Notes: generated by a model from the letters alone, not told the origin. A stretch of DNA of 64,000 nt from an uncultured Armatimonadota bacterium (GCA_903927025.1 CAIYLG010000061.1:1-64000), one strand, 5' to 3'. Counted from the first letter of the stretch, positions 1 to 64,000 are shown. Program-made: numbers and translations.

Positions 1-1
1 C

Positions 2-310
2 GGCATTTTGACCGCGATCGCTCTCCCGTCCTACCTCAGCTCGGTTAACGCCAGCCGACAGGGCGCTGCCAACACCAACGCTCGAGCACTCGCAACAGCA
101 GTCCAGGGCAAGGCCATCACCGCCAACGCCTACGACAGCACGCTTGCCGACTACGCAACGGACATGGGCGGTTCCATCCCCCTCAACCCCTGCACAGGAA
201 CCACGACCGGCTACTCGATCACCACGACTGCTACGACGGCAACTGTCGCTGCAACTTCAGGCTCCAACTGCGGAACCTGGACCCCAGCAACCTTCTCGCT
301 GACTCTGTAA
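2..310 (+). CDS. Type IV prepilin-like protein, 3' part (5' end outside window)
   Basis: The frame is open to the left edge and begins mid-gene. Its first visible residues, GILTAIALPSYLSSVNASRQ, are the C-terminal half of the conserved hydrophobic N-terminal helix of type IV prepilins and type II secretion pseudopilins; the methylation site and prepilin peptidase site would lie just upstream. About 100 residues follow, rich in Thr, Ala and Ser, with two cysteines (in NPCTG and SNCGTW) that could form the usual C-terminal disulfide loop. The C-terminal domain is very small. An intrinsic terminator follows the stop, so this is the last gene of its transcript. The prepilin class is secure from the helix; pilin versus pseudopilin cannot be told. 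Confidence 0.8.
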   Translation, partial: GILTAIALPSYLSSVNASRQGAANTNARALATAVQGKAITANAYDSTLADYATDMGGSIPLNPCTGTTTGYSITTTATTATVAATSGSNCGTWTPATFSLTL

Positions 311-336
311 GATCAGCCTAAGCACTCAGAACAGAG

Positions 337-373
337 GCGGCAGGGTGAAGTTCATCTTCATCCTGCCGCTTTT
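337..373 (+). terminator. Intrinsic terminator after the prepilin gene
   Basis: A 14-bp stem (337-350 with 356-369, one G-T pair) closes a five-base loop and is followed by four T, 26 bases after the prepilin stop. Confidence 0.8.
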
Positions 374-474
374 GGGCGTTAAATGGGATTTTTTTCACGG
401 ATGCACTTGCTGCACAGCATCTGAAGTCCAAGAAAAGTTTCAGGTGCCACTAAATCGGCCAAACTTCAAGAAGG

Positions 475-3306
475 ATGTCTTCTGAGTTTGTCCTACGCAT
501 GTTTGGGGCGCTGAGGCTTGAAGCGGGAACCGAATCCATCTCAAAGTTCCCCACCAAGCGCTCAGCGCTCCTCCTTGCGCGGGTTGCGGTAGCGCGGGAT
601 GGCAGTCTTGGGCGCGACGAACTCGCAGAACTGCTCTGGCCAGACGACTACCTGGACGTGACTCGGCTGCGGCTCCGACAAGAACTTCGCCGACTTCGAC
701 AGGCAGTGGGCCCCTTCGGGGACTACATCCGAGCCGATCGTCAGTGGATTGAAATTGAAGCTGGTGTCTTGCGAACAGATGCCGGCCAACTTGACGAAGC
801 GGCGATTGCCGGATTGGCCGCAGAGGATCCGCTGGAGCGCGTCCGACACCTCCAACGGGCGATCGATCTGTACGGTGGCCCATTCCTCGCGGGATTTCAG
901 GAACCCTGGGTTCTGTCCGTTCGGCGAGACTACGAAGACAAGATCCGGAAAATATGGCTTGAACTGGCGGATGCGCTGCAGTTGACCGGAGATGAAGAGG
1001 CGGCCATTCGCGCAAACGTTTCTGTGGTCCGGCTGTTTCCGCTTGATCTAGAGACGAATGCTGGCCTCATTCGGCGACTCGTTGGGAAAGGGCGAATCGC
1101 TCAAGCCAGACAGGCATTTCTGGACCTGGATGCGTCGATGACCCGAGAACTCGGCTATCACGCACCGAGCTCTTTAATGAGTCTGATAAAGGAGACGGCA
1201 GATTCCTCTGAGCTGACCCCTCCATTTCAGCCTGAGATCGTCAAACCGCAGATTGCGCGTCCCCTACCTATCTATGGCCGAGCCGAGCTGCTTCACGCGG
1301 TGGCTGCCTCCATCGGCAGGCAAGGTGCACTGGTCGCTCTCGTGGGCCCGGTCGGGGTTGGGAAGTCTCACCTGCTTCAGGAATCCCTTTGGCAGCTGAC
1401 CCACCATCATCGCCTGGCCGTTCAGTTAGGCGGTGCGCCCGGTCCGGTTGAAGATGGGGTGTATGTCCCCGATCCAAAGCTTGAATCGGAGGCATTGCAT
1501 GAGATCATCCGAGAGGCGGCAGGGAACGGCTGGCGTGTCCTTGCCGAATCGCGAGTGCGCCTGGATATGGACGGGGTCGTCGAGATCCTGGTGGTCCCCT
1601 TGCCCGTTCCTCACCTGTCAGATTCGGCTGAAGCCGTCCTCAACAACCCTTCCGTTCGAATCTTAACTTCACGAATCGCGGAACATGGCGGATTCGCGGC
1701 TGGAGAGCAAAACGCGTTTCAACTTCGCGACTTGGCCCGATCTCTGGACGGGATGCCGGCAGCGTTGGTGGTCTTCGGATCGCGTCTGGTCGTTCAAACC
1801 CCGGAGCAGGTGAACAAAACCCTCGAAGATGGGCTCCATGAGTACGCTGCTGAGCTTTTGGAACCCCTGCGGATGGCCATTTACGGGTTGCCCGAGGAGG
1901 CAAAAGAGGCTCTTCACTCTCTGGCGGTACTCGCGGGAGCCTCGGCAGATCTCGCCGCCGCACTCGTGGGACCGCATGATTCTGCGGAGGTGTACCGTCT
2001 TCTAGAGCGTCGATGCCTGATCGCGATTCAAGACGATGGTCTTCGTCTCCGTTACCGAATTCCCAAGCCTTTGGCGTTTGCGGTCCGAGAAATGATGTCT
2101 ACCTCTGCCCAGCTTCGGCTCGTGGCAAAGACTTGGGAGGATGTGGCTCAGTGGGTTTTTGACAAGTCGCGCAAGCTGTGGGGCCCAGACCAGGAAGCCG
2201 CATTCACCAGCGTTCAGTCTGAACTGCGGAATTTGCTGGCAGGAATTCTTTGGGCGACTCAGCATGACCCAAAGCTAGCGGCTTTTATGGTGGTTGGCAC
2301 CTGGCGCACGGTCTGCGCCCGCGGAAATCCCGCGTTGGAAGCTCCCTTGCTCCTGCGAGCACTGGAAGCAGGCGTGGATCAGCTCGATCCAGTGCTCGGT
2401 GGGGAGGCGTGGGTTGGCACCGCCACTGCTCTCGCAATTGCGGGGCTACTTGATGATTCAGAGAAGGCATACCTGGCTGCCCTTGATGTGTACGAGCGCG
2501 AAGGAGATTCGGAAGGCATCGCCTGGGCTCAAATGAATTGGGCAACGATGGTGATCCGACTCCGAGATCCCCGACGCGCCACTGAAATGTGCCGTGTTGC
2601 CGCCAACCTCACTTCAAAGTGGGGCGTCAAGGTGATTTCCCGGTGCTACTACTCACTGGGCTTGGCCGAAATCGGAGAAATCGAGGAGGCCATTCGTGTC
2701 GGAGAAGAGGTCTTCGCCGAGCGACTTCAGAGCAATGACGTGACGGAAGAGGCTCGTTCGTACGGGGACCTTGCTTTGCTCTACTGCAAGATTGGACGCA
2801 TCGAGGCAGCCAGACCCCTCTTGCTGGAGGGCATTCAGCGGCTGCGAAGGGCCGGCATCCAGGACATGCACTTTGAAGCTCTGATGTCGCTGGTAAGTAT
2901 CAGCAGCGATCTTGATGAGATCCAAGAACATCTCGCAGAAGCCTCTGGTCTCGCCCGAAAAATCGGCTCGATTCCGATGCGGCAAGAGGTGGCTGTCGCT
3001 CAAGCAGGTTTGGCATCGCAGCGGGGAGACATGCCCGGCACCATTGCCGCGCTCGTGGAGGTTTTTCGGTTTGCTAAGGCCCTGGAATCGCCCCTAGCCC
3101 TGGAAACGTCGCTGCGCACACTCGGAATCGAATTGGAGCGCCAGAGTCGACTTGAATACGCCAACGCGGTGAGAAGCGTGCTGGGGGAAGAGTTCACCGG
3201 ACCCATCCACACTGGATGGAAGTCTCTCCTTTCGTCAGATTCGCGAGCGACCGTTTGCGTCCTTGCGGTCGTGATGGCTAAAGAGGCACTTCTCTCCGGA
3301 TCATAA
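475..3306 (+). CDS. BTAD-domain transcriptional regulator with degenerate STAND-like ATPase and TPR repeats
   Basis: Large SARP/AfsR-like regulator of 943 residues. Residues about 5-100 look like an OmpR-type winged-helix DNA-binding domain (start LRMFGALRL, then LLWPDD and RLRQELRRLR), followed by the helical bacterial transcriptional activation domain to about residue 240. A P-loop GPVGVGKS lies near residue 291, but no clear Walker B is visible, so the ATPase may be degenerate. The C-terminal third is helical and resembles TPR repeats. The ATG at 475 directly abuts an AGAAGG sequence, too close for normal use, so the start is uncertain by a few codons. The gene is convergent with a heparinase-like gene whose upstream region carries heptamer direct repeats of the kind such regulators bind; regulation of that gene is an inference. 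Confidence 0.85.
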   Translation: MSSEFVLRMFGALRLEAGTESISKFPTKRSALLLARVAVARDGSLGRDELAELLWPDDYLDVTRLRLRQELRRLRQAVGPFGDYIRADRQWIEIEAGVLRTDAGQLDEAAIAGLAAEDPLERVRHLQRAIDLYGGPFLAGFQEPWVLSVRRDYEDKIRKIWLELADALQLTGDEEAAIRANVSVVRLFPLDLETNAGLIRRLVGKGRIAQARQAFLDLDASMTRELGYHAPSSLMSLIKETADSSELTPPFQPEIVKPQIARPLPIYGRAELLHAVAASIGRQGALVALVGPVGVGKSHLLQESLWQLTHHHRLAVQLGGAPGPVEDGVYVPDPKLESEALHEIIREAAGNGWRVLAESRVRLDMDGVVEILVVPLPVPHLSDSAEAVLNNPSVRILTSRIAEHGGFAAGEQNAFQLRDLARSLDGMPAALVVFGSRLVVQTPEQVNKTLEDGLHEYAAELLEPLRMAIYGLPEEAKEALHSLAVLAGASADLAAALVGPHDSAEVYRLLERRCLIAIQDDGLRLRYRIPKPLAFAVREMMSTSAQLRLVAKTWEDVAQWVFDKSRKLWGPDQEAAFTSVQSELRNLLAGILWATQHDPKLAAFMVVGTWRTVCARGNPALEAPLLLRALEAGVDQLDPVLGGEAWVGTATALAIAGLLDDSEKAYLAALDVYEREGDSEGIAWAQMNWATMVIRLRDPRRATEMCRVAANLTSKWGVKVISRCYYSLGLAEIGEIEEAIRVGEEVFAERLQSNDVTEEARSYGDLALLYCKIGRIEAARPLLLEGIQRLRRAGIQDMHFEALMSLVSISSDLDEIQEHLAEASGLARKIGSIPMRQEVAVAQAGLASQRGDMPGTIAALVEVFRFAKALESPLALETSLRTLGIELERQSRLEYANAVRSVLGEEFTGPIHTGWKSLLSSDSRATVCVLAVVMAKEALLSGS

Positions 3307-3339
3307 AATTGCCCCTGCATCCATCTAGAATGCAGGGGC
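3305..3339 (-). terminator. Shared terminator between convergent genes
   Basis: A 10-bp perfect stem (3311-3320 with 3330-3339) sits between the two stops. Read on the minus strand it ends in AATTTT, so it best serves the minus-strand gene; on the plus strand the T tract is missing. Confidence 0.65.
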
Positions 3340-3349
3340 TAAGGTCACG

Positions 3350-6300
3350 TTAGATCGCGACCTTCAAGAGGCCAGCTGAATCCGCTGCCGTTCCTGTTGC
3401 AGACGACGAGACGACAACCGTCGTTCCCGTTGCTGCGACAGTCGTCGTGACGCTGTATCCAGCGCCGCCCGTCAGGCCAACCACAACGAACGTGTGGACC
3501 GTGCTGGGCACAGTGAACGTCGTTGTCGTGAACGCTGCGTTCGACTTGGTGGGGAAGAACACTGCACTCGAGCCGAAGGCCGCACCATCGAATGAGGTGC
3601 CGCTGGCGCTCGCCAGGTACGTTGCCTGAACCATCGATGCCGACGCATCCGCCCCCTGCAGCACGTGGAGGAACCGCGTATCTGCCGGCAGAGTTTTATC
3701 CTGAACCGTAAGCACGTATTGCATCGGGTCCAGCTCTGAATGCGGATTGAGGTTTCCAGACGCGAAGGCAGAACTGAGGGATCCGCCGGCCGGCAAAAGC
3801 GATTGGACGAATAGCTTTTGGCCATCTGCCATCGTTTCCGTTGCGGTATTTCCGGTGATCACCGGGTTGTTTGCCATGCAGAGATTGAAGGTCTTGAACA
3901 GCCCCGAGTGAAGGGAAGTCGCGCGGTCGTACACCACGAGATAGTCGCTGTTCAGCCAAACAACCTGGCGAGTTGCCTGAGCGATGTCGGTGGCGCCTGC
4001 TGCCGGCGTCCAAACATTGGGACGGTTGTACAGATTTGTCAGGTCGCTTGATACATAGGTGTAGCCCGTGCCGTTGCTGGTGGTGGTCTTTGGGTCTCCT
4101 GCGTTCATTCCCAAGATCCAGTTGCTTCCGTTGGTCCACTCACCGGCCTCGAACCAGTTGAGGTTCGGGGTGCCGTTTGCACACCAGTTTTGAAGCGCCA
4201 GCGTGTTGTGGTAATAGGTGGTGAGGCCAACTCCGTTGTTGTCGTAGTTGCTCATCTCTTTGGTCAGCCATTCTCCGTTCCGGAAGAACTCGAACTGGCC
4301 GCCATCGCCATCCTGGTGGTTGATCGATTCCCAGCTTGCGCGGTAATCGAACCAAGAACCCGTGGTTCCCCAGTTGCTGTGGGCAAGGACTCGGCCAGCC
4401 GCCGGATCAAAGAAGTTCAGCGGATAGGCAGGACGAGGGTCCGTGGCAGGAGCCGCGCCTGGGTCGAGGAGCATGTAGTAGAGGATCGACTGAGCGCATC
4501 CCCATGTCCAAGGCTGACTCACGTTGTACTGAACCCCGTTCGGAACAACGCTGGTTGAAATCCACCGAGCCGCATTGGCATGGGTGTTCAGCCCCTGCTC
4601 TTGCTCCAGGAGTGCCAGAAGTGCAAAGGACTGCATCGTCTCCGGCGTGATGTAAAGGCGGAGTAGATCTCCGTAGCTTGCCATCTGATAAACCGGCCCC
4701 AGCCAGACTTCGCTGGCAGGCACCATCGATGTTGGCGTCAGCGACGAAAGGTAGCCCTTTACGAATCGATCCCAAACGGGTGCGGTGATCAGCTTGATCT
4801 GGGGGCCCGAGATCGCCTGGTTGTTGAAGCCAGCCGTCTGCAGAGCCAAGAGCTGACCGAGAACAAAGCCAAACGAGTGGCCATACAGCATTCCTTCTGG
4901 AGGAAGTCCGCCACTTGCCAGGCCAAAGTTGGCTCCGGTACCGGGCAAGTTATAGTCTGCCTTTACGGTCTGGGGGTCGCCCATCATGGCGTAGGTCTGA
5001 TACAGCCACGCGCCAATTCCGTTGAGGATGTAGCTTCGCAGCGTGTTGCCGGCGATGGCAGGAGATTGGGTTGGGTCGTTGACGGGGTCGTCGCTCGGGT
5101 CGATGCAGAGACCCATCATCGTGACGAGCCGGGCATGGCCGAGATAGTAGTTGTTGGAGGCCATTCGGTAGGCGGCGGTGCCGTTGCCGATCAGCGAAAA
5201 GCTGTTGATGGTACCGACGGGCGAAGGGTGATCGCCGCCGGTGGTGTAGGCGTTGAGGCACTCATTGGCCCAGAGGAGGAACACCTTGCGAATCGTCGCC
5301 TTATCGGCGGCGGTGAGGATAGGGTTGCCATTGGCATCCTTCGTGTTGTAGATCCAGTCGACGATGAGCGGCCATTGAGCGCCCGTTTCGTTGGCGCGGT
5401 TGTAGACCGGGAACATGGGATCCCGGAATGGCGCATTGGCAAGGGGCCCCAGAACTGCTTGATTCATCGCGACCATGATCAGGTTGCGGGCGTACTGGGC
5501 GTACTTGATTCGATTCGTGGCGTTGGGGTCGATCAGGGAGTTGAAGGCGAGGATAAAGCCAACCTCTTCTGTGAGCTGACCCTGATAGCCCTGAGTGTCC
5601 CCCAGGTCGGGATAGGTTGGGTTGGCAACGCCGTTCGGGAAGAACTGCGTCTGGTAAATGTTGACGGCCTGGCTCAGCAGCGGCAACATTCCCGTTTGAT
5701 AAGTCGGGTTGGTTGAAACCGCCCAACTCTGAAGGCGTGGGATGTCATTGGGAGTCACCCAGAGTCGTGGGTGAGATGCCACAGGATAGGGAATCTGAGC
5801 AACTTGGGCATACGTCGCCGAGACGGTTGTGGTCGCAGCGGGCATGGTCAGGGTTGTCGTGGCGCTGGTGGAACTGGCGACACTGGCACCCGTCCACGCG
5901 GAGAAAATGCTTCCTGCGGGAGGTGCATTGGCGGTGATGGTCACCACCGTGCCTGCGGTGTAGGAACCGCTTCCTGATCCGTTGTTGACGGAAAGGGTGT
6001 ACTTGGTGGTTGCTGCAGTGTAGTTTGCCGTCACGGTCGTTGCTGCGGCAGGCATCGTCAGCGTCGTATTGGCGGCAGTTGGATTGGCAACCGTCGCACC
6101 CGTCCAGTTCAGGAACGTTTGCCCTGCAGGAGCCGTGTTGGCGGTAATGGACACCACTGCGCCAGAGGCGTAGCTGCCACTTCCAGATCCGCTGTTGACA
6201 GTGAGCGGATAGGTCTGAACGCCGTTGGAGATCGGAACCACAATCGCGTTGCTTGGAGCAGAGCCAGGGTTCGTCACCGTGAAGGAAGCGTTGGGGGCAT

Positions 6301-6910
6301 TGCCCTGCCATCCGGAAGCAACAATCGTATCGGAAGTGACGGAGACCGTGGAGAGCTGCACCGGGGTGCCATTGTAGGTGTCCACGACCTGGGCATATTG
6401 GAGAAATCCGGATCCTTTGATCGTCACGGTGAGATTCCCAACCGAAATCGGATTGGGGGAAACCGAAGTGATCGTGGGCCCCGCGTTCAGAAGATAGACG
6501 TATACCGTGGCGGCAACTGTCGAGCTAGCCTGGCTAACCGCTTTGATCGCCACCGGATTTTGTCCCGGCATCGTGGTGGGGGCTGTGTAAAGGCCAGTAG
6601 CAGAGATGGTGCCGTTGGTCGTGCTGCCACCCTTCTTTCCGCCTGCGTACCAGTACACCGCAGTGTTGGTTTCGCCAGTGACGTTCGCAGAGAACTGGAC
6701 TGTGGCTCCAGGCGCGGCGGTCACGTATCCATTTGGCGTGATTGTCACGCTCTGGCCGAACGCCGCCGTCAAGCAGAGAAGCGCCGTGGTCACTGTAATA
6801 ATTCGAAGAAGCGTCTTTCCGAAGTTCGAAATGCGGGTGGATCCGGCACTTCGCCCAGGGGGCTGCGCTGACCCGCTAAGGCTCCCCAGTATGGATATGA
6901 TCCTGTTCAA
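3350..6910 (-). CDS. Secreted heparinase II/III-like protein with Ig/TIG and InlB B-type repeats
   Basis: Predicted secreted polysaccharide lyase or binding protein of 1186 residues. After a long charged N-region a hydrophobic signal segment ends near AFGQ (residues about 32-53). Next come an Ig-like domain, an IPT/TIG-like domain (about 142-225) and two repeats of the divergent InlB B-type, each with SGSGSY...V.ITA, a W.GA motif and TLTMPA (about 233-297 and 304-366). From SHPRLWV onward the sequence fits an alpha/alpha-toroid followed by a heparinase II/III-like beta-sandwich (INHQDGDGGQFEFFRNGEWL). The start is TTG: a good AAAGGAG lies 6 bases upstream (6917-6923) and no ATG fits. Substrate is unknown. 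A possible SARP-type operator lies upstream at 6989-7006. Confidence 0.75.
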   Translation of the reverse strand: MNRIISILGSLSGSAQPPGRSAGSTRISNFGKTLLRIITVTTALLCLTAAFGQSVTITPNGYVTAAPGATVQFSANVTGETNTAVYWYAGGKKGGSTTNGTISATGLYTAPTTMPGQNPVAIKAVSQASSTVAATVYVYLLNAGPTITSVSPNPISVGNLTVTIKGSGFLQYAQVVDTYNGTPVQLSTVSVTSDTIVASGWQGNAPNASFTVTNPGSAPSNAIVVPISNGVQTYPLTVNSGSGSGSYASGAVVSITANTAPAGQTFLNWTGATVANPTAANTTLTMPAAATTVTANYTAATTKYTLSVNNGSGSGSYTAGTVVTITANAPPAGSIFSAWTGASVASSTSATTTLTMPAATTTVSATYAQVAQIPYPVASHPRLWVTPNDIPRLQSWAVSTNPTYQTGMLPLLSQAVNIYQTQFFPNGVANPTYPDLGDTQGYQGQLTEEVGFILAFNSLIDPNATNRIKYAQYARNLIMVAMNQAVLGPLANAPFRDPMFPVYNRANETGAQWPLIVDWIYNTKDANGNPILTAADKATIRKVFLLWANECLNAYTTGGDHPSPVGTINSFSLIGNGTAAYRMASNNYYLGHARLVTMMGLCIDPSDDPVNDPTQSPAIAGNTLRSYILNGIGAWLYQTYAMMGDPQTVKADYNLPGTGANFGLASGGLPPEGMLYGHSFGFVLGQLLALQTAGFNNQAISGPQIKLITAPVWDRFVKGYLSSLTPTSMVPASEVWLGPVYQMASYGDLLRLYITPETMQSFALLALLEQEQGLNTHANAARWISTSVVPNGVQYNVSQPWTWGCAQSILYYMLLDPGAAPATDPRPAYPLNFFDPAAGRVLAHSNWGTTGSWFDYRASWESINHQDGDGGQFEFFRNGEWLTKEMSNYDNNGVGLTTYYHNTLALQNWCANGTPNLNWFEAGEWTNGSNWILGMNAGDPKTTTSNGTGYTYVSSDLTNLYNRPNVWTPAAGATDIAQATRQVVWLNSDYLVVYDRATSLHSGLFKTFNLCMANNPVITGNTATETMADGQKLFVQSLLPAGGSLSSAFASGNLNPHSELDPMQYVLTVQDKTLPADTRFLHVLQGADASASMVQATYLASASGTSFDGAAFGSSAVFFPTKSNAAFTTTTFTVPSTVHTFVVVGLTGGAGYSVTTTVAATGTTVVVSSSATGTAADSAGLLKVAI

Positions 6911-6988
6911 TATTTTCTCCTTTCCCCAAAGACGGAATGGTCCTAAAAGGGACAGGAGTCATTGATATCTGATCAGCAGTTACTTAGG

Positions 6989-7006
6989 CGTGACATAACC
7001 GTGACA
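6989..7006 (-). promoter_or_regulatory. Direct heptamer repeat CGTGACA-4 bp-CGTGACA upstream of the heparinase-like gene
   Basis: Two identical heptamers (6989-6995 and 7000-7006) are separated by four bases, giving an 11-bp period. SARP/BTAD regulators are known to bind heptamer direct repeats with four-base spacers. The site is about 80 bases upstream of the TTG start, and a BTAD regulator is the convergent neighbour. The sequence arrangement is seen; the binding is inferred. Confidence 0.45.
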
Positions 7007-7059
7007 CATCCAATTTGGGCACATGGGCCCATTTGGGTGGGTTGAATCATTGTGCATTT

Positions 7060-7566
7060 TCAGGTTCCCGCCACTGTCCGTTCGACATCCTTCATCAAGA
7101 AGTAGAGGTGCAGAGGATTGCTCGGACACTCAAGGATTCCGAAACGCAGGTAAAGGCTCTTCGCCTCTTCATCTTTAGCGTGAGTCATAAACGCTCGGAC
7201 TCCCGCATCTTTAGCGACACTCAGACAACGCTTAAGGGCATCCTTAAAGAGGCCCCTTCCGATTCCTTGGCTCTGGTAGTCCTTATCTACGGCGAACCTG
7301 GCCATGAGGATAATCGGGATCGGGTGCTTGGCCAGGCCCTTGGCCATTCTTTCGGGGGCGTCGCCGTACAGGATGGAACTGACTGCGAGCGAGTAGTAGC
7401 CGATGACCCGCGTACCATCTAATCCCACAAAGGTGCGGGCACTGCCATTGGCTTGGTTGGCCATGGCATGGCGAGCAAGAAAGGTGTTGAGCGGTTCTTT
7501 CCCGCAGTCAAACTCGAGGAAGTCGTGCGACTTATCGAGAAGAACTGGTCCCGAAAACGGGCTCAC
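7060..7566 (-). CDS. GNAT-family acetyltransferase, toxin of a DUF1778-GNAT toxin-antitoxin pair
   Basis: A 168-residue GNAT enzyme of the TacT/AtaT type, which blocks translation by acetylating the amino group of charged tRNA. The acetyl-CoA loop is visible as YQSQGIGRGL, and the tyrosine near the C-terminus (SLYLRFGI) matches the usual catalytic Tyr. N-terminal HDFLEFDCGKEPLNTFL is typical of this toxin group. The GTG start overlaps the antitoxin stop by four bases (GTGA), so translation is coupled. Length is normal, so the toxin appears intact. The specific tRNA target cannot be read from sequence. Confidence 0.88.
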   Translation of the reverse strand: MSPFSGPVLLDKSHDFLEFDCGKEPLNTFLARHAMANQANGSARTFVGLDGTRVIGYYSLAVSSILYGDAPERMAKGLAKHPIPIILMARFAVDKDYQSQGIGRGLFKDALKRCLSVAKDAGVRAFMTHAKDEEAKSLYLRFGILECPSNPLHLYFLMKDVERTVAGT

Positions 7567-7853
7567 GACTCGAAAACACTAGGCGTGCTGAAGAGTTCTC
7601 GTAGTGCCGGAATGTCTTGGGGTGGCTCATCGAGCTTAGCACTGAGCCAGCCATACTCCTCTTTAGAGACGCGGATGAGGCGCTGGTCGGCGATCACCTC
7701 TTCGGCGGCGTCAAGCGACTTGCTTAGAACGAACTGACTGACGTTCATGTTCTGGAGCCGTGCGGCCTCAGCGAGTTTGGCCTTCTGTGAGGCCGAGGCC
7801 CGGATGTTGAGTTGTTCGGCTTTAGGGGTGGTAGGCAATGCGGAGCTTCTCAT
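7563..7853 (-). CDS. DUF1778 ribbon-helix-helix antitoxin
   Basis: A 96-residue antitoxin. The N-terminal part (EQLNIRASASQKAKLAEAARLQNMNVSQFVL, about 13-43, shown here in two overlapping pieces: EQLNIRASASQKAKLAEA and ARLQNMNVSQFVL) is the TacA-like ribbon-helix-helix DNA-binding fold, and the C-terminal tail would wrap the GNAT toxin. It is upstream of, and overlaps, the toxin gene, the standard order for this family. An imperfect palindrome 24 bases upstream of the start is a likely autoregulatory operator. No clear Shine-Dalgarno site precedes the ATG. Confidence 0.88.
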   Translation of the reverse strand: MRSSALPTTPKAEQLNIRASASQKAKLAEAARLQNMNVSQFVLSKSLDAAEEVIADQRLIRVSKEEYGWLSAKLDEPPQDIPALRELFSTPSVFES

Positions 7854-7877
7854 TCAGTCTATTTGAACGATACCATG

Positions 7878-7900
7878 ATGTATAGACGTTGTCCATACAT
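7878..7900 (-). promoter_or_regulatory. Palindromic operator of the DUF1778-GNAT pair
   Basis: Arms ATGTATAGAC and GTCCATACAT (7878-7887, 7891-7900) form a 10-bp inverted repeat with one mismatch around a 3-bp centre. On the minus strand it contains TGGACA, which lies 17 bp from TATCGT, so the complex could block a promoter -35 element. Operator role is inferred from family behaviour. Confidence 0.55.
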
Positions 7901-7997
7901 ATAAGTTCCAGGAATACGTTCTCATGGATGTATTGGCTGTTAGCCGCTCAGAGTGAGCCTGCCAATTCCAACCTAAGGGACGACGACGCGGGCACCC

Positions 7998-8264
7998 CTA
8001 GAGATACCAATAAGCCGGAGAATAGGCAGTACCGATTTCTAGATCGAGTTTGATTTGGGTGAGGATGTGGTAGTTCGCAAAGGTGCTGAGCCGCTGATAC
8101 CGGGTCAGACCTGAGATTGCCAAATTTCGAGCGTCTTCAAATTTCCCAGCATCTGCCTTCTGCTTACAAAGGGCCAGTGACCGGATTTGTACCCTCCCCC
8201 TGAGTTCTTGGGCTCGCTGACCTGTAGTGCCAGAATATTGGAGAACGAGACGGCGATGCGCCAA
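7998..8264 (-). CDS. Small hypothetical protein, possibly TPR-like
   Basis: An 88-residue frame starting at TTG, 7 bases after the stop of the gene at 8272-8871. The segment KADAGKFEDARNLAISGL has the spacing of one TPR-like helix pair. No signal peptide or known motif is seen. It could be translationally coupled to the upstream gene, or be its frameshifted remainder, since the two are nearly adjacent. Existence as a separate gene is uncertain. Confidence 0.35.
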   Translation of the reverse strand: MAHRRLVLQYSGTTGQRAQELRGRVQIRSLALCKQKADAGKFEDARNLAISGLTRYQRLSTFANYHILTQIKLDLEIGTAYSPAYWYL

Positions 8265-8271
8265 CGCATCG

Positions 8272-8871
8272 TTACCGGGCCTTGCCGACGGTCACTGAAC
8301 GAACAATCTGATCGCAGATTGAATTCGTTAGCGCACTAAGATTGTGGTTTTCTGGCTTGAGCTTGCACTCGATACTGATCAGTATCCCTCTGTCCTCATC
8401 AAAGAGCGCGCCGCTTCCATACCTAAAAGGCTCTCGGTTAACCATCATCGCACCTTTCTCCATGAGCCCAACCCAAATCTCCCAATGCTTATAATTTGTG
8501 CGAGTGTGGGAAGGAAAAGTCTTAATACCGTCGACGAGATCGAGATAAAGCTGCCGCGTTCGCTTATTGTCCTCAGGATCGCCTGAACTCAAGATCCTAT
8601 CGCCCGCAACTGATATCCGATCACCTGCTTTATTCTTGAAATAGTAGTCGGTTGAACCGTAGCTTTTGACATTTACGCGACGGAATCCTTTCGGTAGGCG
8701 CAAAGAGCATGCTACGGATTTCGGGAGCTTCAGCGAAAAGTTTCCGTGTGTGTCTGGATCTTGGGTCCCAGCAGCCTCATGGGGGTTGTGTTGGCTGCGT
8801 CCCGGTGCGATCGCCACACAGCAGAGCAACCCAAAGAATAGGTGCGTAGAAGCGAGTCCATTAAAAACCAT
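8272..8871 (-). CDS. Hypothetical secreted protein
   Basis: A 199-residue protein I do not recognise. The N-terminus is a short hydrophobic segment (LFFGLLCCVAIAPG) followed by a His/Pro/Thr-rich linker, consistent with export; the paired cysteines might be a poor lipobox. The remainder is mixed alpha/beta with several Lys/Arg, including a YYFKNKAGDRISVAGDR stretch. No Shine-Dalgarno site is obvious. It lies in the accessory stretch between a toxin-antitoxin pair and a broken rhuM. Confidence 0.5.
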   Translation of the reverse strand: MVFNGLASTHLFFGLLCCVAIAPGRSQHNPHEAAGTQDPDTHGNFSLKLPKSVACSLRLPKGFRRVNVKSYGSTDYYFKNKAGDRISVAGDRILSSGDPEDNKRTRQLYLDLVDGIKTFPSHTRTNYKHWEIWVGLMEKGAMMVNREPFRYGSGALFDEDRGILISIECKLKPENHNLSALTNSICDQIVRSVTVGKAR

Positions 8872-9253
8872 AATCTAAATTCAGACGACATCAATAACGC
8901 AGCCGGTGGTCGTAGCGTTGAACTCGTCCAGTTGACCGGGTAAATGGGCTTTTGGGTGGAAGCATGTTGCTCCTTGTCCACCCTGGTCTTGTTGCGGATC
9001 GGGGTGAAGCGGAGGTGACGTTCTGGTTTGCGATGTATCTTGCAGGCCGCGGCTCCGGCGGTCGGAGGGCCAGTTTCTGGGACAACTTCGAGATTGCCTG
9101 TCGGGTCGCGGAGATCGAGGATCGGGCGGAGTTCTTGCGGGGTCAGGCTTGTAAGGGGTCTCTCGTGTTCACCCGGCGGGTTGCGGCTTGGTTATTGGCC
9201 GAAGCGCTTACCTAGTCTTTCGCCAAGGCGAAAGGGAGTTCGAAGCAAGAAAT
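8872..9253. other. Intergenic or decayed stretch without a supported gene
   Basis: Frames are open on both strands (for example 8952-9215 plus and a minus frame through about 8730-9190), but neither has a recognisable motif, start signal or protein-like composition. It may be remains of an older insertion. Confidence 0.35.
9217..9234 (-). repeat. Perfect 8-bp inverted repeat downstream of rhuM
   Basis: CTTTCGCC and GGCGAAAG around two bases, about 20 bases after the rhuM stop on the minus strand. No T tract follows, so terminator function is doubtful. Confidence 0.4.
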
Positions 9254-10246
9254 TCAGTTGGTATTGCGCTCGCCGATGCGCTTAATTTCTTTTTCGAAGT
9301 CGCTCTCGAACGCGGAATCCTGGGTACTTCGAAACTTTTCGAATTGCTCTTCGGCGAGTTTCTTGGCGACCTCGGCGGAAACCTTTCCAGGATTGGTGAG
9401 GGCTTCATGCTCATTGAATTTTAGGAATGCATCCAGGCGGTCAACCCATTCCACCATTTTGATCGGGATTCGACGTTGGGCGAGCCCCTCGGCATAGAGG
9501 AGGTACTGCTCGACGACTCGGTTTAGCTCTTTGATCTCGGATTCGATCATGTAGTTCTTGGCCGTCGTAACGTCACTTTTCAGGATTTTTCCCTTGGGCG
9601 CGTTCTTCCATGTTGTCAAGCCCATTGTTGGCTTCGTCGCATCGGCCCGTTCCGCGATGAGCTCGGCTGCGGTCTTACCGCTCACCGCCCAATGGAGCTT
9701 GTTTTGAACTGTCGCAAAGAACTTCTGTGTGGTTTCTGCCTTTGGGTCGTAGTCGATGCTCGCCTGCTCTTAAAGGTCGGTTATCTTCAGGTAAAAGCGG
9801 CGCTCGCTTGAACGAATCTCTCGGATTCGTTCAATGAGTTCATCGAAATAGTCTTTCCCAAATCGCTTGTTGAGCTTTAGCCTCTCATCGTCAAGCACAA
9901 AGCCTTTGATGATGAATTCCTTGAGTGTCTTCGTAGCCCAGATGCGGAATTGGGTTGCCTGCTTTGAGTTGACGCGATAGCCCACGGCGATGATCGCGTC
10001 GAGAGAGTAGTGGTTCGTCTCGTCCGATTTTCCGTCAGTGGCAGTTATCCGGAATTTCCGGATAACTGACTGCTCTTCGAGTTCGGACGATCTGAAGATG
10101 TTCTGAAGATGCTCGTTGACGGTGCGAACATCCACGCAAAATAGCTCTGAGAGGCACTTTTGTGTTAACCAAAAGGTCTCCTCTTCAAAAGTGACTTCAA
10201 CCTTAGTGGTCCCGTCTGCAGACGTGTAGAGGATGATTTCGCTCAT
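9254..10246 (-). pseudogene. rhuM: RhuM family gene interrupted by an in-frame TAA
   Basis: Read through, the frame encodes about 330 residues, the normal length of RhuM (PF13310), a family of unproven function often found in genomic islands. The N-terminal part runs from MSEIILYTSADG (ATG at 10246) to YLKITDL, then comes TAA at 9770-9772 (codon 159), then in the same frame EQASIDYDPKAETTQKFF and the complete C-terminal half. RhuM proteins normally continue with a tyrosine here (ITD-x-Y), so a Tyr codon TAT/TAC probably became TAA by one substitution. No other lesion is visible, suggesting recent loss. An internal GTG 57 bases after the stop (VSGKT) could allow a separate C-terminal product, but that is speculative. 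Confidence 0.88.
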
Positions 10247-10284
10247 GATCCAATCGTGCCGACCTTGTCTGGGTGCGAATCCAC

Positions 10285-10974
10285 CTACTCCAGATACAAA
10301 CCGTTGGCGTTTAGGGTGAAGCGGTAGCCGAGCATTTCGGCGGATCTTCGGCACATGACCATGCGGGTGAGAAAGATCTCGAAGTACTCCATCACCGAGG
10401 CCTGCTTGGTGTCGATCTCCAAGGTCAGCTCGATGGTTTGAGCGTCTGGCTTGATCTCCACTCGACTCCTCTGCACGGCGTAGTTCACCCGGTCGTGAAT
10501 GTCAAAGCTCTCGATGATCGGGTTCTGAACGCGGCTGAAGTGGACGTCGCTTTTGTCGGCGATGATCAGCGCGGCGGACATCACGGAGATCGGTCCGCCC
10601 ATCATCTCCTCGTGGTTGCCAATCGCGCCAAGGATCGGTGCGATCTCGGCGGGATCCATGCCCATTTCGTTGAGAATCGTGAATGCCATGGCTGCGCCGT
10701 GGGACGGGTGGTTGATTCGGGCGATAACGTTGCCGATGTCGTGCATCCAGGCCGCGATCTGTCCGAGTTCCACTTCTCGGGGCGACATATTCTGGTGCTC
10801 CAGGATGTACTTGGTGATGCCGGAGACCATGCGGACGTGTCGATGTCCGTGCTCGGTGTAGCCCATGGACTTCATCACCTGGTTGGCGCCCTCGATGAGG
10901 GTGTTGATTTTAGGGTTGTTGCTGATCTCTTTGAACGTGATCTGCTTGGGGCCGACAACGACGACGGGTTCCAT
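10285..10974 (-). CDS. HD-domain phosphohydrolase
   Basis: A 229-residue soluble HD-superfamily protein. The metal-binding pattern is visible as GHRHVRMV, then MHDIGN (the HD pair), HPSHGA, GNHEE and ADKSD, matching the H...HD...H...H...D order of metal-dependent phosphohydrolases. The substrate may be a nucleotide or cyclic dinucleotide, but nothing in the sequence settles this. There is no Shine-Dalgarno site; a TAAGCT box lies 8 bases before the ATG, compatible with leaderless transcription. Located between the rhuM pseudogene and a divergent GH78 gene. Confidence 0.8.
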   Translation of the reverse strand: MEPVVVVGPKQITFKEISNNPKINTLIEGANQVMKSMGYTEHGHRHVRMVSGITKYILEHQNMSPREVELGQIAAWMHDIGNVIARINHPSHGAAMAFTILNEMGMDPAEIAPILGAIGNHEEMMGGPISVMSAALIIADKSDVHFSRVQNPIIESFDIHDRVNYAVQRSRVEIKPDAQTIELTLEIDTKQASVMEYFEIFLTRMVMCRRSAEMLGYRFTLNANGLYLE

Positions 10975-11119
10975 ATTCTGTTAGCTTAGGCGATCCTTTT
11001 AAGGATATGTGCCCTTGTCCTACGTGAATTACGGGCTCTTCGTGTCGATTCTCACCTGAATTGATTCATTTGGACGGACCAGAGATGGCAAACTGTGTCC
11101 GTTCAGTTTGGAGCGACCC

Positions 11120-14100
11120 ATGTCGATGTTCTTCCTCGCATCTCTTATAGTTTCTGGCGGCGGAGGGCTTCACGCAGTGAACCTGCGCAGCGAATACCTC
11201 ACGAACCCTATCGGTCTGGAGTCGCGTCATCCGCGCTTGAGTTGGGTGGAAACAGCCAACTATCGTGGCGCGAAGCAGTCCGCCTACCGAATTATCGTCT
11301 CCAGCTCAAGAAGCAAGCTCGATTCCGGCATCGGCGATCTTTGGGATTCAGGAAAGGTCGCGTCCAGCGAAACCACTCAGATTCCATATGCTGGCAAGCC
11401 GCTTCACAGCCGCGAATTTGCCGCATGGAAGGTCCAGGTTTGGGATTCCAGAGGCCACCGAAGCGAGGCCGCCATTCCCGCCTCGTTCGAGATGGGTCTC
11501 TTGGAAAGGTCCGACTGGAAGGCCACGTGGATTGGCGCTCAGCCGCAGAAGCAGAATGAGCTCAACGTCAATGGCGCTCAGTGGATTTGGTACCCCGAAG
11601 CCGATGAAAAGGGCGAAATGCCCCACGGCTCCTGCTTCCTGAAGTCAACCGTCACGGTGGCATCAGGATCTGACATCGACACTGCTGTCATGGCAGTTTC
11701 AGCAGATGATCATTTTAAGATTTCCGTGAACGGCAAACCCGCTGGCAGTGGCGACGGATGGCAGTCCGTTCACACCGTTGACCTCGCCGGGAAACTGAAG
11801 CCGGGTGCCAACGAGATTCTCATTCAGGGACTCAATGACACTGGCAAAGCTGGCGTGGCCGCGATGGGTCGCATCCGCTACAAGTCGGGCAAAGAGCAGA
11901 CATTCTCCACGATGGAGGGCTGGCTTTCTGCAAAGCACCTGGGCGACGAATGGACCGCACCACTAGTGGTCGGACCCGTCGGGATGGCACCTTGGGGCAA
12001 ACCCAAGTCTCCCGTCACCAACGGCAGAACCCCCTATTTCCGCAAGACTTTCACCACTCATTCTCCCGTCGTTTCGGCCCGAGCCTACGTCAGCGCGCTT
12101 GGCCTCTATCGACTCTATCTAGACGGCAAGGAGGTCAGCCACGACCTCTTGCGTCCGGGTTGGACCGACTACCATACGCGCGTTCAGTATCAGAGCTACG
12201 ATGTCACTAAGCTTCTTGGTCCTGGCGGTCACGCGGTTGGAATCGTGTTGGGCAATGGCTGGTACACCGGCCGCGTCGGTTGGACGCTCGGACAGAACTA
12301 CGGCACCCAGCCGATGGGGCTGGTTCAAGTTGAACTGACCCACGCCAATGGAAAGCGAGAACTGGTCACATCCGACAAGTCTTGGCAGGCTGGATATGGC
12401 CCGATTCTCGCCGATGACCTGCTGAACGGCGAAACCTTTGACGCACGTCTCGATACAGCCCACCATGGAATTCAGGGTTGGGCAACCGCCGGATACCACG
12501 CGGCTGGCTGGGGAACCCCAAAGGTTCAAGGCTATACGCGCATTCTCATTAATGCCCAGCAGTCTCCATCCGTGCACAAGCTTCAGGAGTTGGCACCGCA
12601 GACGATCAAAGAGATGCCGAAGGGCAGCTACATCTTTGACATGGCCCAGAACATGGTTGGCTACGCCCGCCTAAAGGTGAAGGGTCCTGCCGGAACCACG
12701 GTTCGTATTCGATTCGCTGAAATGTTGAATCCAGACGGTTCGATCTATGTGACGAACCTTCGCAGCGCAAAAGCAACCGACACCTACACCCTCAAGGGTG
12801 ACGGGGTTGAAGTTTACGAGCCTTCGTTTACCTTCCACGGTTTCCGATACGTCGAGGTGACCGGCTTCCCGGGCAAGCCGACCAAGGGTGCGATCACTGG
12901 CGTGGTCATCGGCTCAGACAATCCAAGAACCGGCGAATTTGCCACCAGCAGCACGCTGGTGAACAAGTTGGCCAAGAATATCTATTGGGGTCAGCGAGGC
13001 AACTACGTAGACGTACCCACCGACTGTCCGCAGCGAGATGAGCGACTTGGTTGGATGGGCGACGCCCAAATCTTCGTTCGCACCGCGACCTACAACAACG
13101 ACATCGCCGGCTTCATGTCCAAGTGGACCCGAGACGTGGACGATGCCCAGTCGCCCGAAGGCGGATTCTCAGACGTGTCTCCCCGACTGGTCGATGACAG
13201 CGACGGTGCTCCCGCTTGGGGAGACGCTGGCGTCATCGTGCCATGGACGATCTATCAGTCTTACGGTGACAAGCGAATCCTTGACGTTCACTACTCCGCG
13301 ATGCAGAGATGGATTAAGTACATCGACGAAGTGAATCCGGATCACATCTGGATCAAGCGATCCAACAACAACTTTGGCGACTGGCTCAACGTTCAGGACG
13401 ACACTCCTCGCGAAGTGATCGCCACTGCCTACTTCGCCCACAGCACCGATCTCCTTGCCAAATCCGCAAAGGTGCTCGGCAAAACGGAGGATGCAAAGCG
13501 ATACACCGAGCTGTTCCAGGCGATCCGAAAGGCGTTCAACGACAAGTTTGTTGGATCCGACGGAACCATCAAAGGCGACTCTCAGACCGACTACGTAATT
13601 GCTCTCGACTTTGGTCTGCTTGAGCCAGCTCAGCAGGCTCAGGCTATCGAGAAGCTGTCGCAGCACATCATGATCGACCGAAAGGGTCACCTTTCGACTG
13701 GCTTCGTTGGCGTTGGCTACCTCTGCCCAACTCTGACCAAGTTCGGCCGAATCGACATTGCCTACAAGCTGCTCAACACGGACACATATCCGAGCTGGGG
13801 CTACTCCATTCGACAGGGCGCAACCACGATCTGGGAGCGATGGGATGGCTGGAGAGCAGACAAGGGATTCCAGGATCCTGGAATGAACTCATTCAACCAC
13901 TACTCTCTTGGTTCGGTCGGTGAGTGGATGTACAACTGGGTCGCCGGTATCGACATGGATCCTGCCAAGCCCGGCTTCTCCCATATCGTGCTTCATCCGG
14001 TTCCCGGTGGTGGGCTCACTTGGGCGAAGGGCTCTCTGGACACCATCCACGGCTTGGTGGAAACCGAGTGGAAGGTCGCGAAGAACGGAACGTTCACCCT

Positions 14101-14284
14101 TGATGTGAAGGTCCCAGCCAACACCTACGCCACCCTCACCCTGCCGGTATCGGCAAAGGCGAAGGTTACGGAGGGTGGAGTTTCGGCGATCCTCGCTAAG
14201 GGCGTCTCCGGTGCCGGCATTGAAAAGGGCCACCCTGTGTATCAACTGGGCAGCGGCGTCTATCACTTCAAGGCCATTCCATAA
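11120..14284 (+). CDS. Secreted alpha-L-rhamnosidase (GH78)
   Basis: Removes terminal alpha-L-rhamnose from glycans or glycosides outside the cytoplasm. The 1054-residue protein starts at ATG 11120, preferred over an upstream TTG because GGAG lies 6 bases before it and the N-terminus (MSMFFLASLIVSGGGGLHA) is a signal peptide. It shows the family order: N-terminal beta-sandwiches, a substrate-binding domain around TPYFRKTFTT and SALGLYRLYLDGKEV, the (alpha/alpha)6 barrel with the catalytic block DCPQRDERLGWMGD, and a C-terminal sandwich (VLHPVPGGGL). The acidic residues of that block include the expected general acid. It is followed at 2 bases by the sugar ABC transporter, so hydrolysis and uptake are probably co-transcribed. 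Confidence 0.93.
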   Translation: MSMFFLASLIVSGGGGLHAVNLRSEYLTNPIGLESRHPRLSWVETANYRGAKQSAYRIIVSSSRSKLDSGIGDLWDSGKVASSETTQIPYAGKPLHSREFAAWKVQVWDSRGHRSEAAIPASFEMGLLERSDWKATWIGAQPQKQNELNVNGAQWIWYPEADEKGEMPHGSCFLKSTVTVASGSDIDTAVMAVSADDHFKISVNGKPAGSGDGWQSVHTVDLAGKLKPGANEILIQGLNDTGKAGVAAMGRIRYKSGKEQTFSTMEGWLSAKHLGDEWTAPLVVGPVGMAPWGKPKSPVTNGRTPYFRKTFTTHSPVVSARAYVSALGLYRLYLDGKEVSHDLLRPGWTDYHTRVQYQSYDVTKLLGPGGHAVGIVLGNGWYTGRVGWTLGQNYGTQPMGLVQVELTHANGKRELVTSDKSWQAGYGPILADDLLNGETFDARLDTAHHGIQGWATAGYHAAGWGTPKVQGYTRILINAQQSPSVHKLQELAPQTIKEMPKGSYIFDMAQNMVGYARLKVKGPAGTTVRIRFAEMLNPDGSIYVTNLRSAKATDTYTLKGDGVEVYEPSFTFHGFRYVEVTGFPGKPTKGAITGVVIGSDNPRTGEFATSSTLVNKLAKNIYWGQRGNYVDVPTDCPQRDERLGWMGDAQIFVRTATYNNDIAGFMSKWTRDVDDAQSPEGGFSDVSPRLVDDSDGAPAWGDAGVIVPWTIYQSYGDKRILDVHYSAMQRWIKYIDEVNPDHIWIKRSNNNFGDWLNVQDDTPREVIATAYFAHSTDLLAKSAKVLGKTEDAKRYTELFQAIRKAFNDKFVGSDGTIKGDSQTDYVIALDFGLLEPAQQAQAIEKLSQHIMIDRKGHLSTGFVGVGYLCPTLTKFGRIDIAYKLLNTDTYPSWGYSIRQGATTIWERWDGWRADKGFQDPGMNSFNHYSLGSVGEWMYNWVAGIDMDPAKPGFSHIVLHPVPGGGLTWAKGSLDTIHGLVETEWKVAKNGTFTLDVKVPANTYATLTLPVSAKAKVTEGGVSAILAKGVSGAGIEKGHPVYQLGSGVYHFKAIP

Positions 14285-14286
14285 AC

Positions 14287-15801
14287 GTGACGGACTCCTC
14301 TAGCCCGATTATCTCTGCCCGCGGAATCCGAATGGCTTTCGCGGGCGTTGAGGTGCTCAAAGGCATCGATCTGGATCTATTCCCGGGCGAAGTTCACGGC
14401 ATCATCGGAGAGAACGGCGCTGGGAAGTCCACCATGGGCAAACTGATCGCCGGTGTCTATCGGCCCACCGGCGGCACGATCTCGATCAACGGGGAGCCAA
14501 AGACCTTGGCCAACCCGCGAGCGGCAATGGCTCTGGGCGTGGCCCTGATCCACCAAGAGCCGCTGACCTTCCCAGATTTGGATGTTGCGGAGAACATCTT
14601 CATCGGTCGCCAACCGGTCGGAGCAGGAAGACGCGTCGACTGGAAGGGAATGCAGGCAAAGGCCGCCGAGCTTCTGAACTCCTTGGGAGTCCATCTTGAC
14701 CCCAGGGCTAAGGTTCGTGGACTCAGCGTGGCGGATCAGCAGATGGTGGAGCTTGCCGCCGCACTTTCCCAAAACGCAAAGGTTCTGATCCTCGACGAAA
14801 CCACCGCATCCCTCACACCCAAAGAGGTTGAAGAGCTGTTCGTCATCGTGCGCCGCCTCCGCGATCAAGGGTGCGCCATCGCCTTTGTGAGCCACCGGCT
14901 GAATGAAGTTTTTGAGATCTGCAACCGCATCACCGTGCTGCGGGATGGCGAAAAGGTCGGAGAGCGCATCCCTTCAGAAAGCGACGTCCAAGAGATCGTC
15001 CGAATGATGGTGGGCAGAGAGCTGGCATCCGAGAAGTTTCAACCCGCGAATCACAGCGCCGAACGCTTCATGCTTGAAGTGGAGGGTCTCAGCCAGGGCA
15101 CGACCTTCTCCGACATCACTTTCGGTGTTCGCAAAGGTGAAATCGTCGGACTCGCTGGACTCGTTGGTGCGGGCAGAACCGATGTCGCCCGAGCCATCTT
15201 TGGCATCACCCAACCTACCGCAGGAACGGTAAAGGTTGACGGGGCCGTGGTCGAAGTCAAGAACCCGAAGTCCGCCATGGCCTCAGGTTTGGCTCTGGTG
15301 CCGGAAGATCGCCAACATCATGGCCTCCTGATGCCGGTGAGCATCGCCGAGAATGCATGTCTTGCGATTCTCCGATCCCTCTCCAAGGCGGGATGGGTCA
15401 ACAAGAAGCAGATCAACAGTCGCTCGGCTGAATACGCTTCGCGCCTTCAGGTGGCGATGCGGGACGTCAGCCAGCCAGTCCGCGACCTGAGCGGTGGGAA
15501 CCAGCAGAAGGTGGTTCTCGCCAAGTGGCTGATGACGCAGCCTAAGGTGCTTATCCTAGATGAGCCAACGCGCGGCATCGACGTTGGAGCAAAGGCGGAG
15601 GTCCACCGGCTGATGCGTGAACTGGCGGATTCGGGCCTCGCGATCCTCATGATCTCTTCCGATCTTCAAGAGGTTCTCGCGGTGAGCGAGCGAGTGATGG
15701 TGATGCGCGAAGGCAAACTCCTCAAAATTTTTGAACCGGGCACGGCTACCCAAGAAAACATCATGCTGGCAGCAACAGGGCAGGTGGCACATGCAGGCTG
15801 A
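14287..15801 (+). CDS. Sugar ABC transporter ATP-binding protein (RbsA/RhaT type)
   Basis: A 504-residue double ATPase of the carbohydrate uptake CUT2 family. The first half has Walker A GENGAGKS, signature LSVADQQ and Walker B LILDETTA; the second half has the degenerate P-loop usual for this family (GLVGAGRTD), signature LSGGNQQK and LILDEPTRGIDVGAK. The start is GTG, 2 bases after the rhamnosidase stop, and its 3' end overlaps the next permease by 11 bases. Given the GH78 neighbour and a rhamnulose-1-phosphate aldolase nearby, L-rhamnose is the likely cargo (inference). No substrate-binding protein gene is present in the window. Confidence 0.92.
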   Translation: MTDSSSPIISARGIRMAFAGVEVLKGIDLDLFPGEVHGIIGENGAGKSTMGKLIAGVYRPTGGTISINGEPKTLANPRAAMALGVALIHQEPLTFPDLDVAENIFIGRQPVGAGRRVDWKGMQAKAAELLNSLGVHLDPRAKVRGLSVADQQMVELAAALSQNAKVLILDETTASLTPKEVEELFVIVRRLRDQGCAIAFVSHRLNEVFEICNRITVLRDGEKVGERIPSESDVQEIVRMMVGRELASEKFQPANHSAERFMLEVEGLSQGTTFSDITFGVRKGEIVGLAGLVGAGRTDVARAIFGITQPTAGTVKVDGAVVEVKNPKSAMASGLALVPEDRQHHGLLMPVSIAENACLAILRSLSKAGWVNKKQINSRSAEYASRLQVAMRDVSQPVRDLSGGNQQKVVLAKWLMTQPKVLILDEPTRGIDVGAKAEVHRLMRELADSGLAILMISSDLQEVLAVSERVMVMREGKLLKIFEPGTATQENIMLAATGQVAHAG

Positions 15802-16789
15802 ACTCGCCAAGCGCCTTGCCGCCTTTCGAGAGGCAGGCACCCTTGTGCTCCTCCTCATCGTTGCCGGGGCCGCGCTCGTCAAGAATCCTCACTTTTTAGA
15901 GGCCAAGAACCTCAACAGCATCCTCCTTTGGATTCCACTCCTTGCCGTTGTCGGCATGGGGCAGATGATGGTGATCCTCACCCGCGGAATCGATGTCTCC
16001 GTCGGCTCGACAATGGGACTCGCCGGAATCATCGTGGGAATGCTGTTTAGAGATCACCCTGGTCTGAATATCTACATGGGCACGGCGATCGGCATGGCGA
16101 TTGGCGCCGTGCTCGGAGCGGTCAATGGTGGGCTCATTGCCTGGGCCAAAGTGCCGCCGATCATCGCGACGCTGGGCACGCTTAGCGCATATCGAGGCGT
16201 GGTGTTCATCGTTAGCAAAGGTGATCAGGTGGATTCCAACAACATCCCTGACGCGCTGACAAACTGGACGCTTCATGGTCCCTTTCAAATTGCAGGGGTC
16301 ACTTTCTCATGGCTCCTGGTTTGGGCACTGGCGGCGGCCGCCGTTACCGCCTACCTGCTCAAGTGGACTCGAACTGGCAGGGATATCTATTCAATAGGCA
16401 GCAATCCCGAAGCCGCTCGCCTGCGCGGTATCCCCGTCGCGCGAGTGACCTTTTTTGTCTATGCGGCGTGTGGCGCGCTCTCCGGACTTGCCGGCGTGCT
16501 TTACGCCTCGCGCTATGGATTTGTGAACCCTGCCACGGCAGGCTCAGGATTCGAGCTCATCGTGATCGCCGCAGTTGTCATCGGGGGAACCAACGTGTTT
16601 GGTGGCTCCGGAACCGTCACCGGCGTCTTGCTGGGGTGCCTGCTGTTGGGAACGATCAACGTCGCGCTTGCCGTCCTCGGGATCGATGAGACCTGGCAGA
16701 TGTTGGTTTACGGTGTCGTGATCTTGGTCGCGATGATGCTTGACGGTGCCGTTCGGCGCTGGCTGGGCCAGTTGACGGAGGCGGCATGA
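15791..16789 (+). CDS. Sugar ABC transporter permease (CUT2 family), subunit 1
   Basis: A 332-residue inner-membrane permease of the BPD_transp_2 family, with about 8-10 hydrophobic segments and the hallmark GIDVSVGSTMGLAGI and GGTNVFGGSGTVTGVLLG motifs. The start is ATG 15791 (MQAELAKRLAAFREAG), inside the ATPase gene; a longer in-frame start upstream would add residues that only reflect the overlapping gene. Pairs with the next gene as a heterodimeric pore, as RhaP/RhaQ do in rhamnose uptake. Confidence 0.92.
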   Translation: MQAELAKRLAAFREAGTLVLLLIVAGAALVKNPHFLEAKNLNSILLWIPLLAVVGMGQMMVILTRGIDVSVGSTMGLAGIIVGMLFRDHPGLNIYMGTAIGMAIGAVLGAVNGGLIAWAKVPPIIATLGTLSAYRGVVFIVSKGDQVDSNNIPDALTNWTLHGPFQIAGVTFSWLLVWALAAAAVTAYLLKWTRTGRDIYSIGSNPEAARLRGIPVARVTFFVYAACGALSGLAGVLYASRYGFVNPATAGSGFELIVIAAVVIGGTNVFGGSGTVTGVLLGCLLLGTINVALAVLGIDETWQMLVYGVVILVAMMLDGAVRRWLGQLTEAA

Positions 16790-17733
16790 GAAAGCTTCTT
16801 GTCCGCTCCGAGACCGTTCCTGCCGTGCTTCTCGTTTTCGCCTTTATCGCCGGTGCGATGCAGTCGAAGTTCTTCCTCGACTTTCGCTACATCTTGGATT
16901 CGATGACTCTGTATGTCGAGCCGGGCCTGCTGGCCCTTGGCATGACCTTTGTGATCGTCAGCGGCAACATCGACCTCTCTGTGGCGTCGATGACTGTCCT
17001 GGTGGCATGCGTTTCCGGTCGTATGATGGAATCCGGAACCTCCGTTCCCGTCGCCTGTGCTGCAGGGCTTCTGCTCGGTGTCGGGCTGGGCACCATCAAT
17101 GGTGTGCTCGTCGCCAAAGTAAAGCTCCCCTCGTTTGTGGTGACGCTGGCGACTATGGCCGTGTACCGCGGCATCGCTCAGGTTTTACTGGGGGCGGCAT
17201 CGGCCAAGATTCCCGCGAGCTTTGTCGGAATCGACATGCAGTATCTGCCTGGTCACTTCCCAATTCCGCTCGCCCTGATGCTGATTGTGGCGCTGATCCT
17301 CGGCCTTATCCTGCACCGAAGCCTGTTTGGTCGCTGGGTGTTCTCGGTTGGTACCAACGAGCTCGCATCGTTCTATGCGGGCCTTCCGGTTGCGGCGGTG
17401 AAGATTGGCGTATTCGCTCTCTCCGGTCTGATGGCAGGCATTGCCGCGCTCCTGATGAATTCGCGTCTGGGAGTTGCCCGATTTGACCACGCAAAGGGCT
17501 TGGAGCTGGATGCCATCACCGCCGTGCTCTTAGGTGGGGCAAGCATCTTCGGCGGCCGCGGATCGGCTTCCGGGACCGTTCTGGCCATCTTCCTCGTCGC
17601 CATCCTCCGCATAGGCATGGGAGTGGCGAACGTGAAGGCCGAGTATCAGCTCGCAGTCATCGGAACGCTGTTGGTGGTCGCGGTGCTGTCCGGGAATCTG
17701 ATGGATCGTCTTTCGGGAAGCAGGAAGGCTTAG
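16786..17733 (+). CDS. Sugar ABC transporter permease (CUT2 family), subunit 2
   Basis: A 315-residue permease of the same family as its upstream neighbour, overlapping it by four bases (ATGA). GNIDLSVASMTVLVACV and GGASIFGGRGSASGTVLA are the family motifs. Last gene of the rhamnosidase-transporter operon; a long inverted repeat follows 60 bases later and a minus-strand gene approaches from the other side. Confidence 0.92.
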   Translation: MRKLLVRSETVPAVLLVFAFIAGAMQSKFFLDFRYILDSMTLYVEPGLLALGMTFVIVSGNIDLSVASMTVLVACVSGRMMESGTSVPVACAAGLLLGVGLGTINGVLVAKVKLPSFVVTLATMAVYRGIAQVLLGAASAKIPASFVGIDMQYLPGHFPIPLALMLIVALILGLILHRSLFGRWVFSVGTNELASFYAGLPVAAVKIGVFALSGLMAGIAALLMNSRLGVARFDHAKGLELDAITAVLLGGASIFGGRGSASGTVLAIFLVAILRIGMGVANVKAEYQLAVIGTLLVVAVLSGNLMDRLSGSRKA

Positions 17734-17793
17734 GCGCAGATTCGCCTCTACTTTTGGCCCGCATTTAATTCGGAGCCAGGGGCGCGTTTTTGT

Positions 17794-17982
17794 TCGCCAC
17801 CCCCTCCCTGACCCTCCAACCCGCCACGGATGGCGGTGGCGGGAACCTCGATTCCGGTCTTCTGGGCACGATCAGATGATGAACTTCTAGGTACCAGACG
17901 CTTCTGACCCAGTCAAGGAGCTGTCGAACGGCTCCCTCTCCCGCCATTCGTGGCGGGTTGGAGGGTGGGGAGGGGGTGGCGA
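17794..17982. repeat. Long inverted repeat A between convergent transcripts
   Basis: Arms of about 43 bp (17794-17836 and 17941-17982) are near-perfect reverse complements, C-rich on the left (CCACCCCCTCCC) and G-rich on the right, around a 104-bp loop. It lies after the permease stop and before the terminator of a minus-strand gene. The remaining intergenic DNA to 18143 shows no gene. Confidence 0.85.
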
Positions 17983-18143
17983 AAGTCAGCGTTCCCGGCC
18001 TCGGCCGGGGTCCATATTGATCTATTCTCTCGGCCGGTATTTTATTTAGAGCAAGGGGAGCGGCTGGATGCTGGCCAACTTCCCGGAGACCACCCCGTCC
18101 AGCTTCGCTTTCCAGCCCTCCACGTAGGGGAATGAGAACCAGA

Positions 18144-18174
18144 ACGGCACCGAGCAGAGGGTGCTCGGTGCCGT
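18144..18174 (-). terminator. Terminator of the small basic protein gene
   Basis: A 13-bp perfect stem (18144-18156 with 18162-18174) with a 5-base loop, 33 bases downstream of the stop at 18208 on the minus strand, followed by a weak T-rich tail. Confidence 0.7.
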
Positions 18175-18207
18175 GGGAGAGGTGGGATGTTTGCGGGCGC
18201 AGCCGCT

Positions 18208-18426
18208 CTAGCCGGTCATACCGTCGGCTAGGTCTTCTCGAATCTGCCATGCTCGGCGCAGGTCCTGAGCTCGAAGCGCTTTCTTTGCTTTGATCTGCTT
18301 GCGCGTCGGCCCGACCTCCTCGGACTCTTTCTCGAACTGCTTCACAACCCAGTTCTTCGTGGTTCGGATTTTTCCGACAATCATTCTCGCCTTTCGGCGT
18401 CGCCAAGCTCGGCTACGATTCGTCAT
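18208..18426 (-). CDS. Small, highly basic hypothetical protein
   Basis: A 72-residue protein starting MTNRSRAWRRRKARMIVGK, very rich in Arg and Lys in the first 25 residues, then a mostly helical tail (KQIKAKKALRAQDLRRAW). A perfect GGAGGT (18434-18439) lies 7 bases before the ATG, much better than most genes here, and a strong terminator follows, so it is almost certainly expressed as its own unit. The composition suggests binding to nucleic acid or ribosomes. I do not recognise a family. Confidence 0.7.
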   Translation of the reverse strand: MTNRSRAWRRRKARMIVGKIRTTKNWVVKQFEKESEEVGPTRKQIKAKKALRAQDLRRAWQIREDLADGMTG

Positions 18427-18433
18427 TACCGTT

Positions 18434-18473
18434 ACCTCCGTGGAGCAATGCTCCTGTGGCCCTGGTGGCCACA
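18434..18473 (-). promoter_or_regulatory. Structured leader of the small basic protein gene
   Basis: Two back-to-back hairpins precede the ribosome site: 18442-18454 (GGAGC/GCTCC) and 18455-18473 (7-bp stem TGTGGCC). Upstream on the minus strand AATATAAG gives a plausible -10 element, so the leader would be about 45 bases long. Confidence 0.45.
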
Positions 18474-18491
18474 CTTATATTCTCTTACGGT

Positions 18492-18545
18492 TTTTCCACA
18501 TTCTTAAGATTCATATTTACGGGGTTTTCCACAAGGTTTTCCCCA
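18492..18545 (+). promoter_or_regulatory. Cluster of DnaA-box-like sequences
   Basis: TTTTCCACA occurs at 18492-18500 and 18525-18533 (33 bp apart, same strand) and TTTTCCCCA at 18537-18545; the first two match the relaxed DnaA-box consensus TTWTNCACA. A short A+T-rich stretch lies between. One more TTTTCCACA occurs alone at 31423-31431, so chance is possible. Confidence 0.3.
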
Positions 18546-18604
18546 TCGTGAATGGCTGGGATTTTAGACATTCGTTAGACCGGTTCGGATAACCTAGCTG
18601 CTTG

Positions 18605-20896
18605 ATGCAGATTCGCGCACGCTCCCTTGTATCCGCTTTGGCCCTGGTTGCCCTGGCAGCATCCGCTCTCGCCGCTCCCAAGCATACGTTCGAAGTTAAG
18701 AACGGCAAGTTCGTTCTGGATGGAAAACCGTTCCTGATTCTTGCCGGAGAAATTCATCCGTCTCGCGTCCCAAAGGAGTACTGGCGGCAGCGCGTGCAGA
18801 TGGCCAAAGCGATGGGCCTCAACACGATCTCGGTGTATCTGTTCTGGAACATGCACGAGCCTGAGAAGGGGAAGTTCAACTTTAAGGGCAATGAGGACTT
18901 TGCCAAGTTTGTGGAGATCTGCAAGGAAGAGGGGATGTATGTGATGCTGCGTCCCGGCCCGTACGTCTGTGCGGAATGGGAGTTCGGCGGGTATCCCTAC
19001 TGGCTCCTGAATGAAAAGGGGCTCGTGGTGCGAAGCGCCGAGCCGCAGTTCATGGCGTTTGGCAAGCGGTATCTGAAGGCAGTAGAGAAGCAGGCGGAAC
19101 CGCTCCTGGTGACCCACGGTGGCAACATCATCATGGTTCAGGTGGAGAACGAATACGGCTCCTACGGAAGCGACAAGAAGTACATGACCCAAATTCGGGA
19201 TGATCTCAAGGAGATCGGCTTTGACGTACCTCTTTACGTTGCCGAAGGCGGATCTCAGCTGGCGAATGCCTGGATCCCCGGAACCGTAGCGGGCGTCAAT
19301 GGTGGCGGCTACCCCGATACTCCCAAGACAGCCGACAAGTACACGCCTGGTGGACCCTATATCGTTCCGGAGTTCTACCCAGGCTGGCTCGATCACTGGG
19401 GAGGCGCCAAGTCCATCACCGATGGTGGTGTTCGCAGCTTTGATCGCTTGATTAGCCACGACGTCTCCGTGAGCCTCTACATGTTCCACGGCGGCACCAA
19501 CTTTGGCTTTATGAACGGTGCCAACTGGGGCGGCGGCTTTGAGCCGGACATCACCAGCTATGATTACGACGCTCCTCTCGACGAGGCTGGAAGGCCGCGC
19601 AAGAAGTATTTCGGGTTCCGCGACTCCATCGCGAAGAAGACCGGCGTCACCCCTCCCGCCCTCCCGCCTACCTTCCCCGTTATCACGATTCCTCGGTTCA
19701 CCCTGAAGCAGAGCGGAAGCCTGCTGGGAGCCCTTCCCAAGCCAGCCGTCTCATCCACCCTCAAGACAATGGAGGATTTTGGGCAGGCTTATGGCTATAT
19801 CCTATACAGAACCCATGTGAAGGGACCCATCCAGGGATCACTTGAGCTGAAAGATCTGAGGGACTACGCCGTGATCATGGTCAACGGCAAAACCGTCACC
19901 CAGCTAGATCGCCGCCGAAGACAGCAGAGCACAGATATCTCGATTCCTGAGGGTGACGCGCAGCTGGACATCCTCGTCGAGAATAGCGGTCGCATCAACT
20001 ACGGCAGCAAGATTCCCGACAATCGAAAGGGCATTACGGACAAGGTGCTTTTAGGTGGCAAGGAGCTATCCGGCTGGAATATCTACAGCCTTCCGATGAA
20101 GGATCCGTCGCGGCTGAAGCTGGACGGCAAGGCTGGCGAGGGTCCAACCGTTTACAAAGGCTCCTTTGACCTCACCGAAACTGGCGACGCTTTCCTCGAT
20201 ATGCGGGGCTGGACGAAGGGCGTCGTCTGGATCAACGGCCACAATCTCGGCAGGTACTGGTGGATCGGACCGCAGCAGACGCTTTACGTCCCTGGGGTCT
20301 GGCTCAAGAAGGGTGCCAACGAGATTGAGGTGTTCGAGCAGGTGAAGACGGATACTCCTTCGGTGGAAGGCATCGCCGAGCCGATTCTCACCGACCTCAA
20401 GCATGAGGTCACGATCTCAAAGCGAGGCCGCGTCAAGCTGGATCACGATCCCAAATTTGGCGAGGCCGACCTGGTGCTGACCGCCCAACTCGCTCCCGGT
20501 GACACCGCTCAGCGATTCTCCTTCCCACAGAAGTCGGGTCGCTACCTATGCCTAGAGACGGTATCCACGTTCAAGGACGAAACCTACGCCGCCCTCAGCG
20601 AACTTGACCTCATTGCACCAGATGGTTTCCTGTTGGATCGATCCAAGTGGAAGGTAGCTTTCGTGGATAGCGAAGAGACCGCACAGGAGGACGGCGCTGC
20701 AGACAACCTGCTGGACGGTGACCTAGACACTATCTGGCACTCCGTCTGGAGCCAGGACCACAACCCGAACCCGCACCTCGTGGTGATCGACCTCGGCGCG
20801 GAAGTCACCGCCGCTGGCGTCCGCCTCATCCCCCGCCAGGGCGACTCCCCGGCAAAGGTCAAAGCGTTCAAGGTGTATCTATCCAAGAACCCATAA
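18605..20896 (+). CDS. Secreted beta-galactosidase (GH35)
   Basis: A 763-residue exported glycosidase. The signal peptide is residues 1-22 (SALALVALAASALA). The GH35 barrel follows: EIHPSRVPKEYW, RPGPYVCAEWEFGG, acid/base Glu183 in VENEYGSYG and nucleophile Glu256 in PEFYPGWLDHWG, as in other members. The C-terminal part has galactose-binding-like sandwiches (KGVVWINGHNLGRYWWIGP) and a final F5/8-type discoidin-like domain (DGDLDTIWHS). ATG 18605 is chosen over the preceding TTG. No Shine-Dalgarno site is evident. Placed among rhamnose genes, it probably works on a mixed plant or bacterial glycan containing galactose and rhamnose. Confidence 0.93.
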   Translation: MQIRARSLVSALALVALAASALAAPKHTFEVKNGKFVLDGKPFLILAGEIHPSRVPKEYWRQRVQMAKAMGLNTISVYLFWNMHEPEKGKFNFKGNEDFAKFVEICKEEGMYVMLRPGPYVCAEWEFGGYPYWLLNEKGLVVRSAEPQFMAFGKRYLKAVEKQAEPLLVTHGGNIIMVQVENEYGSYGSDKKYMTQIRDDLKEIGFDVPLYVAEGGSQLANAWIPGTVAGVNGGGYPDTPKTADKYTPGGPYIVPEFYPGWLDHWGGAKSITDGGVRSFDRLISHDVSVSLYMFHGGTNFGFMNGANWGGGFEPDITSYDYDAPLDEAGRPRKKYFGFRDSIAKKTGVTPPALPPTFPVITIPRFTLKQSGSLLGALPKPAVSSTLKTMEDFGQAYGYILYRTHVKGPIQGSLELKDLRDYAVIMVNGKTVTQLDRRRRQQSTDISIPEGDAQLDILVENSGRINYGSKIPDNRKGITDKVLLGGKELSGWNIYSLPMKDPSRLKLDGKAGEGPTVYKGSFDLTETGDAFLDMRGWTKGVVWINGHNLGRYWWIGPQQTLYVPGVWLKKGANEIEVFEQVKTDTPSVEGIAEPILTDLKHEVTISKRGRVKLDHDPKFGEADLVLTAQLAPGDTAQRFSFPQKSGRYLCLETVSTFKDETYAALSELDLIAPDGFLLDRSKWKVAFVDSEETAQEDGAADNLLDGDLDTIWHSVWSQDHNPNPHLVVIDLGAEVTAAGVRLIPRQGDSPAKVKAFKVYLSKNP

Positions 20897-20906
20897 GGAT
20901 TAGAAA

Positions 20907-21166
20907 GAACGCCAACGGCGTTCCGTCCCGTAATAGCCTAGGGTTGGCGCTCCCGCGCCTACCCTAGGACCTTGGCCGCCGGGCCGACAACCGCAACTCG
21001 GTGGAGTCAGGGAACCATCGGGCAGATTCGGGGTTTGCTTTTGCCCAAGAATTTCCAGACTCAACCGCGTTGCGGTTGTTGGATGCGTCGCCCTGTCCTA
21101 GGGTAGGCATCGCTTTGTGCTGCCAACCCTAGGCTATTAGCAGGGCTGAACGCCTTTGGCGTTCTC
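20907..21166. repeat. Long inverted repeat B (about 260 bp) between convergent genes
   Basis: Arms of about 105 bp (20907-21010 and 21056-21166) pair in several blocks: GAACGCC with its complement at the outer ends, TAATAGCCTAGGGTTGG with CCAACCCTAGGCTATTA, CCTACCCTAGGAC with GTCCTAGGGTAGG, and ACAACCGCAAC with GTTGCGGTTGT near the loop. It exactly fills the gap between the GH35 stop and the opposing GH78 stop. Confidence 0.88.
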
Positions 21167-21203
21167 GGACTTGTCATGCACGACATGCGTCCGGCTCATT
21201 CCC

Positions 21204-23597
21204 CTAAACCGACTGATGCCCCGACACCAACCGCATAGTCTTCCCTCCGTGCTTGAGGGTCCCCGTGACTCCCGGTGGCAGCTCAATGCTGCCAACCAGC
21301 CCCGCCTGCTCCTGGTGAAGCTCCACTGTGATCGTCCCCTTTGGATGCGGCAACTGGCCCCGAATCCACTCTACGGAGCCGAATTGCGGCTCGATCGAGA
21401 CCGTCTTGAACCCGGGCGACGCTGGGCGGATGCCGAGGAAGGTGGCGAAGTAGTGGTACAGCGGGTGAGCGCCCCACGCGTGGCAGTCGGACCGACTTGG
21501 CTCCGGCGCTTCCAGGGTTGTCTTAAATCCGTGCGACTTAAGGCCAAACCACAGTTCCAAGCGCTTTTGAATCTGGTCCGGCCGGTGGATGGATTGGAGT
21601 GCCTCGAAAAGGTAGTGAGAGAAATAGATCGTCGTCCTCTCAAGGTGCGGGTCGGTCACTAGGTTCGCTGCAATCTTCTCCTTCTGATGGCCGGAGAGTT
21701 TGCCGACCAGTAAGGCGAGACATTGGGTGTGCTCACTCCAATGCTGGTGGCTCAGGTCATCGGCAAGGAGCCCGCGATGCTCATCCCAGAAGTGCTTCGC
21801 GGAAGCGCTTGCCATCTTGTCCGAAGTCTTGGCGTGTCGGAGCGCCATCTCATGCTCCCCGAGGGCGGATTCGATGTCGCTGGCGAGTTTGTAGGCAAGG
21901 GCGGCCTGATAATTCAGCACCGCACTGAATCCATTGTTTCCGTCGGGTGGCACGCCGCCGCGCCAACTGGGAACCCAGTCGGCAAAGTTCCAGCCTTCTG
22001 CCGCGTCCAGGAGCCCATCGGGTCGGATGTAGGAACGGTAAGCATCGAGCACGGCTCTGACACCCGGCATAAGCTCCTCGACCAGCGCGAGGTCATCGCG
22101 CCACATCATGAAGTCGTGCACCATCGTGACCCACCACAGGGAAAAGGGCGGAATCATCTGGCGCAAACGGCATGGATAGCGGGACTCGGTGAGGCCAGAT
22201 GGGATGCGGGAAGCGTTAAACATCCGAAGCGCCTTGACGGGAAGGCGCGTGTCATGGGTCATCGCATATGTGGCGAGAACTTGCAGCCGGGTGTCGCCAA
22301 TGTATTGGAGCTGCTCGTAGAACGGGCAGTCCATGTAGGTCTCGTGACTGCACATTTGAAGCGTGCGCATCATGATCGGAGCCGTGTCCTGGAATCGGTG
22401 GTCGCTCGCCTCGAACTGCGCTTCCATTTCCACTGGGTATCGGCTCTCTAGAAACCGGATGGACTCAAACCTAACAGCCTCATCTTGAGTCTCGACGAAG
22501 ACCTCGACGTAGCGACCGCAGCGCCACCAGAGTGTCTCAAACTTCCGATCCTTCCCCCCGTCGGGATAGAAGGCATCGCCCTCACCATCGAGCGGCCTGC
22601 CGATGATGCTGAAGTACTTGCCCTCGATCTCGTCTCGATTGCCCTTGTCGGAAGAGCCTGCGTGCACAAAGAGCGCCTCTTCCCAGTTCACTCGAACCAT
22701 GCTTCCCTTTCCACCGGTAACGACGAGGACCGGATACGCGCAGACGTAGTCCTCGAGGTCCAATATCACTCTTACCCGGCTATGCGCCTGGACTTCGATG
22801 TGCCCCGAACCAGCGAATACTGCTTGCCAGGTTCCGTGGATGTTTGGGATGTCGTCAGCCGACCGGATTGGCACCGGGGCAGTCGGAAGGGGTGGAGGAT
22901 TGGAGATGTTGCGGACCACACCCTTGAGCCAGAAATGCTCCATCTGGGCAGGAAGTGTGCCGTAGGTGAGGCGGTGAACCGGCGGCTGATCGTTGGCTGC
23001 CTGCGTTGTGCCAGAGGGACCGTGTGTGGCCGGCATCCACCCTTCGCCGAGACCCAATTCGAACCCCCATTCCATCTTGTCGCCATGCAGCGAAAGGCGG
23101 TAGCCGGTTCCGCCCGAGACAAGGGACTCGTGGAATGTATATCCACCGAGCAGTTTGGCTTCCCAGTTCGCTTTTCCCGTGCCAATCTTGGCTTGCCAAG
23201 CGGCTTCCTGGGGGCAGAGCAGAAAGCCGTGCTGCACCGTCATCTGGGCGAATGCGGAGCTGTCTCCTAGGCTGCTGACTTGGGCGACAAGGATGTGCTC
23301 GCCCTCTTTCAGGTCAAGATCGTATGTTTCGAAGTACCAGAAGTTCTCGTCGCCGCGCTCGCTGCCTCGACCGATGCGCTGTCCATCCAGATAGAGCTCA
23401 TAACGCTCATCGGCGGTGACATGAACTCGGACAATCGCGCGGTCGTCTGCCCGAAACTTGAGCCGATAGGCTGCCACAAAGGGCGGCGCCAACTCTGGGT
23501 TTAAACTTATCCAGCTACACGGCCAGTGGCCACGATTCTCCCAAGGGAGAAGCTTTCGGTCGACGGGAAATGGCTCAGCGTCAAGCAGCACTCGCAT
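21204..23597 (-). CDS. Cytoplasmic alpha-L-rhamnosidase-like protein (GH78)
   Basis: A 797-residue six-hairpin glycosidase without a signal peptide, so probably acting on imported oligosaccharides. The catalytic block reads DCPFYEQLQYIGDTRLQ, matching the DCP..E.....GD pattern of GH78, and the barrel continues with WNFADWVPSWRGG and CHAWGAHPLYHY. It is only distantly similar to the secreted GH78 at 11120. It lies 43 bases downstream of the rhamnulose-1-phosphate aldolase gene on the same strand and is likely its operon partner. Confidence 0.85.
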   Translation of the reverse strand: MRVLLDAEPFPVDRKLLPWENRGHWPCSWISLNPELAPPFVAAYRLKFRADDRAIVRVHVTADERYELYLDGQRIGRGSERGDENFWYFETYDLDLKEGEHILVAQVSSLGDSSAFAQMTVQHGFLLCPQEAAWQAKIGTGKANWEAKLLGGYTFHESLVSGGTGYRLSLHGDKMEWGFELGLGEGWMPATHGPSGTTQAANDQPPVHRLTYGTLPAQMEHFWLKGVVRNISNPPPLPTAPVPIRSADDIPNIHGTWQAVFAGSGHIEVQAHSRVRVILDLEDYVCAYPVLVVTGGKGSMVRVNWEEALFVHAGSSDKGNRDEIEGKYFSIIGRPLDGEGDAFYPDGGKDRKFETLWWRCGRYVEVFVETQDEAVRFESIRFLESRYPVEMEAQFEASDHRFQDTAPIMMRTLQMCSHETYMDCPFYEQLQYIGDTRLQVLATYAMTHDTRLPVKALRMFNASRIPSGLTESRYPCRLRQMIPPFSLWWVTMVHDFMMWRDDLALVEELMPGVRAVLDAYRSYIRPDGLLDAAEGWNFADWVPSWRGGVPPDGNNGFSAVLNYQAALAYKLASDIESALGEHEMALRHAKTSDKMASASAKHFWDEHRGLLADDLSHQHWSEHTQCLALLVGKLSGHQKEKIAANLVTDPHLERTTIYFSHYLFEALQSIHRPDQIQKRLELWFGLKSHGFKTTLEAPEPSRSDCHAWGAHPLYHYFATFLGIRPASPGFKTVSIEPQFGSVEWIRGQLPHPKGTITVELHQEQAGLVGSIELPPGVTGTLKHGGKTMRLVSGHQSV

Positions 23598-23640
23598 GTC
23601 AAGTTGACTTTAGCGCGAATGACGCTGAGCCTGCGGGTTT

Positions 23641-25806
23641 CTAGCGCAGAAATGCTTCCCAAAGTCCGCCGTCTACTGGAATCACGTGCCCAGTGGTGAG
23701 CGCGAGTCGATCCGAGGCCAACAGATAAAGGGCATCCGCAACCTTGGCAGGTGAAACCGGCACCTTGAGAAGAGTTCGCTGGGCGTAGAACATCGCCAGC
23801 TTGGAGCGCAGATCCTCGGTGGTCTCCGATTCGTCGAACGGAATCTCGTACTTGGCCAATGAGCTGATGACGCGGTCTCGCGGGAACATCTGAGAGCCCT
23901 CGACGACAGTTGCAGGAGCAACCGCATTCACCCTGGTCTTCGGCGAGAATTCAATTGCAAGTTCTCTCACCAGGTGATTTACCGCCGCCTTGCTGGCATC
24001 GTACGGCACGCTGCCCTTCTTGGGGACCACCGCGTTGGCGCTGCTGGTGAGAACGATGCTTCCAGGAGTCCCCTGCTTAGCGATGACCTTCTGGGCTTCG
24101 TCGGCAAGAATCGCATTGCCAACCACGTTGATGTCGAACGTCTTTCGCCACTGCTCATCCGTGTTCTTGCCCGTCGCGGGGTCAGAAGCGATGAAGATGG
24201 CGGCAATGTTGATAACCACATCCACGCCGCCGTATTGCCGAATGACCCCTTCCAGGGCCTTCTGAACGGAAGCTCGATGGGTGATGTCAATCGTCTCCGC
24301 GATGATCGACTCGCTGCCATACCGCTTGCGGAACGTCTTGGCGGTTTCGCCAGCAAGTTCGCTGTTGATATCGGCAACCACGACGTGGGCGCCCTGAGCC
24401 AAAAGCCGCTCGGCCACGTTGTGACCGATGCCTGGGCTTGCCCCAATCAGAAGGGCGACCTTGCGGCTCATCTCCTTTTCCGGAGGCATCCGCTTTAGCT
24501 TGGCCTCCTCTAGGAGCCAGTACTCAATATTGAACGCTTCTTGCGGAGGAAGTGAAACATAGTTATCGACGATGCGAGACGGGTCGATGTCCGACTGAAC
24601 CGGCAGTTCTCCGGCTAGGGCAGTGGCGCCCTCCATGACATGAATGGCGTTGATGTAGAACTCACCGGTGATGCGTGCCTCGGTCTTGGTCTTTCCAAAG
24701 CTGAAGAGGCCCACGCCGGGGATGAGCACGACGGTGGGAGTCGGAGCCCGCATTGCGGGCGAATCCGCGTGCTTGTTGGCTTCGTAGTACGCCGCGTAAT
24801 CAACCTTGTAGGCGTCCAGAGCTGGCTTGAGCGAGGCGACGAGCGCACTCACGTCCGCCCCGTCCCAATCGACAAACATGGGTCGAACCTTTGTGCGCAC
24901 GAAGTGGTCTGGGCAACTGGTACCCTGCCAGGCCAGGTTCTTTGCCTGAGCACTGTTCACAAATCGAAGCACCGTTTCTCCGGCATCGTAGTGGCCGATG
25001 CCAACGCCGACCATTCCTCGGAGGATTGGTAAGAGCTGGAGGGCGATCTTGTCGCGATCGGTGTGAGATTTCTTGACGGATCCGCCAAACAATCCCGCAC
25101 CCTTCGCCTCAACGCGCTGGAGGACATACTGGCCAACGCCATCAATGACCCGCAGCGTGTTCAGGTAGGAGTCGCGGCTGGTGTCGCCCCAAGTGAAAAG
25201 GCCGTGAGAGCCAAGGATGATTCCATCCACTCCAGGGTTCTCAGCAACTGCTCGCTCTAGCCAGAGACCGAGTTCAAATCCCGGGCGCTTCCAAGGGAGC
25301 CATGCAAGCTTGATGCCGGTTTCTGCCTCAAGTCGCTTGAGCTGCTCGGGTCCGTTGGCGCTGGCGGCCAGTGCGATCGCCCAATCTGGGTGGAGGTGGT
25401 CGACGTGTTGAAATGGGAGAAAGCCATGGAGGGGTGTGTCGATACTGGCGGCTCGGGGATTGTTCTCGAAGGAGCACAGCGGATATCGGTCTGCCATCGC
25501 GTCCTCTTCGAACACGCCCTTATAGCGCTTCTTCAGGGCAAGCAGTCGCTCCAGGTACAAGGTCGCAAAGCCCTCGCGCTTTATCGTGCCGAGGTCGCCC
25601 CCGCTGCCCTTAACCCATAAGACGTCAACTTCCTCGCCGGTAACGGGATCTGGCATCCGGACCTTGGCCGAGGTGTTTCCACCTCCGAAGTTGGTGAGGC
25701 GGAGGTCGCGGCCCAATAGGTTGGATCGATATCGGAGCAGCTCCGGTTCATCCATTCCCTGTGCTTCGTTTTCATCCCAGAGGTCTTGTAGAAACTTTAG
25801 ATTCAT
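23641..25806 (-). CDS. Fused rhamnulose-1-phosphate aldolase / short-chain dehydrogenase
   Basis: Bifunctional enzyme of 721 residues. The N-terminal half is a class II aldolase domain (TNFGGGNTSAK, the HxH-type site at TPLHGFLPFQHVDHLHPDW) that would split L-rhamnulose-1-phosphate into dihydroxyacetone phosphate and L-lactaldehyde. The C-terminal half is a short-chain dehydrogenase (GASPGIG nucleotide loop, catalytic YDASK) expected to oxidise the lactaldehyde, as in the RhaEW-type fusions. ATG 25806 gives the usual N-terminus (MNLKFLQDLWDENEAQG); a GTG at 25830 would add eight residues. This gene is the main reason to assign the locus to rhamnose. Rhamnose isomerase and rhamnulokinase are not in the window. 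Confidence 0.92.
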   Translation of the reverse strand: MNLKFLQDLWDENEAQGMDEPELLRYRSNLLGRDLRLTNFGGGNTSAKVRMPDPVTGEEVDVLWVKGSGGDLGTIKREGFATLYLERLLALKKRYKGVFEEDAMADRYPLCSFENNPRAASIDTPLHGFLPFQHVDHLHPDWAIALAASANGPEQLKRLEAETGIKLAWLPWKRPGFELGLWLERAVAENPGVDGIILGSHGLFTWGDTSRDSYLNTLRVIDGVGQYVLQRVEAKGAGLFGGSVKKSHTDRDKIALQLLPILRGMVGVGIGHYDAGETVLRFVNSAQAKNLAWQGTSCPDHFVRTKVRPMFVDWDGADVSALVASLKPALDAYKVDYAAYYEANKHADSPAMRAPTPTVVLIPGVGLFSFGKTKTEARITGEFYINAIHVMEGATALAGELPVQSDIDPSRIVDNYVSLPPQEAFNIEYWLLEEAKLKRMPPEKEMSRKVALLIGASPGIGHNVAERLLAQGAHVVVADINSELAGETAKTFRKRYGSESIIAETIDITHRASVQKALEGVIRQYGGVDVVINIAAIFIASDPATGKNTDEQWRKTFDINVVGNAILADEAQKVIAKQGTPGSIVLTSSANAVVPKKGSVPYDASKAAVNHLVRELAIEFSPKTRVNAVAPATVVEGSQMFPRDRVISSLAKYEIPFDESETTEDLRSKLAMFYAQRTLLKVPVSPAKVADALYLLASDRLALTTGHVIPVDGGLWEAFLR

Positions 25807-25915
25807 GGCAGTTTTGCGGCCTTTCTCCACGGTGCTTTACCAGGTGGCCGCATAGAGTTTAGAACCTTTTGAGAGTTCTCTGGCGGGGGTCTGTTCGACT
25901 GGGGCCCAGTTGCTA

Positions 25916-25921
25916 TAGAAT
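25916..25921 (+). promoter_or_regulatory. -10 box of a leaderless DUF433 transcript
   Basis: TAGAAT ends six bases before the ATG at 25928, placing the likely transcription start on or next to the start codon; there is no Shine-Dalgarno site. No convincing -35 is seen. Confidence 0.4.
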
Positions 25922-25927
25922 GAAGCT

Positions 25928-26161
25928 ATGAAGACAGTCACCGTGGACCCAGAAATTATGTGGGGCACGCCAGTTTTTGCGGGCAGCAAGGTCCCAATTC
26001 AGACCCTGCTGGACTACATTGAAACTGGAGAGACGGTGAATACTTTTCTCAGCGAATTTCCATCGGTGAAGCGCGATGTTGTCATCGCTTTCCTGGAACA
26101 GGGCGCTGAAAAGCTCATTGCGCCGGAGCGTCAAGCGATTCTCTCAGAATCTGCGGCGTAA
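25928..26161 (+). CDS. DUF433 family protein, orphan antitoxin-like
   Basis: A 77-residue DUF433 protein (VDPEIMWGTPVFAGSKVPIQTLLDYI is the family signature, here spanning two short blocks: DPEIMWGTPVFAGSKVP and IQTLLDYIETG). DUF433 is a VapB-like domain usually followed by a PIN/DUF5615 toxin. Here the next gene is a protease 72 bases away, so the antitoxin-like gene stands alone. It may have lost its toxin or act as a stand-alone regulator. Confidence 0.85.
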   Translation: MKTVTVDPEIMWGTPVFAGSKVPIQTLLDYIETGETVNTFLSEFPSVKRDVVIAFLEQGAEKLIAPERQAILSESAA

Positions 26162-26206
26162 ATTCGCCACGAACATGCGCTGATCTGGCGTTTTCTTAGG
26201 GCCATA

Positions 26207-26228
26207 ATCCTCCCGTTTAGCGGAGGAT
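26207..26228 (+). promoter_or_regulatory. Hairpin that sequesters the ribosome site of the tricorn-like gene
   Basis: ATCCTCC (26207-26213) is perfectly complementary to GGAGGAT (26222-26228), with an 8-base loop. GGAGG is the Shine-Dalgarno site, 7 bases before the TTG start. CATAAT at 26203-26208 could be the -10 box; if so, transcription would begin inside the upstream arm and the hairpin could not fully form, so the two readings exclude each other. Confidence 0.4.
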
Positions 26229-26233
26229 TTCAT

Positions 26234-29200
26234 TTGAGCCTTTTCCTAGTAACTGCGGCCGCCCTCATCGTTGCCAAGCAAGGTGGCGATGCGTCCGAAC
26301 CAAGGTTGATGCGCACCCCTGCGATTTATGGGGACACGATCGTATTCAGCTATGCCGGTGATCTGTGGGTCGCCAATCGACGAACAAACGACCCAGCACG
26401 TCGGCTGACCAGCCACCCTGGGCTTGAGTATCGCCCCAAAATTTCGCCAGATGGCAAATGGGTCGCTTTCTCGGGCCAATACGATGGCAGCACCAATATC
26501 TATCTGATCCCCATCGATGGTGGCGAGCCCAAGCGACTGACGTACGATGTCGAGCCGGACAGTTGTCTCGGCTGGACTCCAGACGGCAAGATCGCCTACG
26601 CGTCTACTGCAGGCAATTTCACAAACCGACAGCAGCGTCTGTGGCTGATCAGCCCGTCCGGTGGTCTTCCGATCTCGACGAAGATCAACGAGGTCGCCGA
26701 GGTTTCGTACTTTGGGGATGGCAAGGCAATGGCCTATTGCCGCTTCAACTCGTACGGTTTCAACTGGCGACACTACCGGGGCGGAAGCCAGGGCAAGATC
26801 TCGTTCTATAACTTCGCGGAGAACAAATACTCCGAGTTGCCCAGCAAGCGCGAGCAGTCGTATTTCCCCATGATTATCGGGCGCGAAGTGTATTACATCA
26901 GCGACCGAGCAACCGGAACCCTGAACCTGTACGCATACAACATGGATCGGAAAACCGACACCCAGTTGACCAACTACAGCGACGCTGACATCAAGTTTCC
27001 GTCCACCGACGGGAAGACGATCATCTTCGAGCGAGATGGATACCTCTTCACCTTTGATGTTGCAACCAAGAATACGGTCAAGCTGAGTCCTAAGGTCTCC
27101 AGTGAGAACCTCATCGCTCGTCCGTATCTAAGACCTCTTGGCGGGCAGATCACCAGCCTGAGCCTATCTCCAAGTGGCGTCCGCCTTGCGGTCGAAGCAC
27201 GTGGGGATGTGTTCTCGGTGCCCGTGAAACAGGGCGACACCCGCAACCTGACGGCGACGCCAACTTCGCGCGAACGATTCCCTCAGTGGTCCCCCGACGG
27301 CAAGACGATTGCCTATATCGGCGATGCAACCGGACAGTACGAGGTTTACACCAAACCTCAATCCGGCGGCGAGGCAACCCAGCTCACGAAGAGCAGTCCA
27401 TTCTCGATTGAGGCGATTGAGTACTTCCCAGACGGCAAAACCATCGGGATTCGCACAGTCGACAACAAGTACCTGCTTCTCGACGTTGCCACCAAGACGG
27501 TGAAGACGGCGCTGGAATCCAAGTTCGGTATCCGCAATGTGGATATCTCTCCGGATAGCAAGTGGCTGGCTTACGTTGAGCCAGGTGCCAATGACTTTGG
27601 CTCGATCTATCTCTACGAAATCGCGACCGGGAAGAAGACACGCGTTACCGACGGGTTCTTCAACGACACTTCTGCGGCATTCGACCTCAACGGCAAGTAC
27701 CTGTACATCGTCTCGAACCGAACCTTTGGCCCGACGTTTGGCAGCTACGAGTTCAGCCTTAAGGTTGAGAACGCAGAGAAGGTCTACGTGGTGCCCCTCG
27801 CCAAGGGAACGCCAAATCCGCTTCTCGGAACTGACGACGAAGAGGTTGATCCCGCCGCTGCCGCCAAGCCAAAGGTTCCTGCCGCTCCACCGGCCGACAC
27901 CAACGCAGTCAAAGTCGATACCGATGGCATCGGAGAGCGCCTGATCGCTCTACCTCTTCCCAACGGTGCGTACCAGGCTGTAATCGGTGCGACCGGGGGT
28001 GTTTACTACTTCGCAAATGGAGCTCTTAGCAAGTTTGACCTTGCCAGCAAGGAGTCGACTCCGATCCTGGCCGGTGGGATCAGTGCGATTGGGTTCAACC
28101 CCAACCGAACCAAGATTGCCTACGGTGCAGGCCCTGTTGTGGGAGTCATCGAAGCACGTCCCGGCAACGCGATTGGCTCGGGCAAGGTCGATACAAGCGG
28201 CGTAGAGGCCATCGTGAACCCCCGCGACGAGTGGAACCAGATGTTCTGGGAAGCCTGGCGGTTCGAGCGAGACAACTACTACGACAAGGATATGCGCGGC
28301 CTTAACTGGAAGGCCGTTGGCGACCACTATCACGAGTATCTCAAGTACATCAACAACCGTTGGGATCTCAGCTACGTGCTGGGACTCATGCTGAGCGAGC
28401 TTGGCACCAGCCACTCCTATGTTCAGGGCGGCGAGTTCGGTGCTGTTGCTCGACCCGTTCCCATTGGCCATTTGGGTGCAGACTTTGAGTCTGTGGGCAA
28501 CCACATCAAGTTCAAGAAGATCTACAAGGGTCTCAGCTACGACAACGCGAGAAAGGGTCCGCTCAACGAGCCAGCTGTTGACGTCAATGAGGGCGACTAC
28601 CTTCTCGAGATTGATGGGATTCCTCTGGACGGCAACACCAATCCCGATTCGCTGCTCGTCGACAAAGTGGGTCGAGGAGTCACGCTGACCGTTAGCAATT
28701 CGACTTCCGCGACCGGAGCGCGCAAAGTGCGTGTCTTCCCAATCGCGGCTGAAGGTCAGCTTCGGTACATCGAGTTTGTGGAAGGGAACCGCAAGCGGGT
28801 TTCTGAACTGTCGGGTGGCCGCATCGGATATATGCACATCTCGAACACGGCGGCGGAAGGCTCCATCGACTTTGTCCGTGGCTTCTATCCGCAGATCGAC
28901 AAGGATGCGACGATCGTGGATGAGCGATGGAACGGTGGCGGATACATCCAGCCATGGTTCGTGGATACGCTCGCTCGAAAGGTCAAGGCGAACATTCAGC
29001 CGCGCAACGGAATGGATGTTGCCGAGGAGCCTGCGATTGAGGGACCGAAGGCAATGCTGATCAATGGCTATGCTGGATCAGGGGGAGACTTCTTCCCTTG
29101 GATGTTTAAGCATTCCAAGCTCGGACCGCTGATCGGCAAGCGAACGTGGGGTGGTCTCGTCGGCATCGGTGCCGGTGCGCCGCTGCTCGATGGAGGCTCG

Positions 29201-29437
29201 GTCACCGCACCTTCGTTCAGCATCTACGATCGCGATACCAACGAGATCATCGCCGAGAACCACGGTATTGATCCCGATATCGACGTGGACAACCGCCCCG
29301 ACCTCGTGGCAGAAGGCCAAGATCCGCAGCTCGAAGCAGCCGTGAAATACCTGCTGGATCAGCTAAAGAAGGCCCCGCCCAAGAGAGACCGAACGAAGCT
29401 CCCTGCCCTCAACAAAGACGGCAAGGTTAATCCGTAA
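26234..29437 (+). CDS. Tricorn-like S41 serine protease with beta-propellers and PDZ domain
   Basis: A 1067-residue exported protease of the tricorn type (signal-like start LFLVTAAALIVAKQGG). Two TolB/WD40-type propellers occupy about residues 25-600, with repeated SPDGK-W motifs. A helical C1 domain, a PDZ domain (GDYLLEIDGIPLDG) and the S41 core follow. The catalytic pair appears as His727 in ELGTSHSY and Ser949 in NGYAGSGGDFFPW. Family members degrade oligopeptides. The start is TTG, supported by GGAGG 7 bases upstream. A Pro/Ala-rich linker near residues 535-555 separates the propellers from the protease part. It ends just before inverted repeat D. Confidence 0.9.
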   Translation: MSLFLVTAAALIVAKQGGDASEPRLMRTPAIYGDTIVFSYAGDLWVANRRTNDPARRLTSHPGLEYRPKISPDGKWVAFSGQYDGSTNIYLIPIDGGEPKRLTYDVEPDSCLGWTPDGKIAYASTAGNFTNRQQRLWLISPSGGLPISTKINEVAEVSYFGDGKAMAYCRFNSYGFNWRHYRGGSQGKISFYNFAENKYSELPSKREQSYFPMIIGREVYYISDRATGTLNLYAYNMDRKTDTQLTNYSDADIKFPSTDGKTIIFERDGYLFTFDVATKNTVKLSPKVSSENLIARPYLRPLGGQITSLSLSPSGVRLAVEARGDVFSVPVKQGDTRNLTATPTSRERFPQWSPDGKTIAYIGDATGQYEVYTKPQSGGEATQLTKSSPFSIEAIEYFPDGKTIGIRTVDNKYLLLDVATKTVKTALESKFGIRNVDISPDSKWLAYVEPGANDFGSIYLYEIATGKKTRVTDGFFNDTSAAFDLNGKYLYIVSNRTFGPTFGSYEFSLKVENAEKVYVVPLAKGTPNPLLGTDDEEVDPAAAAKPKVPAAPPADTNAVKVDTDGIGERLIALPLPNGAYQAVIGATGGVYYFANGALSKFDLASKESTPILAGGISAIGFNPNRTKIAYGAGPVVGVIEARPGNAIGSGKVDTSGVEAIVNPRDEWNQMFWEAWRFERDNYYDKDMRGLNWKAVGDHYHEYLKYINNRWDLSYVLGLMLSELGTSHSYVQGGEFGAVARPVPIGHLGADFESVGNHIKFKKIYKGLSYDNARKGPLNEPAVDVNEGDYLLEIDGIPLDGNTNPDSLLVDKVGRGVTLTVSNSTSATGARKVRVFPIAAEGQLRYIEFVEGNRKRVSELSGGRIGYMHISNTAAEGSIDFVRGFYPQIDKDATIVDERWNGGGYIQPWFVDTLARKVKANIQPRNGMDVAEEPAIEGPKAMLINGYAGSGGDFFPWMFKHSKLGPLIGKRTWGGLVGIGAGAPLLDGGSVTAPSFSIYDRDTNEIIAENHGIDPDIDVDNRPDLVAEGQDPQLEAAVKYLLDQLKKAPPKRDRTKLPALNKDGKVNP

Positions 29438-29453
29438 GGGCAACAGTCCGTCC

Positions 29454-29584
29454 CCCCTTCCTTTCGTCTCCGACGAGAGGAAGGGCCTGGGATGGAGAGC
29501 GAAAATCCGAGAGTTTTCGAGCCTGACCCGAGGCTTACGCTCTCATTCCCCCGCCTTCCTCTCGTCGGAGACGAAAGGAAGGGG
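29454..29584. repeat. Long inverted repeat D between convergent genes
   Basis: Outer arms 29454-29501 and 29538-29584 pair through CCCCTTCCTTTCGTCTCCGA and GGAAGGC blocks and a GAGAGCG/CGCTCTC block. The loop itself holds smaller hairpins (GAAAA/TTTTC and GCCT/AGGC), giving a branched shape. It starts 17 bases after the protease stop and ends 15 bases before the opposing stop. Confidence 0.88.
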
Positions 29585-29598
29585 CCCCGAGGCTCTAG

Positions 29599-30417
29599 CT
29601 AGCCCACAAAACCACGAATATGCTGGCGCTGAAGCTCAAGACCCTGCCAGTCGCTGTCTCCTGCGCCGCCGCTTACGAGGACAAATGGACCGGTGTAGGC
29701 CGCGTCCGCCGCGATTTTCAGGCACGCATCCGCATGGGCTGCATCGATGTTTTCGGCATTCAGGAACTCGTACTTGGCGTGGCACGTTTCCGCCCGGTGC
29801 ATGATTTGCGGAAGCCCTTCGTAGACGTACGGTTTGGGCCAATTACCGAAGTCGGCGCATAGACCCAGGTTCCCGTCCATCTCGTCGAGCAGATGATTGA
29901 CGGCTTCGTGAGTTGCGAGAAGCGAGAACCAGTTCTCGGTTTCAATACGAACCCCTGAATCGGCCGCCACCTTGGCGATCGCATTCAGCCGCTGGATCGC
30001 CAGGGCCATGGCCTCAGACGAGTGAGCCTGCTTGCCCGCGATCACCCGAGCCCGCTTTGCGCCGAGTTGGCTGGCAGTCTCCACCCAGCCAGAAATCCAC
30101 TCCGTGCCGGCCTCACCGTGGTCCGGGTGGATGATATCTCCTTCATCAATCAGCACCGTAAGCAGCGTGATATCGGCATCCTGAAGCGCGGCCTTGAATT
30201 CTGCCGCAAAAGTCGCATCGCGTGAAGGAAGGTGGAAGTGGCAAAGCTGCATTGCCTCATAGCCGTGGGCGCGTAGTGCAGCCGGCACTGCTAGCAATTC
30301 GAGCGGAGTCTCCCCATGTGTGGCCAACCCCTGAGAGCCGGTCACCGGCGCATCGTAATAGGTCGTCCCAATCGTGCGATGCAAAGCCCAGGAAGAGACG
30401 GCAATAAGGTTGTCCAC
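29599..30417 (-). CDS. Sugar phosphate isomerase/epimerase (xylose isomerase-like TIM barrel)
   Basis: About 272 residues with the AP-endonuclease-2/xylose-isomerase-like barrel: ETENW, CADFGNWPK and HAKYEF contain the metal-binding Glu, Asp and His positions of the family. Such enzymes isomerise or epimerise sugars or inositols. The start is uncertain: GTG 30417 (VDNLIAVSSW) fits homologous N-termini; ATG 30486 would add 23 basic residues. Location beside the rhamnose genes suggests a role in sugar metabolism, but the substrate is not evident. Confidence 0.78.
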   Translation of the reverse strand: MDNLIAVSSWALHRTIGTTYYDAPVTGSQGLATHGETPLELLAVPAALRAHGYEAMQLCHFHLPSRDATFAAEFKAALQDADITLLTVLIDEGDIIHPDHGEAGTEWISGWVETASQLGAKRARVIAGKQAHSSEAMALAIQRLNAIAKVAADSGVRIETENWFSLLATHEAVNHLLDEMDGNLGLCADFGNWPKPYVYEGLPQIMHRAETCHAKYEFLNAENIDAAHADACLKIAADAAYTGPFVLVSGGAGDSDWQGLELQRQHIRGFVG

Positions 30418-30551
30418 CCCAATACCGTACTCGAAACGGATCCGCGTGTGGAGCCGTTTGGATCGGTGCCTACCTCCTTGAGGCATCTCGACTGCTAGGC
30501 TGTCATTTCAAATGCTTTTGTGTACGATAGGTCTTGGCTAAGTTCTACGCA

Positions 30552-30650
30552 ATGGCTTATGCTCCAATCGATGCGCGATCGGATTGGCACCGCGGTTTTC
30601 TACCGCTCACTCCGTCGGTTGACGACATCATCAGACTCCTCGAAAAGTGA
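30552..30650 (+). other. Possible 32-residue open frame
   Basis: ATG 30552 opens MAYAPIDARSDWHRGF and ends with LEK before TGA at 30648. No ribosome site is visible. It may be the remnant end of a lost gene at the left border of the A+T-rich island. The rest of 30487-30697 shows nothing. Confidence 0.2.
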
Positions 30651-30697
30651 ATCTAAGTGATTGCAAGTCCTTTTCTGTTGAAGGCAGGGTGTAACCC

Positions 30698-31144
30698 GTG
30701 ACGCTTACCTTGATCGGTCCAACCGGACCACCCTGGCTTTTTTCTGCAACTTGGTTTTCGGACGGCGAACTGCGCATAGAGGTGGCAGAGGATAGGCAAG
30801 GTAAACGAGAGGTTTTGTATGGTGCGGTGATTGACGAAGATAGCCCCGGTCTTTTCGCGGTGCCCTCGGTCTGCCGGACCTTGCGACGATGTGGTTTCCG
30901 AAACGCAAAGAACGCCTCAGGCTGGCAGGGACTTCCGTCAAACCTCACGCTGCATGACAGCCTTCTGGAGTTTGAAATCTTTCTAAGTCAGAACGAGTTA
31001 GGCGGCAAGTGCACGCTGGTCGTTTACTTTCCCGTCGGCTCAGAAGGTCATTTCGCCAGGCGCACGGGGCGTTGTCTACTGTCTGAATTGCATGCACTTG
31101 CAGATGCTATCGAGTCAGGAATCCCGCCCCACTGGTTTGAGTGA
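30698..31144 (+). CDS. Hypothetical protein
   Basis: A 148-residue soluble protein starting at GTG. It looks like a compact alpha/beta protein with strands at the N-terminus (LTLIGPTGPPWLFSATW) and a C-terminal helix (LLSELHALADAIESG). No motif or family recognised. The start lacks a clear ribosome site. It is near the left border of the A+T-rich island; size and isolation would fit an immunity-type or phage-derived gene, but this is only a guess. Confidence 0.5.
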   Translation: MTLTLIGPTGPPWLFSATWFSDGELRIEVAEDRQGKREVLYGAVIDEDSPGLFAVPSVCRTLRRCGFRNAKNASGWQGLPSNLTLHDSLLEFEIFLSQNELGGKCTLVVYFPVGSEGHFARRTGRCLLSELHALADAIESGIPPHWFE

Positions 31145-31640
31145 CGGTGTGGTTAGGCAATAGCAGGAGAACGGCCGCCATCTATCCGGGTCCTATCACG
31201 GAGAGCCCTCAGTCAAGCCATAAACCCGGTTGTTGTTGGCTCCTGGTTTTCCCGGGTTAGCAGTGTTCCAGATTAAGTGGGATGCCATTATTCTGAAGGA
31301 AGCGCTGCGAGGTCCTCCTAGCCTACATACGAGAGCCCGCGTATCCAATTGACGGCAACTTGGTTAAACCAAGCACCTACCGATTGGCAATCGCGTCGTT
31401 CCCCGCTCGCAGAAAGTTGAGATTTTCCACATCCTGAATCTACTTCAAGCGGCCCCGCGGTTTTCAGGAACCAAAATTCTACGCGAAGCCTAATGAGTCA
31501 ACGGAACCTCGAGGTCGAATCTGGGCCTTAACTGCTTTGGACAAAGATTCGGACAAACTCGCGAAAGAATATCCGCACAGAAAATGGCAAGACCATCGAA
31601 ACTGCTTCCATTTTTGGCAATACCAGTGTACTATTCCCTC
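31145..31640 (+). other. Non-coding stretch upstream of the Cys-rich operon
   Basis: About 500 bases without a convincing gene on either strand. The only signal found is TACTAT at 31629-31634, six bases before the ATG of the Cys-rich gene, a candidate -10 box for a leaderless operon mRNA. A lone TTTTCCACA sits at 31423-31431. Confidence 0.4.
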
Positions 31641-32978
31641 ATGTTGAGAACTTCTGATCAATCAATGCGACGTGTTTTAGCAAGTTGTACCGTCATTCTA
31701 TGCGTTATTTCAGCCGCTTTCGGATCAGATACTAGGCTTCAGAAACAGATGATCAGCCTGACGAAGACAAACCTCAACATCAATTTGGCTCAATGTACTG
31801 TCGAAGGGGTTTGCAGTAGGAAGACTAATCCCTACCACCTCTCACTTGCAGAACTCGATGTCCGGCCTGATCGTCACCGGGCAGCACTTCCGTCGCACAG
31901 AATGCTCGTAGATAATCCTTATCCGACGTTTGCTGTGGGATGTCACAGCACAAGCACAGGGTCAGCCCCAACATGCAATTACACATTTGCCCAGAATCCT
32001 AGTTGTAGCCAGACGAGTTCAACTTCGAACTGCAACACCAATTCGCCAGGTTGCACCTCAACTCCCTCTAATTGTACTAGTTCGTCTCCGCCCTGTAGTC
32101 CGCTGACGTCGTTTGGAGGATCTCCTTGTGCAACTTCGGAGTCAGCATGTACTCAAGTGTCCGTTGGATGTGAATTCACCGCGCAGTCTTCTTGCGCCAA
32201 CCAGACTATCTACCCTGCGTGCGCTACAGCAAGCTCAGCAAATTGTAGTACCGCTTCAAGTGGCACTCAATGTACCTCTACAGCTGGCACATGTCCAACC
32301 GTCGCGCCGGCCGGTGGAACCTGTGCTTGGACGGTGGTTTCCAGTGGAGACTGTGGCTCGGCAATTGCAGGTTGCACGACTTCATCCTCATGTCTCAGCC
32401 ACACGGTGTATCCTGCATGCGGACCCCAAACCTACTCAAATCCGCCATGCAATACTATTACTTCAGCGAATTCAGGAGGCGGGTCATGCTTTCAGACATA
32501 TACACCTCAGCAAACATGCCAGCCGTTTACATCCGCGGTGCTGTGCTCGACTGGTAGTGCACCTCTCTGTCAGCCGCTAACCAGCACATCTCAAATATAC
32601 AACTGCACGGTTGTGGGCCAACCCCTCTGCTCGCCGCAAACTAATGCGAACGGCAACAACTGCTCGATCACATTTGCGCCGAACGGGTCGAACTGTTCCT
32701 CAACCTTCTCATTCAGTTGTATGAACACTCAAGCGGGTGGAAGTAACTGTTCCGTTGCTGGAGCATGTAGCTTGACATATGGATACAACTGTTACACGAC
32801 TATAAGTCAAGGCGGAGCATGCTATACGAATGCAATCGGTAAGCCGCAGTGCTTCCCTACCGCAACTGCATTGGCGGAGAACATTGCTCCAGGGACAGAA
32901 CTTTTGCCGTTGGCCCTGAGCGTCATGATGTCGCTATTCGGATTAGCCTGCGTTGTATCGCAACTTAATCGAACATGA
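31641..32978 (+). CDS. Cysteine-rich secreted protein with C-terminal membrane anchor
   Basis: About 445 residues. A signal peptide (RRVLASCTVILCVISAAFG) leads into a roughly 310-residue Ser/Thr/Asn/Gly-rich segment in which I count 35 cysteines spaced about 5-15 residues apart, each usually after a small residue (SNC, PPC, GTC, PAC). An internal duplication is visible: SSCANQTIYPAC and SSCLSHTVYPAC. The C-terminus has a PGTE spacer, a 20-residue hydrophobic helix (LLPLALSVMMSLFGLACVVS) and a short tail ending in Arg-Thr, the layout of a surface anchor or sorting signal though not a canonical PEP-CTERM. ATG 31641 is chosen for its -10 box and signal peptide; ATG 31584 is an alternative. First gene of a four-gene A+T-rich operon. 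Function unknown; a disulfide-linked surface layer or fibre is one possibility. Confidence 0.75.
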   Translation: MLRTSDQSMRRVLASCTVILCVISAAFGSDTRLQKQMISLTKTNLNINLAQCTVEGVCSRKTNPYHLSLAELDVRPDRHRAALPSHRMLVDNPYPTFAVGCHSTSTGSAPTCNYTFAQNPSCSQTSSTSNCNTNSPGCTSTPSNCTSSSPPCSPLTSFGGSPCATSESACTQVSVGCEFTAQSSCANQTIYPACATASSANCSTASSGTQCTSTAGTCPTVAPAGGTCAWTVVSSGDCGSAIAGCTTSSSCLSHTVYPACGPQTYSNPPCNTITSANSGGGSCFQTYTPQQTCQPFTSAVLCSTGSAPLCQPLTSTSQIYNCTVVGQPLCSPQTNANGNNCSITFAPNGSNCSSTFSFSCMNTQAGGSNCSVAGACSLTYGYNCYTTISQGGACYTNAIGKPQCFPTATALAENIAPGTELLPLALSVMMSLFGLACVVSQLNRT

Positions 32979-34789
32979 TGAGTCTCTTATTGGGTTGGGC
33001 GCTCTCCCATCCGGATCATACTCAACTCATCACCTTCGAACCAAGGATCTACACTTACCGTCAAATTGCGGCAATTGTAACTGAAAATGGAGTTCACGTC
33101 TCCTGTGATCCGAGAATTCAAGATAGATTGGCGCTCGTGTCAATTCCTCCTTCTGACGGAATTAAGGCGAGGAAGTTTATCTTAGCTGCGCTGAATCTGG
33201 AAATAAGTCGTACATCTGAGTCTACTGCAATCATGCAACTCCGCATTAGCGCGAGCCGTAACGAACAACAATCCTTACGCTCCTACATTGAACAATACGA
33301 TGCAGCACTGAAAGCGGCACTTAGCCAGCTTCCGGACGCAAACAATTGCGCAAACGATCAATTGATCCTTAGGAACCCAGTCTTTGAGGAAGCTCAGCGT
33401 ATTGTAGGCTCGCCCTTAGATCATACAAATGAAGAATTGATTGCAGCGAATTTTCTTGTTCAAATCAAACAGGACGGATCAGTGCCCAGAGGCCTCTTGG
33501 ACTTTGCTAGAGGACATTCGATTTTAGATATACTATCCAAGAATTCCGTAGTAATTACTACACCTAACGAAGTGCTTAATACACAAATGGACTGTCCGTA
33601 TGGACGCGCTTTTGTAGGTGATCAAATGGACAAAAGCTACTGGCTGTCCGATACAAACTCAACTAAGCGTCAACCCAAATTATACGCTGAAGGGGTGTGC
33701 TTTAATAGGCAAATTGGATCGATTCTTTCTTGGGGAACGTTATTCTCCACCGCGCCAGGAGTTCAGTTGTACTCTCCACTATGGCAACCAAATAAGCTGC
33801 CCCTTCATAACGGTGAAGCGCTGACCGAACAAACAGAAATACTTGCCAAAACAAAATCTTTCCTACAAACACAAATCGCCTCGACCAATATCGATGTTGC
33901 AGCAGACATTTCAATGAGCAGTCTTCTGTTGAACTGGTCGGTCGCTACAGCGGTTCCGGTCGTTGCCGAAGTCTCAGCGTATCGTGACACTTATGTGGCG
34001 CCAGGCGGAAACTCATTACAAAGTCGTTACATGCCTCGGTGGATCTTGCGAGGGTCAATAGCCAGCAATTCTTACTACTTTCAACCTAGATCTTCCTCCC
34101 TAAATCCGAATATGCTCTTTTGGCTTGGGTTGGAAAGGACAAGCTTCGGAGTCCTCGGTAGGAATTTAGTTGGATTTTTGGACACGGTGCAAATGCCACC
34201 ATTTCATAAAATCGAACCCTTGCTAGAACGACAGAGCGGGGAAACCCTAACGAAGGGATATTTTGAGAACGTCGAGGATTGCCTCAGCAATCTTAGCTTA
34301 GTCGAATGCGAATCGTTTTCTCAAACGGATTGTTCCATGGCCCTTCACAACGTATTGCAGTCGGCTCCCTTTTGGCGGCTATTCAGTCAGCTTCCAAAGG
34401 AACTCAGAACCGCGGTGAACGACCGGTTGGTCATGCGTGAGTCGTTCCAAATCCATCTCCCTGCACTTTCAAAGAAGATTCAGAGTAGGTTCAGGGAGGA
34501 TCTTGGAAGGTTGTATTTATCATCGACTCAACATTCGTCTAATGGTGAATTTCGATATCTTGGAGAAGAGCTATCTCAACAAGTCACCAGTATTGATGGA
34601 ACAGTGTACGTATTGTTTGACCGGGATAAGACCAATTTGCATGCAGTGTTTGGCGTCTCTTGGAATTACGCCGATCCGACGGATTCGATGGTGCGTAAGG
34701 TAAATGCCCTTGAAGGCGTTCCAGATTTGCAGAATGCGCTGACGACTGTGAATTCCTACATGTCACATGTGTGGGTCTCTCATCCATGA
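32975..34789 (+). CDS. Unknown protein with possible STN-like N-terminal domain
   Basis: A 604-residue protein with no recognised family. Its ATG overlaps the stop of the Cys-rich gene (ATGA), so the two are translated together. Residues about 20-90 (YTYRQIAAIVTENGVHVSC, then PSDGIKARKFILAALNLEI) have the helix-strand spacing of the secretin/TonB N-terminal (STN) domain; this is a weak resemblance by eye. The rest is mixed and contains scattered cysteines (VEDCLSNLSLVECES, FSQTDCSM), suggesting an extracytoplasmic location, but the N-terminal hydrophobic stretch (MMSLLLGWAL) is a short and poor signal peptide. Confidence 0.65.
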   Translation: MMSLLLGWALSHPDHTQLITFEPRIYTYRQIAAIVTENGVHVSCDPRIQDRLALVSIPPSDGIKARKFILAALNLEISRTSESTAIMQLRISASRNEQQSLRSYIEQYDAALKAALSQLPDANNCANDQLILRNPVFEEAQRIVGSPLDHTNEELIAANFLVQIKQDGSVPRGLLDFARGHSILDILSKNSVVITTPNEVLNTQMDCPYGRAFVGDQMDKSYWLSDTNSTKRQPKLYAEGVCFNRQIGSILSWGTLFSTAPGVQLYSPLWQPNKLPLHNGEALTEQTEILAKTKSFLQTQIASTNIDVAADISMSSLLLNWSVATAVPVVAEVSAYRDTYVAPGGNSLQSRYMPRWILRGSIASNSYYFQPRSSSLNPNMLFWLGLERTSFGVLGRNLVGFLDTVQMPPFHKIEPLLERQSGETLTKGYFENVEDCLSNLSLVECESFSQTDCSMALHNVLQSAPFWRLFSQLPKELRTAVNDRLVMRESFQIHLPALSKKIQSRFREDLGRLYLSSTQHSSNGEFRYLGEELSQQVTSIDGTVYVLFDRDKTNLHAVFGVSWNYADPTDSMVRKVNALEGVPDLQNALTTVNSYMSHVWVSHP

Positions 34790-34816
34790 AAATGAAAGGA
34801 ATCACGAAGACAGAGT

Positions 34817-37222
34817 ATGAGATATGCTGCCACTGAATCACATATGGAGAGCCAAATATTGACTGATGATAGTTCCGAAGGTGCACAAGTAAAGGAGAAG
34901 CTGGCTTTTGCGCTATTACCAGTCATTTCCGGGTTCTACTTGTCGTATTGCATAAAAGCAAATGGTTTACCGGAACAAGCGTACTCTCTTTTTCTTGCGC
35001 TATTCATTTGGTTTGTATTGTTCCTTCTATTTGAAGTCCGCGGCGTACTCGTCTTAGTCTCTTTCCTCCCGCTAGGTCTTCTTTACTTCGTTCATAATTC
35101 CGTGGCGACTTATGTGGCTGTCATTTCATGTGGAATTATCGTAGCAATACAAAGGAAAAGCTTTGGTCAATTGCGACGACACTTGGTTCTTGCCGGTTGG
35201 GTTTGCGCCTACTTGATGATTGACCAATCAGGATTATTTTGGCAGGCTACAGAGTTTGTGAACAGAGGTCTGAAGAACTTTCCTCTTTTGGCTCCAAGCC
35301 TAGTCAGTCCCAATGGTGTTCGTTCCCTTGGCGTTGAGTGGACGTTCATTTCGCTCCTAGCAATATGCGGTGGCAATCGAGGTTCAGTAGAAGTGAGAAG
35401 CCGCATATATGCCAAGTTGGGGCTCGTTGCATTATCAATGATCTGCAGCTTAACCACAAACTCAGATATCCCTTCTATGGTCCTAGCGGCAAGTCTTTGG
35501 CTATCGAGCCCGCTAGAGTCCTTGAATTCTCAACGCTCTTGGGATGCCCAGAGATCTGTCACAGCGCTAGCCTTAGGATGCATATGCCTTGGGTTTGTCC
35601 TGTCGGCGAACCAAATAGTGGACGGAAAGCCTAAGACAAGAAAAGTGGTGATTGTTGATGGCGGGTTAAAGACGCTTACGGTTCCCAGTGGTCCACCGTT
35701 GATGGCATCCGAACCTCCGCAGGCGTCGTTTGGAGCGATGGTTCGGCTACTGAAGGAGAACGGCTGGGAACCCAAAATTTGTCCTGCGAGCAAACTTTCT
35801 GCCAGCATCGAAGATGCGGCTTTATGTATACAAATAAATCCGCAGACGTACCTGACAAGAGTTGATAAGTCTTCGTTGTTGCGGTTTGTATCGTCGGGAG
35901 GTGGATTCCTGGTTCTCGGAGATCACACTGACATTGCTGGGATTCGAGGGCCCCTTAACGACGCTTTGAGTTTCACCGATATTTCATTCCGCTTTGACTC
36001 CGCCATTGCCCTTCCGCACAATTTTGAGTGGGAAGACGGATTAAAGATCGCGTCCATTAACGATTTCTTTGGTTACTCAAATGTCGACTTTGGCATCGCG
36101 ATTGGCGCTAGTTTGCGCGTTGGTCCAGATGCGAGAGTTCTTATTAGAGGCGAGCGAGGATTCTCCGATCCGGGCAATTATGCTACGGGCCCGTCTCATT
36201 TAGGTTCAATGCAACCCGCGGCAAACAAAAATGTCGGATCGCTATGTTTAGTCGCCGAACAAAAGATTGGTGACGGTTTAGTCCAAGTCTGGGGCGATAC
36301 AAGCGGCTTTCAAGACTCCGCATTAACTGAAACCTCTGCATTTGTCCTATGTGACTTGGAGAGGTTAGCGAGCCACAGGTATCTCTTCACCCACAAGGTT
36401 GCCTGTATAATTTGTGCTTCAGCTACGGCAATATGGTTGATTTGTTTGATGGCGTCCCCTCTCCTCGTCCAGGGGGTGCTCTTGGTAATTGTGGCGGTTG
36501 GTATGGCCGTCGATGAGTTGATCAAGACCGAGTCGGTACAGGCATCGCGGAGGGTTACGAGGACCTCTCCTATTCAATTCGACTGTAGCCATGGCAGCGA
36601 AATACCTAAAGCAGATAACTCCGGCCAGCTTTACACCAGCAAGCTTCGAAACTTGATTCTTCGGACTGGGCAACTGTCGGTGAACGAATACGACACGATT
36701 CCCTGTTGGAACGCCACAAAATGTGTGTTTATCTTGGCCCCAACCAGACCGTATTCAGAGCAAGAAGCTCGAAGCCTTCGACGATGGGTTGAGAATGGGG
36801 GCACACTGTTTCTGAGCATTGGACGGAACAACACATTCGCTTGCAAATCATTGTTTAGAATGTTTGATTTCGAGGTAGGCGATAGTCAGAGAGGACGTGG
36901 AATCGGAGCGGTCACTGACCGCCCTTGGGTCTATGATGCAGCAAATCACCTCAGAAGTACCGCTCCGTTAATCAAAGTTCCTGCCGAGGTGCCGATCACC
37001 TTTATTGATTCGTACGCGATCCAGTCGAAGCAGGGGGAGACAGTTTGCTCGGCCCTGGGTGACCCGTTAATGAAGATTCTGCCTTGGAGAAAGGGCCGCA
37101 TCGTGATCGTTGGCGATAGCAGGTTTTACACAGACAAGAATCTTGGTGAACGCGACACATGGAATTTACCAAATGCACACCTTATCTATCGCCTACTATC
37201 GCAAGATCTTCCAAAAAACTGA
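34817..37222 (+). CDS. Polytopic membrane protein with two glutamine-amidotransferase-like domains, paralog 1
   Basis: An 801-residue protein. About eight hydrophobic segments (residues about 30-265) are followed by a soluble Rossmann-like domain (about 270-515) with GGGFLVLGDHTDIAG, two more membrane helices (about 525-570) and a second soluble domain with SEQEARSLRRWVENGGTLF. The soluble parts resemble class I glutamine-amidotransferase-like or DUF4350-type domains, which often lack the catalytic Cys. The next gene has the same layout and the GDHTD motif. The membrane part I cannot assign: MBOAT-like and exosortase-like folds were both considered. The ATG 34817 has only a distant AAAGGA; ATG 34844 is an alternative. 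Confidence 0.72.
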   Translation: MRYAATESHMESQILTDDSSEGAQVKEKLAFALLPVISGFYLSYCIKANGLPEQAYSLFLALFIWFVLFLLFEVRGVLVLVSFLPLGLLYFVHNSVATYVAVISCGIIVAIQRKSFGQLRRHLVLAGWVCAYLMIDQSGLFWQATEFVNRGLKNFPLLAPSLVSPNGVRSLGVEWTFISLLAICGGNRGSVEVRSRIYAKLGLVALSMICSLTTNSDIPSMVLAASLWLSSPLESLNSQRSWDAQRSVTALALGCICLGFVLSANQIVDGKPKTRKVVIVDGGLKTLTVPSGPPLMASEPPQASFGAMVRLLKENGWEPKICPASKLSASIEDAALCIQINPQTYLTRVDKSSLLRFVSSGGGFLVLGDHTDIAGIRGPLNDALSFTDISFRFDSAIALPHNFEWEDGLKIASINDFFGYSNVDFGIAIGASLRVGPDARVLIRGERGFSDPGNYATGPSHLGSMQPAANKNVGSLCLVAEQKIGDGLVQVWGDTSGFQDSALTETSAFVLCDLERLASHRYLFTHKVACIICASATAIWLICLMASPLLVQGVLLVIVAVGMAVDELIKTESVQASRRVTRTSPIQFDCSHGSEIPKADNSGQLYTSKLRNLILRTGQLSVNEYDTIPCWNATKCVFILAPTRPYSEQEARSLRRWVENGGTLFLSIGRNNTFACKSLFRMFDFEVGDSQRGRGIGAVTDRPWVYDAANHLRSTAPLIKVPAEVPITFIDSYAIQSKQGETVCSALGDPLMKILPWRKGRIVIVGDSRFYTDKNLGERDTWNLPNAHLIYRLLSQDLPKN

Positions 37223-39722
37223 CCTTCTTGGCTCAATCGCAATCGGGCTAGTTGTTTGGTTAGCAGCACTGCTGTGTATTGAGACTACACCCCGTACATT
37301 TCTTTTCGTGGGATTTGAACCTAATCCGCAGTGGAAACTTATCGCATTTGCTTTAGTTGTTGCTTCACTAGCGCTTCCATCAAATGTCACTGCGGCTCAA
37401 CCGTGGTGGATCGGCCTTGCGCTCTTTGCATTATGCGCGCTTTTGTGGCCAGCAACACCGAACTTTCAGGTTTTGACGGTTTTGGTCATTTTATGGATTG
37501 TGGCCACTAGGGTACGTCTGGCGAATTGGGCAGCTGGCCGGCTTGGCTTTGCCGCAAACATACTGTGCCTTTGTATTGCTGTTGACAATGTGTACGATAA
37601 GATAGACAGTCGCATATCCGTACTGCCCGGTTTGCAATCCATATCATGCTTGATACTTAAAATATGCGCAATTGACTCGACGATTAATAACGATTTTTTG
37701 TATGTAAACCTTCATGGGGTTACCTACAGGATGCTCGTTAGCTTAGATAAGCTTGGTGGGTCATTTCCATGGATCCTGATGTTTGGATTTGGCTATTGCA
37801 TTTACCTCCGTACTCGGCGTCTTTCATACGTGGCAACTACTGTTCTGATCGTAGCTTTCGGGAGCGTGTGCTTTTCAGTAGCCGGTTATTGTATAAGTGC
37901 CGGAACGTCCAACAATGACTGGTGGACTGAGTCAATCATTGCAATTGGGTACTTGCCGCTTGTTTCGATTGTTGCTTTGATATATTTCGTTTCAAAAAAA
38001 GTAAAGACGGACGCAAAAGAGTTCAAAGTCTCCAGTAGCTCCTTTGTGTTAACGCTTGGAGCCTCAATAATATTGTGCAGTAGCATTTTCTACGTCGATG
38101 GTGGTCCGAAGTCCAACGGCAAGGTCGTGATCGATGATCTGCATAGCGACTGGGAGTGGCTTGATACACCTTTGGACACTTATTGGTATGGTATGAGGTC
38201 GACATACAACTATTACAATTTTCAGGAAGGTCTCAGTCGATACTATAGCGTTAGCCTGAATCACTCTCCGATTACGACAGTTAGTCTCGAATCGGTCAGT
38301 GTATTAATACTCAAAACTCCAACTCAACCATACTCTCTTTCAGAAATTGAGGCAATTGTTGAATTTGTAGATCGGGGTGGGGGGCTCTGGATTATTGGGG
38401 ACCACACAGATGCATTTGGAATGTCAACGTACCTAAATCCTATTCTCAGTCGGTTTGGCAGCAAGTTTGAATTCAACGCTGTGGGCGATCCAATGTACCG
38501 GCGCAACCTCTATGCATCAAATAGATTTACCTCCGGTTTGTATCCTGATTTGTCTACGTTTCTGTTCTACACGAGTGGGCAAATTAGAGCACCACTACTT
38601 TGGAATGATTCTATTCACCAAGGGAGACTGTTGTTGGACGAAGGTGACTATTCTGCTGGCACCTTCTTTGGCAACATGGAGCCGGATATCTACGAACATG
38701 TGGGGCATGTCACGGAAGCATCAGAGGGTTCTTATGGCAACGGCAGGGTAGCAATTTGGTCGGATAGCACTTTGTTTTCAAATTTTTCGATCTTTATGCC
38801 TGGTAAGTTTGAGGTCGCTATTCAGACAGTGGACTGGTTAGACAGGCAGAGAGCTATCGGACGTTATAGGCCGCTGTTATTCCTTTTCGGAGGGATTGTT
38901 TTCTTGTTGGGTGCCCGAAATTCTGTTACAGGTCAGATTGCTCTCTCCGCCCTTTTAGGTTGCAGTCTGGCAATATTGTTCACGCGATTGTTACATTCAT
39001 GGGAATTTCCAAACCTAAGGCCAATTGCTCCGTTTCGCGATGTGGGGTTTTACGAACCCGCTAAATTGGGTTACTTTCCGGAGTTAACATCGATTGACAA
39101 GTCTTCTCCAGTTACCAATCTGAGCGCCTTCATAGCATGTCAAAGGGTCGGCAAGCGTGGGAGAATTCTTGATGATCTTTCGACCGTATCTCAATACTCT
39201 CAAATTGTGTTAATACCCTCAAGGACGCAGTTTGAGCGCAATGAGATTTCTTTGCTTAGGTCTTGGGTTCGGCGTGGTGGGGAGTTGATTGTTTTAGATG
39301 GATGTAAGTTAGGAATCGACGCTGGAAGACAATTAGCCGAAATTGGTGATTTGAAATTGGCTGAGTTGCCTCGCTCCGATCTCACAGGAGGAGTGAACGA
39401 ATTGAGGAGTGGCACAGGCATGCAAGTTGGGATGGACGGGACCCGAGTAGGCGTTTTACAGGGATCACTTGTGCTGGCGAAAATTTCGAACAGCGGAACC
39501 GCTGTTGGTGTAGAGCGGAAAGTTGGTTTAGGGCGTTTGGTCTTCTTCTCAACTTGTTCTTTATTTTCTGATGATAGCTTGTCATTGGACGAGCAAATAC
39601 CATCGACAGTACAACTAGAAGCTAGGTGGTTGCTGTATGGAATATTAGACAATAGATTTATAGACAAACAGCCGACGCGCTTACCAAATTTGGACCATGC
39701 CGTCATCCCGATGAGGGAATAG
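37173..39722 (+). CDS. Polytopic membrane protein with two glutamine-amidotransferase-like domains, paralog 2
   Basis: An 849-residue protein sharing the architecture of its upstream neighbour: about eight membrane helices, a soluble domain with RGGGLWIIGDHTDAFGMSTY (aligning with GGGFLVLGDHTDIAG), a helix pair around residues 605-650, and a second soluble domain with NEISLLRSWVRRGGELIVLDG. ATG 37173 gives a 50-base overlap with the upstream gene, indicating coupled translation; an earlier in-frame TTG only adds residues inside the overlap. Low G+C like the rest of the island. Second-copy retention next to each other suggests a heteromeric complex. Function unknown. Confidence 0.72.
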   Translation: MHTLSIAYYRKIFQKTDLLGSIAIGLVVWLAALLCIETTPRTFLFVGFEPNPQWKLIAFALVVASLALPSNVTAAQPWWIGLALFALCALLWPATPNFQVLTVLVILWIVATRVRLANWAAGRLGFAANILCLCIAVDNVYDKIDSRISVLPGLQSISCLILKICAIDSTINNDFLYVNLHGVTYRMLVSLDKLGGSFPWILMFGFGYCIYLRTRRLSYVATTVLIVAFGSVCFSVAGYCISAGTSNNDWWTESIIAIGYLPLVSIVALIYFVSKKVKTDAKEFKVSSSSFVLTLGASIILCSSIFYVDGGPKSNGKVVIDDLHSDWEWLDTPLDTYWYGMRSTYNYYNFQEGLSRYYSVSLNHSPITTVSLESVSVLILKTPTQPYSLSEIEAIVEFVDRGGGLWIIGDHTDAFGMSTYLNPILSRFGSKFEFNAVGDPMYRRNLYASNRFTSGLYPDLSTFLFYTSGQIRAPLLWNDSIHQGRLLLDEGDYSAGTFFGNMEPDIYEHVGHVTEASEGSYGNGRVAIWSDSTLFSNFSIFMPGKFEVAIQTVDWLDRQRAIGRYRPLLFLFGGIVFLLGARNSVTGQIALSALLGCSLAILFTRLLHSWEFPNLRPIAPFRDVGFYEPAKLGYFPELTSIDKSSPVTNLSAFIACQRVGKRGRILDDLSTVSQYSQIVLIPSRTQFERNEISLLRSWVRRGGELIVLDGCKLGIDAGRQLAEIGDLKLAELPRSDLTGGVNELRSGTGMQVGMDGTRVGVLQGSLVLAKISNSGTAVGVERKVGLGRLVFFSTCSLFSDDSLSLDEQIPSTVQLEARWLLYGILDNRFIDKQPTRLPNLDHAVIPMRE

Positions 39723-39832
39723 TTATATCACTGGGTGTTTGACTTCAGTGAGTGCGGTTTATTGGAAAGTAAATGTTGGGAAGTCAGTCGGATTGAAGAT
39801 ATAAGGTGCACTTTTCTCGCTTTTTCGAAGCG

Positions 39833-41227
39833 CTACAGAGGCCGGGACGGCGAAGCCTGCCGCAACTGGGTGAGGCGTTTGCCGGAGGCGAAGGGCATGT
39901 TGATTTGGCGGGCGTAGAGGTCGTACTCTTCGGCTCCGGTGACTTCGACTCTCACGATGTCGCCGGGTTTGGAGTCGCCTTCTACGAAGACGAGGCCGTC
40001 GATTTCGGGGGCGTCTCGGTGGGATCTGCCGATGAGCCAGCCTTCTCGGGAGTCTTCAATCAGCACGTCCATCTGTCTGCCGACCCACGCCTGGTTCATC
40101 TCCAGGGAGATCTTCTGCTGGAGGCGCATCAGCTTGTCGTATCGCTCACGCTTGACGCGGGGTGCAAGCTGGCCTTCCATGTCGTGGGCTGGGGTGCCGG
40201 GCTCTTTCGAGAAGACGAACGCCCCGACTCGATCCAAACGAGACTGCTTGGTGAAGTCGATCAGGTAGTCGAACTCCTCCTGGGTTTCGCCGGGGAAGCC
40301 GACGATATAGGTCGTTCTAATCGCACAATCTGGCATTGCGGCGCGGACCTTGTCAAAGAGCTTGAGGTACCGCTCGCCGTCCCAAGGGCGCTTCATGCGG
40401 CGCAGCGTTTCCGGGTGCGCGTGCTGGAGGGGGATGTCGATGTACGGCAGCACCTTCTCGCAGGTCGCCATCGTTTCAATAACTTCGTCGGTCAGTCGGT
40501 TCGGATAGAAATAGAGAAGTCGGATCCAGTCGATTCCCTCGACCGCGCTCAGCTCACGCAGCAGCTTGGGAAGAGTGAACTCCTTGTACAGGTCGTAGCC
40601 GTACTGGGTGACGTCCTGAGCGATGAGGTTGAGCTCTCTGGCGCCGGTCTTGGCGAGGTGACGCGCTTCCTGCAGCACACGTTCAATTGGCTTGCTCTGG
40701 TGGCCACCACGGAAACTTGGAATCGTGCAGAAGGTGCAGCGGTGGTCGCAACCTTCACTGATCTTCAGGTAGGCGCTCCACGGCCTCCCCGTGCGGGTGC
40801 GGGTTTCGACCTCCGCCCAGCGATGGTGGGGTGGGGTGACGTCGAGGGTCTGATTGCGTGCCTCTTGGACTTCGCGGACGATTTCCGCAAACCGACCCAT
40901 CTGACCGACTCCGACGTATAGATCCGCTCCTGGCGCCAGTTTCATCAGCTCGGGGCCCAGACGCTGAGCTAGGCAGCCTGCGACGATGACCTTGCCGGTC
41001 CTTCCCGCCTTCTTTTCGCGGACGGCATCCTTGATCGCCTGAATGGACTCCGCCTTGCTGGCTTCCAGGAAGCCACAGGTGTTGATCACGGTGACGCTGG
41101 TCTTCTTGGCGTTTCCGTCAATCTGGAATCCCTCACGGGCAAGCACGCCCGCGATCTCCTCGCTGTCCACTTCGTTTTTGGCACAGCCGAGGGTCACGAT
41201 CCTGACTTTGTCTGGAGATTCCTGCAT
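39833..41227 (-). CDS. rimO: Ribosomal protein S12 methylthiotransferase
   Basis: Radical SAM enzyme of 464 residues that adds a methylthio group to the conserved aspartate of ribosomal protein S12. The N-terminal UPF0004 domain (TLGCAKNEVDSE) carries cysteines for the auxiliary cluster; the radical SAM site is CDHRCTFC within KISEGCDHRCTFCTIPSFRG; the C-terminal TRAM domain begins near QMDVLIEDS. DLYVGVGQ and related motifs favour RimO over MiaB. The ATG lacks a Shine-Dalgarno site and follows a CATAAT box by eight bases. Typical housekeeping composition, marking the right border of the A+T-rich island. Confidence 0.95.
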   Translation of the reverse strand: MQESPDKVRIVTLGCAKNEVDSEEIAGVLAREGFQIDGNAKKTSVTVINTCGFLEASKAESIQAIKDAVREKKAGRTGKVIVAGCLAQRLGPELMKLAPGADLYVGVGQMGRFAEIVREVQEARNQTLDVTPPHHRWAEVETRTRTGRPWSAYLKISEGCDHRCTFCTIPSFRGGHQSKPIERVLQEARHLAKTGARELNLIAQDVTQYGYDLYKEFTLPKLLRELSAVEGIDWIRLLYFYPNRLTDEVIETMATCEKVLPYIDIPLQHAHPETLRRMKRPWDGERYLKLFDKVRAAMPDCAIRTTYIVGFPGETQEEFDYLIDFTKQSRLDRVGAFVFSKEPGTPAHDMEGQLAPRVKRERYDKLMRLQQKISLEMNQAWVGRQMDVLIEDSREGWLIGRSHRDAPEIDGLVFVEGDSKPGDIVRVEVTGAEEYDLYARQINMPFASGKRLTQLRQASPSRPL

Positions 41228-41235
41228 TGAGGTTC

Positions 41236-41241
41236 ATTATG
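41236..41241 (-). promoter_or_regulatory. -10 box of rimO, leaderless arrangement
   Basis: CATAAT lies eight bases before the rimO ATG on the minus strand, so the mRNA would start at or within a base or two of the start codon. Confidence 0.45.
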
Positions 41242-41324
41242 GCGCTTCCGGGGGATAGGCCCCTTTTGGGATGTCTCGAAGCGGACAAGAGTTCTTAACA
41301 AGTGAACCGGGTAAAACCGCCTCG

Positions 41325-42197
41325 ATGTTTAGCACTCGCACGGGTTCGTTCCCGATCGGTTTTCGGCGTGGATGGTCAGACTGGCAAAAGGATCTGGATG
41401 GCGTGATCGCCTGGGCGAAAGCCAATGAGATCGGAGTGATTGACCTCGGTGGAGATGCTGACACTTCTGCCGTGAAGCTTAAAGAAGCTGGAATTCGAGT
41501 GGGTTCGGCCGACCTTCCCGCCTGGAGCGGCCTCATCACCGCCGATGCCGGAAAGCGAGCAGACGCCATCGCGAAGCAGGCCGCCTATGTGGAAGCCTGC
41601 GCCGCACAGGGCGTGAACAACTACTTCCTCGTCATGCTTCCTGAGGATGCCTCCAAGCCGCGAAGCGAGAACTTTGCATTGATGGTGGAGGGGCTCAACC
41701 TGCTCACACCACACCTCGAGAAGCACGGTGGCCGCCTGGTCATCGAAGGCTGGCCCGGACCCGGCGCGCTCTGCTGCACGCCAGAGGGCTATCGAGCCGT
41801 GATCAAAGAGGTTCCGTCCACCAGCGTCGGTATCAACTACGACCCTTCCCACCTCATCCGAATGGGCATCGATCCGATTCGCTTCGTAGAAGAGTTCGCG
41901 GACCGCGTGTACCACTGCCATGGAAAGGATACGGAAGTGTTCACCGAGAACGTGTACGAGTTCGGAACTGAGCAGCCGGCGACGTTTGACAAGGGACACG
42001 GCTTCGGAAGCCACAGCTGGCGCTACACCATCCCTGGTCACGGTCAGATGCGATGGGTGAAGGCATTCCAGATTCTTGAGGCGCGCGGCTACAAAGGTGC
42101 GGTCAGCATCGAGCTCGAGGATGAGAACTTCAACACCGACGAAGCGGGCGAAAAGCAGGGCATCCTTGCTGGCTCCCACTTCCTTGCCAGTTGCTGA
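41325..42197 (+). CDS. Sugar phosphate isomerase/epimerase
   Basis: A 290-residue TIM-barrel enzyme of the xylose-isomerase-like/IolE family. Metal ligands are expected at IEGWPGPGA, NYDPSHLIRMG, YHCHGKD and SIELEDENF, all present. ATG 41325 (MFSTRTGSFPIGFRRGW) is preferred to the upstream ATG 41271 because the extra residues do not resemble the family and no ribosome site precedes them. It is divergent from rimO and followed by a strong terminator, so it is a single-gene unit. Substrate unknown. Confidence 0.85.
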   Translation: MFSTRTGSFPIGFRRGWSDWQKDLDGVIAWAKANEIGVIDLGGDADTSAVKLKEAGIRVGSADLPAWSGLITADAGKRADAIAKQAAYVEACAAQGVNNYFLVMLPEDASKPRSENFALMVEGLNLLTPHLEKHGGRLVIEGWPGPGALCCTPEGYRAVIKEVPSTSVGINYDPSHLIRMGIDPIRFVEEFADRVYHCHGKDTEVFTENVYEFGTEQPATFDKGHGFGSHSWRYTIPGHGQMRWVKAFQILEARGYKGAVSIELEDENFNTDEAGEKQGILAGSHFLASC

Positions 42198-42212
42198 TCA
42201 TCAATTAGTGCA

Positions 42213-42243
42213 AGCCCCCTCGACGCTTCGAGGGGGCTTTTTT
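42213..42243 (+). terminator. Strong intrinsic terminator
   Basis: An 11-bp perfect stem, AGCCCCCTCGA with TCGAGGGGGCT, around a four-base loop and ending in six T, 15 bases after the isomerase stop. Confidence 0.95.
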
Positions 42244-42477
42244 GTGCCTGGAAGTGGGCGCATCTCTGTCAGCGAATCTAATGACAGTGAACCATCGACT
42301 AGCTCAACGCCGAATCTCGTGCAAATATTTTTACGTGCTGAACACGAGCTGTAGCCTCAAACCCGGTCCAAGTTGTGACCGCGTTTGGACTTCTGAGGAG
42401 TCTGTCGCCACCTCGTCACGGCACATGACTGGCCATCAAAAATGTCAAATCCGCCCAGGTGGCCATTGGATACCCTT

Positions 42478-43851
42478 ATGAGTGTTGTGTCGCATCGAGA
42501 CGATTTGCTGGTGGGAACCGAGAAGGAATCACTTTCTCTAGAGGCAGGTTGTCCGTTCCGTAGAGAGCGAGACAATAGCTTTTCCCTCGCAACCCCAGTT
42601 GGATTGGTCGGCATCAGCTACCACACCGCCAGCTTGAATATCCGCAGCAAAGTCGGCGTTGCGGCTAAAGGATTGGAGAGACTACTCCACCGGTTCTCGG
42701 ATGAAGGGTTCGATGAATGCATGGTCCTGTCGACCTGCAATCGCACCGAGATTTACTTTGTGGGTGGCACCCACGCCGAAGTCGAGAGGATCGTCGCCGA
42801 AGAGTCCGCCCTCTCGTCTGAAGAGCTCGCACCCCACTTTTACATTAAAGCCGGCGCTTGCACCGCCCTTCATCTTTTCGGAGTGGCCAGCGGTCTCGAC
42901 TCCGCAGTTCTTGGTGAAACAGAAATCCTTGCCCAGATTAAGGACGCCGTAGCCAGAGCCCGGACGGAAGGCACGATGGGCAGGCATATCGACTTCCTCG
43001 TGCGCCGAAGCCAAGTGGCGAGCCGACGAGTCCGAACCGAAACCGATCTGTGTCGCAATGTCACCTCAGTAGGTGCCCTCGCCGTGAAGGATGCCGCTCA
43101 TCGAGTTGGCGGATACATCGGCAAGAAGGTCGTCGTGGTTGGCGCCGGAAAGATCGCTGAGCGAGTGGCGAAAGATTTGATTACTCAGGGGCATCCTGCG
43201 ATCGTGTTCGTAAACCGAACTCGCGCCAACGCAGAAAGCCTCGCCGTCCGATACGGCGGCACGTCCGACGAATTGAACACCCTGGAAGCTCACCTTATTG
43301 ATGCGGATGTCGCCTTTATGGCCACCGCGTCGGACGTTCCTGTCCTCGGTGCAGAAGCTATCGCTCGAGTCAACGCTTCTCGTGAGGGACGTTGCCTGAT
43401 GGTGGTGGACCTCGGCGTTCCCGCCAACACGGACCGCGAGGCGACGAACGGCTGTGGCTGGAACGTGCTGGACATGGACATCCTTGCCAAGCGATGCGAC
43501 CAGAACACCGGTAAGCGCGCCGCATCGATTCCGCACGCAATGGCGATCATGGACCAGGAGATCGACGGCTACCTCATCGAGTGCCGACAGCGTCTCGCTT
43601 CGCCCACGATCGAAGCGCTGGTTCGGTTCACCGACGACGTGAAGCACCAGAATCTTTCCTGGGCCAACGAGCGACTTTCCCACCTATCCCCTAAAGATCT
43701 CAAGATCGTTTCCGACCTTGCGGCTAGAATGGCTAAAGGATTCCTCCAGGCTCCTATTCAGGAACTGAAGGAAGAACTGACGTCCGAGCACCATCGAGAC
43801 GTGGTCCATAAGCTGTTTCACCTAGAAGTTGGAGGTCAAGACCATCGCTGA
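42478..43851 (+). CDS. hemA: Glutamyl-tRNA reductase
   Basis: First enzyme of C5-pathway tetrapyrrole synthesis, reducing glutamyl-tRNA to glutamate-1-semialdehyde. 457 residues. The catalytic Cys is in VLSTCNRTEIY, the GISYHTA motif and the Rossmann loop VVGAGKIAE follow, and the C-terminal dimerisation helices are complete. The family usually begins a few residues before GISYHTA; here about 40 extra residues precede it when ATG 42478 is used, so the true start may be internal (for example a TTG near 42601). First gene of an eight-gene heme operon; the 234-base region from the terminator to the start shows no clear promoter. Confidence 0.93.
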   Translation: MSVVSHRDDLLVGTEKESLSLEAGCPFRRERDNSFSLATPVGLVGISYHTASLNIRSKVGVAAKGLERLLHRFSDEGFDECMVLSTCNRTEIYFVGGTHAEVERIVAEESALSSEELAPHFYIKAGACTALHLFGVASGLDSAVLGETEILAQIKDAVARARTEGTMGRHIDFLVRRSQVASRRVRTETDLCRNVTSVGALAVKDAAHRVGGYIGKKVVVVGAGKIAERVAKDLITQGHPAIVFVNRTRANAESLAVRYGGTSDELNTLEAHLIDADVAFMATASDVPVLGAEAIARVNASREGRCLMVVDLGVPANTDREATNGCGWNVLDMDILAKRCDQNTGKRAASIPHAMAIMDQEIDGYLIECRQRLASPTIEALVRFTDDVKHQNLSWANERLSHLSPKDLKIVSDLAARMAKGFLQAPIQELKEELTSEHHRDVVHKLFHLEVGGQDHR

Positions 43852-44767
43852 TCGCATCCCTATTCGACTTGGAACCCGCGGAAGCCGGCTAGCAATGTGC
43901 CAGGCACATATGGTCCAGGCGATGATCCAAGAGGCGCATCCGAACACCGACGTCGAGATCGTCCCAATCAAAACAAGTGGCGATCGAGGCGAACGAGAAG
44001 TTCTCGGCGCTTTTGTTCGGGAGATTCAGGAGTCGCTGCTCGCAAACCAGATCGACGTTGCGCTTCACTGCCTTAAAGATCTTCCAACCCAGCAGGTTCC
44101 AGGCCTCACCTTTGCCGCTCACCTCACTCGAGAGGATTCATCCGAAACCATCATCACACGGGGGTCAGAGTGGACCCATCTGCCCGCAGGCGCAGTCATC
44201 GGCACCGGCAGTGTCCGCCGCACGTCGCAGATCGCCGCTATTCGTTCCGACGTGCAGTTTAAGCCTCTTGTCGGAAACGTCGATACAAGGCTCCGAAAGC
44301 TTCAAGAAGGCGTCTACGACGCCATTGTTCTCGCCACGGCGGGCCTGAAGCGGCTTGGCCTCCTCGCGAATTGGAAGGACTCAGAATACGCCGGCCTTCG
44401 TGTTGAACATCTTCCGATCGTCCCTGCCGCCGGACAGGCAGTCTTGGTGTTGGAAGTCCGTTCCGGAGATTCGGTAGAGTCGATCATCGCCACTTTCAAC
44501 GATGAGCCCACACGCCTTGCCTCCATCGCGGAGCGGGCATTCCTGAAACATTTTGGTACGGGATGCTCCATGCCCGTGGCCGCTTCGGCTACCGTCATCG
44601 AAGGTGCACTTCGACTCGATGGCCTCGTCGCTTCTGTCGACGGAACAACAATCCTCTCCGGTCATGAGATCGGGGAACCAGCCTCTGCTGAACAGGTTGG
44701 CATCGCACTTGCCCAGCGCCTTTGTGACAAAGGTGCCCGTGAGCTCATCACGGGTGGAGCAACATAG
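43829..44767 (+). CDS. hemC: Hydroxymethylbilane synthase (porphobilinogen deaminase)
   Basis: Joins four porphobilinogens into hydroxymethylbilane. About 305-312 residues; RLGTRGSRLAM, DLPTQ and the cofactor-attachment Cys in KHFGTGCSMPVAA are present. The start is unclear. TTG 43829 lies inside hemA (23-base overlap) with no proper ribosome site. A perfect GGAGGT begins three bases into that codon and sits 7 bases before an ATC codon at 43842 that would give a family-typical length. Second gene of the heme operon. Confidence 0.94.
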   Translation: MEVKTIADRIPIRLGTRGSRLAMCQAHMVQAMIQEAHPNTDVEIVPIKTSGDRGEREVLGAFVREIQESLLANQIDVALHCLKDLPTQQVPGLTFAAHLTREDSSETIITRGSEWTHLPAGAVIGTGSVRRTSQIAAIRSDVQFKPLVGNVDTRLRKLQEGVYDAIVLATAGLKRLGLLANWKDSEYAGLRVEHLPIVPAAGQAVLVLEVRSGDSVESIIATFNDEPTRLASIAERAFLKHFGTGCSMPVAASATVIEGALRLDGLVASVDGTTILSGHEIGEPASAEQVGIALAQRLCDKGARELITGGAT

Positions 44768-44793
44768 TGCAGACAAAAAATCTGAATTCCCTA

Positions 44794-44818
44794 TCCCATC
44801 CCCGGGTCGGGATGGGAG
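44794..44818 (+). promoter_or_regulatory. Hairpin covering the hemD ribosome site
   Basis: TCCCATCCC (44794-44802) pairs perfectly with GGGATGGGA (44809-44817) around a six-base loop. GGGAG (44814-44818), the only Shine-Dalgarno candidate for the hemD TTG, lies in the 3' arm. No T run follows, so attenuation of translation is more likely than termination. Confidence 0.5.
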
Positions 44819-44825
44819 CCTCTGC

Positions 44826-45596
44826 TTGAGCCGACCCTTAGAAGGCAAACGCATTCTCGTCACCCGACCCAAGGGGCAAGCCTCCCAACTGGGTGACAAA
44901 CTCGTGGAACTTGGCGCGATTCCGGTTCAGCTCCCCGCAATTGAGATCGTGCCGCCAGAAGACTATGCGCCTCTAGATGCCACCATCCGGAACCTTCCAA
45001 AGTTCGACTGGGTCGTTTTCACCAGCGTGAACGGTGTATCCGCCGTCGCCGCGCGAATGGATCAGATTAAGATTGCTCGAAGCGCTCTTTCCGGCCGCAA
45101 AATCGCGGTGATTGGGCCGTCTACCGCCTCTGCTGTGACGCAGGCATTTAGAGCTCCGGACCTCGTTCCCCACGAATTCGTCTCAGAAGCACTTACTTCT
45201 ACCTTGGGAGAAGTGAAGGGTCTCAAGTTCGCACTCCTACGCGCAGATATCGCTCGCAAGGACCTGCCGATTGAACTCAAAGCCGCCGGCGCTGAGGTCC
45301 ACGAGATTACGGTTTACCGGATCATCTCCGATGACAATTCGCGCCTTGCCGACACCGAGCCGATGCCGGACTACATCACCCTGACCAGTTCCTCCTCCGC
45401 ACTTGCCACGATGGCCAAGCTCCGCGAAGCAGGGCACGAAGGGTGGCTTAGAAAGGTGCCCATCGCCTGCATTGGTCCCATCACGGCGAAGACGGTTCGG
45501 GACATGGGCTACAAGGTGGCGGTCGGCGCAGACGAGTACACGATTCCCGGTCTCGTGGAGGCAATCGTAAAACACTCAAAGGGAATTCATGCTTAA
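44826..45596 (+). CDS. hemD: Uroporphyrinogen-III synthase
   Basis: Cyclises hydroxymethylbilane to uroporphyrinogen III, the branch point to heme and siroheme. 256 residues with the two-domain HEM4 fold: RILVTRPKGQASQL, FDWVVFTSVNGV, KIAVIGPSTASAV and TLTSSSSA. Start is TTG 44826 (SRPLEGKRIL), 7 bases after GGGAG. The family is poorly conserved, but position between hemC and hemB confirms it. Overlaps hemB by eight bases. Confidence 0.93.
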   Translation: MSRPLEGKRILVTRPKGQASQLGDKLVELGAIPVQLPAIEIVPPEDYAPLDATIRNLPKFDWVVFTSVNGVSAVAARMDQIKIARSALSGRKIAVIGPSTASAVTQAFRAPDLVPHEFVSEALTSTLGEVKGLKFALLRADIARKDLPIELKAAGAEVHEITVYRIISDDNSRLADTEPMPDYITLTSSSSALATMAKLREAGHEGWLRKVPIACIGPITAKTVRDMGYKVAVGADEYTIPGLVEAIVKHSKGIHA

Positions 45597-46557
45597 TCGA
45601 CTTAGAAGAATGCGACGAACGGAGTCGCTGAGACGACTGGTTCGTGAGACCACGGTGCGGCCATCCGACCTGATCTATCCGATCTTCGTGCGGGAAGGGC
45701 AGACCGAACCCGAGCCAATTCTCTCTATGCCCGGGCAGTCCCGACTGCCTGTGGGCCATCTCGCTGATGCCGCCAAGGAGATTCAAGACCTCGGGGTTGG
45801 TGCGGTTCTCCTGTTCGGCCTTCCTTCGCACAAGGATGAAGCGGCCTCAAGCAGCCGCGCACAGAATGGCGTGGTTCAGCAGGCGATTCGAGCGATGAAG
45901 ATCAGCGCGCCCGAATTGGTGGTGATGACCGACGTCTGCGTGTGCGCCTACACCCCGCACGGGCACTGCGGAGTGCTCAAGGGCGAAGAGATCGATAACG
46001 ATTCCAGCCTGCCGCTCCTCGCCCAGATGGCGCTTTCCCATGCCCAGGCAGGTGCCGATGTGGTGGCGCCATCCTCCATGATGGATGGTCAGGTCGGCGC
46101 TCTCCGAGAGCTTTTGGATGCGGAAGGTTTCAGCCATACGCCTGTGATGGCCTACTCGGCCAAGTTCAGCTCAGCGTTTTATGGCCCGTTCCGCGAAGCG
46201 GCCGATTCCGCTCCGAGCTTTGGAGACCGAGCCTCCTACCAACACGACTTTGCCAACGCCCGCCACGCTCAAAGAGAGCTGCTGGACGACATCGACGAAG
46301 GGGCAGACATCTTAATGGTAAAGCCCGGAATTGCCTATCTGGATATCGTGCTGAGAGCCAGAGAGCTGAGTGATCTCCCAATTGCGACCTATGCCGTCAG
46401 CGGGGAGTACTCCATGATCAAGGCCGCCGCCGAACGGGGCTGGCTTGATGAGAAGAAGATCGTTTTGGAGACACTGACCGCCTTTCGAAGGGCTGGCGCG
46501 GATCTCGTTATCACCTACCACGCCAAGGAGGCCGCCAAATGGCTGAGCAACAACTGA
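45589..46557 (+). CDS. hemB: Porphobilinogen synthase, zinc-type
   Basis: Condenses two 5-aminolevulinate molecules to porphobilinogen. 322 residues. The zinc site CVCAYTPHGHCG has all three cysteines, indicating the zinc-dependent class. The two Schiff-base lysines are visible at MAYSAKFSSAFYGPFR and MVKPGIAYLD. AAGGGA 5 bases upstream supports ATG 45589; the 3' end overlaps hemQ by 19 bases. Confidence 0.97.
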   Translation: MLNRLRRMRRTESLRRLVRETTVRPSDLIYPIFVREGQTEPEPILSMPGQSRLPVGHLADAAKEIQDLGVGAVLLFGLPSHKDEAASSSRAQNGVVQQAIRAMKISAPELVVMTDVCVCAYTPHGHCGVLKGEEIDNDSSLPLLAQMALSHAQAGADVVAPSSMMDGQVGALRELLDAEGFSHTPVMAYSAKFSSAFYGPFREAADSAPSFGDRASYQHDFANARHAQRELLDDIDEGADILMVKPGIAYLDIVLRARELSDLPIATYAVSGEYSMIKAAAERGWLDEKKIVLETLTAFRRAGADLVITYHAKEAAKWLSNN

Positions 46558-47210
46558 ATATCTATGCGACCTACACCTACAAAGATGCCTACTTCGCCCT
46601 GAGCGAAGAGGACAAGAAGGTGGTTCGCGCCAAGATCGCCGGCGAAGCCGCCGCGCTAACCCCAGGATCGCACCTCTACTCGGTATTCCCTTGCCGGGCC
46701 GATGCCGACTTCATGCTCTGGTCTGCGATTGACTCGCCAGATCCAAGCATTGCCGCCAAAACACTGACCGACTACAACACGGTTTCCGAAGGCTGGAAGC
46801 AGTACATCAAGCCGGTTCAGGTGCTGTGGGGATTCACCCGCCCATCGATGTACTCAAGGGGCAAGAGTGAGCAGGACATCGACGCCATCGAAGGTCCGCG
46901 ATGCAAGTTCTTCATCGTCTATCCGTTCAGCAAGACCAAAGAGTGGTTCCTGATGAGCATGGATGCCCGACAGGGAATGATGAACGAGCACATCAAGATC
47001 GGCAAGCAGTACTTCGACGTCAAGCAGCTTCTGCTGTACTCGTTCGGTCTGCAGGATCAGGAGTTTGTGGTCTCTTACGAAGTGGAAGATCCGGTTCGTT
47101 TCTCCGAACTGGTCAACGTCCTCCGAGACACGGAAGCTCGCCGATACACACTGTATGACACTCCGCTGATTACGGGCATCTACCAAACTCCAGAGGAATT
47201 CATTCGGTGA
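46539..47210 (+). CDS. hemQ: Coproheme decarboxylase (chlorite dismutase family)
   Basis: Last enzyme of the coproporphyrin-dependent pathway, converting coproheme to heme b by two oxidative decarboxylations. 223 residues. Visible family features are YATYTYKDAYFALS at the N-terminus, the catalytic-region Tyr in RPSMYSRG, and the proximal-ligand segment around NEHIKIGKQYFDVKQLLLYSFG. Because it sits inside the heme operon it is HemQ/ChdC, not a chlorite dismutase. It shows that this organism makes heme by the route typical of Gram-positives and several deep-branching phyla. Confidence 0.94.
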   Translation: MAEQQLNIYATYTYKDAYFALSEEDKKVVRAKIAGEAAALTPGSHLYSVFPCRADADFMLWSAIDSPDPSIAAKTLTDYNTVSEGWKQYIKPVQVLWGFTRPSMYSRGKSEQDIDAIEGPRCKFFIVYPFSKTKEWFLMSMDARQGMMNEHIKIGKQYFDVKQLLLYSFGLQDQEFVVSYEVEDPVRFSELVNVLRDTEARRYTLYDTPLITGIYQTPEEFIR

Positions 47211-48496
47211 GTTTGAGACCCGCGTCTGAGGCGCTTTATGCTGAGGCCTGTGGTCTTATGCCTGGCGGCGTGAACAGCCCGGTTCGGGCGTTCAAGGCCG
47301 TTGGCGGCACCCCCGTCTTCTTCGAGCGTGCCAAGGGTGCCTACCTGTACGACGCGGACGGCAATCGCTACGTGGACTACGTTTCGTCTTGGGGAGCGAT
47401 TCTCCTAGGGCATGCAGATGACCGCGTGGTCAGCGCTATTGCAAACGCAGCGGCTCATGGAACCAGCTTCGGCGCCCCCCATGCGGGAGAGGTCAAGCTC
47501 GCCAAAGAGATCCTGGCACGCGTTCCCAACTTGGAGCGAATTCGGTTCGTAAACTCCGGCACCGAGGCCACTCTCGCCGCGATTCGCCTAGCTCGCGCCG
47601 CAACGGGACGCAGCAAGATCCTCAAGTTCGAAGGGAACTATCACGGCGCAGTAGACAGTCTGCTCGCGAAGGCTGGATCTGGCATCGCAACGTTTGGGCT
47701 ACCCGACAGCGCTGGAGTGCCAAAGGCCATCACTCAGGACACGCTGCTTGCCCGGTACAACGATGCCGAGCAGGTTTCCGCAATTTTGGATGCCAACAAG
47801 GGAGAGGTTGCTGCCGTCCTTGTTGAGCCAGTGGCTGGCAACATGGGCCTGGTCCCACCTGCTCCAGGTTTCCTTGAGAAGCTTCGCGAACTGTGCGATG
47901 CCCACGGAGTGCTCTTGGTGTTTGACGAAGTGATGACAGGCTTCCGAGTGGCAAAAGGAGGCGCAGGTCAGCGTCTTGGCATCCGGCCAGACCTTTTCTG
48001 CATGGGCAAAGTCATTGGAGGCGGATTGCCAGTCGGTGCCTACGGTGGACGAAAAGATCTCATGGATCTGGTCGCTCCCCTCGGCCCAATGTATCAGGCA
48101 GGCACGCTCTCTGGCAACCCGCTGGCGATGGCGGCAGGCTATGCTGCCCTCTCAAACGCGGGAGACGAGCAGTACGCGGCGCTGGAAGTTCTAGGCGCTC
48201 GCCTCGAAGCGGGCCTCGCAAGGGTCTGCGAGGGGCAGAACGTCTCGGCTCAAGTGCAGCGAGTCGGTTCGATGATCAGCGTCTTCTTTACCGCCGAACC
48301 GGTGCGCGATTTTGATGAGGCAAGCGGGACGGACAAGCCGCTGTTTGCCAAGGTGTTCCACTCGATGCTGAACAAAGGCTTCTATCTCCCTCCGAGCGCG
48401 CTTGAAGCGTGGTTCTTTACTGCTTCGCATTCAGTCGACGACATCGATCTCACCGTGGAAGCATTCGGCGAGAGCCTCGCGGAGGCGGGAAAGTGA
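47207..48496 (+). CDS. hemL: Glutamate-1-semialdehyde 2,1-aminomutase
   Basis: PLP enzyme producing 5-aminolevulinate from the HemA product. 429 residues; PGGVNSPVRAF, FVNSGTEATLAAIRLARA, VFDEVMTGFR and the PLP lysine in FCMGKVIGGGLPVGAYGG are all intact. GTG start overlapping hemQ by four bases (GTGA) and hemE by four bases. Confidence 0.97.
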   Translation: MSLRPASEALYAEACGLMPGGVNSPVRAFKAVGGTPVFFERAKGAYLYDADGNRYVDYVSSWGAILLGHADDRVVSAIANAAAHGTSFGAPHAGEVKLAKEILARVPNLERIRFVNSGTEATLAAIRLARAATGRSKILKFEGNYHGAVDSLLAKAGSGIATFGLPDSAGVPKAITQDTLLARYNDAEQVSAILDANKGEVAAVLVEPVAGNMGLVPPAPGFLEKLRELCDAHGVLLVFDEVMTGFRVAKGGAGQRLGIRPDLFCMGKVIGGGLPVGAYGGRKDLMDLVAPLGPMYQAGTLSGNPLAMAAGYAALSNAGDEQYAALEVLGARLEAGLARVCEGQNVSAQVQRVGSMISVFFTAEPVRDFDEASGTDKPLFAKVFHSMLNKGFYLPPSALEAWFFTASHSVDDIDLTVEAFGESLAEAGK

Positions 48497-49506
48497 AGGT
48501 CAGTCGGTTTCTAAAGGCTTGCCGCGGCGAAGCGGTGGATCAGACTCCGATTTGGATGATGCGGCAGGCGGGCCGATACCTGCCAGAGTATCGCAAACTC
48601 CGAGAGGGGCGAACGATGCTGGAGGCGGTCAGTGACCCCGACACAGCGGCCGAGGCGACACTTCAGCCGATCCGCCGATTTGGCTTTGATGCCGCGATCC
48701 TCTTCTCTGACCTCACGGTTGCCTTCACCCCGATGGGTGCCCCGTTCGACATCAAGGAGGGCGTGGGCCCGGTCGTCGAGCATCCGATTCGGTGTGAAGC
48801 GGACCTCGCCCGTCTGCGCCCCTTTGAACCGGAAGAAGGGCTTCCGTTCGTGATGGAGACTATCAAGATCCTCAAGAAGGAACTGACGGTGCCGCTGATC
48901 GGATTTACGGGTGCGCCGTTCACTTTGGCCTCCTATCTCATCGAAGGAGGGCCCAGCAAGGACCATAAGCTGACGCGAACGCTGATGCGCACCGAGCCAA
49001 AGTTCTGGCACGGGCTCATGGCTCTGCTCGCCGAGAACACCATGCGGTTCCTCAAGGCTCAGATGGAAGCCGGAGCCGATGCCGTCCAGCTGTTTGATAG
49101 CTGGGTTGGTGTGTTGGATGAAGCTTCTTATCGCGAATTTCTGCTTCCGCACATGAAGCACATTTTTGAAGGTCTGCGTCCACAAAATAAGCCCGTCATC
49201 CACTTCGGAACCGGAACCGCCGCGCTTCTCAAAGTGCAGCAGGAAGCCGGCGGAGATGTGATCGGGGTGGACTGGCGCATCAGCCTCACCGATGCTGCGA
49301 AGCTGGTGAAGCCGACGCCGATGCAGGGGAATATGGACCCTGCGATCCTGCTGACGAACCCAGAAATCGTGAAGAAGCAGTCACGCATCGTCGTGGAGCA
49401 GGGCAGGTCGCTTCCTGGTCACATCTTTAACTTGGGCCACGGAATCTATCCAAATACTCCGATTGAGAACGTTGAAGCGCTGTTGGAAGGGGTCCGAGGC
49501 GCTTAG
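48493..49506 (+). CDS. hemE: Uroporphyrinogen decarboxylase
   Basis: Converts uroporphyrinogen III to coproporphyrinogen III. 337 residues from GTG 48493 (KVSRFLKACRGEAVDQTPIW). The signature WMMRQAGRYLPEYR and GFTGAPFTLASYLIEGG are complete. GTGA overlap with hemL is consistent with strict translational coupling; an upstream in-frame ATG at 48409 lies within hemL and is rejected. Confidence 0.97.
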   Translation: MKVSRFLKACRGEAVDQTPIWMMRQAGRYLPEYRKLREGRTMLEAVSDPDTAAEATLQPIRRFGFDAAILFSDLTVAFTPMGAPFDIKEGVGPVVEHPIRCEADLARLRPFEPEEGLPFVMETIKILKKELTVPLIGFTGAPFTLASYLIEGGPSKDHKLTRTLMRTEPKFWHGLMALLAENTMRFLKAQMEAGADAVQLFDSWVGVLDEASYREFLLPHMKHIFEGLRPQNKPVIHFGTGTAALLKVQQEAGGDVIGVDWRISLTDAAKLVKPTPMQGNMDPAILLTNPEIVKKQSRIVVEQGRSLPGHIFNLGHGIYPNTPIENVEALLEGVRGA

Positions 49507-49521
49507 TAGATAGGGAAAATC

Positions 49522-50439
49522 ATGAGTTCAACTTCAAACCGAGCCTTGCTGGTGATGCATTACGGCACGCCAAAGTCGATCGACGACGTGCTGCCGTACT
49601 ACACCCACATCCGCCGAGGCAGACCGCCCGAACCAGCCGCCCTCCAGGACCTGGTAGATCGCTACAACGCCATCGGCGGCCCCTCTCCCCTCACCGCAAT
49701 CTCCGAGGATCAGGCGAAGCTGATTCAGTACGGTCTGTCCAAGCGAGGCATTGAGACCACACTGTATATCGGCGCCAAGCACACCCATCCGTTCGTAGCG
49801 GAGGCTGTGGAACTGATGGCGGCAAACGGCGTCACCGAGGCAGTTGGCCTGGTTCTTGCTCCCCACTTTTCAACCTTCAGCATTGCGGCATATAAGCACT
49901 ACTCGGAAGATGCGAAGGCGAAGCATGCTCCCGACATGAAGCTGAGCTACATCGAGCGATGGGGCACTCTTCCCGCATTGATCGACGGAATTGCTGATCG
50001 TGTTGCCGCCAAGCTTGAGGGCTGGAACCCAGAAGAGACGCTGGTGATATTCTCCGCCCACAGCCTCCCCGTCCGCATCATGGGTGAGGGCGATCCGTAT
50101 CCCGAAGAGCTGATGGAGACCAGCAAGCTGGTCGCAGAGAAGCTCGGATTGCCACATTGGACCTTCGCCTACCAGAGCGCGAGCACTACCGGTGAACCTT
50201 GGCTTGGGCCAGACGTGCTGGATGTGATCGCGGAGAAGGGCGTTGAGTACAAAAACGTCATCTGCTGCACCGTCGGTTTCGTGTCAGATCACCTCGAGGT
50301 CCTCTACGACCTCGGCATCGAAGCCCGAGACAAGTGTGCGGAACTGAACCTCAACTTCCGTCGAGCAGAAACGATCAACGCCGACGCCCACATCATGGAC
50401 GCGTTGGCGGGCGTGGCGGCTGAGCTGTACGAGGCCTGA
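49522..50439 (+). CDS. hemH: Ferrochelatase (coproporphyrin-type)
   Basis: Inserts iron into the porphyrin; with HemQ present the substrate should be coproporphyrin III (CpfC role). 305 residues, soluble, no C-terminal membrane anchor. LVMHYGTPKSIDDVLPYYTHI, YNAIGGPSPL, the catalytic His in LAPHFST and FSAHSLPVR are present. AGGGA precedes the ATG by about 7 bases. Last gene of the operon. The oxidase (CgoX/HemY) that should make coproporphyrin from HemE product is missing from this cluster. Confidence 0.95.
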   Translation: MSSTSNRALLVMHYGTPKSIDDVLPYYTHIRRGRPPEPAALQDLVDRYNAIGGPSPLTAISEDQAKLIQYGLSKRGIETTLYIGAKHTHPFVAEAVELMAANGVTEAVGLVLAPHFSTFSIAAYKHYSEDAKAKHAPDMKLSYIERWGTLPALIDGIADRVAAKLEGWNPEETLVIFSAHSLPVRIMGEGDPYPEELMETSKLVAEKLGLPHWTFAYQSASTTGEPWLGPDVLDVIAEKGVEYKNVICCTVGFVSDHLEVLYDLGIEARDKCAELNLNFRRAETINADAHIMDALAGVAAELYEA

Positions 50440-50505
50440 GCTGCAGGCCTCAGGGTGTTTCTGCGTAACGAACGCGGTGGCAGCCCGTCCGACTTTGGAC
50501 GGGCT
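50431..50505 (+). terminator. Two hairpins after the heme operon
   Basis: An 8-bp stem GAGGCCTG/CAGGCCTC (50431-50451) overlaps the hemH stop and is followed by GGGTGTTT; a second perfect 9-bp stem AGCCCGTCC/GGACGGGCT lies at 50482-50505 but has no T tract. Together they are the likely end of the heme mRNA. Confidence 0.5.
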
Positions 50506-50530
50506 GGAGTCAGCCTAGAAGCACCTTCTA

Positions 50531-51514
50531 ATGCTGGCCTCACTCTGTTTAATCTGCGCCCTCGCTCCAGCCCAATCGCTACTGGACCATTCGACCAAGA
50601 TCGCCTCGACGCAAGGCTGGTATGCACCGCATTCCGCATTGCCGGTGTATAGCTGGATCAATTCCACTGAGCTGATCTTCCTTTCTGCTGAGCGATCTCG
50701 CGGAGTTCAGGGCTGGAATTGGGTTCATTGGCACCGCTACAACACGAAGACGAAGACCTCCACCCTGCTTGAGTTTCTCAGCAGGAACGCTGATGATGCC
50801 GACAACTTTGAAGTCTCACCCGATGGTAAGCGTGTTCTGTGGGATGGAAGCCGCAACCATCAACCGTACTGGTTCGAGGCGAAGCTAGATGGATCCGAAT
50901 TCAAAGTCTGGCCCCGACACGACGTTCCCGGCGTGATCAGCAACGATGAGCCATGCAGCTACGCCTTCTGGGCACGCGACAGCAGGTCAGTGATGGAGTC
51001 GGAGAATTTCTTCAGCCCAAAGGGCGACTATCAGGTGTGGGAGCGTCCCATTGCCAACCCGGATATAGAAAAAACGTTTCCAAGAGTGGAAGTATCCCCG
51101 TTTGTGATGTGGGCTTATCCGGTCACGGGTGGTCGCATGTTGGGGGTGTCGGATAATTACTTGGATGGCTACAAAACTGACCTCTGCATTTGGGATCCGC
51201 ACCACAGTGGAGTCGTTGCCTCCCATCACCTCTGTCTTCCCCGTCCTTACACGATTAGCTGGTTCAGCGGAGTCTCGCCAGATGGCAGGCATCTGCTGTG
51301 GGAGCTGCACTCCAAATTGGGATCGGAAGACGTAGCCATTGCAACAACTGACTTGGCGGGCCGAAATCTCCGGGTCATCGGCGCGTTGATCAGCAAAAGC
51401 GTAAGTTCGTCGTTTGGTGGGTCGGCTTGGGTTCCCGGTGGCAAGTTCGTTAGCTTTTGCTATTTGGGAGGGCTTTACGTCCTTCCTTTGCCAAACGCGG
51501 TTGGACAGAACTGA
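50531..51514 (+). CDS. Secreted beta-propeller (TolB-like) protein
   Basis: 327 residues with a signal peptide (ASLCLICALAPAQS). Repeated blades of the TolB/PD40 type are visible: NFEVSPDGKRVLWDGSR, SYAFWARDSRSVM, WFSGVSPDGRHLLWEL and SAWVPGGKFVSF. Such proteins are binding scaffolds; no catalytic domain is attached. No Shine-Dalgarno site. Not obviously linked to the neighbouring heme operon. Confidence 0.75.
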   Translation: MLASLCLICALAPAQSLLDHSTKIASTQGWYAPHSALPVYSWINSTELIFLSAERSRGVQGWNWVHWHRYNTKTKTSTLLEFLSRNADDADNFEVSPDGKRVLWDGSRNHQPYWFEAKLDGSEFKVWPRHDVPGVISNDEPCSYAFWARDSRSVMESENFFSPKGDYQVWERPIANPDIEKTFPRVEVSPFVMWAYPVTGGRMLGVSDNYLDGYKTDLCIWDPHHSGVVASHHLCLPRPYTISWFSGVSPDGRHLLWELHSKLGSEDVAIATTDLAGRNLRVIGALISKSVSSSFGGSAWVPGGKFVSFCYLGGLYVLPLPNAVGQN

Positions 51515-51704
51515 CTCCAACCGTCCTTGGGGCTTATGGGCCACTCTGCTTGAGTCGCACTAAGGTGGTGAATCGGATCGCCCCCTCCTGGTAGGGTCTG
51601 ACATCCTCAAACTCAAGCCCAAATCAGCCGAATGTTTGTCATCGGTTGCTGTTCCGGAAGGTTCTAAGGCAGGTTTTGGACTGGGCGTGATACCATCGCT
51701 CTAT

Positions 51705-54023
51705 ATGCGAATGGGCAGAGTGGCTCTGGTGGGAGCGGCGGGTGTTCCTTGGGTGCTTTTGCTGGCAAATCCTGCCACCCAAAGTGCTCACAAAAAGGTG
51801 GATTACTCTCAGGATGTGGCGCCGATCTTTCGCGCCCACTGCGTCCAGTGTCACGGCGCTGACAGTCAAATGGGCAAGCTTCGCCTGGATACCGTTGCCG
51901 GATTCAAGCGCGGAGGGTCAACGGGGGTCCTTGTCGAACCCGGGAAGGCCGCCAAGAGCTACCTCATGGAGCGAATCCTGGGACAAGGCGGTCCTCGCAT
52001 GCCCATGGGATTCGCACCACTGACAACCGAAGAGACGGCCACGATTCGCCAATGGATCAACGAGGGCGCAAGCCTCGCTGGAGCAAGCAACACCCGTCAC
52101 TGGGCCTACATCAAGCCAGAACGCCCCGAAGCACCCAAAGTTAAGAATAAGACTTGGGTTCGAAATCCAATTGACGGCTTTGTTTTGGCCAAGCTGGAGT
52201 CACTCGGACTCAAGCCATCGCCCGCCGCTCCGAAAGCGACTCTTTTACGGCGGGTGTATCTCGACCTCACGGGTCTGCCGCCCAGTGTCGATGAGACCAA
52301 TCGCTTCTTGGCAGATACTCGCCCTGATGCTTATGAGAGTGTTGTTGACAGCCTTCTCGCATCCCCCGCTTACGGAGAGCGCATGGCGACTCCTTGGCTG
52401 GACATGGCCCGTTACGCGGACTCGATGGGCTATGAAAAGGACCTAAACCGGACGATGTGGCCCTATAGAGATTGGGTGATCAATGCCTTCAATAGGGATA
52501 TGCCGTTCGATGAGTTCACCATCGAGCAAATCGCAGGGGACCTGCTTCCAAACCCAACCAAGGACCAGCGCGTCGCCACCGGATTCCACCGGAATACGAT
52601 GACCAACACCGAGGGCGGCGTGGACCAGGGAGAGCAGCGATGGCTGACTCTGGTGGACCGCGTTGGCACCACTGGAAGCGTGTGGCTGGGAACGACCCTC
52701 GCCTGCGCCCAGTGCCATAACCACAAGTACGACCCAATTTCCCAGGAAGACTTCTATCGCTTCCTAGCGTTCTACGATCCATCCAACGAACCCACCTTGG
52801 ACCTTAGCGACCCCAAGCTGAAGACGCTGAGCGGGGAGTTGAGCGAACTGGAGAAGTCCCTGCCGAAGCTGTCGGGAGACGCCGAGGCGCTGAAGGCCGC
52901 GAATGGTGCCGCCCAATCGCTAAGAAACCAGATCAACGAAATGTCCAGCGTGAGCACGCTGGTGATGGAAGAGAAGAAGGACCAGTACCCACCCAAGACG
53001 CCCATGCGAATTCGAGGCGCCTATCTGGCACCGGGTGCCTTGGTTCAGGCCGACGTACCGAAAGTGCTCCCCAGGATGAGCAAGGATCTTCCAGACAATC
53101 GGCTCGGCCTTGCCAAATGGCTGGTCAGTCGGGAGAACCCGCTGACGGCAAGAGTACGAATCAATCAGATTTGGGAGCAGGTCTTTGGGATTGGTCTCGT
53201 CAAGACGGTCGAGGATCTTGGCACCCAGGGTGAAAAGCCACTTCAGAAAGATCTGCTGGACTGGCTGGCCTGCGAGTTTATGGCAAAGGGTTGGAGTATG
53301 AAGGCGATGATGAAGCTCATCGTGACCTCCAACACTTACCGCCAATCTTCGGCGGAGAGCGCGGTGATGAAAGAGCGCGACCCCGAGAACAGGCTTCTGG
53401 CCCGGGGCCCCCGCTTCCGAATGCCGGCCGAGATGATTCGCGACTGTGCTCTCAAGGCGTCCGGTCTCTTGAGCGAAAAGCTAGGTGGACCCAGTGTTTA
53501 CCCAGATCAGCCAGACGGGATTTGGAACACTCCTTACAACGATCAGTCATGGCAATCCAGCAAAGGTGAAGACCGATACCGACGAGGTTTGTACACCTTT
53601 TGGAAGAGAACTTCACCTTATCCTTCGTTCCTGTCCTTTGACGCAACGAGTCACGAGTCATGCACCGTGCGTCGCATTCGCACCAATACTCCCCTCCAGG
53701 CACTGACCCTTCTTAACGATCCGGTCTATCTGATGTCGGCAAAGGCGCTCGCGAAGAAGATGATCTCTGCAGACAAACTAACCACTGGGGACAAGATTCA
53801 ACTCGGTTTCGAGTCCGTCGTTGCGCGACGACCCTCTCCCCGGGAACTCGCTCGTCTTTCACAGCTCCTACAGCAAGAACAGGCTCACTTCTCCCAGAAC
53901 CCGGAGGATGCGGCAAAGCTCATGGGCACTGCCAAGCCAGCACCCTCCACCCAAACCGAGGCCGCCTATACGTTGGTGGCTCAAGTCATTTTCAACCTCG
54001 ACGAGGCGATTACCAAGGAATAG
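51705..54023 (+). CDS. Planctomycete-type cytochrome c with DUF1549 and DUF1553 domains
   Basis: About 772 residues. After an N-terminal hydrophobic anchor ([20 protein letters not shown]) comes a cytochrome-like domain with heme motif HCVQCHG (CxxCH) and a probable Met ligand in GGPRMPMG, then the DUF1549 block ([19 protein letters not shown]) and the DUF1553 block ([23 protein letters not shown]). This PSCyt1-PSCyt2-PSD1 layout is best known from Planctomycetota and related phyla, where it accompanies DUF1501 genes in polysaccharide degradation. A long helical insert separates the two DUFs. ATG 51705 is chosen; an upstream start at 51636 adds residues with no family match. Confidence 0.9.
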
Positions 54024-54025
54024 CC

Positions 54026-55498
54026 ATGCACGACAACGACTCAATTAAGCAAGTGCTCCTGCGCGATTTGACGCGTAGGAAGCTTTTGAAGAATGCTGGA
54101 TACGGCATCGGATCCTTGGCGCTGGGAGCGATGCTCAGCGAATCTGGGCTAGGCGCGTTTCAGGGTCAGAAAACCCACCGAACGGACCCGTTCGCACCGA
54201 AGATCCCCCACTTTGCGCCCAAAGCAAAGCGCGTGATCTATCTGTTCATGGCAGGTGCGCCTTCCCAGATCGATTTGTTCGACCGAAAGCCCCTGTTGCA
54301 GAAGCACAATGGAGAGCCGATTCCCGCTGAATTCACCAAGGGCGAGCGTTTTGCCTTCATCAAGGGCACCCCTCGGCTTCTGGGCTCACCTCACGAATTC
54401 ACCAAGTCCGGCAAGTGCGGGCACGAGATCTCCAACATTCTCCCCGGACTTCAGAGTATTGCAGACGAGGTGGCGATCATTCGGTCCATGCATACGGACC
54501 AGTTCAATCACGCCCCCGCTCAATTGTTCATGAACACCGGCAGTCAGTTGCCAGGACGCCCGGCGATGGGGTCATGGTTGACCTATGGCCTCGGGAGCGA
54601 GTGCGAGGATCTTCCTGGCTTCGTCGTGCTCATCTCTGGGCAGAACAATCCAGACGGAGGCAAATCCTGCTGGAGTAGCGGCTTCTTGCCATCGACCTAT
54701 CAGGGAGTTGAGTTCCGATCGAAGGGGGACCCTGTTCTGTATGTCTCCGACCCTAAGGGAATCCGCCCGGCAACCCGCCGAGAAGAGCTGGACGCACTCA
54801 ACGACCTGAACAAGATGCGCGAGAACGAGGTCGGTGACCCAGAGATCGAGACCCGGATTGCCGCCTATGAGATGGCGTACAAGATGCAGACGAGCGTGCC
54901 AGACCTGATGGATATCTCGAAGGAGCCGAAAGAGGTTCACGAGATGTATGGCACTCAGCCTGGGCAGTCCTCTTTCGCCAATAACTGCCTTCTTGCCCGG
55001 CGGCTTGTGGAGCGAGGAGTCCGGTTCGTTCAGCTTTACCACCGCGGCTGGGACCACCATGGCGAGGCCGAATTTGACGACCTGACTCATGGTTTGCCCA
55101 AACTCTGCCGAGAGACAGACAAAGCCGCCACTGCCCTCATTACCGACCTTAAGCGGCGCGGACTCTTGGACGAAACCCTGGTCGTGTGGACCGGCGAATT
55201 TGGCCGAACCCCCATGAACGAGGCACGCGACGGTTCCAAGTTCCTCGGTCGAGACCACCATCCCCACGCCTACTCCCTTTGGATGGCAGGCGGCGGAATC
55301 AAGCCAGGGCTAGCCTACGGAACCACTGACGAACTGGGCTACAACGTCGCCACCGACGGCGTCCACGTCCATGACCTCAACGCGTCGATACTCCACCTGA
55401 TGGGGATGGATCACACGAGACTTACGTATAAGTTTCAGGGAAGAAACTTCCGCTTAACGGATGTACATGGGGAAGTAGTCCATAAGTTGTTCGCGTAA
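54026..55498 (+). CDS. DUF1501 sulfatase-like protein with Tat signal
   Basis: 490 residues, 2 bases after the cytochrome-DUF1549 gene. The N-terminus [20 protein letters not shown] is a twin-arginine signal. The DUF1501 core follows, with [23 protein letters not shown] and [11 protein letters not shown], the alkaline-phosphatase/sulfatase-like metal-site pattern of the family. It nearly always pairs with a DUF1553 partner, as here, so both probably form one export-linked system of unknown biochemical role. Inverted repeat C follows the stop. Confidence 0.92.
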
Positions 55499-55530
55499 GG
55501 TTGGTCGCTCCGAACCTTCCATTATCTCGT

Positions 55531-55687
55531 TTGCAACTCTGGCATGGTCGCTCGGCGCTGGCCGTTCTTCTTCCAGCGCCTTCGATCAACGCTCGCGCCC
55601 CGCTGCGCGGATCAGCTTGTCCCGACTTCAGTCGGGAGACGCTTCCAGAAGAACGGACAGCGCCGAGCGAACGTGCGAAGTTGTAGT
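55531..55687. repeat. Long inverted repeat C between convergent genes
   Basis: Outer arms (55531-55573 and 55649-55687) pair with a few mismatches; the best core is TCGCTCGGCGCTG with CAGCGCCGAGCGA and CCGTTCTTC with GAAGAACGG. The loop holds a further perfect hairpin CCCGAC/GTCGGG (55621-55636). It lies between the DUF1501 stop and the opposing folC stop. Confidence 0.85.
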
Positions 55688-55780
55688 CAGGAAGAAACGA
55701 CGAATCAAGCGATGAAAGTTAGAGGTGGCAGAGTCGAAAGCGAGAAAGCTTTAGATTCAAGCGACTGTTGGAAGCATTGA

Positions 55781-57058
55781 CTAACCACCTATTCCCCTAA
55801 TCACCTCTCCCACCATATAAAACGACCCTGTCACCAGCACGATATCGTCTGGCTGAGACTCGGCGACCGCGGCATCCACGCCGTCCATCACTGATTCATG
55901 ACCTGTAACAGTAGAGAAGGTCTTTTGAAGATGCTCCACCATGTCCGGCACCGGTGTGGAGCGGTGGAAGGAGATGGGAACCACATGAACCGTTGAAACC
56001 TGATCTTTGAGCTGCACAAAGAACTGTTCGGGCTCATGACCCTGGAGCATGTTGGTCACCAAGATACAGCGTTTAGCACCGTACTCTGCCTCCAGCGCCT
56101 GACGCAGCACGGCAAGTGCGTCGGGGTTATGGGCGCCGTCCAACAGGATCGTTCGCCCTCGATATTGGATTCTTTGGAACCGACCAGGGATCGTGGCCGC
56201 CGCTGCACCCGTTTGGATGCTCTCCTCATCTTTGAGTGCTCCGGCCGCGTCCAGTGCGGCAACCGCGAGGGTGAGGTTGTGCTCTTGAATTTGCCCAACC
56301 AGGGAGGGGAATAGGCCGCTGTGGGTTCCGTTCGGTGTGGTAACCGCGTGTTGATCCTTGTCCCACAGCACCTCATGTCCCCATCTCCAAATTGGAGCGG
56401 TGTTCGCTTGGGCAACTTCGGTCACCACTTCAAGCGCGTCGGGAGGTAAGTCTCCCACGATCACCGGGACCCCAGGCTTGATCACTCCAGCCTTCTCAAA
56501 TGCGATTTTGGCTCTCGTGTCGCCCAGGATATGCATGTGATCTAAGCCGATGCTGACGATGATGCTGGCACAGGGCGTCACCACTGACGTGGCATCTAGG
56601 CGTCCGCCGAGACCTACTTCCAGCGCGACCCACTCCGCATGCCTTTGCTTCCAATATTGAAAGCCGATGGCGGTCTTAAATTCAAACTCGGTGATGCCGC
56701 CAAACTCAGAATCGGTGAGTGAATCGGCAACTGGAATCAGCGCCTCCGTGAGGTCTGCCAGTTCCTGTTTGCCAATCAGTTCGCGCCCAAACTGAACGCG
56801 CTCGCGGGGATCCACCACGAAAGGGCTAAAGAAAGAACCGGTTCGGTAACCAGACTCCACCAGGATGCTTTGCAGAAACGCGGTGGTTGAACCTTTGCCA
56901 TTGGTTCCCGCAACGTGGATGAATTGAGGGCCCGAAGGGTTGCCAATGCTCTGATCGAGTCCAGCGCGGTGGACAAACTCCTGCATACGGTCAAGTCCGA
57001 GTCTCCAGCCGCGCGGTTCAAGGGCGGCAATATAGGCAAGCGCCTGTTCGTAGGTCAT
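55781..57058 (-). CDS. folC: Dihydrofolate synthase / folylpolyglutamate synthase
   Basis: Mur-ligase-type enzyme of 425 residues that adds glutamate to dihydropteroate and folates. P-loop GTNGKGSTTAFLQSIL, FFSPFVVDPRERVQF, the carbamylated-Lys/metal region VALEVGLGGRLDATSVV and the C-terminal LLDGAHNPDALAVL are all present. Single gene, convergent with the DUF1501 gene, divergent from the DUF3365 pair. Confidence 0.95.
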   Translation of the reverse strand: MTYEQALAYIAALEPRGWRLGLDRMQEFVHRAGLDQSIGNPSGPQFIHVAGTNGKGSTTAFLQSILVESGYRTGSFFSPFVVDPRERVQFGRELIGKQELADLTEALIPVADSLTDSEFGGITEFEFKTAIGFQYWKQRHAEWVALEVGLGGRLDATSVVTPCASIIVSIGLDHMHILGDTRAKIAFEKAGVIKPGVPVIVGDLPPDALEVVTEVAQANTAPIWRWGHEVLWDKDQHAVTTPNGTHSGLFPSLVGQIQEHNLTLAVAALDAAGALKDEESIQTGAAAATIPGRFQRIQYRGRTILLDGAHNPDALAVLRQALEAEYGAKRCILVTNMLQGHEPEQFFVQLKDQVSTVHVVPISFHRSTPVPDMVEHLQKTFSTVTGHESVMDGVDAAVAESQPDDIVLVTGSFYMVGEVIRGIGG

Positions 57059-57167
57059 TGGAGAATCGATGCTCGCTTAAGTGCAGGAACTGTGAAGCGA
57101 TCCTCATGAATTTTACCAGCGAGCAATTGGACGTAGCCGCCACGAAGGCGATACGTCTAAAGGGATC

Positions 57168-57854
57168 ATGGCTCTTCAAACACGCTCCGTACTTGCGATC
57201 ACCAGCTGGGTAGTCCTGGCCGCGGCCTTGGGGTTTCAGGGTGTGCAGGCGCAACAGTCGGGCGGATCGCGGCTGAGAGGAAAGCAACAGGCTCCGCAGC
57301 CGCTGCCAAGCGTCCAAGACCGGATTGATCGGCTTCAAACCGGTATTCAAAATGCCGTGGACGATCTCACGATGACGAATCTGAGAGAGATGAATGGGAC
57401 CGATTCAAACGGGAAGCCAATCAAGATCAAGGTAAAAGCAACGTTTGGGCTGAGCCGGACGCCGACGATTCTGCTTCAGCACAACGGTGTCCTTCGCGAC
57501 TCCAGGGTGCCAGCGTTCAACATGCAGGTTGAGTTCTACGCCGTAAGCTGCAGCGGAAAGCCTCTCAATGAGAAGCTCATGTCGCTTCACCCCGATTTTG
57601 GAGGATACGCAAGATTGTCCAAGCCTGAGGCTCAACAGGAGGTCGTTTCCTTTGCGACCAAGGCTGTAAAACCGCTGAGGTCAGATCAGGTTTACCGTGG
57701 TCTTGTGGATGGGTGCGAAGCGCAGGCGAAAGCGCTGAAGCTTTCTAAGCCGGAGTGTCTGTCCTGCCATCCGGGGATGCGGGTTGGCGACCCCGCCGCG
57801 ATCCTTGTTTACTTGGTGCGCCCGGTGAAAAGCGGCAAAGTGTCGATCCACTGA
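57168..57854 (+). CDS. DUF3365 heme-binding protein, copy 1
   Basis: 228 residues with a signal peptide (SWVVLAAALGFQGVQA). The DUF3365/Tll0287-like fold ends with a CxxCH heme site in LSKPECLSCHPGM, preceded by the YRGLVDG segment. Such proteins are single-heme sensors or electron carriers in the periplasm. A Pro/Gln/Arg linker (residues about 30-45) is absent from the second copy. It shares DDLTMTNLREM and ALKLSKPECLSCHPGM with its neighbour, so the two arose by tandem duplication. Confidence 0.85.
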   Translation: MALQTRSVLAITSWVVLAAALGFQGVQAQQSGGSRLRGKQQAPQPLPSVQDRIDRLQTGIQNAVDDLTMTNLREMNGTDSNGKPIKIKVKATFGLSRTPTILLQHNGVLRDSRVPAFNMQVEFYAVSCSGKPLNEKLMSLHPDFGGYARLSKPEAQQEVVSFATKAVKPLRSDQVYRGLVDGCEAQAKALKLSKPECLSCHPGMRVGDPAAILVYLVRPVKSGKVSIH

Positions 57855-57887
57855 ACTGGCTTCTAAACCATCAGGAATTGAAAAGTC

Positions 57888-58526
57888 ATGATGCAACTTA
57901 CATCTCGAACCCTCCTGGCGGGAGGAGGGTGGCTCGCCTTTGGAGGCGAGCTGGGCTATCAGGGCCTCCAACTGAAGCGCTTCCCGGAGAACCTCAGCCC
58001 GGAGGCGCAGTTTTCGGAGTTGCACAGAGCGCTTCAAAGTGCCATGGACGACCTCACGATGACCAACCTGAGGGAAATGACGACGGTGGATCCAAATGGC
58101 AAGAAGCAGACCATCAAAGTGAGTCCCACCTTCGGAATCAGTCGCTCGGTCCCAATCGCAATGCGCCACAACGGTGTGATTCGTGACTCAGGAGAGGTGT
58201 TTGTCCAGAATGTGCCCGAGTTTTACGGTCTGAGTTCCAAGGGAGAGCCGCTTGACGGCAAGAACTTGACCCTTCATTCGGACCTCGGCTTTCATGCTCG
58301 AGGCGCCAAGCCTGAATTCAAAGAAGCTGTCTTGAACTTCGCCAAGAAGGCGATTCGTCCCCTGAAGTCGAAGGAGGTCTATCGGGGCCTCATCAGCGGC
58401 TACACAGCCCAAGCTCGTGCGATCAAGCTATCAAAGCCCGAGTGCCTTTCCTGCCATCCCGGGATGAAAAAAGGTGACAATGCAGCCATCATCGTCTATC
58501 TGAATCGAACACCCGGTAAGAGTTAA
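57888..58526 (+). CDS. DUF3365 heme-binding protein, copy 2
   Basis: 212 residues, 33 bases after copy 1 and on the same strand. The C-terminal block AIKLSKPECLSCHPGMKKG repeats the heme site and its flanks. Its N-terminus (SRTLLAGGGWLAFGGELGYQG) is a weak signal peptide with little hydrophobic core, so export is less certain than for copy 1. Directly upstream of tRNA-Pro. Confidence 0.82.
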   Translation: MMQLTSRTLLAGGGWLAFGGELGYQGLQLKRFPENLSPEAQFSELHRALQSAMDDLTMTNLREMTTVDPNGKKQTIKVSPTFGISRSVPIAMRHNGVIRDSGEVFVQNVPEFYGLSSKGEPLDGKNLTLHSDLGFHARGAKPEFKEAVLNFAKKAIRPLKSKEVYRGLISGYTAQARAIKLSKPECLSCHPGMKKGDNAAIIVYLNRTPGKS

Positions 58527-58571
58527 TAAACGCGCAGGAGGTTTGGTGAGGTATCTTATTGTTCTTCAAGT

Positions 58572-58647
58572 CGGGGCGTGGCGCAGTTGGTAGCGCGCGT
58601 GCTTTGGGAGCATGAGGTCGCACGTTCGAATCGTGTCGCCCCGACCA
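58572..58647 (+). tRNA. tRNA-Pro (anticodon TGG)
   Basis: A complete cloverleaf: acceptor CGGGGCG/CGCCCCG, D-arm with AGTTGGTAG, anticodon stem CGTGC/GCATG around loop TTTGGGA (anticodon TGG), T-arm with GTTCGAATC, discriminator A and encoded CCA at 58645-58647. Confidence 0.97.
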
Positions 58648-59025
58648 TCTCCAACAGCCGGATGCAAACATCCACCATGAAGAGGTAACTGCATCACAAA
58701 TTTCTCCGGCAGATGCCTGCAATCGTAGGGCTGGCTTTTGCCTCATGCCATCCAGTTTGAGATTCGAGCGACCCGGTAAGCCCTCCATTTGCTTTCAAGC
58801 AACAAGATTTTTGGATCGGTCCCCTCGCCTGCCTGCGGCGGGAGAGGGAAGAGTGAGGGTGGTTCAGGAGATCGCGCCCCTGGCCCTTTGTTTGCATGGA
58901 AACCTGCAGTATTTGAACCTGGACTGCCCTGCCTCACACTTCCGGACACAACCGGTCTGCAACCGACCTTCCCTTTGACCGTCACCTGCGTAAAACACCT
59001 GTCATCCGGGTTACTCTAAAACCCT
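58648..59025. other. Intergenic stretch with a GC-rich dispersed-repeat-like segment
   Basis: No gene is supported on either strand. The part at about 58815-58866 (CCCCTCGCCTGCCTGCGGCG, then GGGAGAGGG and GAGGGTGG) resembles in composition the arms of inverted repeat A and forms an imperfect hairpin. The 3' end carries TACTCT at 59012-59017, eight bases before the next ATG. Confidence 0.4.
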
Positions 59026-59364
59026 ATGAAGAAGGTTTTGGCATGCGTCGCCCTCCTGGCTTGCTCCAACATGTTCATGAACGCCGCGTGGTATGGGCAT
59101 TTGAAGTTCAAGCACTCAGCACTATGGCTGGTGATCCTCAGCAGTTGGGGAATTGCCTTCTTTGAGTACTGCCTTCAAGTACCTGCCAATCGAATCGGTA
59201 GCGATACGCTTTCGGTCACTCAACTCAAAGTGATCCAAGAGGTGCTTTCGCTGAGCACCTTCGCTCTCTTCTCGTTTGCTGTCTTTAGAGAGAAGCCGAC
59301 CATCAATCAGGGAATCGCCTTCGTGCTGATCATCGCCGCGGCTTATTTTGCGGTGAAAAAGTAG
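59026..59364 (+). CDS. DUF486 small multidrug-transporter-like membrane protein
   Basis: 112 residues with four hydrophobic helices, matching the DUF486 family (fold of the drug/metabolite transporter group). MFMNAAWYGHLKF, SWGIAFFEYCLQVPANRIG and TQLKVIQEV are the conserved segments. No Shine-Dalgarno site; TACTCT ends eight bases before the ATG, so a leaderless mRNA is likely. Transported substrate unknown. Confidence 0.88.
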   Translation: MKKVLACVALLACSNMFMNAAWYGHLKFKHSALWLVILSSWGIAFFEYCLQVPANRIGSDTLSVTQLKVIQEVLSLSTFALFSFAVFREKPTINQGIAFVLIIAAAYFAVKK

Positions 59365-59373
59365 GTTGAACGA

Positions 59374-59574
59374 TCACTTTTTAAACGCCAGCAAAACGAC
59401 GACCAGGGCAAAGCAGATAATTCCGGCGACGATGGCAATTTGACTCATTTGCTGTTTGCGTTTGATGCGTCGTGACATCTGCCTTGCAATTCGACCTCGC
59501 TCCGGCGGCGTGCAGACTGGACATCGGCGACGCCCTTCCGGGAGCTCTTGATTGCAAAAGGGGCAGACTGGCAC
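59374..59574 (-). CDS. Zinc-ribbon membrane protein
   Basis: 66 residues: a zinc ribbon (VCPFCNQELP and RRCPVC, two CxxC pairs), a basic segment (RIARQMSRRIKRKQQ) and a single C-terminal transmembrane helix (IAIVAGIICFALVVVLLAF). It starts at GTG, five bases after a TATAAT box. Convergent with DUF486, with only nine bases between the stops. Confidence 0.75.
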   Translation of the reverse strand: MPVCPFCNQELPEGRRRCPVCTPPERGRIARQMSRRIKRKQQMSQIAIVAGIICFALVVVLLAFKK

Positions 59575-59579
59575 ACGAC

Positions 59580-59609
59580 ATTATAAGTAGTCCGTGGTCC
59601 AAATTCCAA
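59580..59609 (-). promoter_or_regulatory. Promoter of the zinc-ribbon gene
   Basis: On the minus strand TTGGAA (59604-59609), an 18-base spacer and TATAAT (59580-59585) are followed five bases later by the GTG start, so the transcript is probably leaderless. Confidence 0.6.
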
Positions 59610-59761
59610 GTCGGTACGAATTCTTATTTGAAGTTATTTAGATGATTCTTAACGGACAGCAACGATACGAGGTAACCGAATGTACTCCGATTGGTCGGAA
59701 TCTGCATGAACTACCAGGGATATTGCTGTGTTCGGTATTAACGCCTTACCTGCAAACTCTG

Positions 59762-61195
59762 TCAAGCCGCGGAAGCGACAACTTGAACTGCCAGTGCCAA
59801 AGCTTTTTCGCGCACTCTAACGACCTCTCCAATGATGATTGCCGCAGGTGGGACGCACTCTGTGGCAAGGCTGACAATGTCCTCCAGTGTGCCGGTTACG
59901 ACAGTTTGGTTTGGCAGAGTGCCATTCGAAACAATGGCAACTGGTGTCGACGGATCACGACCGTACTCCAGGAGTCGCTCTACGATCAGGGGAAGACGTT
60001 CGACCCCCATTAGAAAGACTGCAGTTGGAATCGCCGCTGCCGCCGCCCACGGAATGCCGTCTCCAGCCTTGTCGTCGGCTTCTTGACCCGCGAATACGGC
60101 GAATGCCGTCGAGATTCCTCGGTGAGTCACCGGAATGAAGGCTGCCTCCGCCGCCGCCACCGCTGAGCTGATCCCCGGAACAACCTCAAAGGCGATACCT
60201 GCCTGAGCGAGGGCAAGAATCTCTTCGCCACCCCGACCAAAAACGAATGGATCTCCACCCTTGAGGCGGACGACCACCTTTCCGCGCTGTGCGTGAGCGA
60301 TCAACTGATCGTGGATCGACTGTTGCCGCCCACGTCCAGGAGTTCCGCGATCCTTGCCTGCGTAGATGCACTCGGCACCGGGTGGTGCATAGCCCAGCAG
60401 AATGGGATTCACCAATCGATCGTAAAGCACCACGTCGGCACGGCGAAGGATCTCCGCGGCGCGGACGGTAATCAGGCCCGGGTCGCCCGGCCCAGCTCCG
60501 ACGATATAAACCTTCTGGGGATCCACGGATTGCGGTTCGGCTGCGATCACGGCCGCACGTCGCAGCATTGATCGAAATTCCGCGTCGGCAGCCTCTTCTC
60601 CTTGCGAAGCTAGGACATGGGGAACCTTGGAGTCAATAACCTGCTCCCAAAATCGCTGACGAATCTTGTAGGAGGGAAGCGTTGCCTTAACTTCAGGTCG
60701 ACGATCTCCCAAGAATTCGGCCAATGCTCCGACGTTCTCCGTGAGGATCTCGCTGACGATACGATTTCTCACTCGCTGGGCAAGTGCCGGAGAGCACCCG
60801 GCACTGGAAATAGCCACCTGCATGGGTCCGCTCTTGGCGATGGCCGCCATGATGAAGTTGCAGTTGACTGGATCATCCACTGAGTTGGTCAGCTTCTGAG
60901 CGGCATTGCCGAGCTTGTACACCCAGGCATTGACCTCGGGGTTGTTCGTTGCCGCAATCACCATGAATGCGCCGTCAATGTCCCTTGGCTCGAAGGCACG
61001 CGGGATCCAGGTAATCGTTCCCTCTGAAACCCAGGCTTGCACCTCGGGCGAGATCTCTGGCGACACTACGGTGATGCGCGCGCCGGTTGGAATAAGAGAA
61101 TTCAGTTTTTCGATCGCAACGAATCCGCCGCCAACAAGGGTGATGGCGCGCCCCGTTAGGTGCAGATAGACCGGATGGTAGTGGGTATACGGCAA
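59762..61195 (-). CDS. cysG: Siroheme synthase
   Basis: Trifunctional enzyme of 477 residues making siroheme for the sulfite reductase. The N-terminal precorrin-2 dehydrogenase/ferrochelatase part has the NAD site VGGGFVAIEKLNSL and the dimerisation region to about residue 215; the C-terminal uroporphyrinogen-III methyltransferase part shows VGAGPGDPGLITVRA, GKDRGTPGRGRQQ and LKGGDPFVFGRGGEE. Lies 3 bases after the sulfite reductase gene, so the cofactor enzyme is made with its client. Confidence 0.95.
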   Translation of the reverse strand: MPYTHYHPVYLHLTGRAITLVGGGFVAIEKLNSLIPTGARITVVSPEISPEVQAWVSEGTITWIPRAFEPRDIDGAFMVIAATNNPEVNAWVYKLGNAAQKLTNSVDDPVNCNFIMAAIAKSGPMQVAISSAGCSPALAQRVRNRIVSEILTENVGALAEFLGDRRPEVKATLPSYKIRQRFWEQVIDSKVPHVLASQGEEAADAEFRSMLRRAAVIAAEPQSVDPQKVYIVGAGPGDPGLITVRAAEILRRADVVLYDRLVNPILLGYAPPGAECIYAGKDRGTPGRGRQQSIHDQLIAHAQRGKVVVRLKGGDPFVFGRGGEEILALAQAGIAFEVVPGISSAVAAAEAAFIPVTHRGISTAFAVFAGQEADDKAGDGIPWAAAAAIPTAVFLMGVERLPLIVERLLEYGRDPSTPVAIVSNGTLPNQTVVTGTLEDIVSLATECVPPAAIIIGEVVRVREKALALAVQVVASAA

Positions 61196-61198
61196 CGG

Positions 61199-62797
61199 TT
61201 AAGCTCCTGCTGGTGTCACGCCTTCTGCAAAGGTCGTCTTCATGAGCGCGGCGAGTTCCGCATCGGAATGCCGGTCCACAAAGTCGCTGAAGTCATCTTC
61301 CTCGTCCCGCTTCTCGACGTAGCCGTTCAGCAGGTTTTCAAGTGCGACCTTGACGTCAGTCGCCGGCACTTTGCGCCATATTGCGCGTACAAATTTCGAA
61401 TCGGCACCCAGCCGTCCCCCAAGGGAAACGTCGTACCCTTCCACTGAAACACCGCCTCCCTGCTTGACAAGGCATCCCTGAAGGCCAATGTTGCCGATGT
61501 GGTGCTGTCCGCAAGAGTTCGGGCAGCCGTTTAGGTTGATGCGAATGGGCTCGTCAATGCTAACGGTCTTTTCAAGGTGCTCCACAATCTCCACGATCAG
61601 CTTCTTGGTCTCGGTGAGAGCCAGGTTGCAGAATTCATTGCCAGTGCAGGCCACAGCTGCGCGACGAATCGGTGACGGGTCAGTGTCCAATCCTGCATCG
61701 GTGAGGGCGCGCCGAACAGCATCCACGTTTGCCTGAGCAATGTCTGAGAACAGCAGGTTCTGCTGGTTGGTGGTTCTCACGACACCCTGGCCAAATTGAT
61801 CCGCAATTCTTGCCGCTTCCTCAACCTGCTCATCTGTCAGGCGCCCGCTAAGCACAGTTGCGCCCACCCAGTAAAGTCCCTCTTGTCTTTGTGCGTGGAC
61901 TCCGATGTGATCCCGGAACGCGCGTCGGGGCTGCGGCCAGTCCTCACCCTTGTCAGGCGACCAACTCAGCCGTCCGCGAACCTCTTCCTCAAATCGCTCT
62001 ATCCCCCACTCGTCGACTAAGAACTTCAGGCGAGCTTTCTTTCGGTTCTCCCGGTTGCCGTTGTCTCGGAAGATGCCAACTACGGACTCAAACACACTGA
62101 GAAGCTGATCTGGTGGTACGAACATATCCAGCGGCTTGGCAAAGAAGGGACGTGCAGAGAGGCCCCCACCAACCCGAACCTGGAATCCATGCTCGACGCT
62201 TCCATCCAGACGCTTTCGGGTAACGCCAGTAGCGCCGATGTCGTTTATCTCTGGTTGAGCGCAGTGTTGGGTGCATCCTGAAATCGCAGTTTTGAACTTG
62301 CGGGGAAGATCAGAGTAGTCCTTGTTCGTCAAGAAGAACCCGTTGATCTGATTGACCCAAGGCCGGGCGTCAAACACCTCGGTCGGATCAATTCCCGCCA
62401 CCGGGCACCCGGTGACGTTGCGGAAAATATCTCCGCAGGCGCCAGCGGTGCTGATGCCCACGCGATCAAACCGCTCAAGAATATCCGGGAGATCCTCCAC
62501 TGTCAGCCAGTGAAACTGGAAGTTTTGGCGGGTGGTGATGTCGGTGATTCCGCGAGCGAAGTCTCGGGTCACCCCAGCAACGGTTCGAAGCTGGTCAGAG
62601 GTAAGGACGCCGCCTGGCACCTTGATTCGGAGCATGAAGTGGCCCTCGTTGGGCTTTTGCTGGTACAGGCCGTACCATCGCATTCGGAGGAAGTCGTCCG
62701 GATCAATGCTCGAAAAGCCAGTCTTGGCGTAACGACTTATGTTCTCGAGGACGTCTAGGCCATCCTGTTCCTTCTTGATTCTTTCGTTTTCGTTCAT
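61199..62797 (-). CDS. Ferredoxin-type nitrite/sulfite reductase
   Basis: About 532 residues with two ferredoxin-like/siroheme domains. The siroheme-[4Fe-4S] ligands are CTGNEFC (C-x5-C) and GCPNSC (C-x3-C). Reduces sulfite to sulfide (or nitrite to ammonia); the cysH and cysG neighbours make sulfite the likely substrate. ATG 62797 overlaps the cysH stop by four bases (ATGA); a longer start would lie inside cysH. Confidence 0.93.
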   Translation of the reverse strand: MNENERIKKEQDGLDVLENISRYAKTGFSSIDPDDFLRMRWYGLYQQKPNEGHFMLRIKVPGGVLTSDQLRTVAGVTRDFARGITDITTRQNFQFHWLTVEDLPDILERFDRVGISTAGACGDIFRNVTGCPVAGIDPTEVFDARPWVNQINGFFLTNKDYSDLPRKFKTAISGCTQHCAQPEINDIGATGVTRKRLDGSVEHGFQVRVGGGLSARPFFAKPLDMFVPPDQLLSVFESVVGIFRDNGNRENRKKARLKFLVDEWGIERFEEEVRGRLSWSPDKGEDWPQPRRAFRDHIGVHAQRQEGLYWVGATVLSGRLTDEQVEEAARIADQFGQGVVRTTNQQNLLFSDIAQANVDAVRRALTDAGLDTDPSPIRRAAVACTGNEFCNLALTETKKLIVEIVEHLEKTVSIDEPIRINLNGCPNSCGQHHIGNIGLQGCLVKQGGGVSVEGYDVSLGGRLGADSKFVRAIWRKVPATDVKVALENLLNGYVEKRDEEDDFSDFVDRHSDAELAALMKTTFAEGVTPAGA

Positions 62798-63516
62798 GCT
62801 TTTCGTGAGTGCAGACCGCACTCTTTGTGCTCTGGGGATTCCCACCACCAGCGCCCAGCTCGAATATCCTCGCCTGGCTTAACCGCTCGGGTGCAGGGAG
62901 CACATCCGATGCTGGGAAATCCAGAATCATGCAGGGCGTTGTAGGGGACCTGATTGACTTTGATGTAGTTCCAAACTTGCAGTTCCGACCAGTCCGCCAA
63001 GGGGCTAATCTTCTTGATTCCACCGTGCTCAAGGTCAATTTCGACCTTAGGGAGATGCTTCCGAGTGACGGATTGCTCGCGCCGCAGCCCTGTGATCCAA
63101 GCTCGATGCCCCACCAAGGCACGCTTTAATGGCTCAACCTTACGGATGTGGCAGCACTCCTTTCGGTTGCTGATACTGGCAAAAAAGGAGTTCGGCCCCT
63201 TCTCCGATAGGAGGCTCTGAAGATCGGTGCCATCCGGTGTAAAGATCTCAAAGCGAGTGTTGTATCGCGCCCTACAGAGGTCCATCACATCGTATGTCTC
63301 TTGATGCAGTCGCCCTGTATCCAGCACAAAGATCCGTGGATTCGGGGTCAGCTTCGCCAACATGTCCACTAAAACCACATCCTCCGCACCAAAGCTACAC
63401 GCGAGGGAGACGTCATTGCCAAACTCTTCCAGCGCCCATTTTAGGACTTCCTGGGGAGTCGCTAGTTCGCCGTTCAGCGACTGCTCAAATTCCGTGGTTG
63501 GGGTTGTTGGAAGCAT
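62794..63516 (-). CDS. cysH: APS/PAPS reductase
   Basis: Reduces adenylylsulfate or its 3'-phospho form to sulfite with thioredoxin. 240 residues. Nucleotide loop SFGAEDVVL, RKECCHIRKVEPL and GCAPCTRAV supply the two CC/CxxC pairs of a [4Fe-4S] cluster, pointing to the APS-using type, with the catalytic Cys in KECGLH at the C-terminus. First gene of the operon cysH-sir-cysG; the leader may carry a regulatory hairpin. Confidence 0.94.
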   Translation of the reverse strand: MLPTTPTTEFEQSLNGELATPQEVLKWALEEFGNDVSLACSFGAEDVVLVDMLAKLTPNPRIFVLDTGRLHQETYDVMDLCRARYNTRFEIFTPDGTDLQSLLSEKGPNSFFASISNRKECCHIRKVEPLKRALVGHRAWITGLRREQSVTRKHLPKVEIDLEHGGIKKISPLADWSELQVWNYIKVNQVPYNALHDSGFPSIGCAPCTRAVKPGEDIRAGRWWWESPEHKECGLHSRKA

Positions 63517-63527
63517 GGTGGTGGTCG

Positions 63528-63584
63528 CTAAACCGTGGGTCCGGGGAGCCCTCCGGACCTCACAGTATTTTCAAGGTAGCCCAT
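63528..63584 (-). promoter_or_regulatory. Leader of the sulfate-reduction operon: hairpin and 18-codon open frame
   Basis: A 7-bp stem (GGTCCGG/CCGGACC, 63538-63559) lies inside a short frame starting at ATG 63584 (MGYLENTVRSGGLPGPTV) that stops 11 bases before the cysH ATG. It contains no Cys codon. It matches no sulfur-responsive riboswitch I know. Confidence 0.35.
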
Positions 63585-63696
63585 AGTTCTGCTGGGGTGC
63601 AGTAAAACACCCTAATCTCTATCAACGCGGTAGACCATTCAGAATAAACGCAAACAGAAGAAGATGTTTGCCTAATGATCTGAAGTGGGTTCTGCC

Positions 63697-64000
63697 CTAC
63701 TTTAGGCCCTCCAGAAGCGTCTCAATCGCATCATCGAGTTTCCCAAATCGGGACCTTTCCAGCCGCAGGAGACCCAACTCCCAGGAACTTGAGACCAAGA
63801 CGGGGAACCCTTGGGCGGCAAGGCGGCCTGGCCAGCTCACCAACTCATTAGCCGAGAAGCCATCAGACTGTTTGAGCAGAATGGGAGAAACCCCAAACCT
63901 TCTCAGTGCCAATGTAATCGCTGATTCTTCCCCCTCAAACCCCACCAGCTGAATAACCGCTCCGACGCGAACGTCAGGGGCTTCGCTTTTGGGAGCGAGG
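63697..64000 (-). CDS. Unrecognised protein, 3' part (gene runs off right edge)
   Basis: The frame is open through the window end, giving about 100 C-terminal residues (GAVIQLVGFEGEESAI, then LALRRFGVSP and LDDAIETLLEGLK). Alternating strands and helices suggest an alpha/beta domain. No diagnostic motif. Same strand as cysH, separated by 180 bases that include the leader described above. Confidence 0.5.
   Translation of the reverse strand, partial: LAPKSEAPDVRVGAVIQLVGFEGEESAITLALRRFGVSPILLKQSDGFSANELVSWPGRLAAQGFPVLVSSSWELGLLRLERSRFGKLDDAIETLLEGLK

Follow-up and report, generated by a model that had tools for sequence, protein, structure and literature searches.

Here, we analysed a stretch of 64,000 nucleotides from an uncultured Armatimonadota bacterium (GCA_903927025.1 CAIYLG010000061.1:1-64000; hereafter the window) and found four ORFs on the same strand, named A, B, C and D in their order, which span positions 31665-39722. 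A and B overlap by 4 bases (32975-32978), B is separated from C by 27 bases (34790-34816), and C and D overlap by 50 bases (37173-37222). These measurements confirm the four-gene operon with two overlaps and one short gap that an initial annotation of this DNA had described. For A, the start at 31665 (MRRVLASC...) is preferred over that at 31641 because alignments of the homologues begin there. The features of the locus are as follows:

31001-40000, no strand assigned: A+T-rich island (GC profile)
31665-32978, + strand: gene A, putative substrate, a secreted Cys/Ser/Thr-rich protein of 437 aa with 40 Cys
31665-31727, + strand: predicted signal peptide of A, MRRVLASCTVILCVISAAFGS (read from the sequence)
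31728-31742, + strand: DTRLQ of A, a degenerate tag at the place where relatives have SPLF, NALY or LPVQ (alignments, comparison with L017)
32898-32975, + strand: C-terminal hydrophobic anchor of A with a basic end, ELLPLALSVMMSLFGLACVVSQLNRT (read from the sequence)
32975-34789, + strand: gene B, 604 aa
34817-37222, + strand: gene C, a polytopic N-terminal domain and two GIFT/GATase1-like domains with two TM helices between them
35639-36316, + strand: first GIFT domain of C, with the GDHT[DN] motif (motif counts, model)
36572-37201, + strand: second GIFT domain of C (Pfam match, model)
37173-39722, + strand: gene D, paralogous to C and built on the same domain plan
37224-38090, + strand: polytopic domain of D, with a beta-hairpin (residues 168-188) followed by a helix, a possible but not significant resemblance to the exosortase arrangement (profile alignment, model)
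38115-38852, + strand: first GIFT domain of D (VIA)
38400-38408, + strand: DHT motif of D (His in 47/47)
38571-38579, + strand: TSG of D, where 43/47 relatives have Cys, mostly as TSC (alignment)
39036-39662, + strand: second GIFT domain of D (model, VIA)

The A+T-rich character of this region, previously judged from hand counts, is clear in the GC profile: the GC content is 45.3-52.1% at 31-40 kb versus 55-61% in the adjacent intervals. The individual genes A-D have 46-51% GC, and their GC3 (0.46-0.50) is lower than that of neighbouring genes (0.56-0.77). From reading their sequences, we take the genes on one flank to be tricorn-like and TIM-barrel genes and those on the other to be rimO/hemA/hemC-like. 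Among the 61 genomes nearest to that of the window (its own included), four contain D, each with A-B-C-D in order, and the island is present in one of 20 genomes of the genus. The search for the gene order in related genomes, which the initial annotation had proposed, showed that three further genomes of this taxonomic order have A-B-C-D in the identical arrangement, and thus the island is not mere chance. In the phylogenetic tree of D, a Phycisphaerales locus that also has CTxGxx repeats falls together with the four Armatimonadota operons. The low GC, the rarity among close relatives and the grouping with the Phycisphaerales protein all favour the suspected acquisition of the island. PADLOC gave no match to a defence system, and a phage origin was rejected since none of the PHROG matches was informative and none of the relatives was located on viral contigs.

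The Cys-rich nature of A was borne out by composition, as its 40 Cys residues make up 9.2% of the protein (irregular spacing of 7-11; Ser plus Thr 28%) versus 0.2-2.7% Cys in the flanking genes. A has no match in Pfam or NCBIfam. Its homologues occupy the equivalent place in L011, L012 (two copies) and L013, and C-terminal tails resembling the anchor of window A were observed in L012 and L017. Comparison with L017 (DSPVFSHIAVMSETGM) locates the tag position behind the signal peptide, and the Armatimonadota tags at this position are related but drifted (ANPNALYQHIASLSANGM, SQDLPVQRHIAHLSSAGM and QETRLQEHAI, with SDTRLQKQMI in the window). Leaders of the A type were detected in five of 291 Armatimonadota genomes, namely the four operons, each with a single adjacent substrate locus, and an orphan in G049, which lacks the C-terminal anchor.

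Only the four Armatimonadota operons have a conserved B between A and C, with an identity of 19-21%, and B has no match in Pfam or NCBIfam. The STN-like start that had been suggested for B is not supported, as none of the four B proteins matched STN (Pfam, E<=10). A FecR-like identity was also rejected, since neither Pfam nor the FecR-like protein of L017 gave a match.

The view that none of the four genes has a recognisable family did not hold for C and D. Both match DUF4350 above the curated cut-off of 30.4 bits (C 45.1 bits, E 1.8e-11; D 43.1 bits), D matches IFT52_GIFT (37.2 bits; cut-off 27.2), the profile match of C to the IFT52 GIFT domain reaches 1.6e-9, and both also match ABC_transp_aux and related GIFT models. 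Their proposed paralogy is supported by cross-matches of the GIFT parts and by hhalign of the TM parts (E 3e-6). The predicted models (C, pLDDT 60; D, pLDDT 72.5 and pTM 0.75) begin with the polytopic N-terminal domain, followed by the first GIFT domain, a pair of TM helices and the second GIFT domain. Residues 315-559 of D resemble IFT52 (5fmr_A; VIA Z 21.1, rmsd 2.7, 205 aligned); the VIA rows for D mainly cover residues 315-828, outside the membrane domain. The position of a K/R-rich loop before the last helix preceding the first GIFT domain suggests that the GIFT domains face outward. The GDHT[DN] motif of C is highly conserved (His in 41/41, Asp in 40/41). Domains with the GIFT fold are mostly known for binding or scaffold roles and not as enzymes. 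Among all members, that of the window is the least certain, since its D lacks both the Cys found in 43/47 relatives and the membrane Arg found in 44/47 D proteins, and its A lacks SPLF; this copy is divergent, and may work differently or be decaying.

A scan of the genome collection found relatives in Desulfobacterota, Planctomycetota, Verrucomicrobiota, Thermoplasmatota and one unassigned bacterium. In surveys of individual phyla, matches were present in 4/345 Desulfobacterota, 14/343 Planctomycetota, 18/243 Thermoplasmatota and 7/291 Armatimonadota genomes, the last including a weak match (G247) that is probably no true D. The C-D pair is sporadic but was recovered from archaea and from no fewer than four bacterial phyla. 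In 45 of 48 loci, which come from five named phyla, C immediately precedes D; of the other three, two are truncated by a contig end, and L147 is an unexplained exception. The initial annotation had regarded homologues without the neighbours, or a known separate family for each gene, as refuting its interpretation. Both were found in part, as the genome of the orphan A-like gene (G049) has no C-D, and C and D carry the known DUF4350/GIFT domains.

Secreted proteins encoded near C-D carry a short motif directly behind the signal peptide (SPLF, SPIF, SPLY or SPVF). With the motif counted 18-70 residues behind the ORF start and signal peptides assigned by a simple custom rule, 33 of the 210 secreted-like ORFs located up to 6 kb from C-D contained SP[LIV][FY], spread over 22 of 49 loci, whereas seven permuted or changed motifs occurred 0-1 times in the same range. 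About half of the loci have no tag protein within 6 kb, and many contigs are short. Behind the retained tag, the bodies show no sequence relationship with one another: bacterial partners have unrelated repeats such as CTxGxx (period 6), TxCPxxx (7), T[MF][ND]P..D..C (11-15) and C[VA]GSx (5), and archaeal ones are hydrophobic or end in short, variable Cys-bearing C-termini. One long TCNGxx protein (L137) has an NPLY variant in mid-protein. The Cys-repeat and archaeal SPLF proteins scanned had no family in Pfam or NCBIfam. Cys content alone was discarded as a marker because it is unspecific: when short out-of-frame ORFs were counted as well, 432 kb around C-D gave 29 ORFs and 162 kb of background gave 9. 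When 20 or more Cys and a Cys share of 8% or more were required, background ORFs were rarer (2).

The tag motif was first noticed in the C-D loci and then tested there; its genome-wide co-occurrence with C-D in archaea is an independent check. A 70-residue leader profile (A8) and the D profile were both run on the same 243 Thermoplasmatota genomes, and a match with E<1e-10 spanning the SPLF motif was considered a strong leader. Strong leaders were present in 16 genomes, all within the 18 C-D carriers, and in none of the 225 genomes without C-D, where matches were weak and most covered the signal-peptide part only. The two carriers outside the 16 are G1073, with a weak match and a tag visible by eye in L128, and G1082, of which a short contig was seen. 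The association is strong (Fisher p 4e-23), but this value is inflated as the archaeal sequences form one clade in the D tree. In the archaeal carriers, the SPLF genes are dispersed and reach 20 or more per genome. Adjacency across phyla and co-occurrence in archaea together support the earlier proposal that the membrane pair is linked to secreted Cys-rich proteins.

C-D probably represents a machinery, so far undescribed, which acts on tagged proteins once they have been exported from the cell. A more specific reading, to which we would give an even chance, is that C-D acts outside the cytoplasm as a complex dedicated to maturing or sorting secreted proteins with an N-terminal tag, with an organisation similar to that of rhombosortase/GlyGly-CTERM and a chemistry that we infer. 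It is proposed because of the rhombosortase-type target pattern, the conserved residues and the predicted location of the GIFT domains outside, and it builds on the observed C-D pairing, GIFT homology and fold, adjacency of tag proteins and archaeal co-occurrence. C and D would form a membrane complex with the GIFT domains outward, which would read the short SPLF-type tag directly behind the signal peptide of Sec-exported proteins and subject them to a single step of maturation or sorting. Most likely, the tagged leader would be cleaved or transferred, whereby the Cys-repeat body would either be released or become attached to the cell surface. For a putative proteolytic step, the conserved His and Cys of the first GIFT domain of D are the candidate residues in the other members; the Cys is absent from window D. 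In the genome of the window, the system may have been reduced to the single substrate A, encoded beside its processor, and B may be an accessory of the Armatimonadota branch. As to the initial idea that the pair builds, modifies or anchors the Cys-rich protein, the class of idea appears right and the link is upheld; recognition of an N-terminal tag is suggested, and the data do not specify the chemistry.

A broader version is possible, if rather doubtful: C-D could define a new bacterial and archaeal sorting/maturation class, composed of a two-subunit GIFT membrane enzyme with Cys-His chemistry outside, an N-terminal SPLF tag still present after the signal peptide has been removed, tens of dispersed archaeal substrates and bacterial Cys-repeat surface proteins. 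In general, an N-terminal tag behind the signal peptide that is co-distributed with an unassigned membrane complex would be a new route for handling secreted proteins in bacteria and archaea, and it offers a first functional handle on the DUF4350/GIFT membrane proteins and on the Cys-repeat and archaeal SPLF families.

Other explanations have to be weighed against a maturation complex. One, which we consider unlikely, is that C-D serves as a glycosylation or glycan-binding platform, whose OST48/Wbp1-like GIFT domain would bind a sugar or lipid-linked sugar and help to decorate Ser/Thr-rich repeats. The first GIFT domain of D does match OST48/Wbp1 (VIA Z 17.1-17.6) and GH42 accessory domains, a sugar-binding role has been proposed for GIFT domains (PMC7226087), and Ser/Thr are abundant in the bacterial partners. 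However, reading the neighbours by eye revealed no recurring glycosyltransferase or oligosaccharyltransferase beside C-D, and the archaeal SPLF bodies are hydrophobic rather than Ser/Thr repeats.

There is a similarly small chance that C-D acts without any chemistry, by anchoring a surface fibre of Cys-repeat proteins structurally or by chaperoning its export. This would agree with the frequent role of GIFT domains as scaffolds (IFT52), the own TM anchor kept by several partners (window A and L017) and the absence of the candidate catalytic Cys from window D. On the other hand, more than 20 different dispersed substrates per archaeal genome better suit a general processor than a dedicated fibre, and the invariant His of the DHT motif suggests a function beyond scaffolding.

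It seems still less probable that the partners undergo a RiPP-like maturation, in which the tag and the next segment would be the leader, the variable Cys-bearing C-terminus the core, and C-D would cross-link or modify Cys/Thr outside the membrane. Archaeal leaders are indeed conserved in front of hypervariable Cys-bearing C-termini, most bacterial repeats have regular Cys with Thr close by, and L133 resembles the Cys-every-fifth RiPP CefA (NF038108) in its regular Cys spacing of 5. This last match is sub-threshold (E 0.005; 16.8 bits versus a curated cut-off of 30), and L133 differs from CefA in having a signal peptide and SPLF tag. Moreover, the proteins reach 1000 aa or more, unlike RiPPs, the Cys-Thr offset varies by repeat type with modest enrichment over composition, and no known RiPP enzyme was noticed adjacent to C-D. 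Finally, the patchy distribution, the low GC and the orphan A of G049 might be explained by co-location alone in a laterally moving surface-gene island, with unrelated roles for C-D (GldG-like) and the Cys-rich proteins, but this is very improbable, since the adjacency is specific to the motif in many lineages and dispersed archaeal genes co-occur with C-D.

The partner proteins and the extramembrane part of C-D have counterparts in well-studied systems. The CTxGxxCTxG partner repeats are similar in Cys/Thr spacing, at the sequence level only, to the TCTxSxxCxxA repeats of the Tenebrio antifreeze protein, a 12-residue CT solenoid, although other C-D partners have quite different repeats. In extramembrane fold (Z 21 to IFT52) and profile matches, C and D are like IFT52, OST48/Wbp1 and GldG (ABC_transp_aux PF09822, DUF4350 PF14258). 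Unlike these proteins, they have two GIFT domains per chain and a large polytopic N-terminal domain, form an obligate paralogous pair, carry the GDHT[DN] and TSC motifs, and have no ATPase partner that we noticed. Against the GldG model (TIGR03521; equivalog cut-off 389.85), window C scored 12.2 bits and D had no match.

D was also considered as a true exosortase, given a likeness of its membrane domain to an exosortase core by eye, a collinear profile alignment and the beta-hairpin in the fitting position. This assignment was rejected and retained as no more than a lead, as the signal weakened with more sequences: in hhalign, a profile of 13 D membrane domains aligned to 25 exosortases with E 3.4e-4, slightly better than the best of 100 shuffles (6.5e-4), and 47 sequences gave 0.003-0.007, within the block-shuffle null (best 0.003). 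In the best alignment, S-L-[DE]-K of D takes the position of the exosortase catalytic Cys (ACSG). The place of the exosortase membrane Arg is Arg in 44/47 D proteins and Phe in the window, within a domain alignment that is not significant. C and D had no match to PF09721 at E<=1 (none over cut-off in the genome) and none to rhomboid in Pfam or NCBIfam, and no solved exosortase structure was found by one sequence search.

To our knowledge, sortase, exosortase, rhombosortase and myxosortase all use C-terminal tags. Unlike in the rhombosortase and exosortase systems, the C-D tag lies behind the N-terminal signal peptide, and the putative processor is a pair of GIFT-domain proteins whose activity we infer. 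In other respects, C-D is similar to rhombosortase/GlyGly-CTERM and exosortase/PEP-CTERM: its distribution is sporadic, and a short tag on unrelated secreted proteins is co-distributed with a polytopic membrane protein. In the rhombosortase pattern, many dispersed targets are present per membrane protein, and adjacency is found when the target is single (PMC3237569). The same holds for C-D, whose substrate is adjacent when there is one, as in Armatimonadota, and dispersed when there are many, as in archaea.

The paired membrane proteins C-D were found next to the following genes in bacterial loci, one of which (L017) belongs to a Phycisphaerales genome:

L131 5702-7099: TxCPxxx-repeat protein adjoining C-D, C-terminal type I dockerin domain (Pfam, 1.8e-8)
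L131 7872-10574: TxCPxxx-repeat protein adjoining C-D, C-terminal segment similar to dockerin by eye
L017 5026-7435: ECF-like sigma factor and FecR-like protein immediately 5' of C-D, assigned by eye

Exosortase (PF09721) was present in 93 of 121 sampled Armatimonadota genomes, and none scored above the PF09721 cut-off in the window genome. Genome G049 of the same phylum contains an orphan CTxGxx protein, which has no C-terminal anchor, and lacks C-D; this gene is perhaps a remnant after loss:

L211 8650-9363: orphan CTxGxx protein

Two other GC dips were observed in the window, the second immediately downstream of tRNA-Pro (58572-58647):

8001-9000: GC dip, ~51%
59001-60000: GC dip, ~51%

In the archaeal genomes G1090, G1114, G1131 and G1190, SPLF proteins form large scattered families (loci L181-L194, for example). 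About 120 residues of leader are conserved in them, whereas the C-termini, hydrophobic and Cys-bearing, are hypervariable; they are possibly secreted peptides or toxins. In other archaeal loci (L122, L123, L124, L125, L148 and the two below), the SPLF gene is followed by a gene for a secreted protein of ~350 residues:

L119 11934-12977: secreted ~350-aa protein
L024 5687-6709: secreted ~350-aa protein

A Pfam scan of one such protein returned no matches. The motifs of these proteins, NTHAGYFD... and ...VYMATC..., appear caspase/gingipain-like by eye, and the protein is possibly a second peptidase of the C-D/SPLF system.
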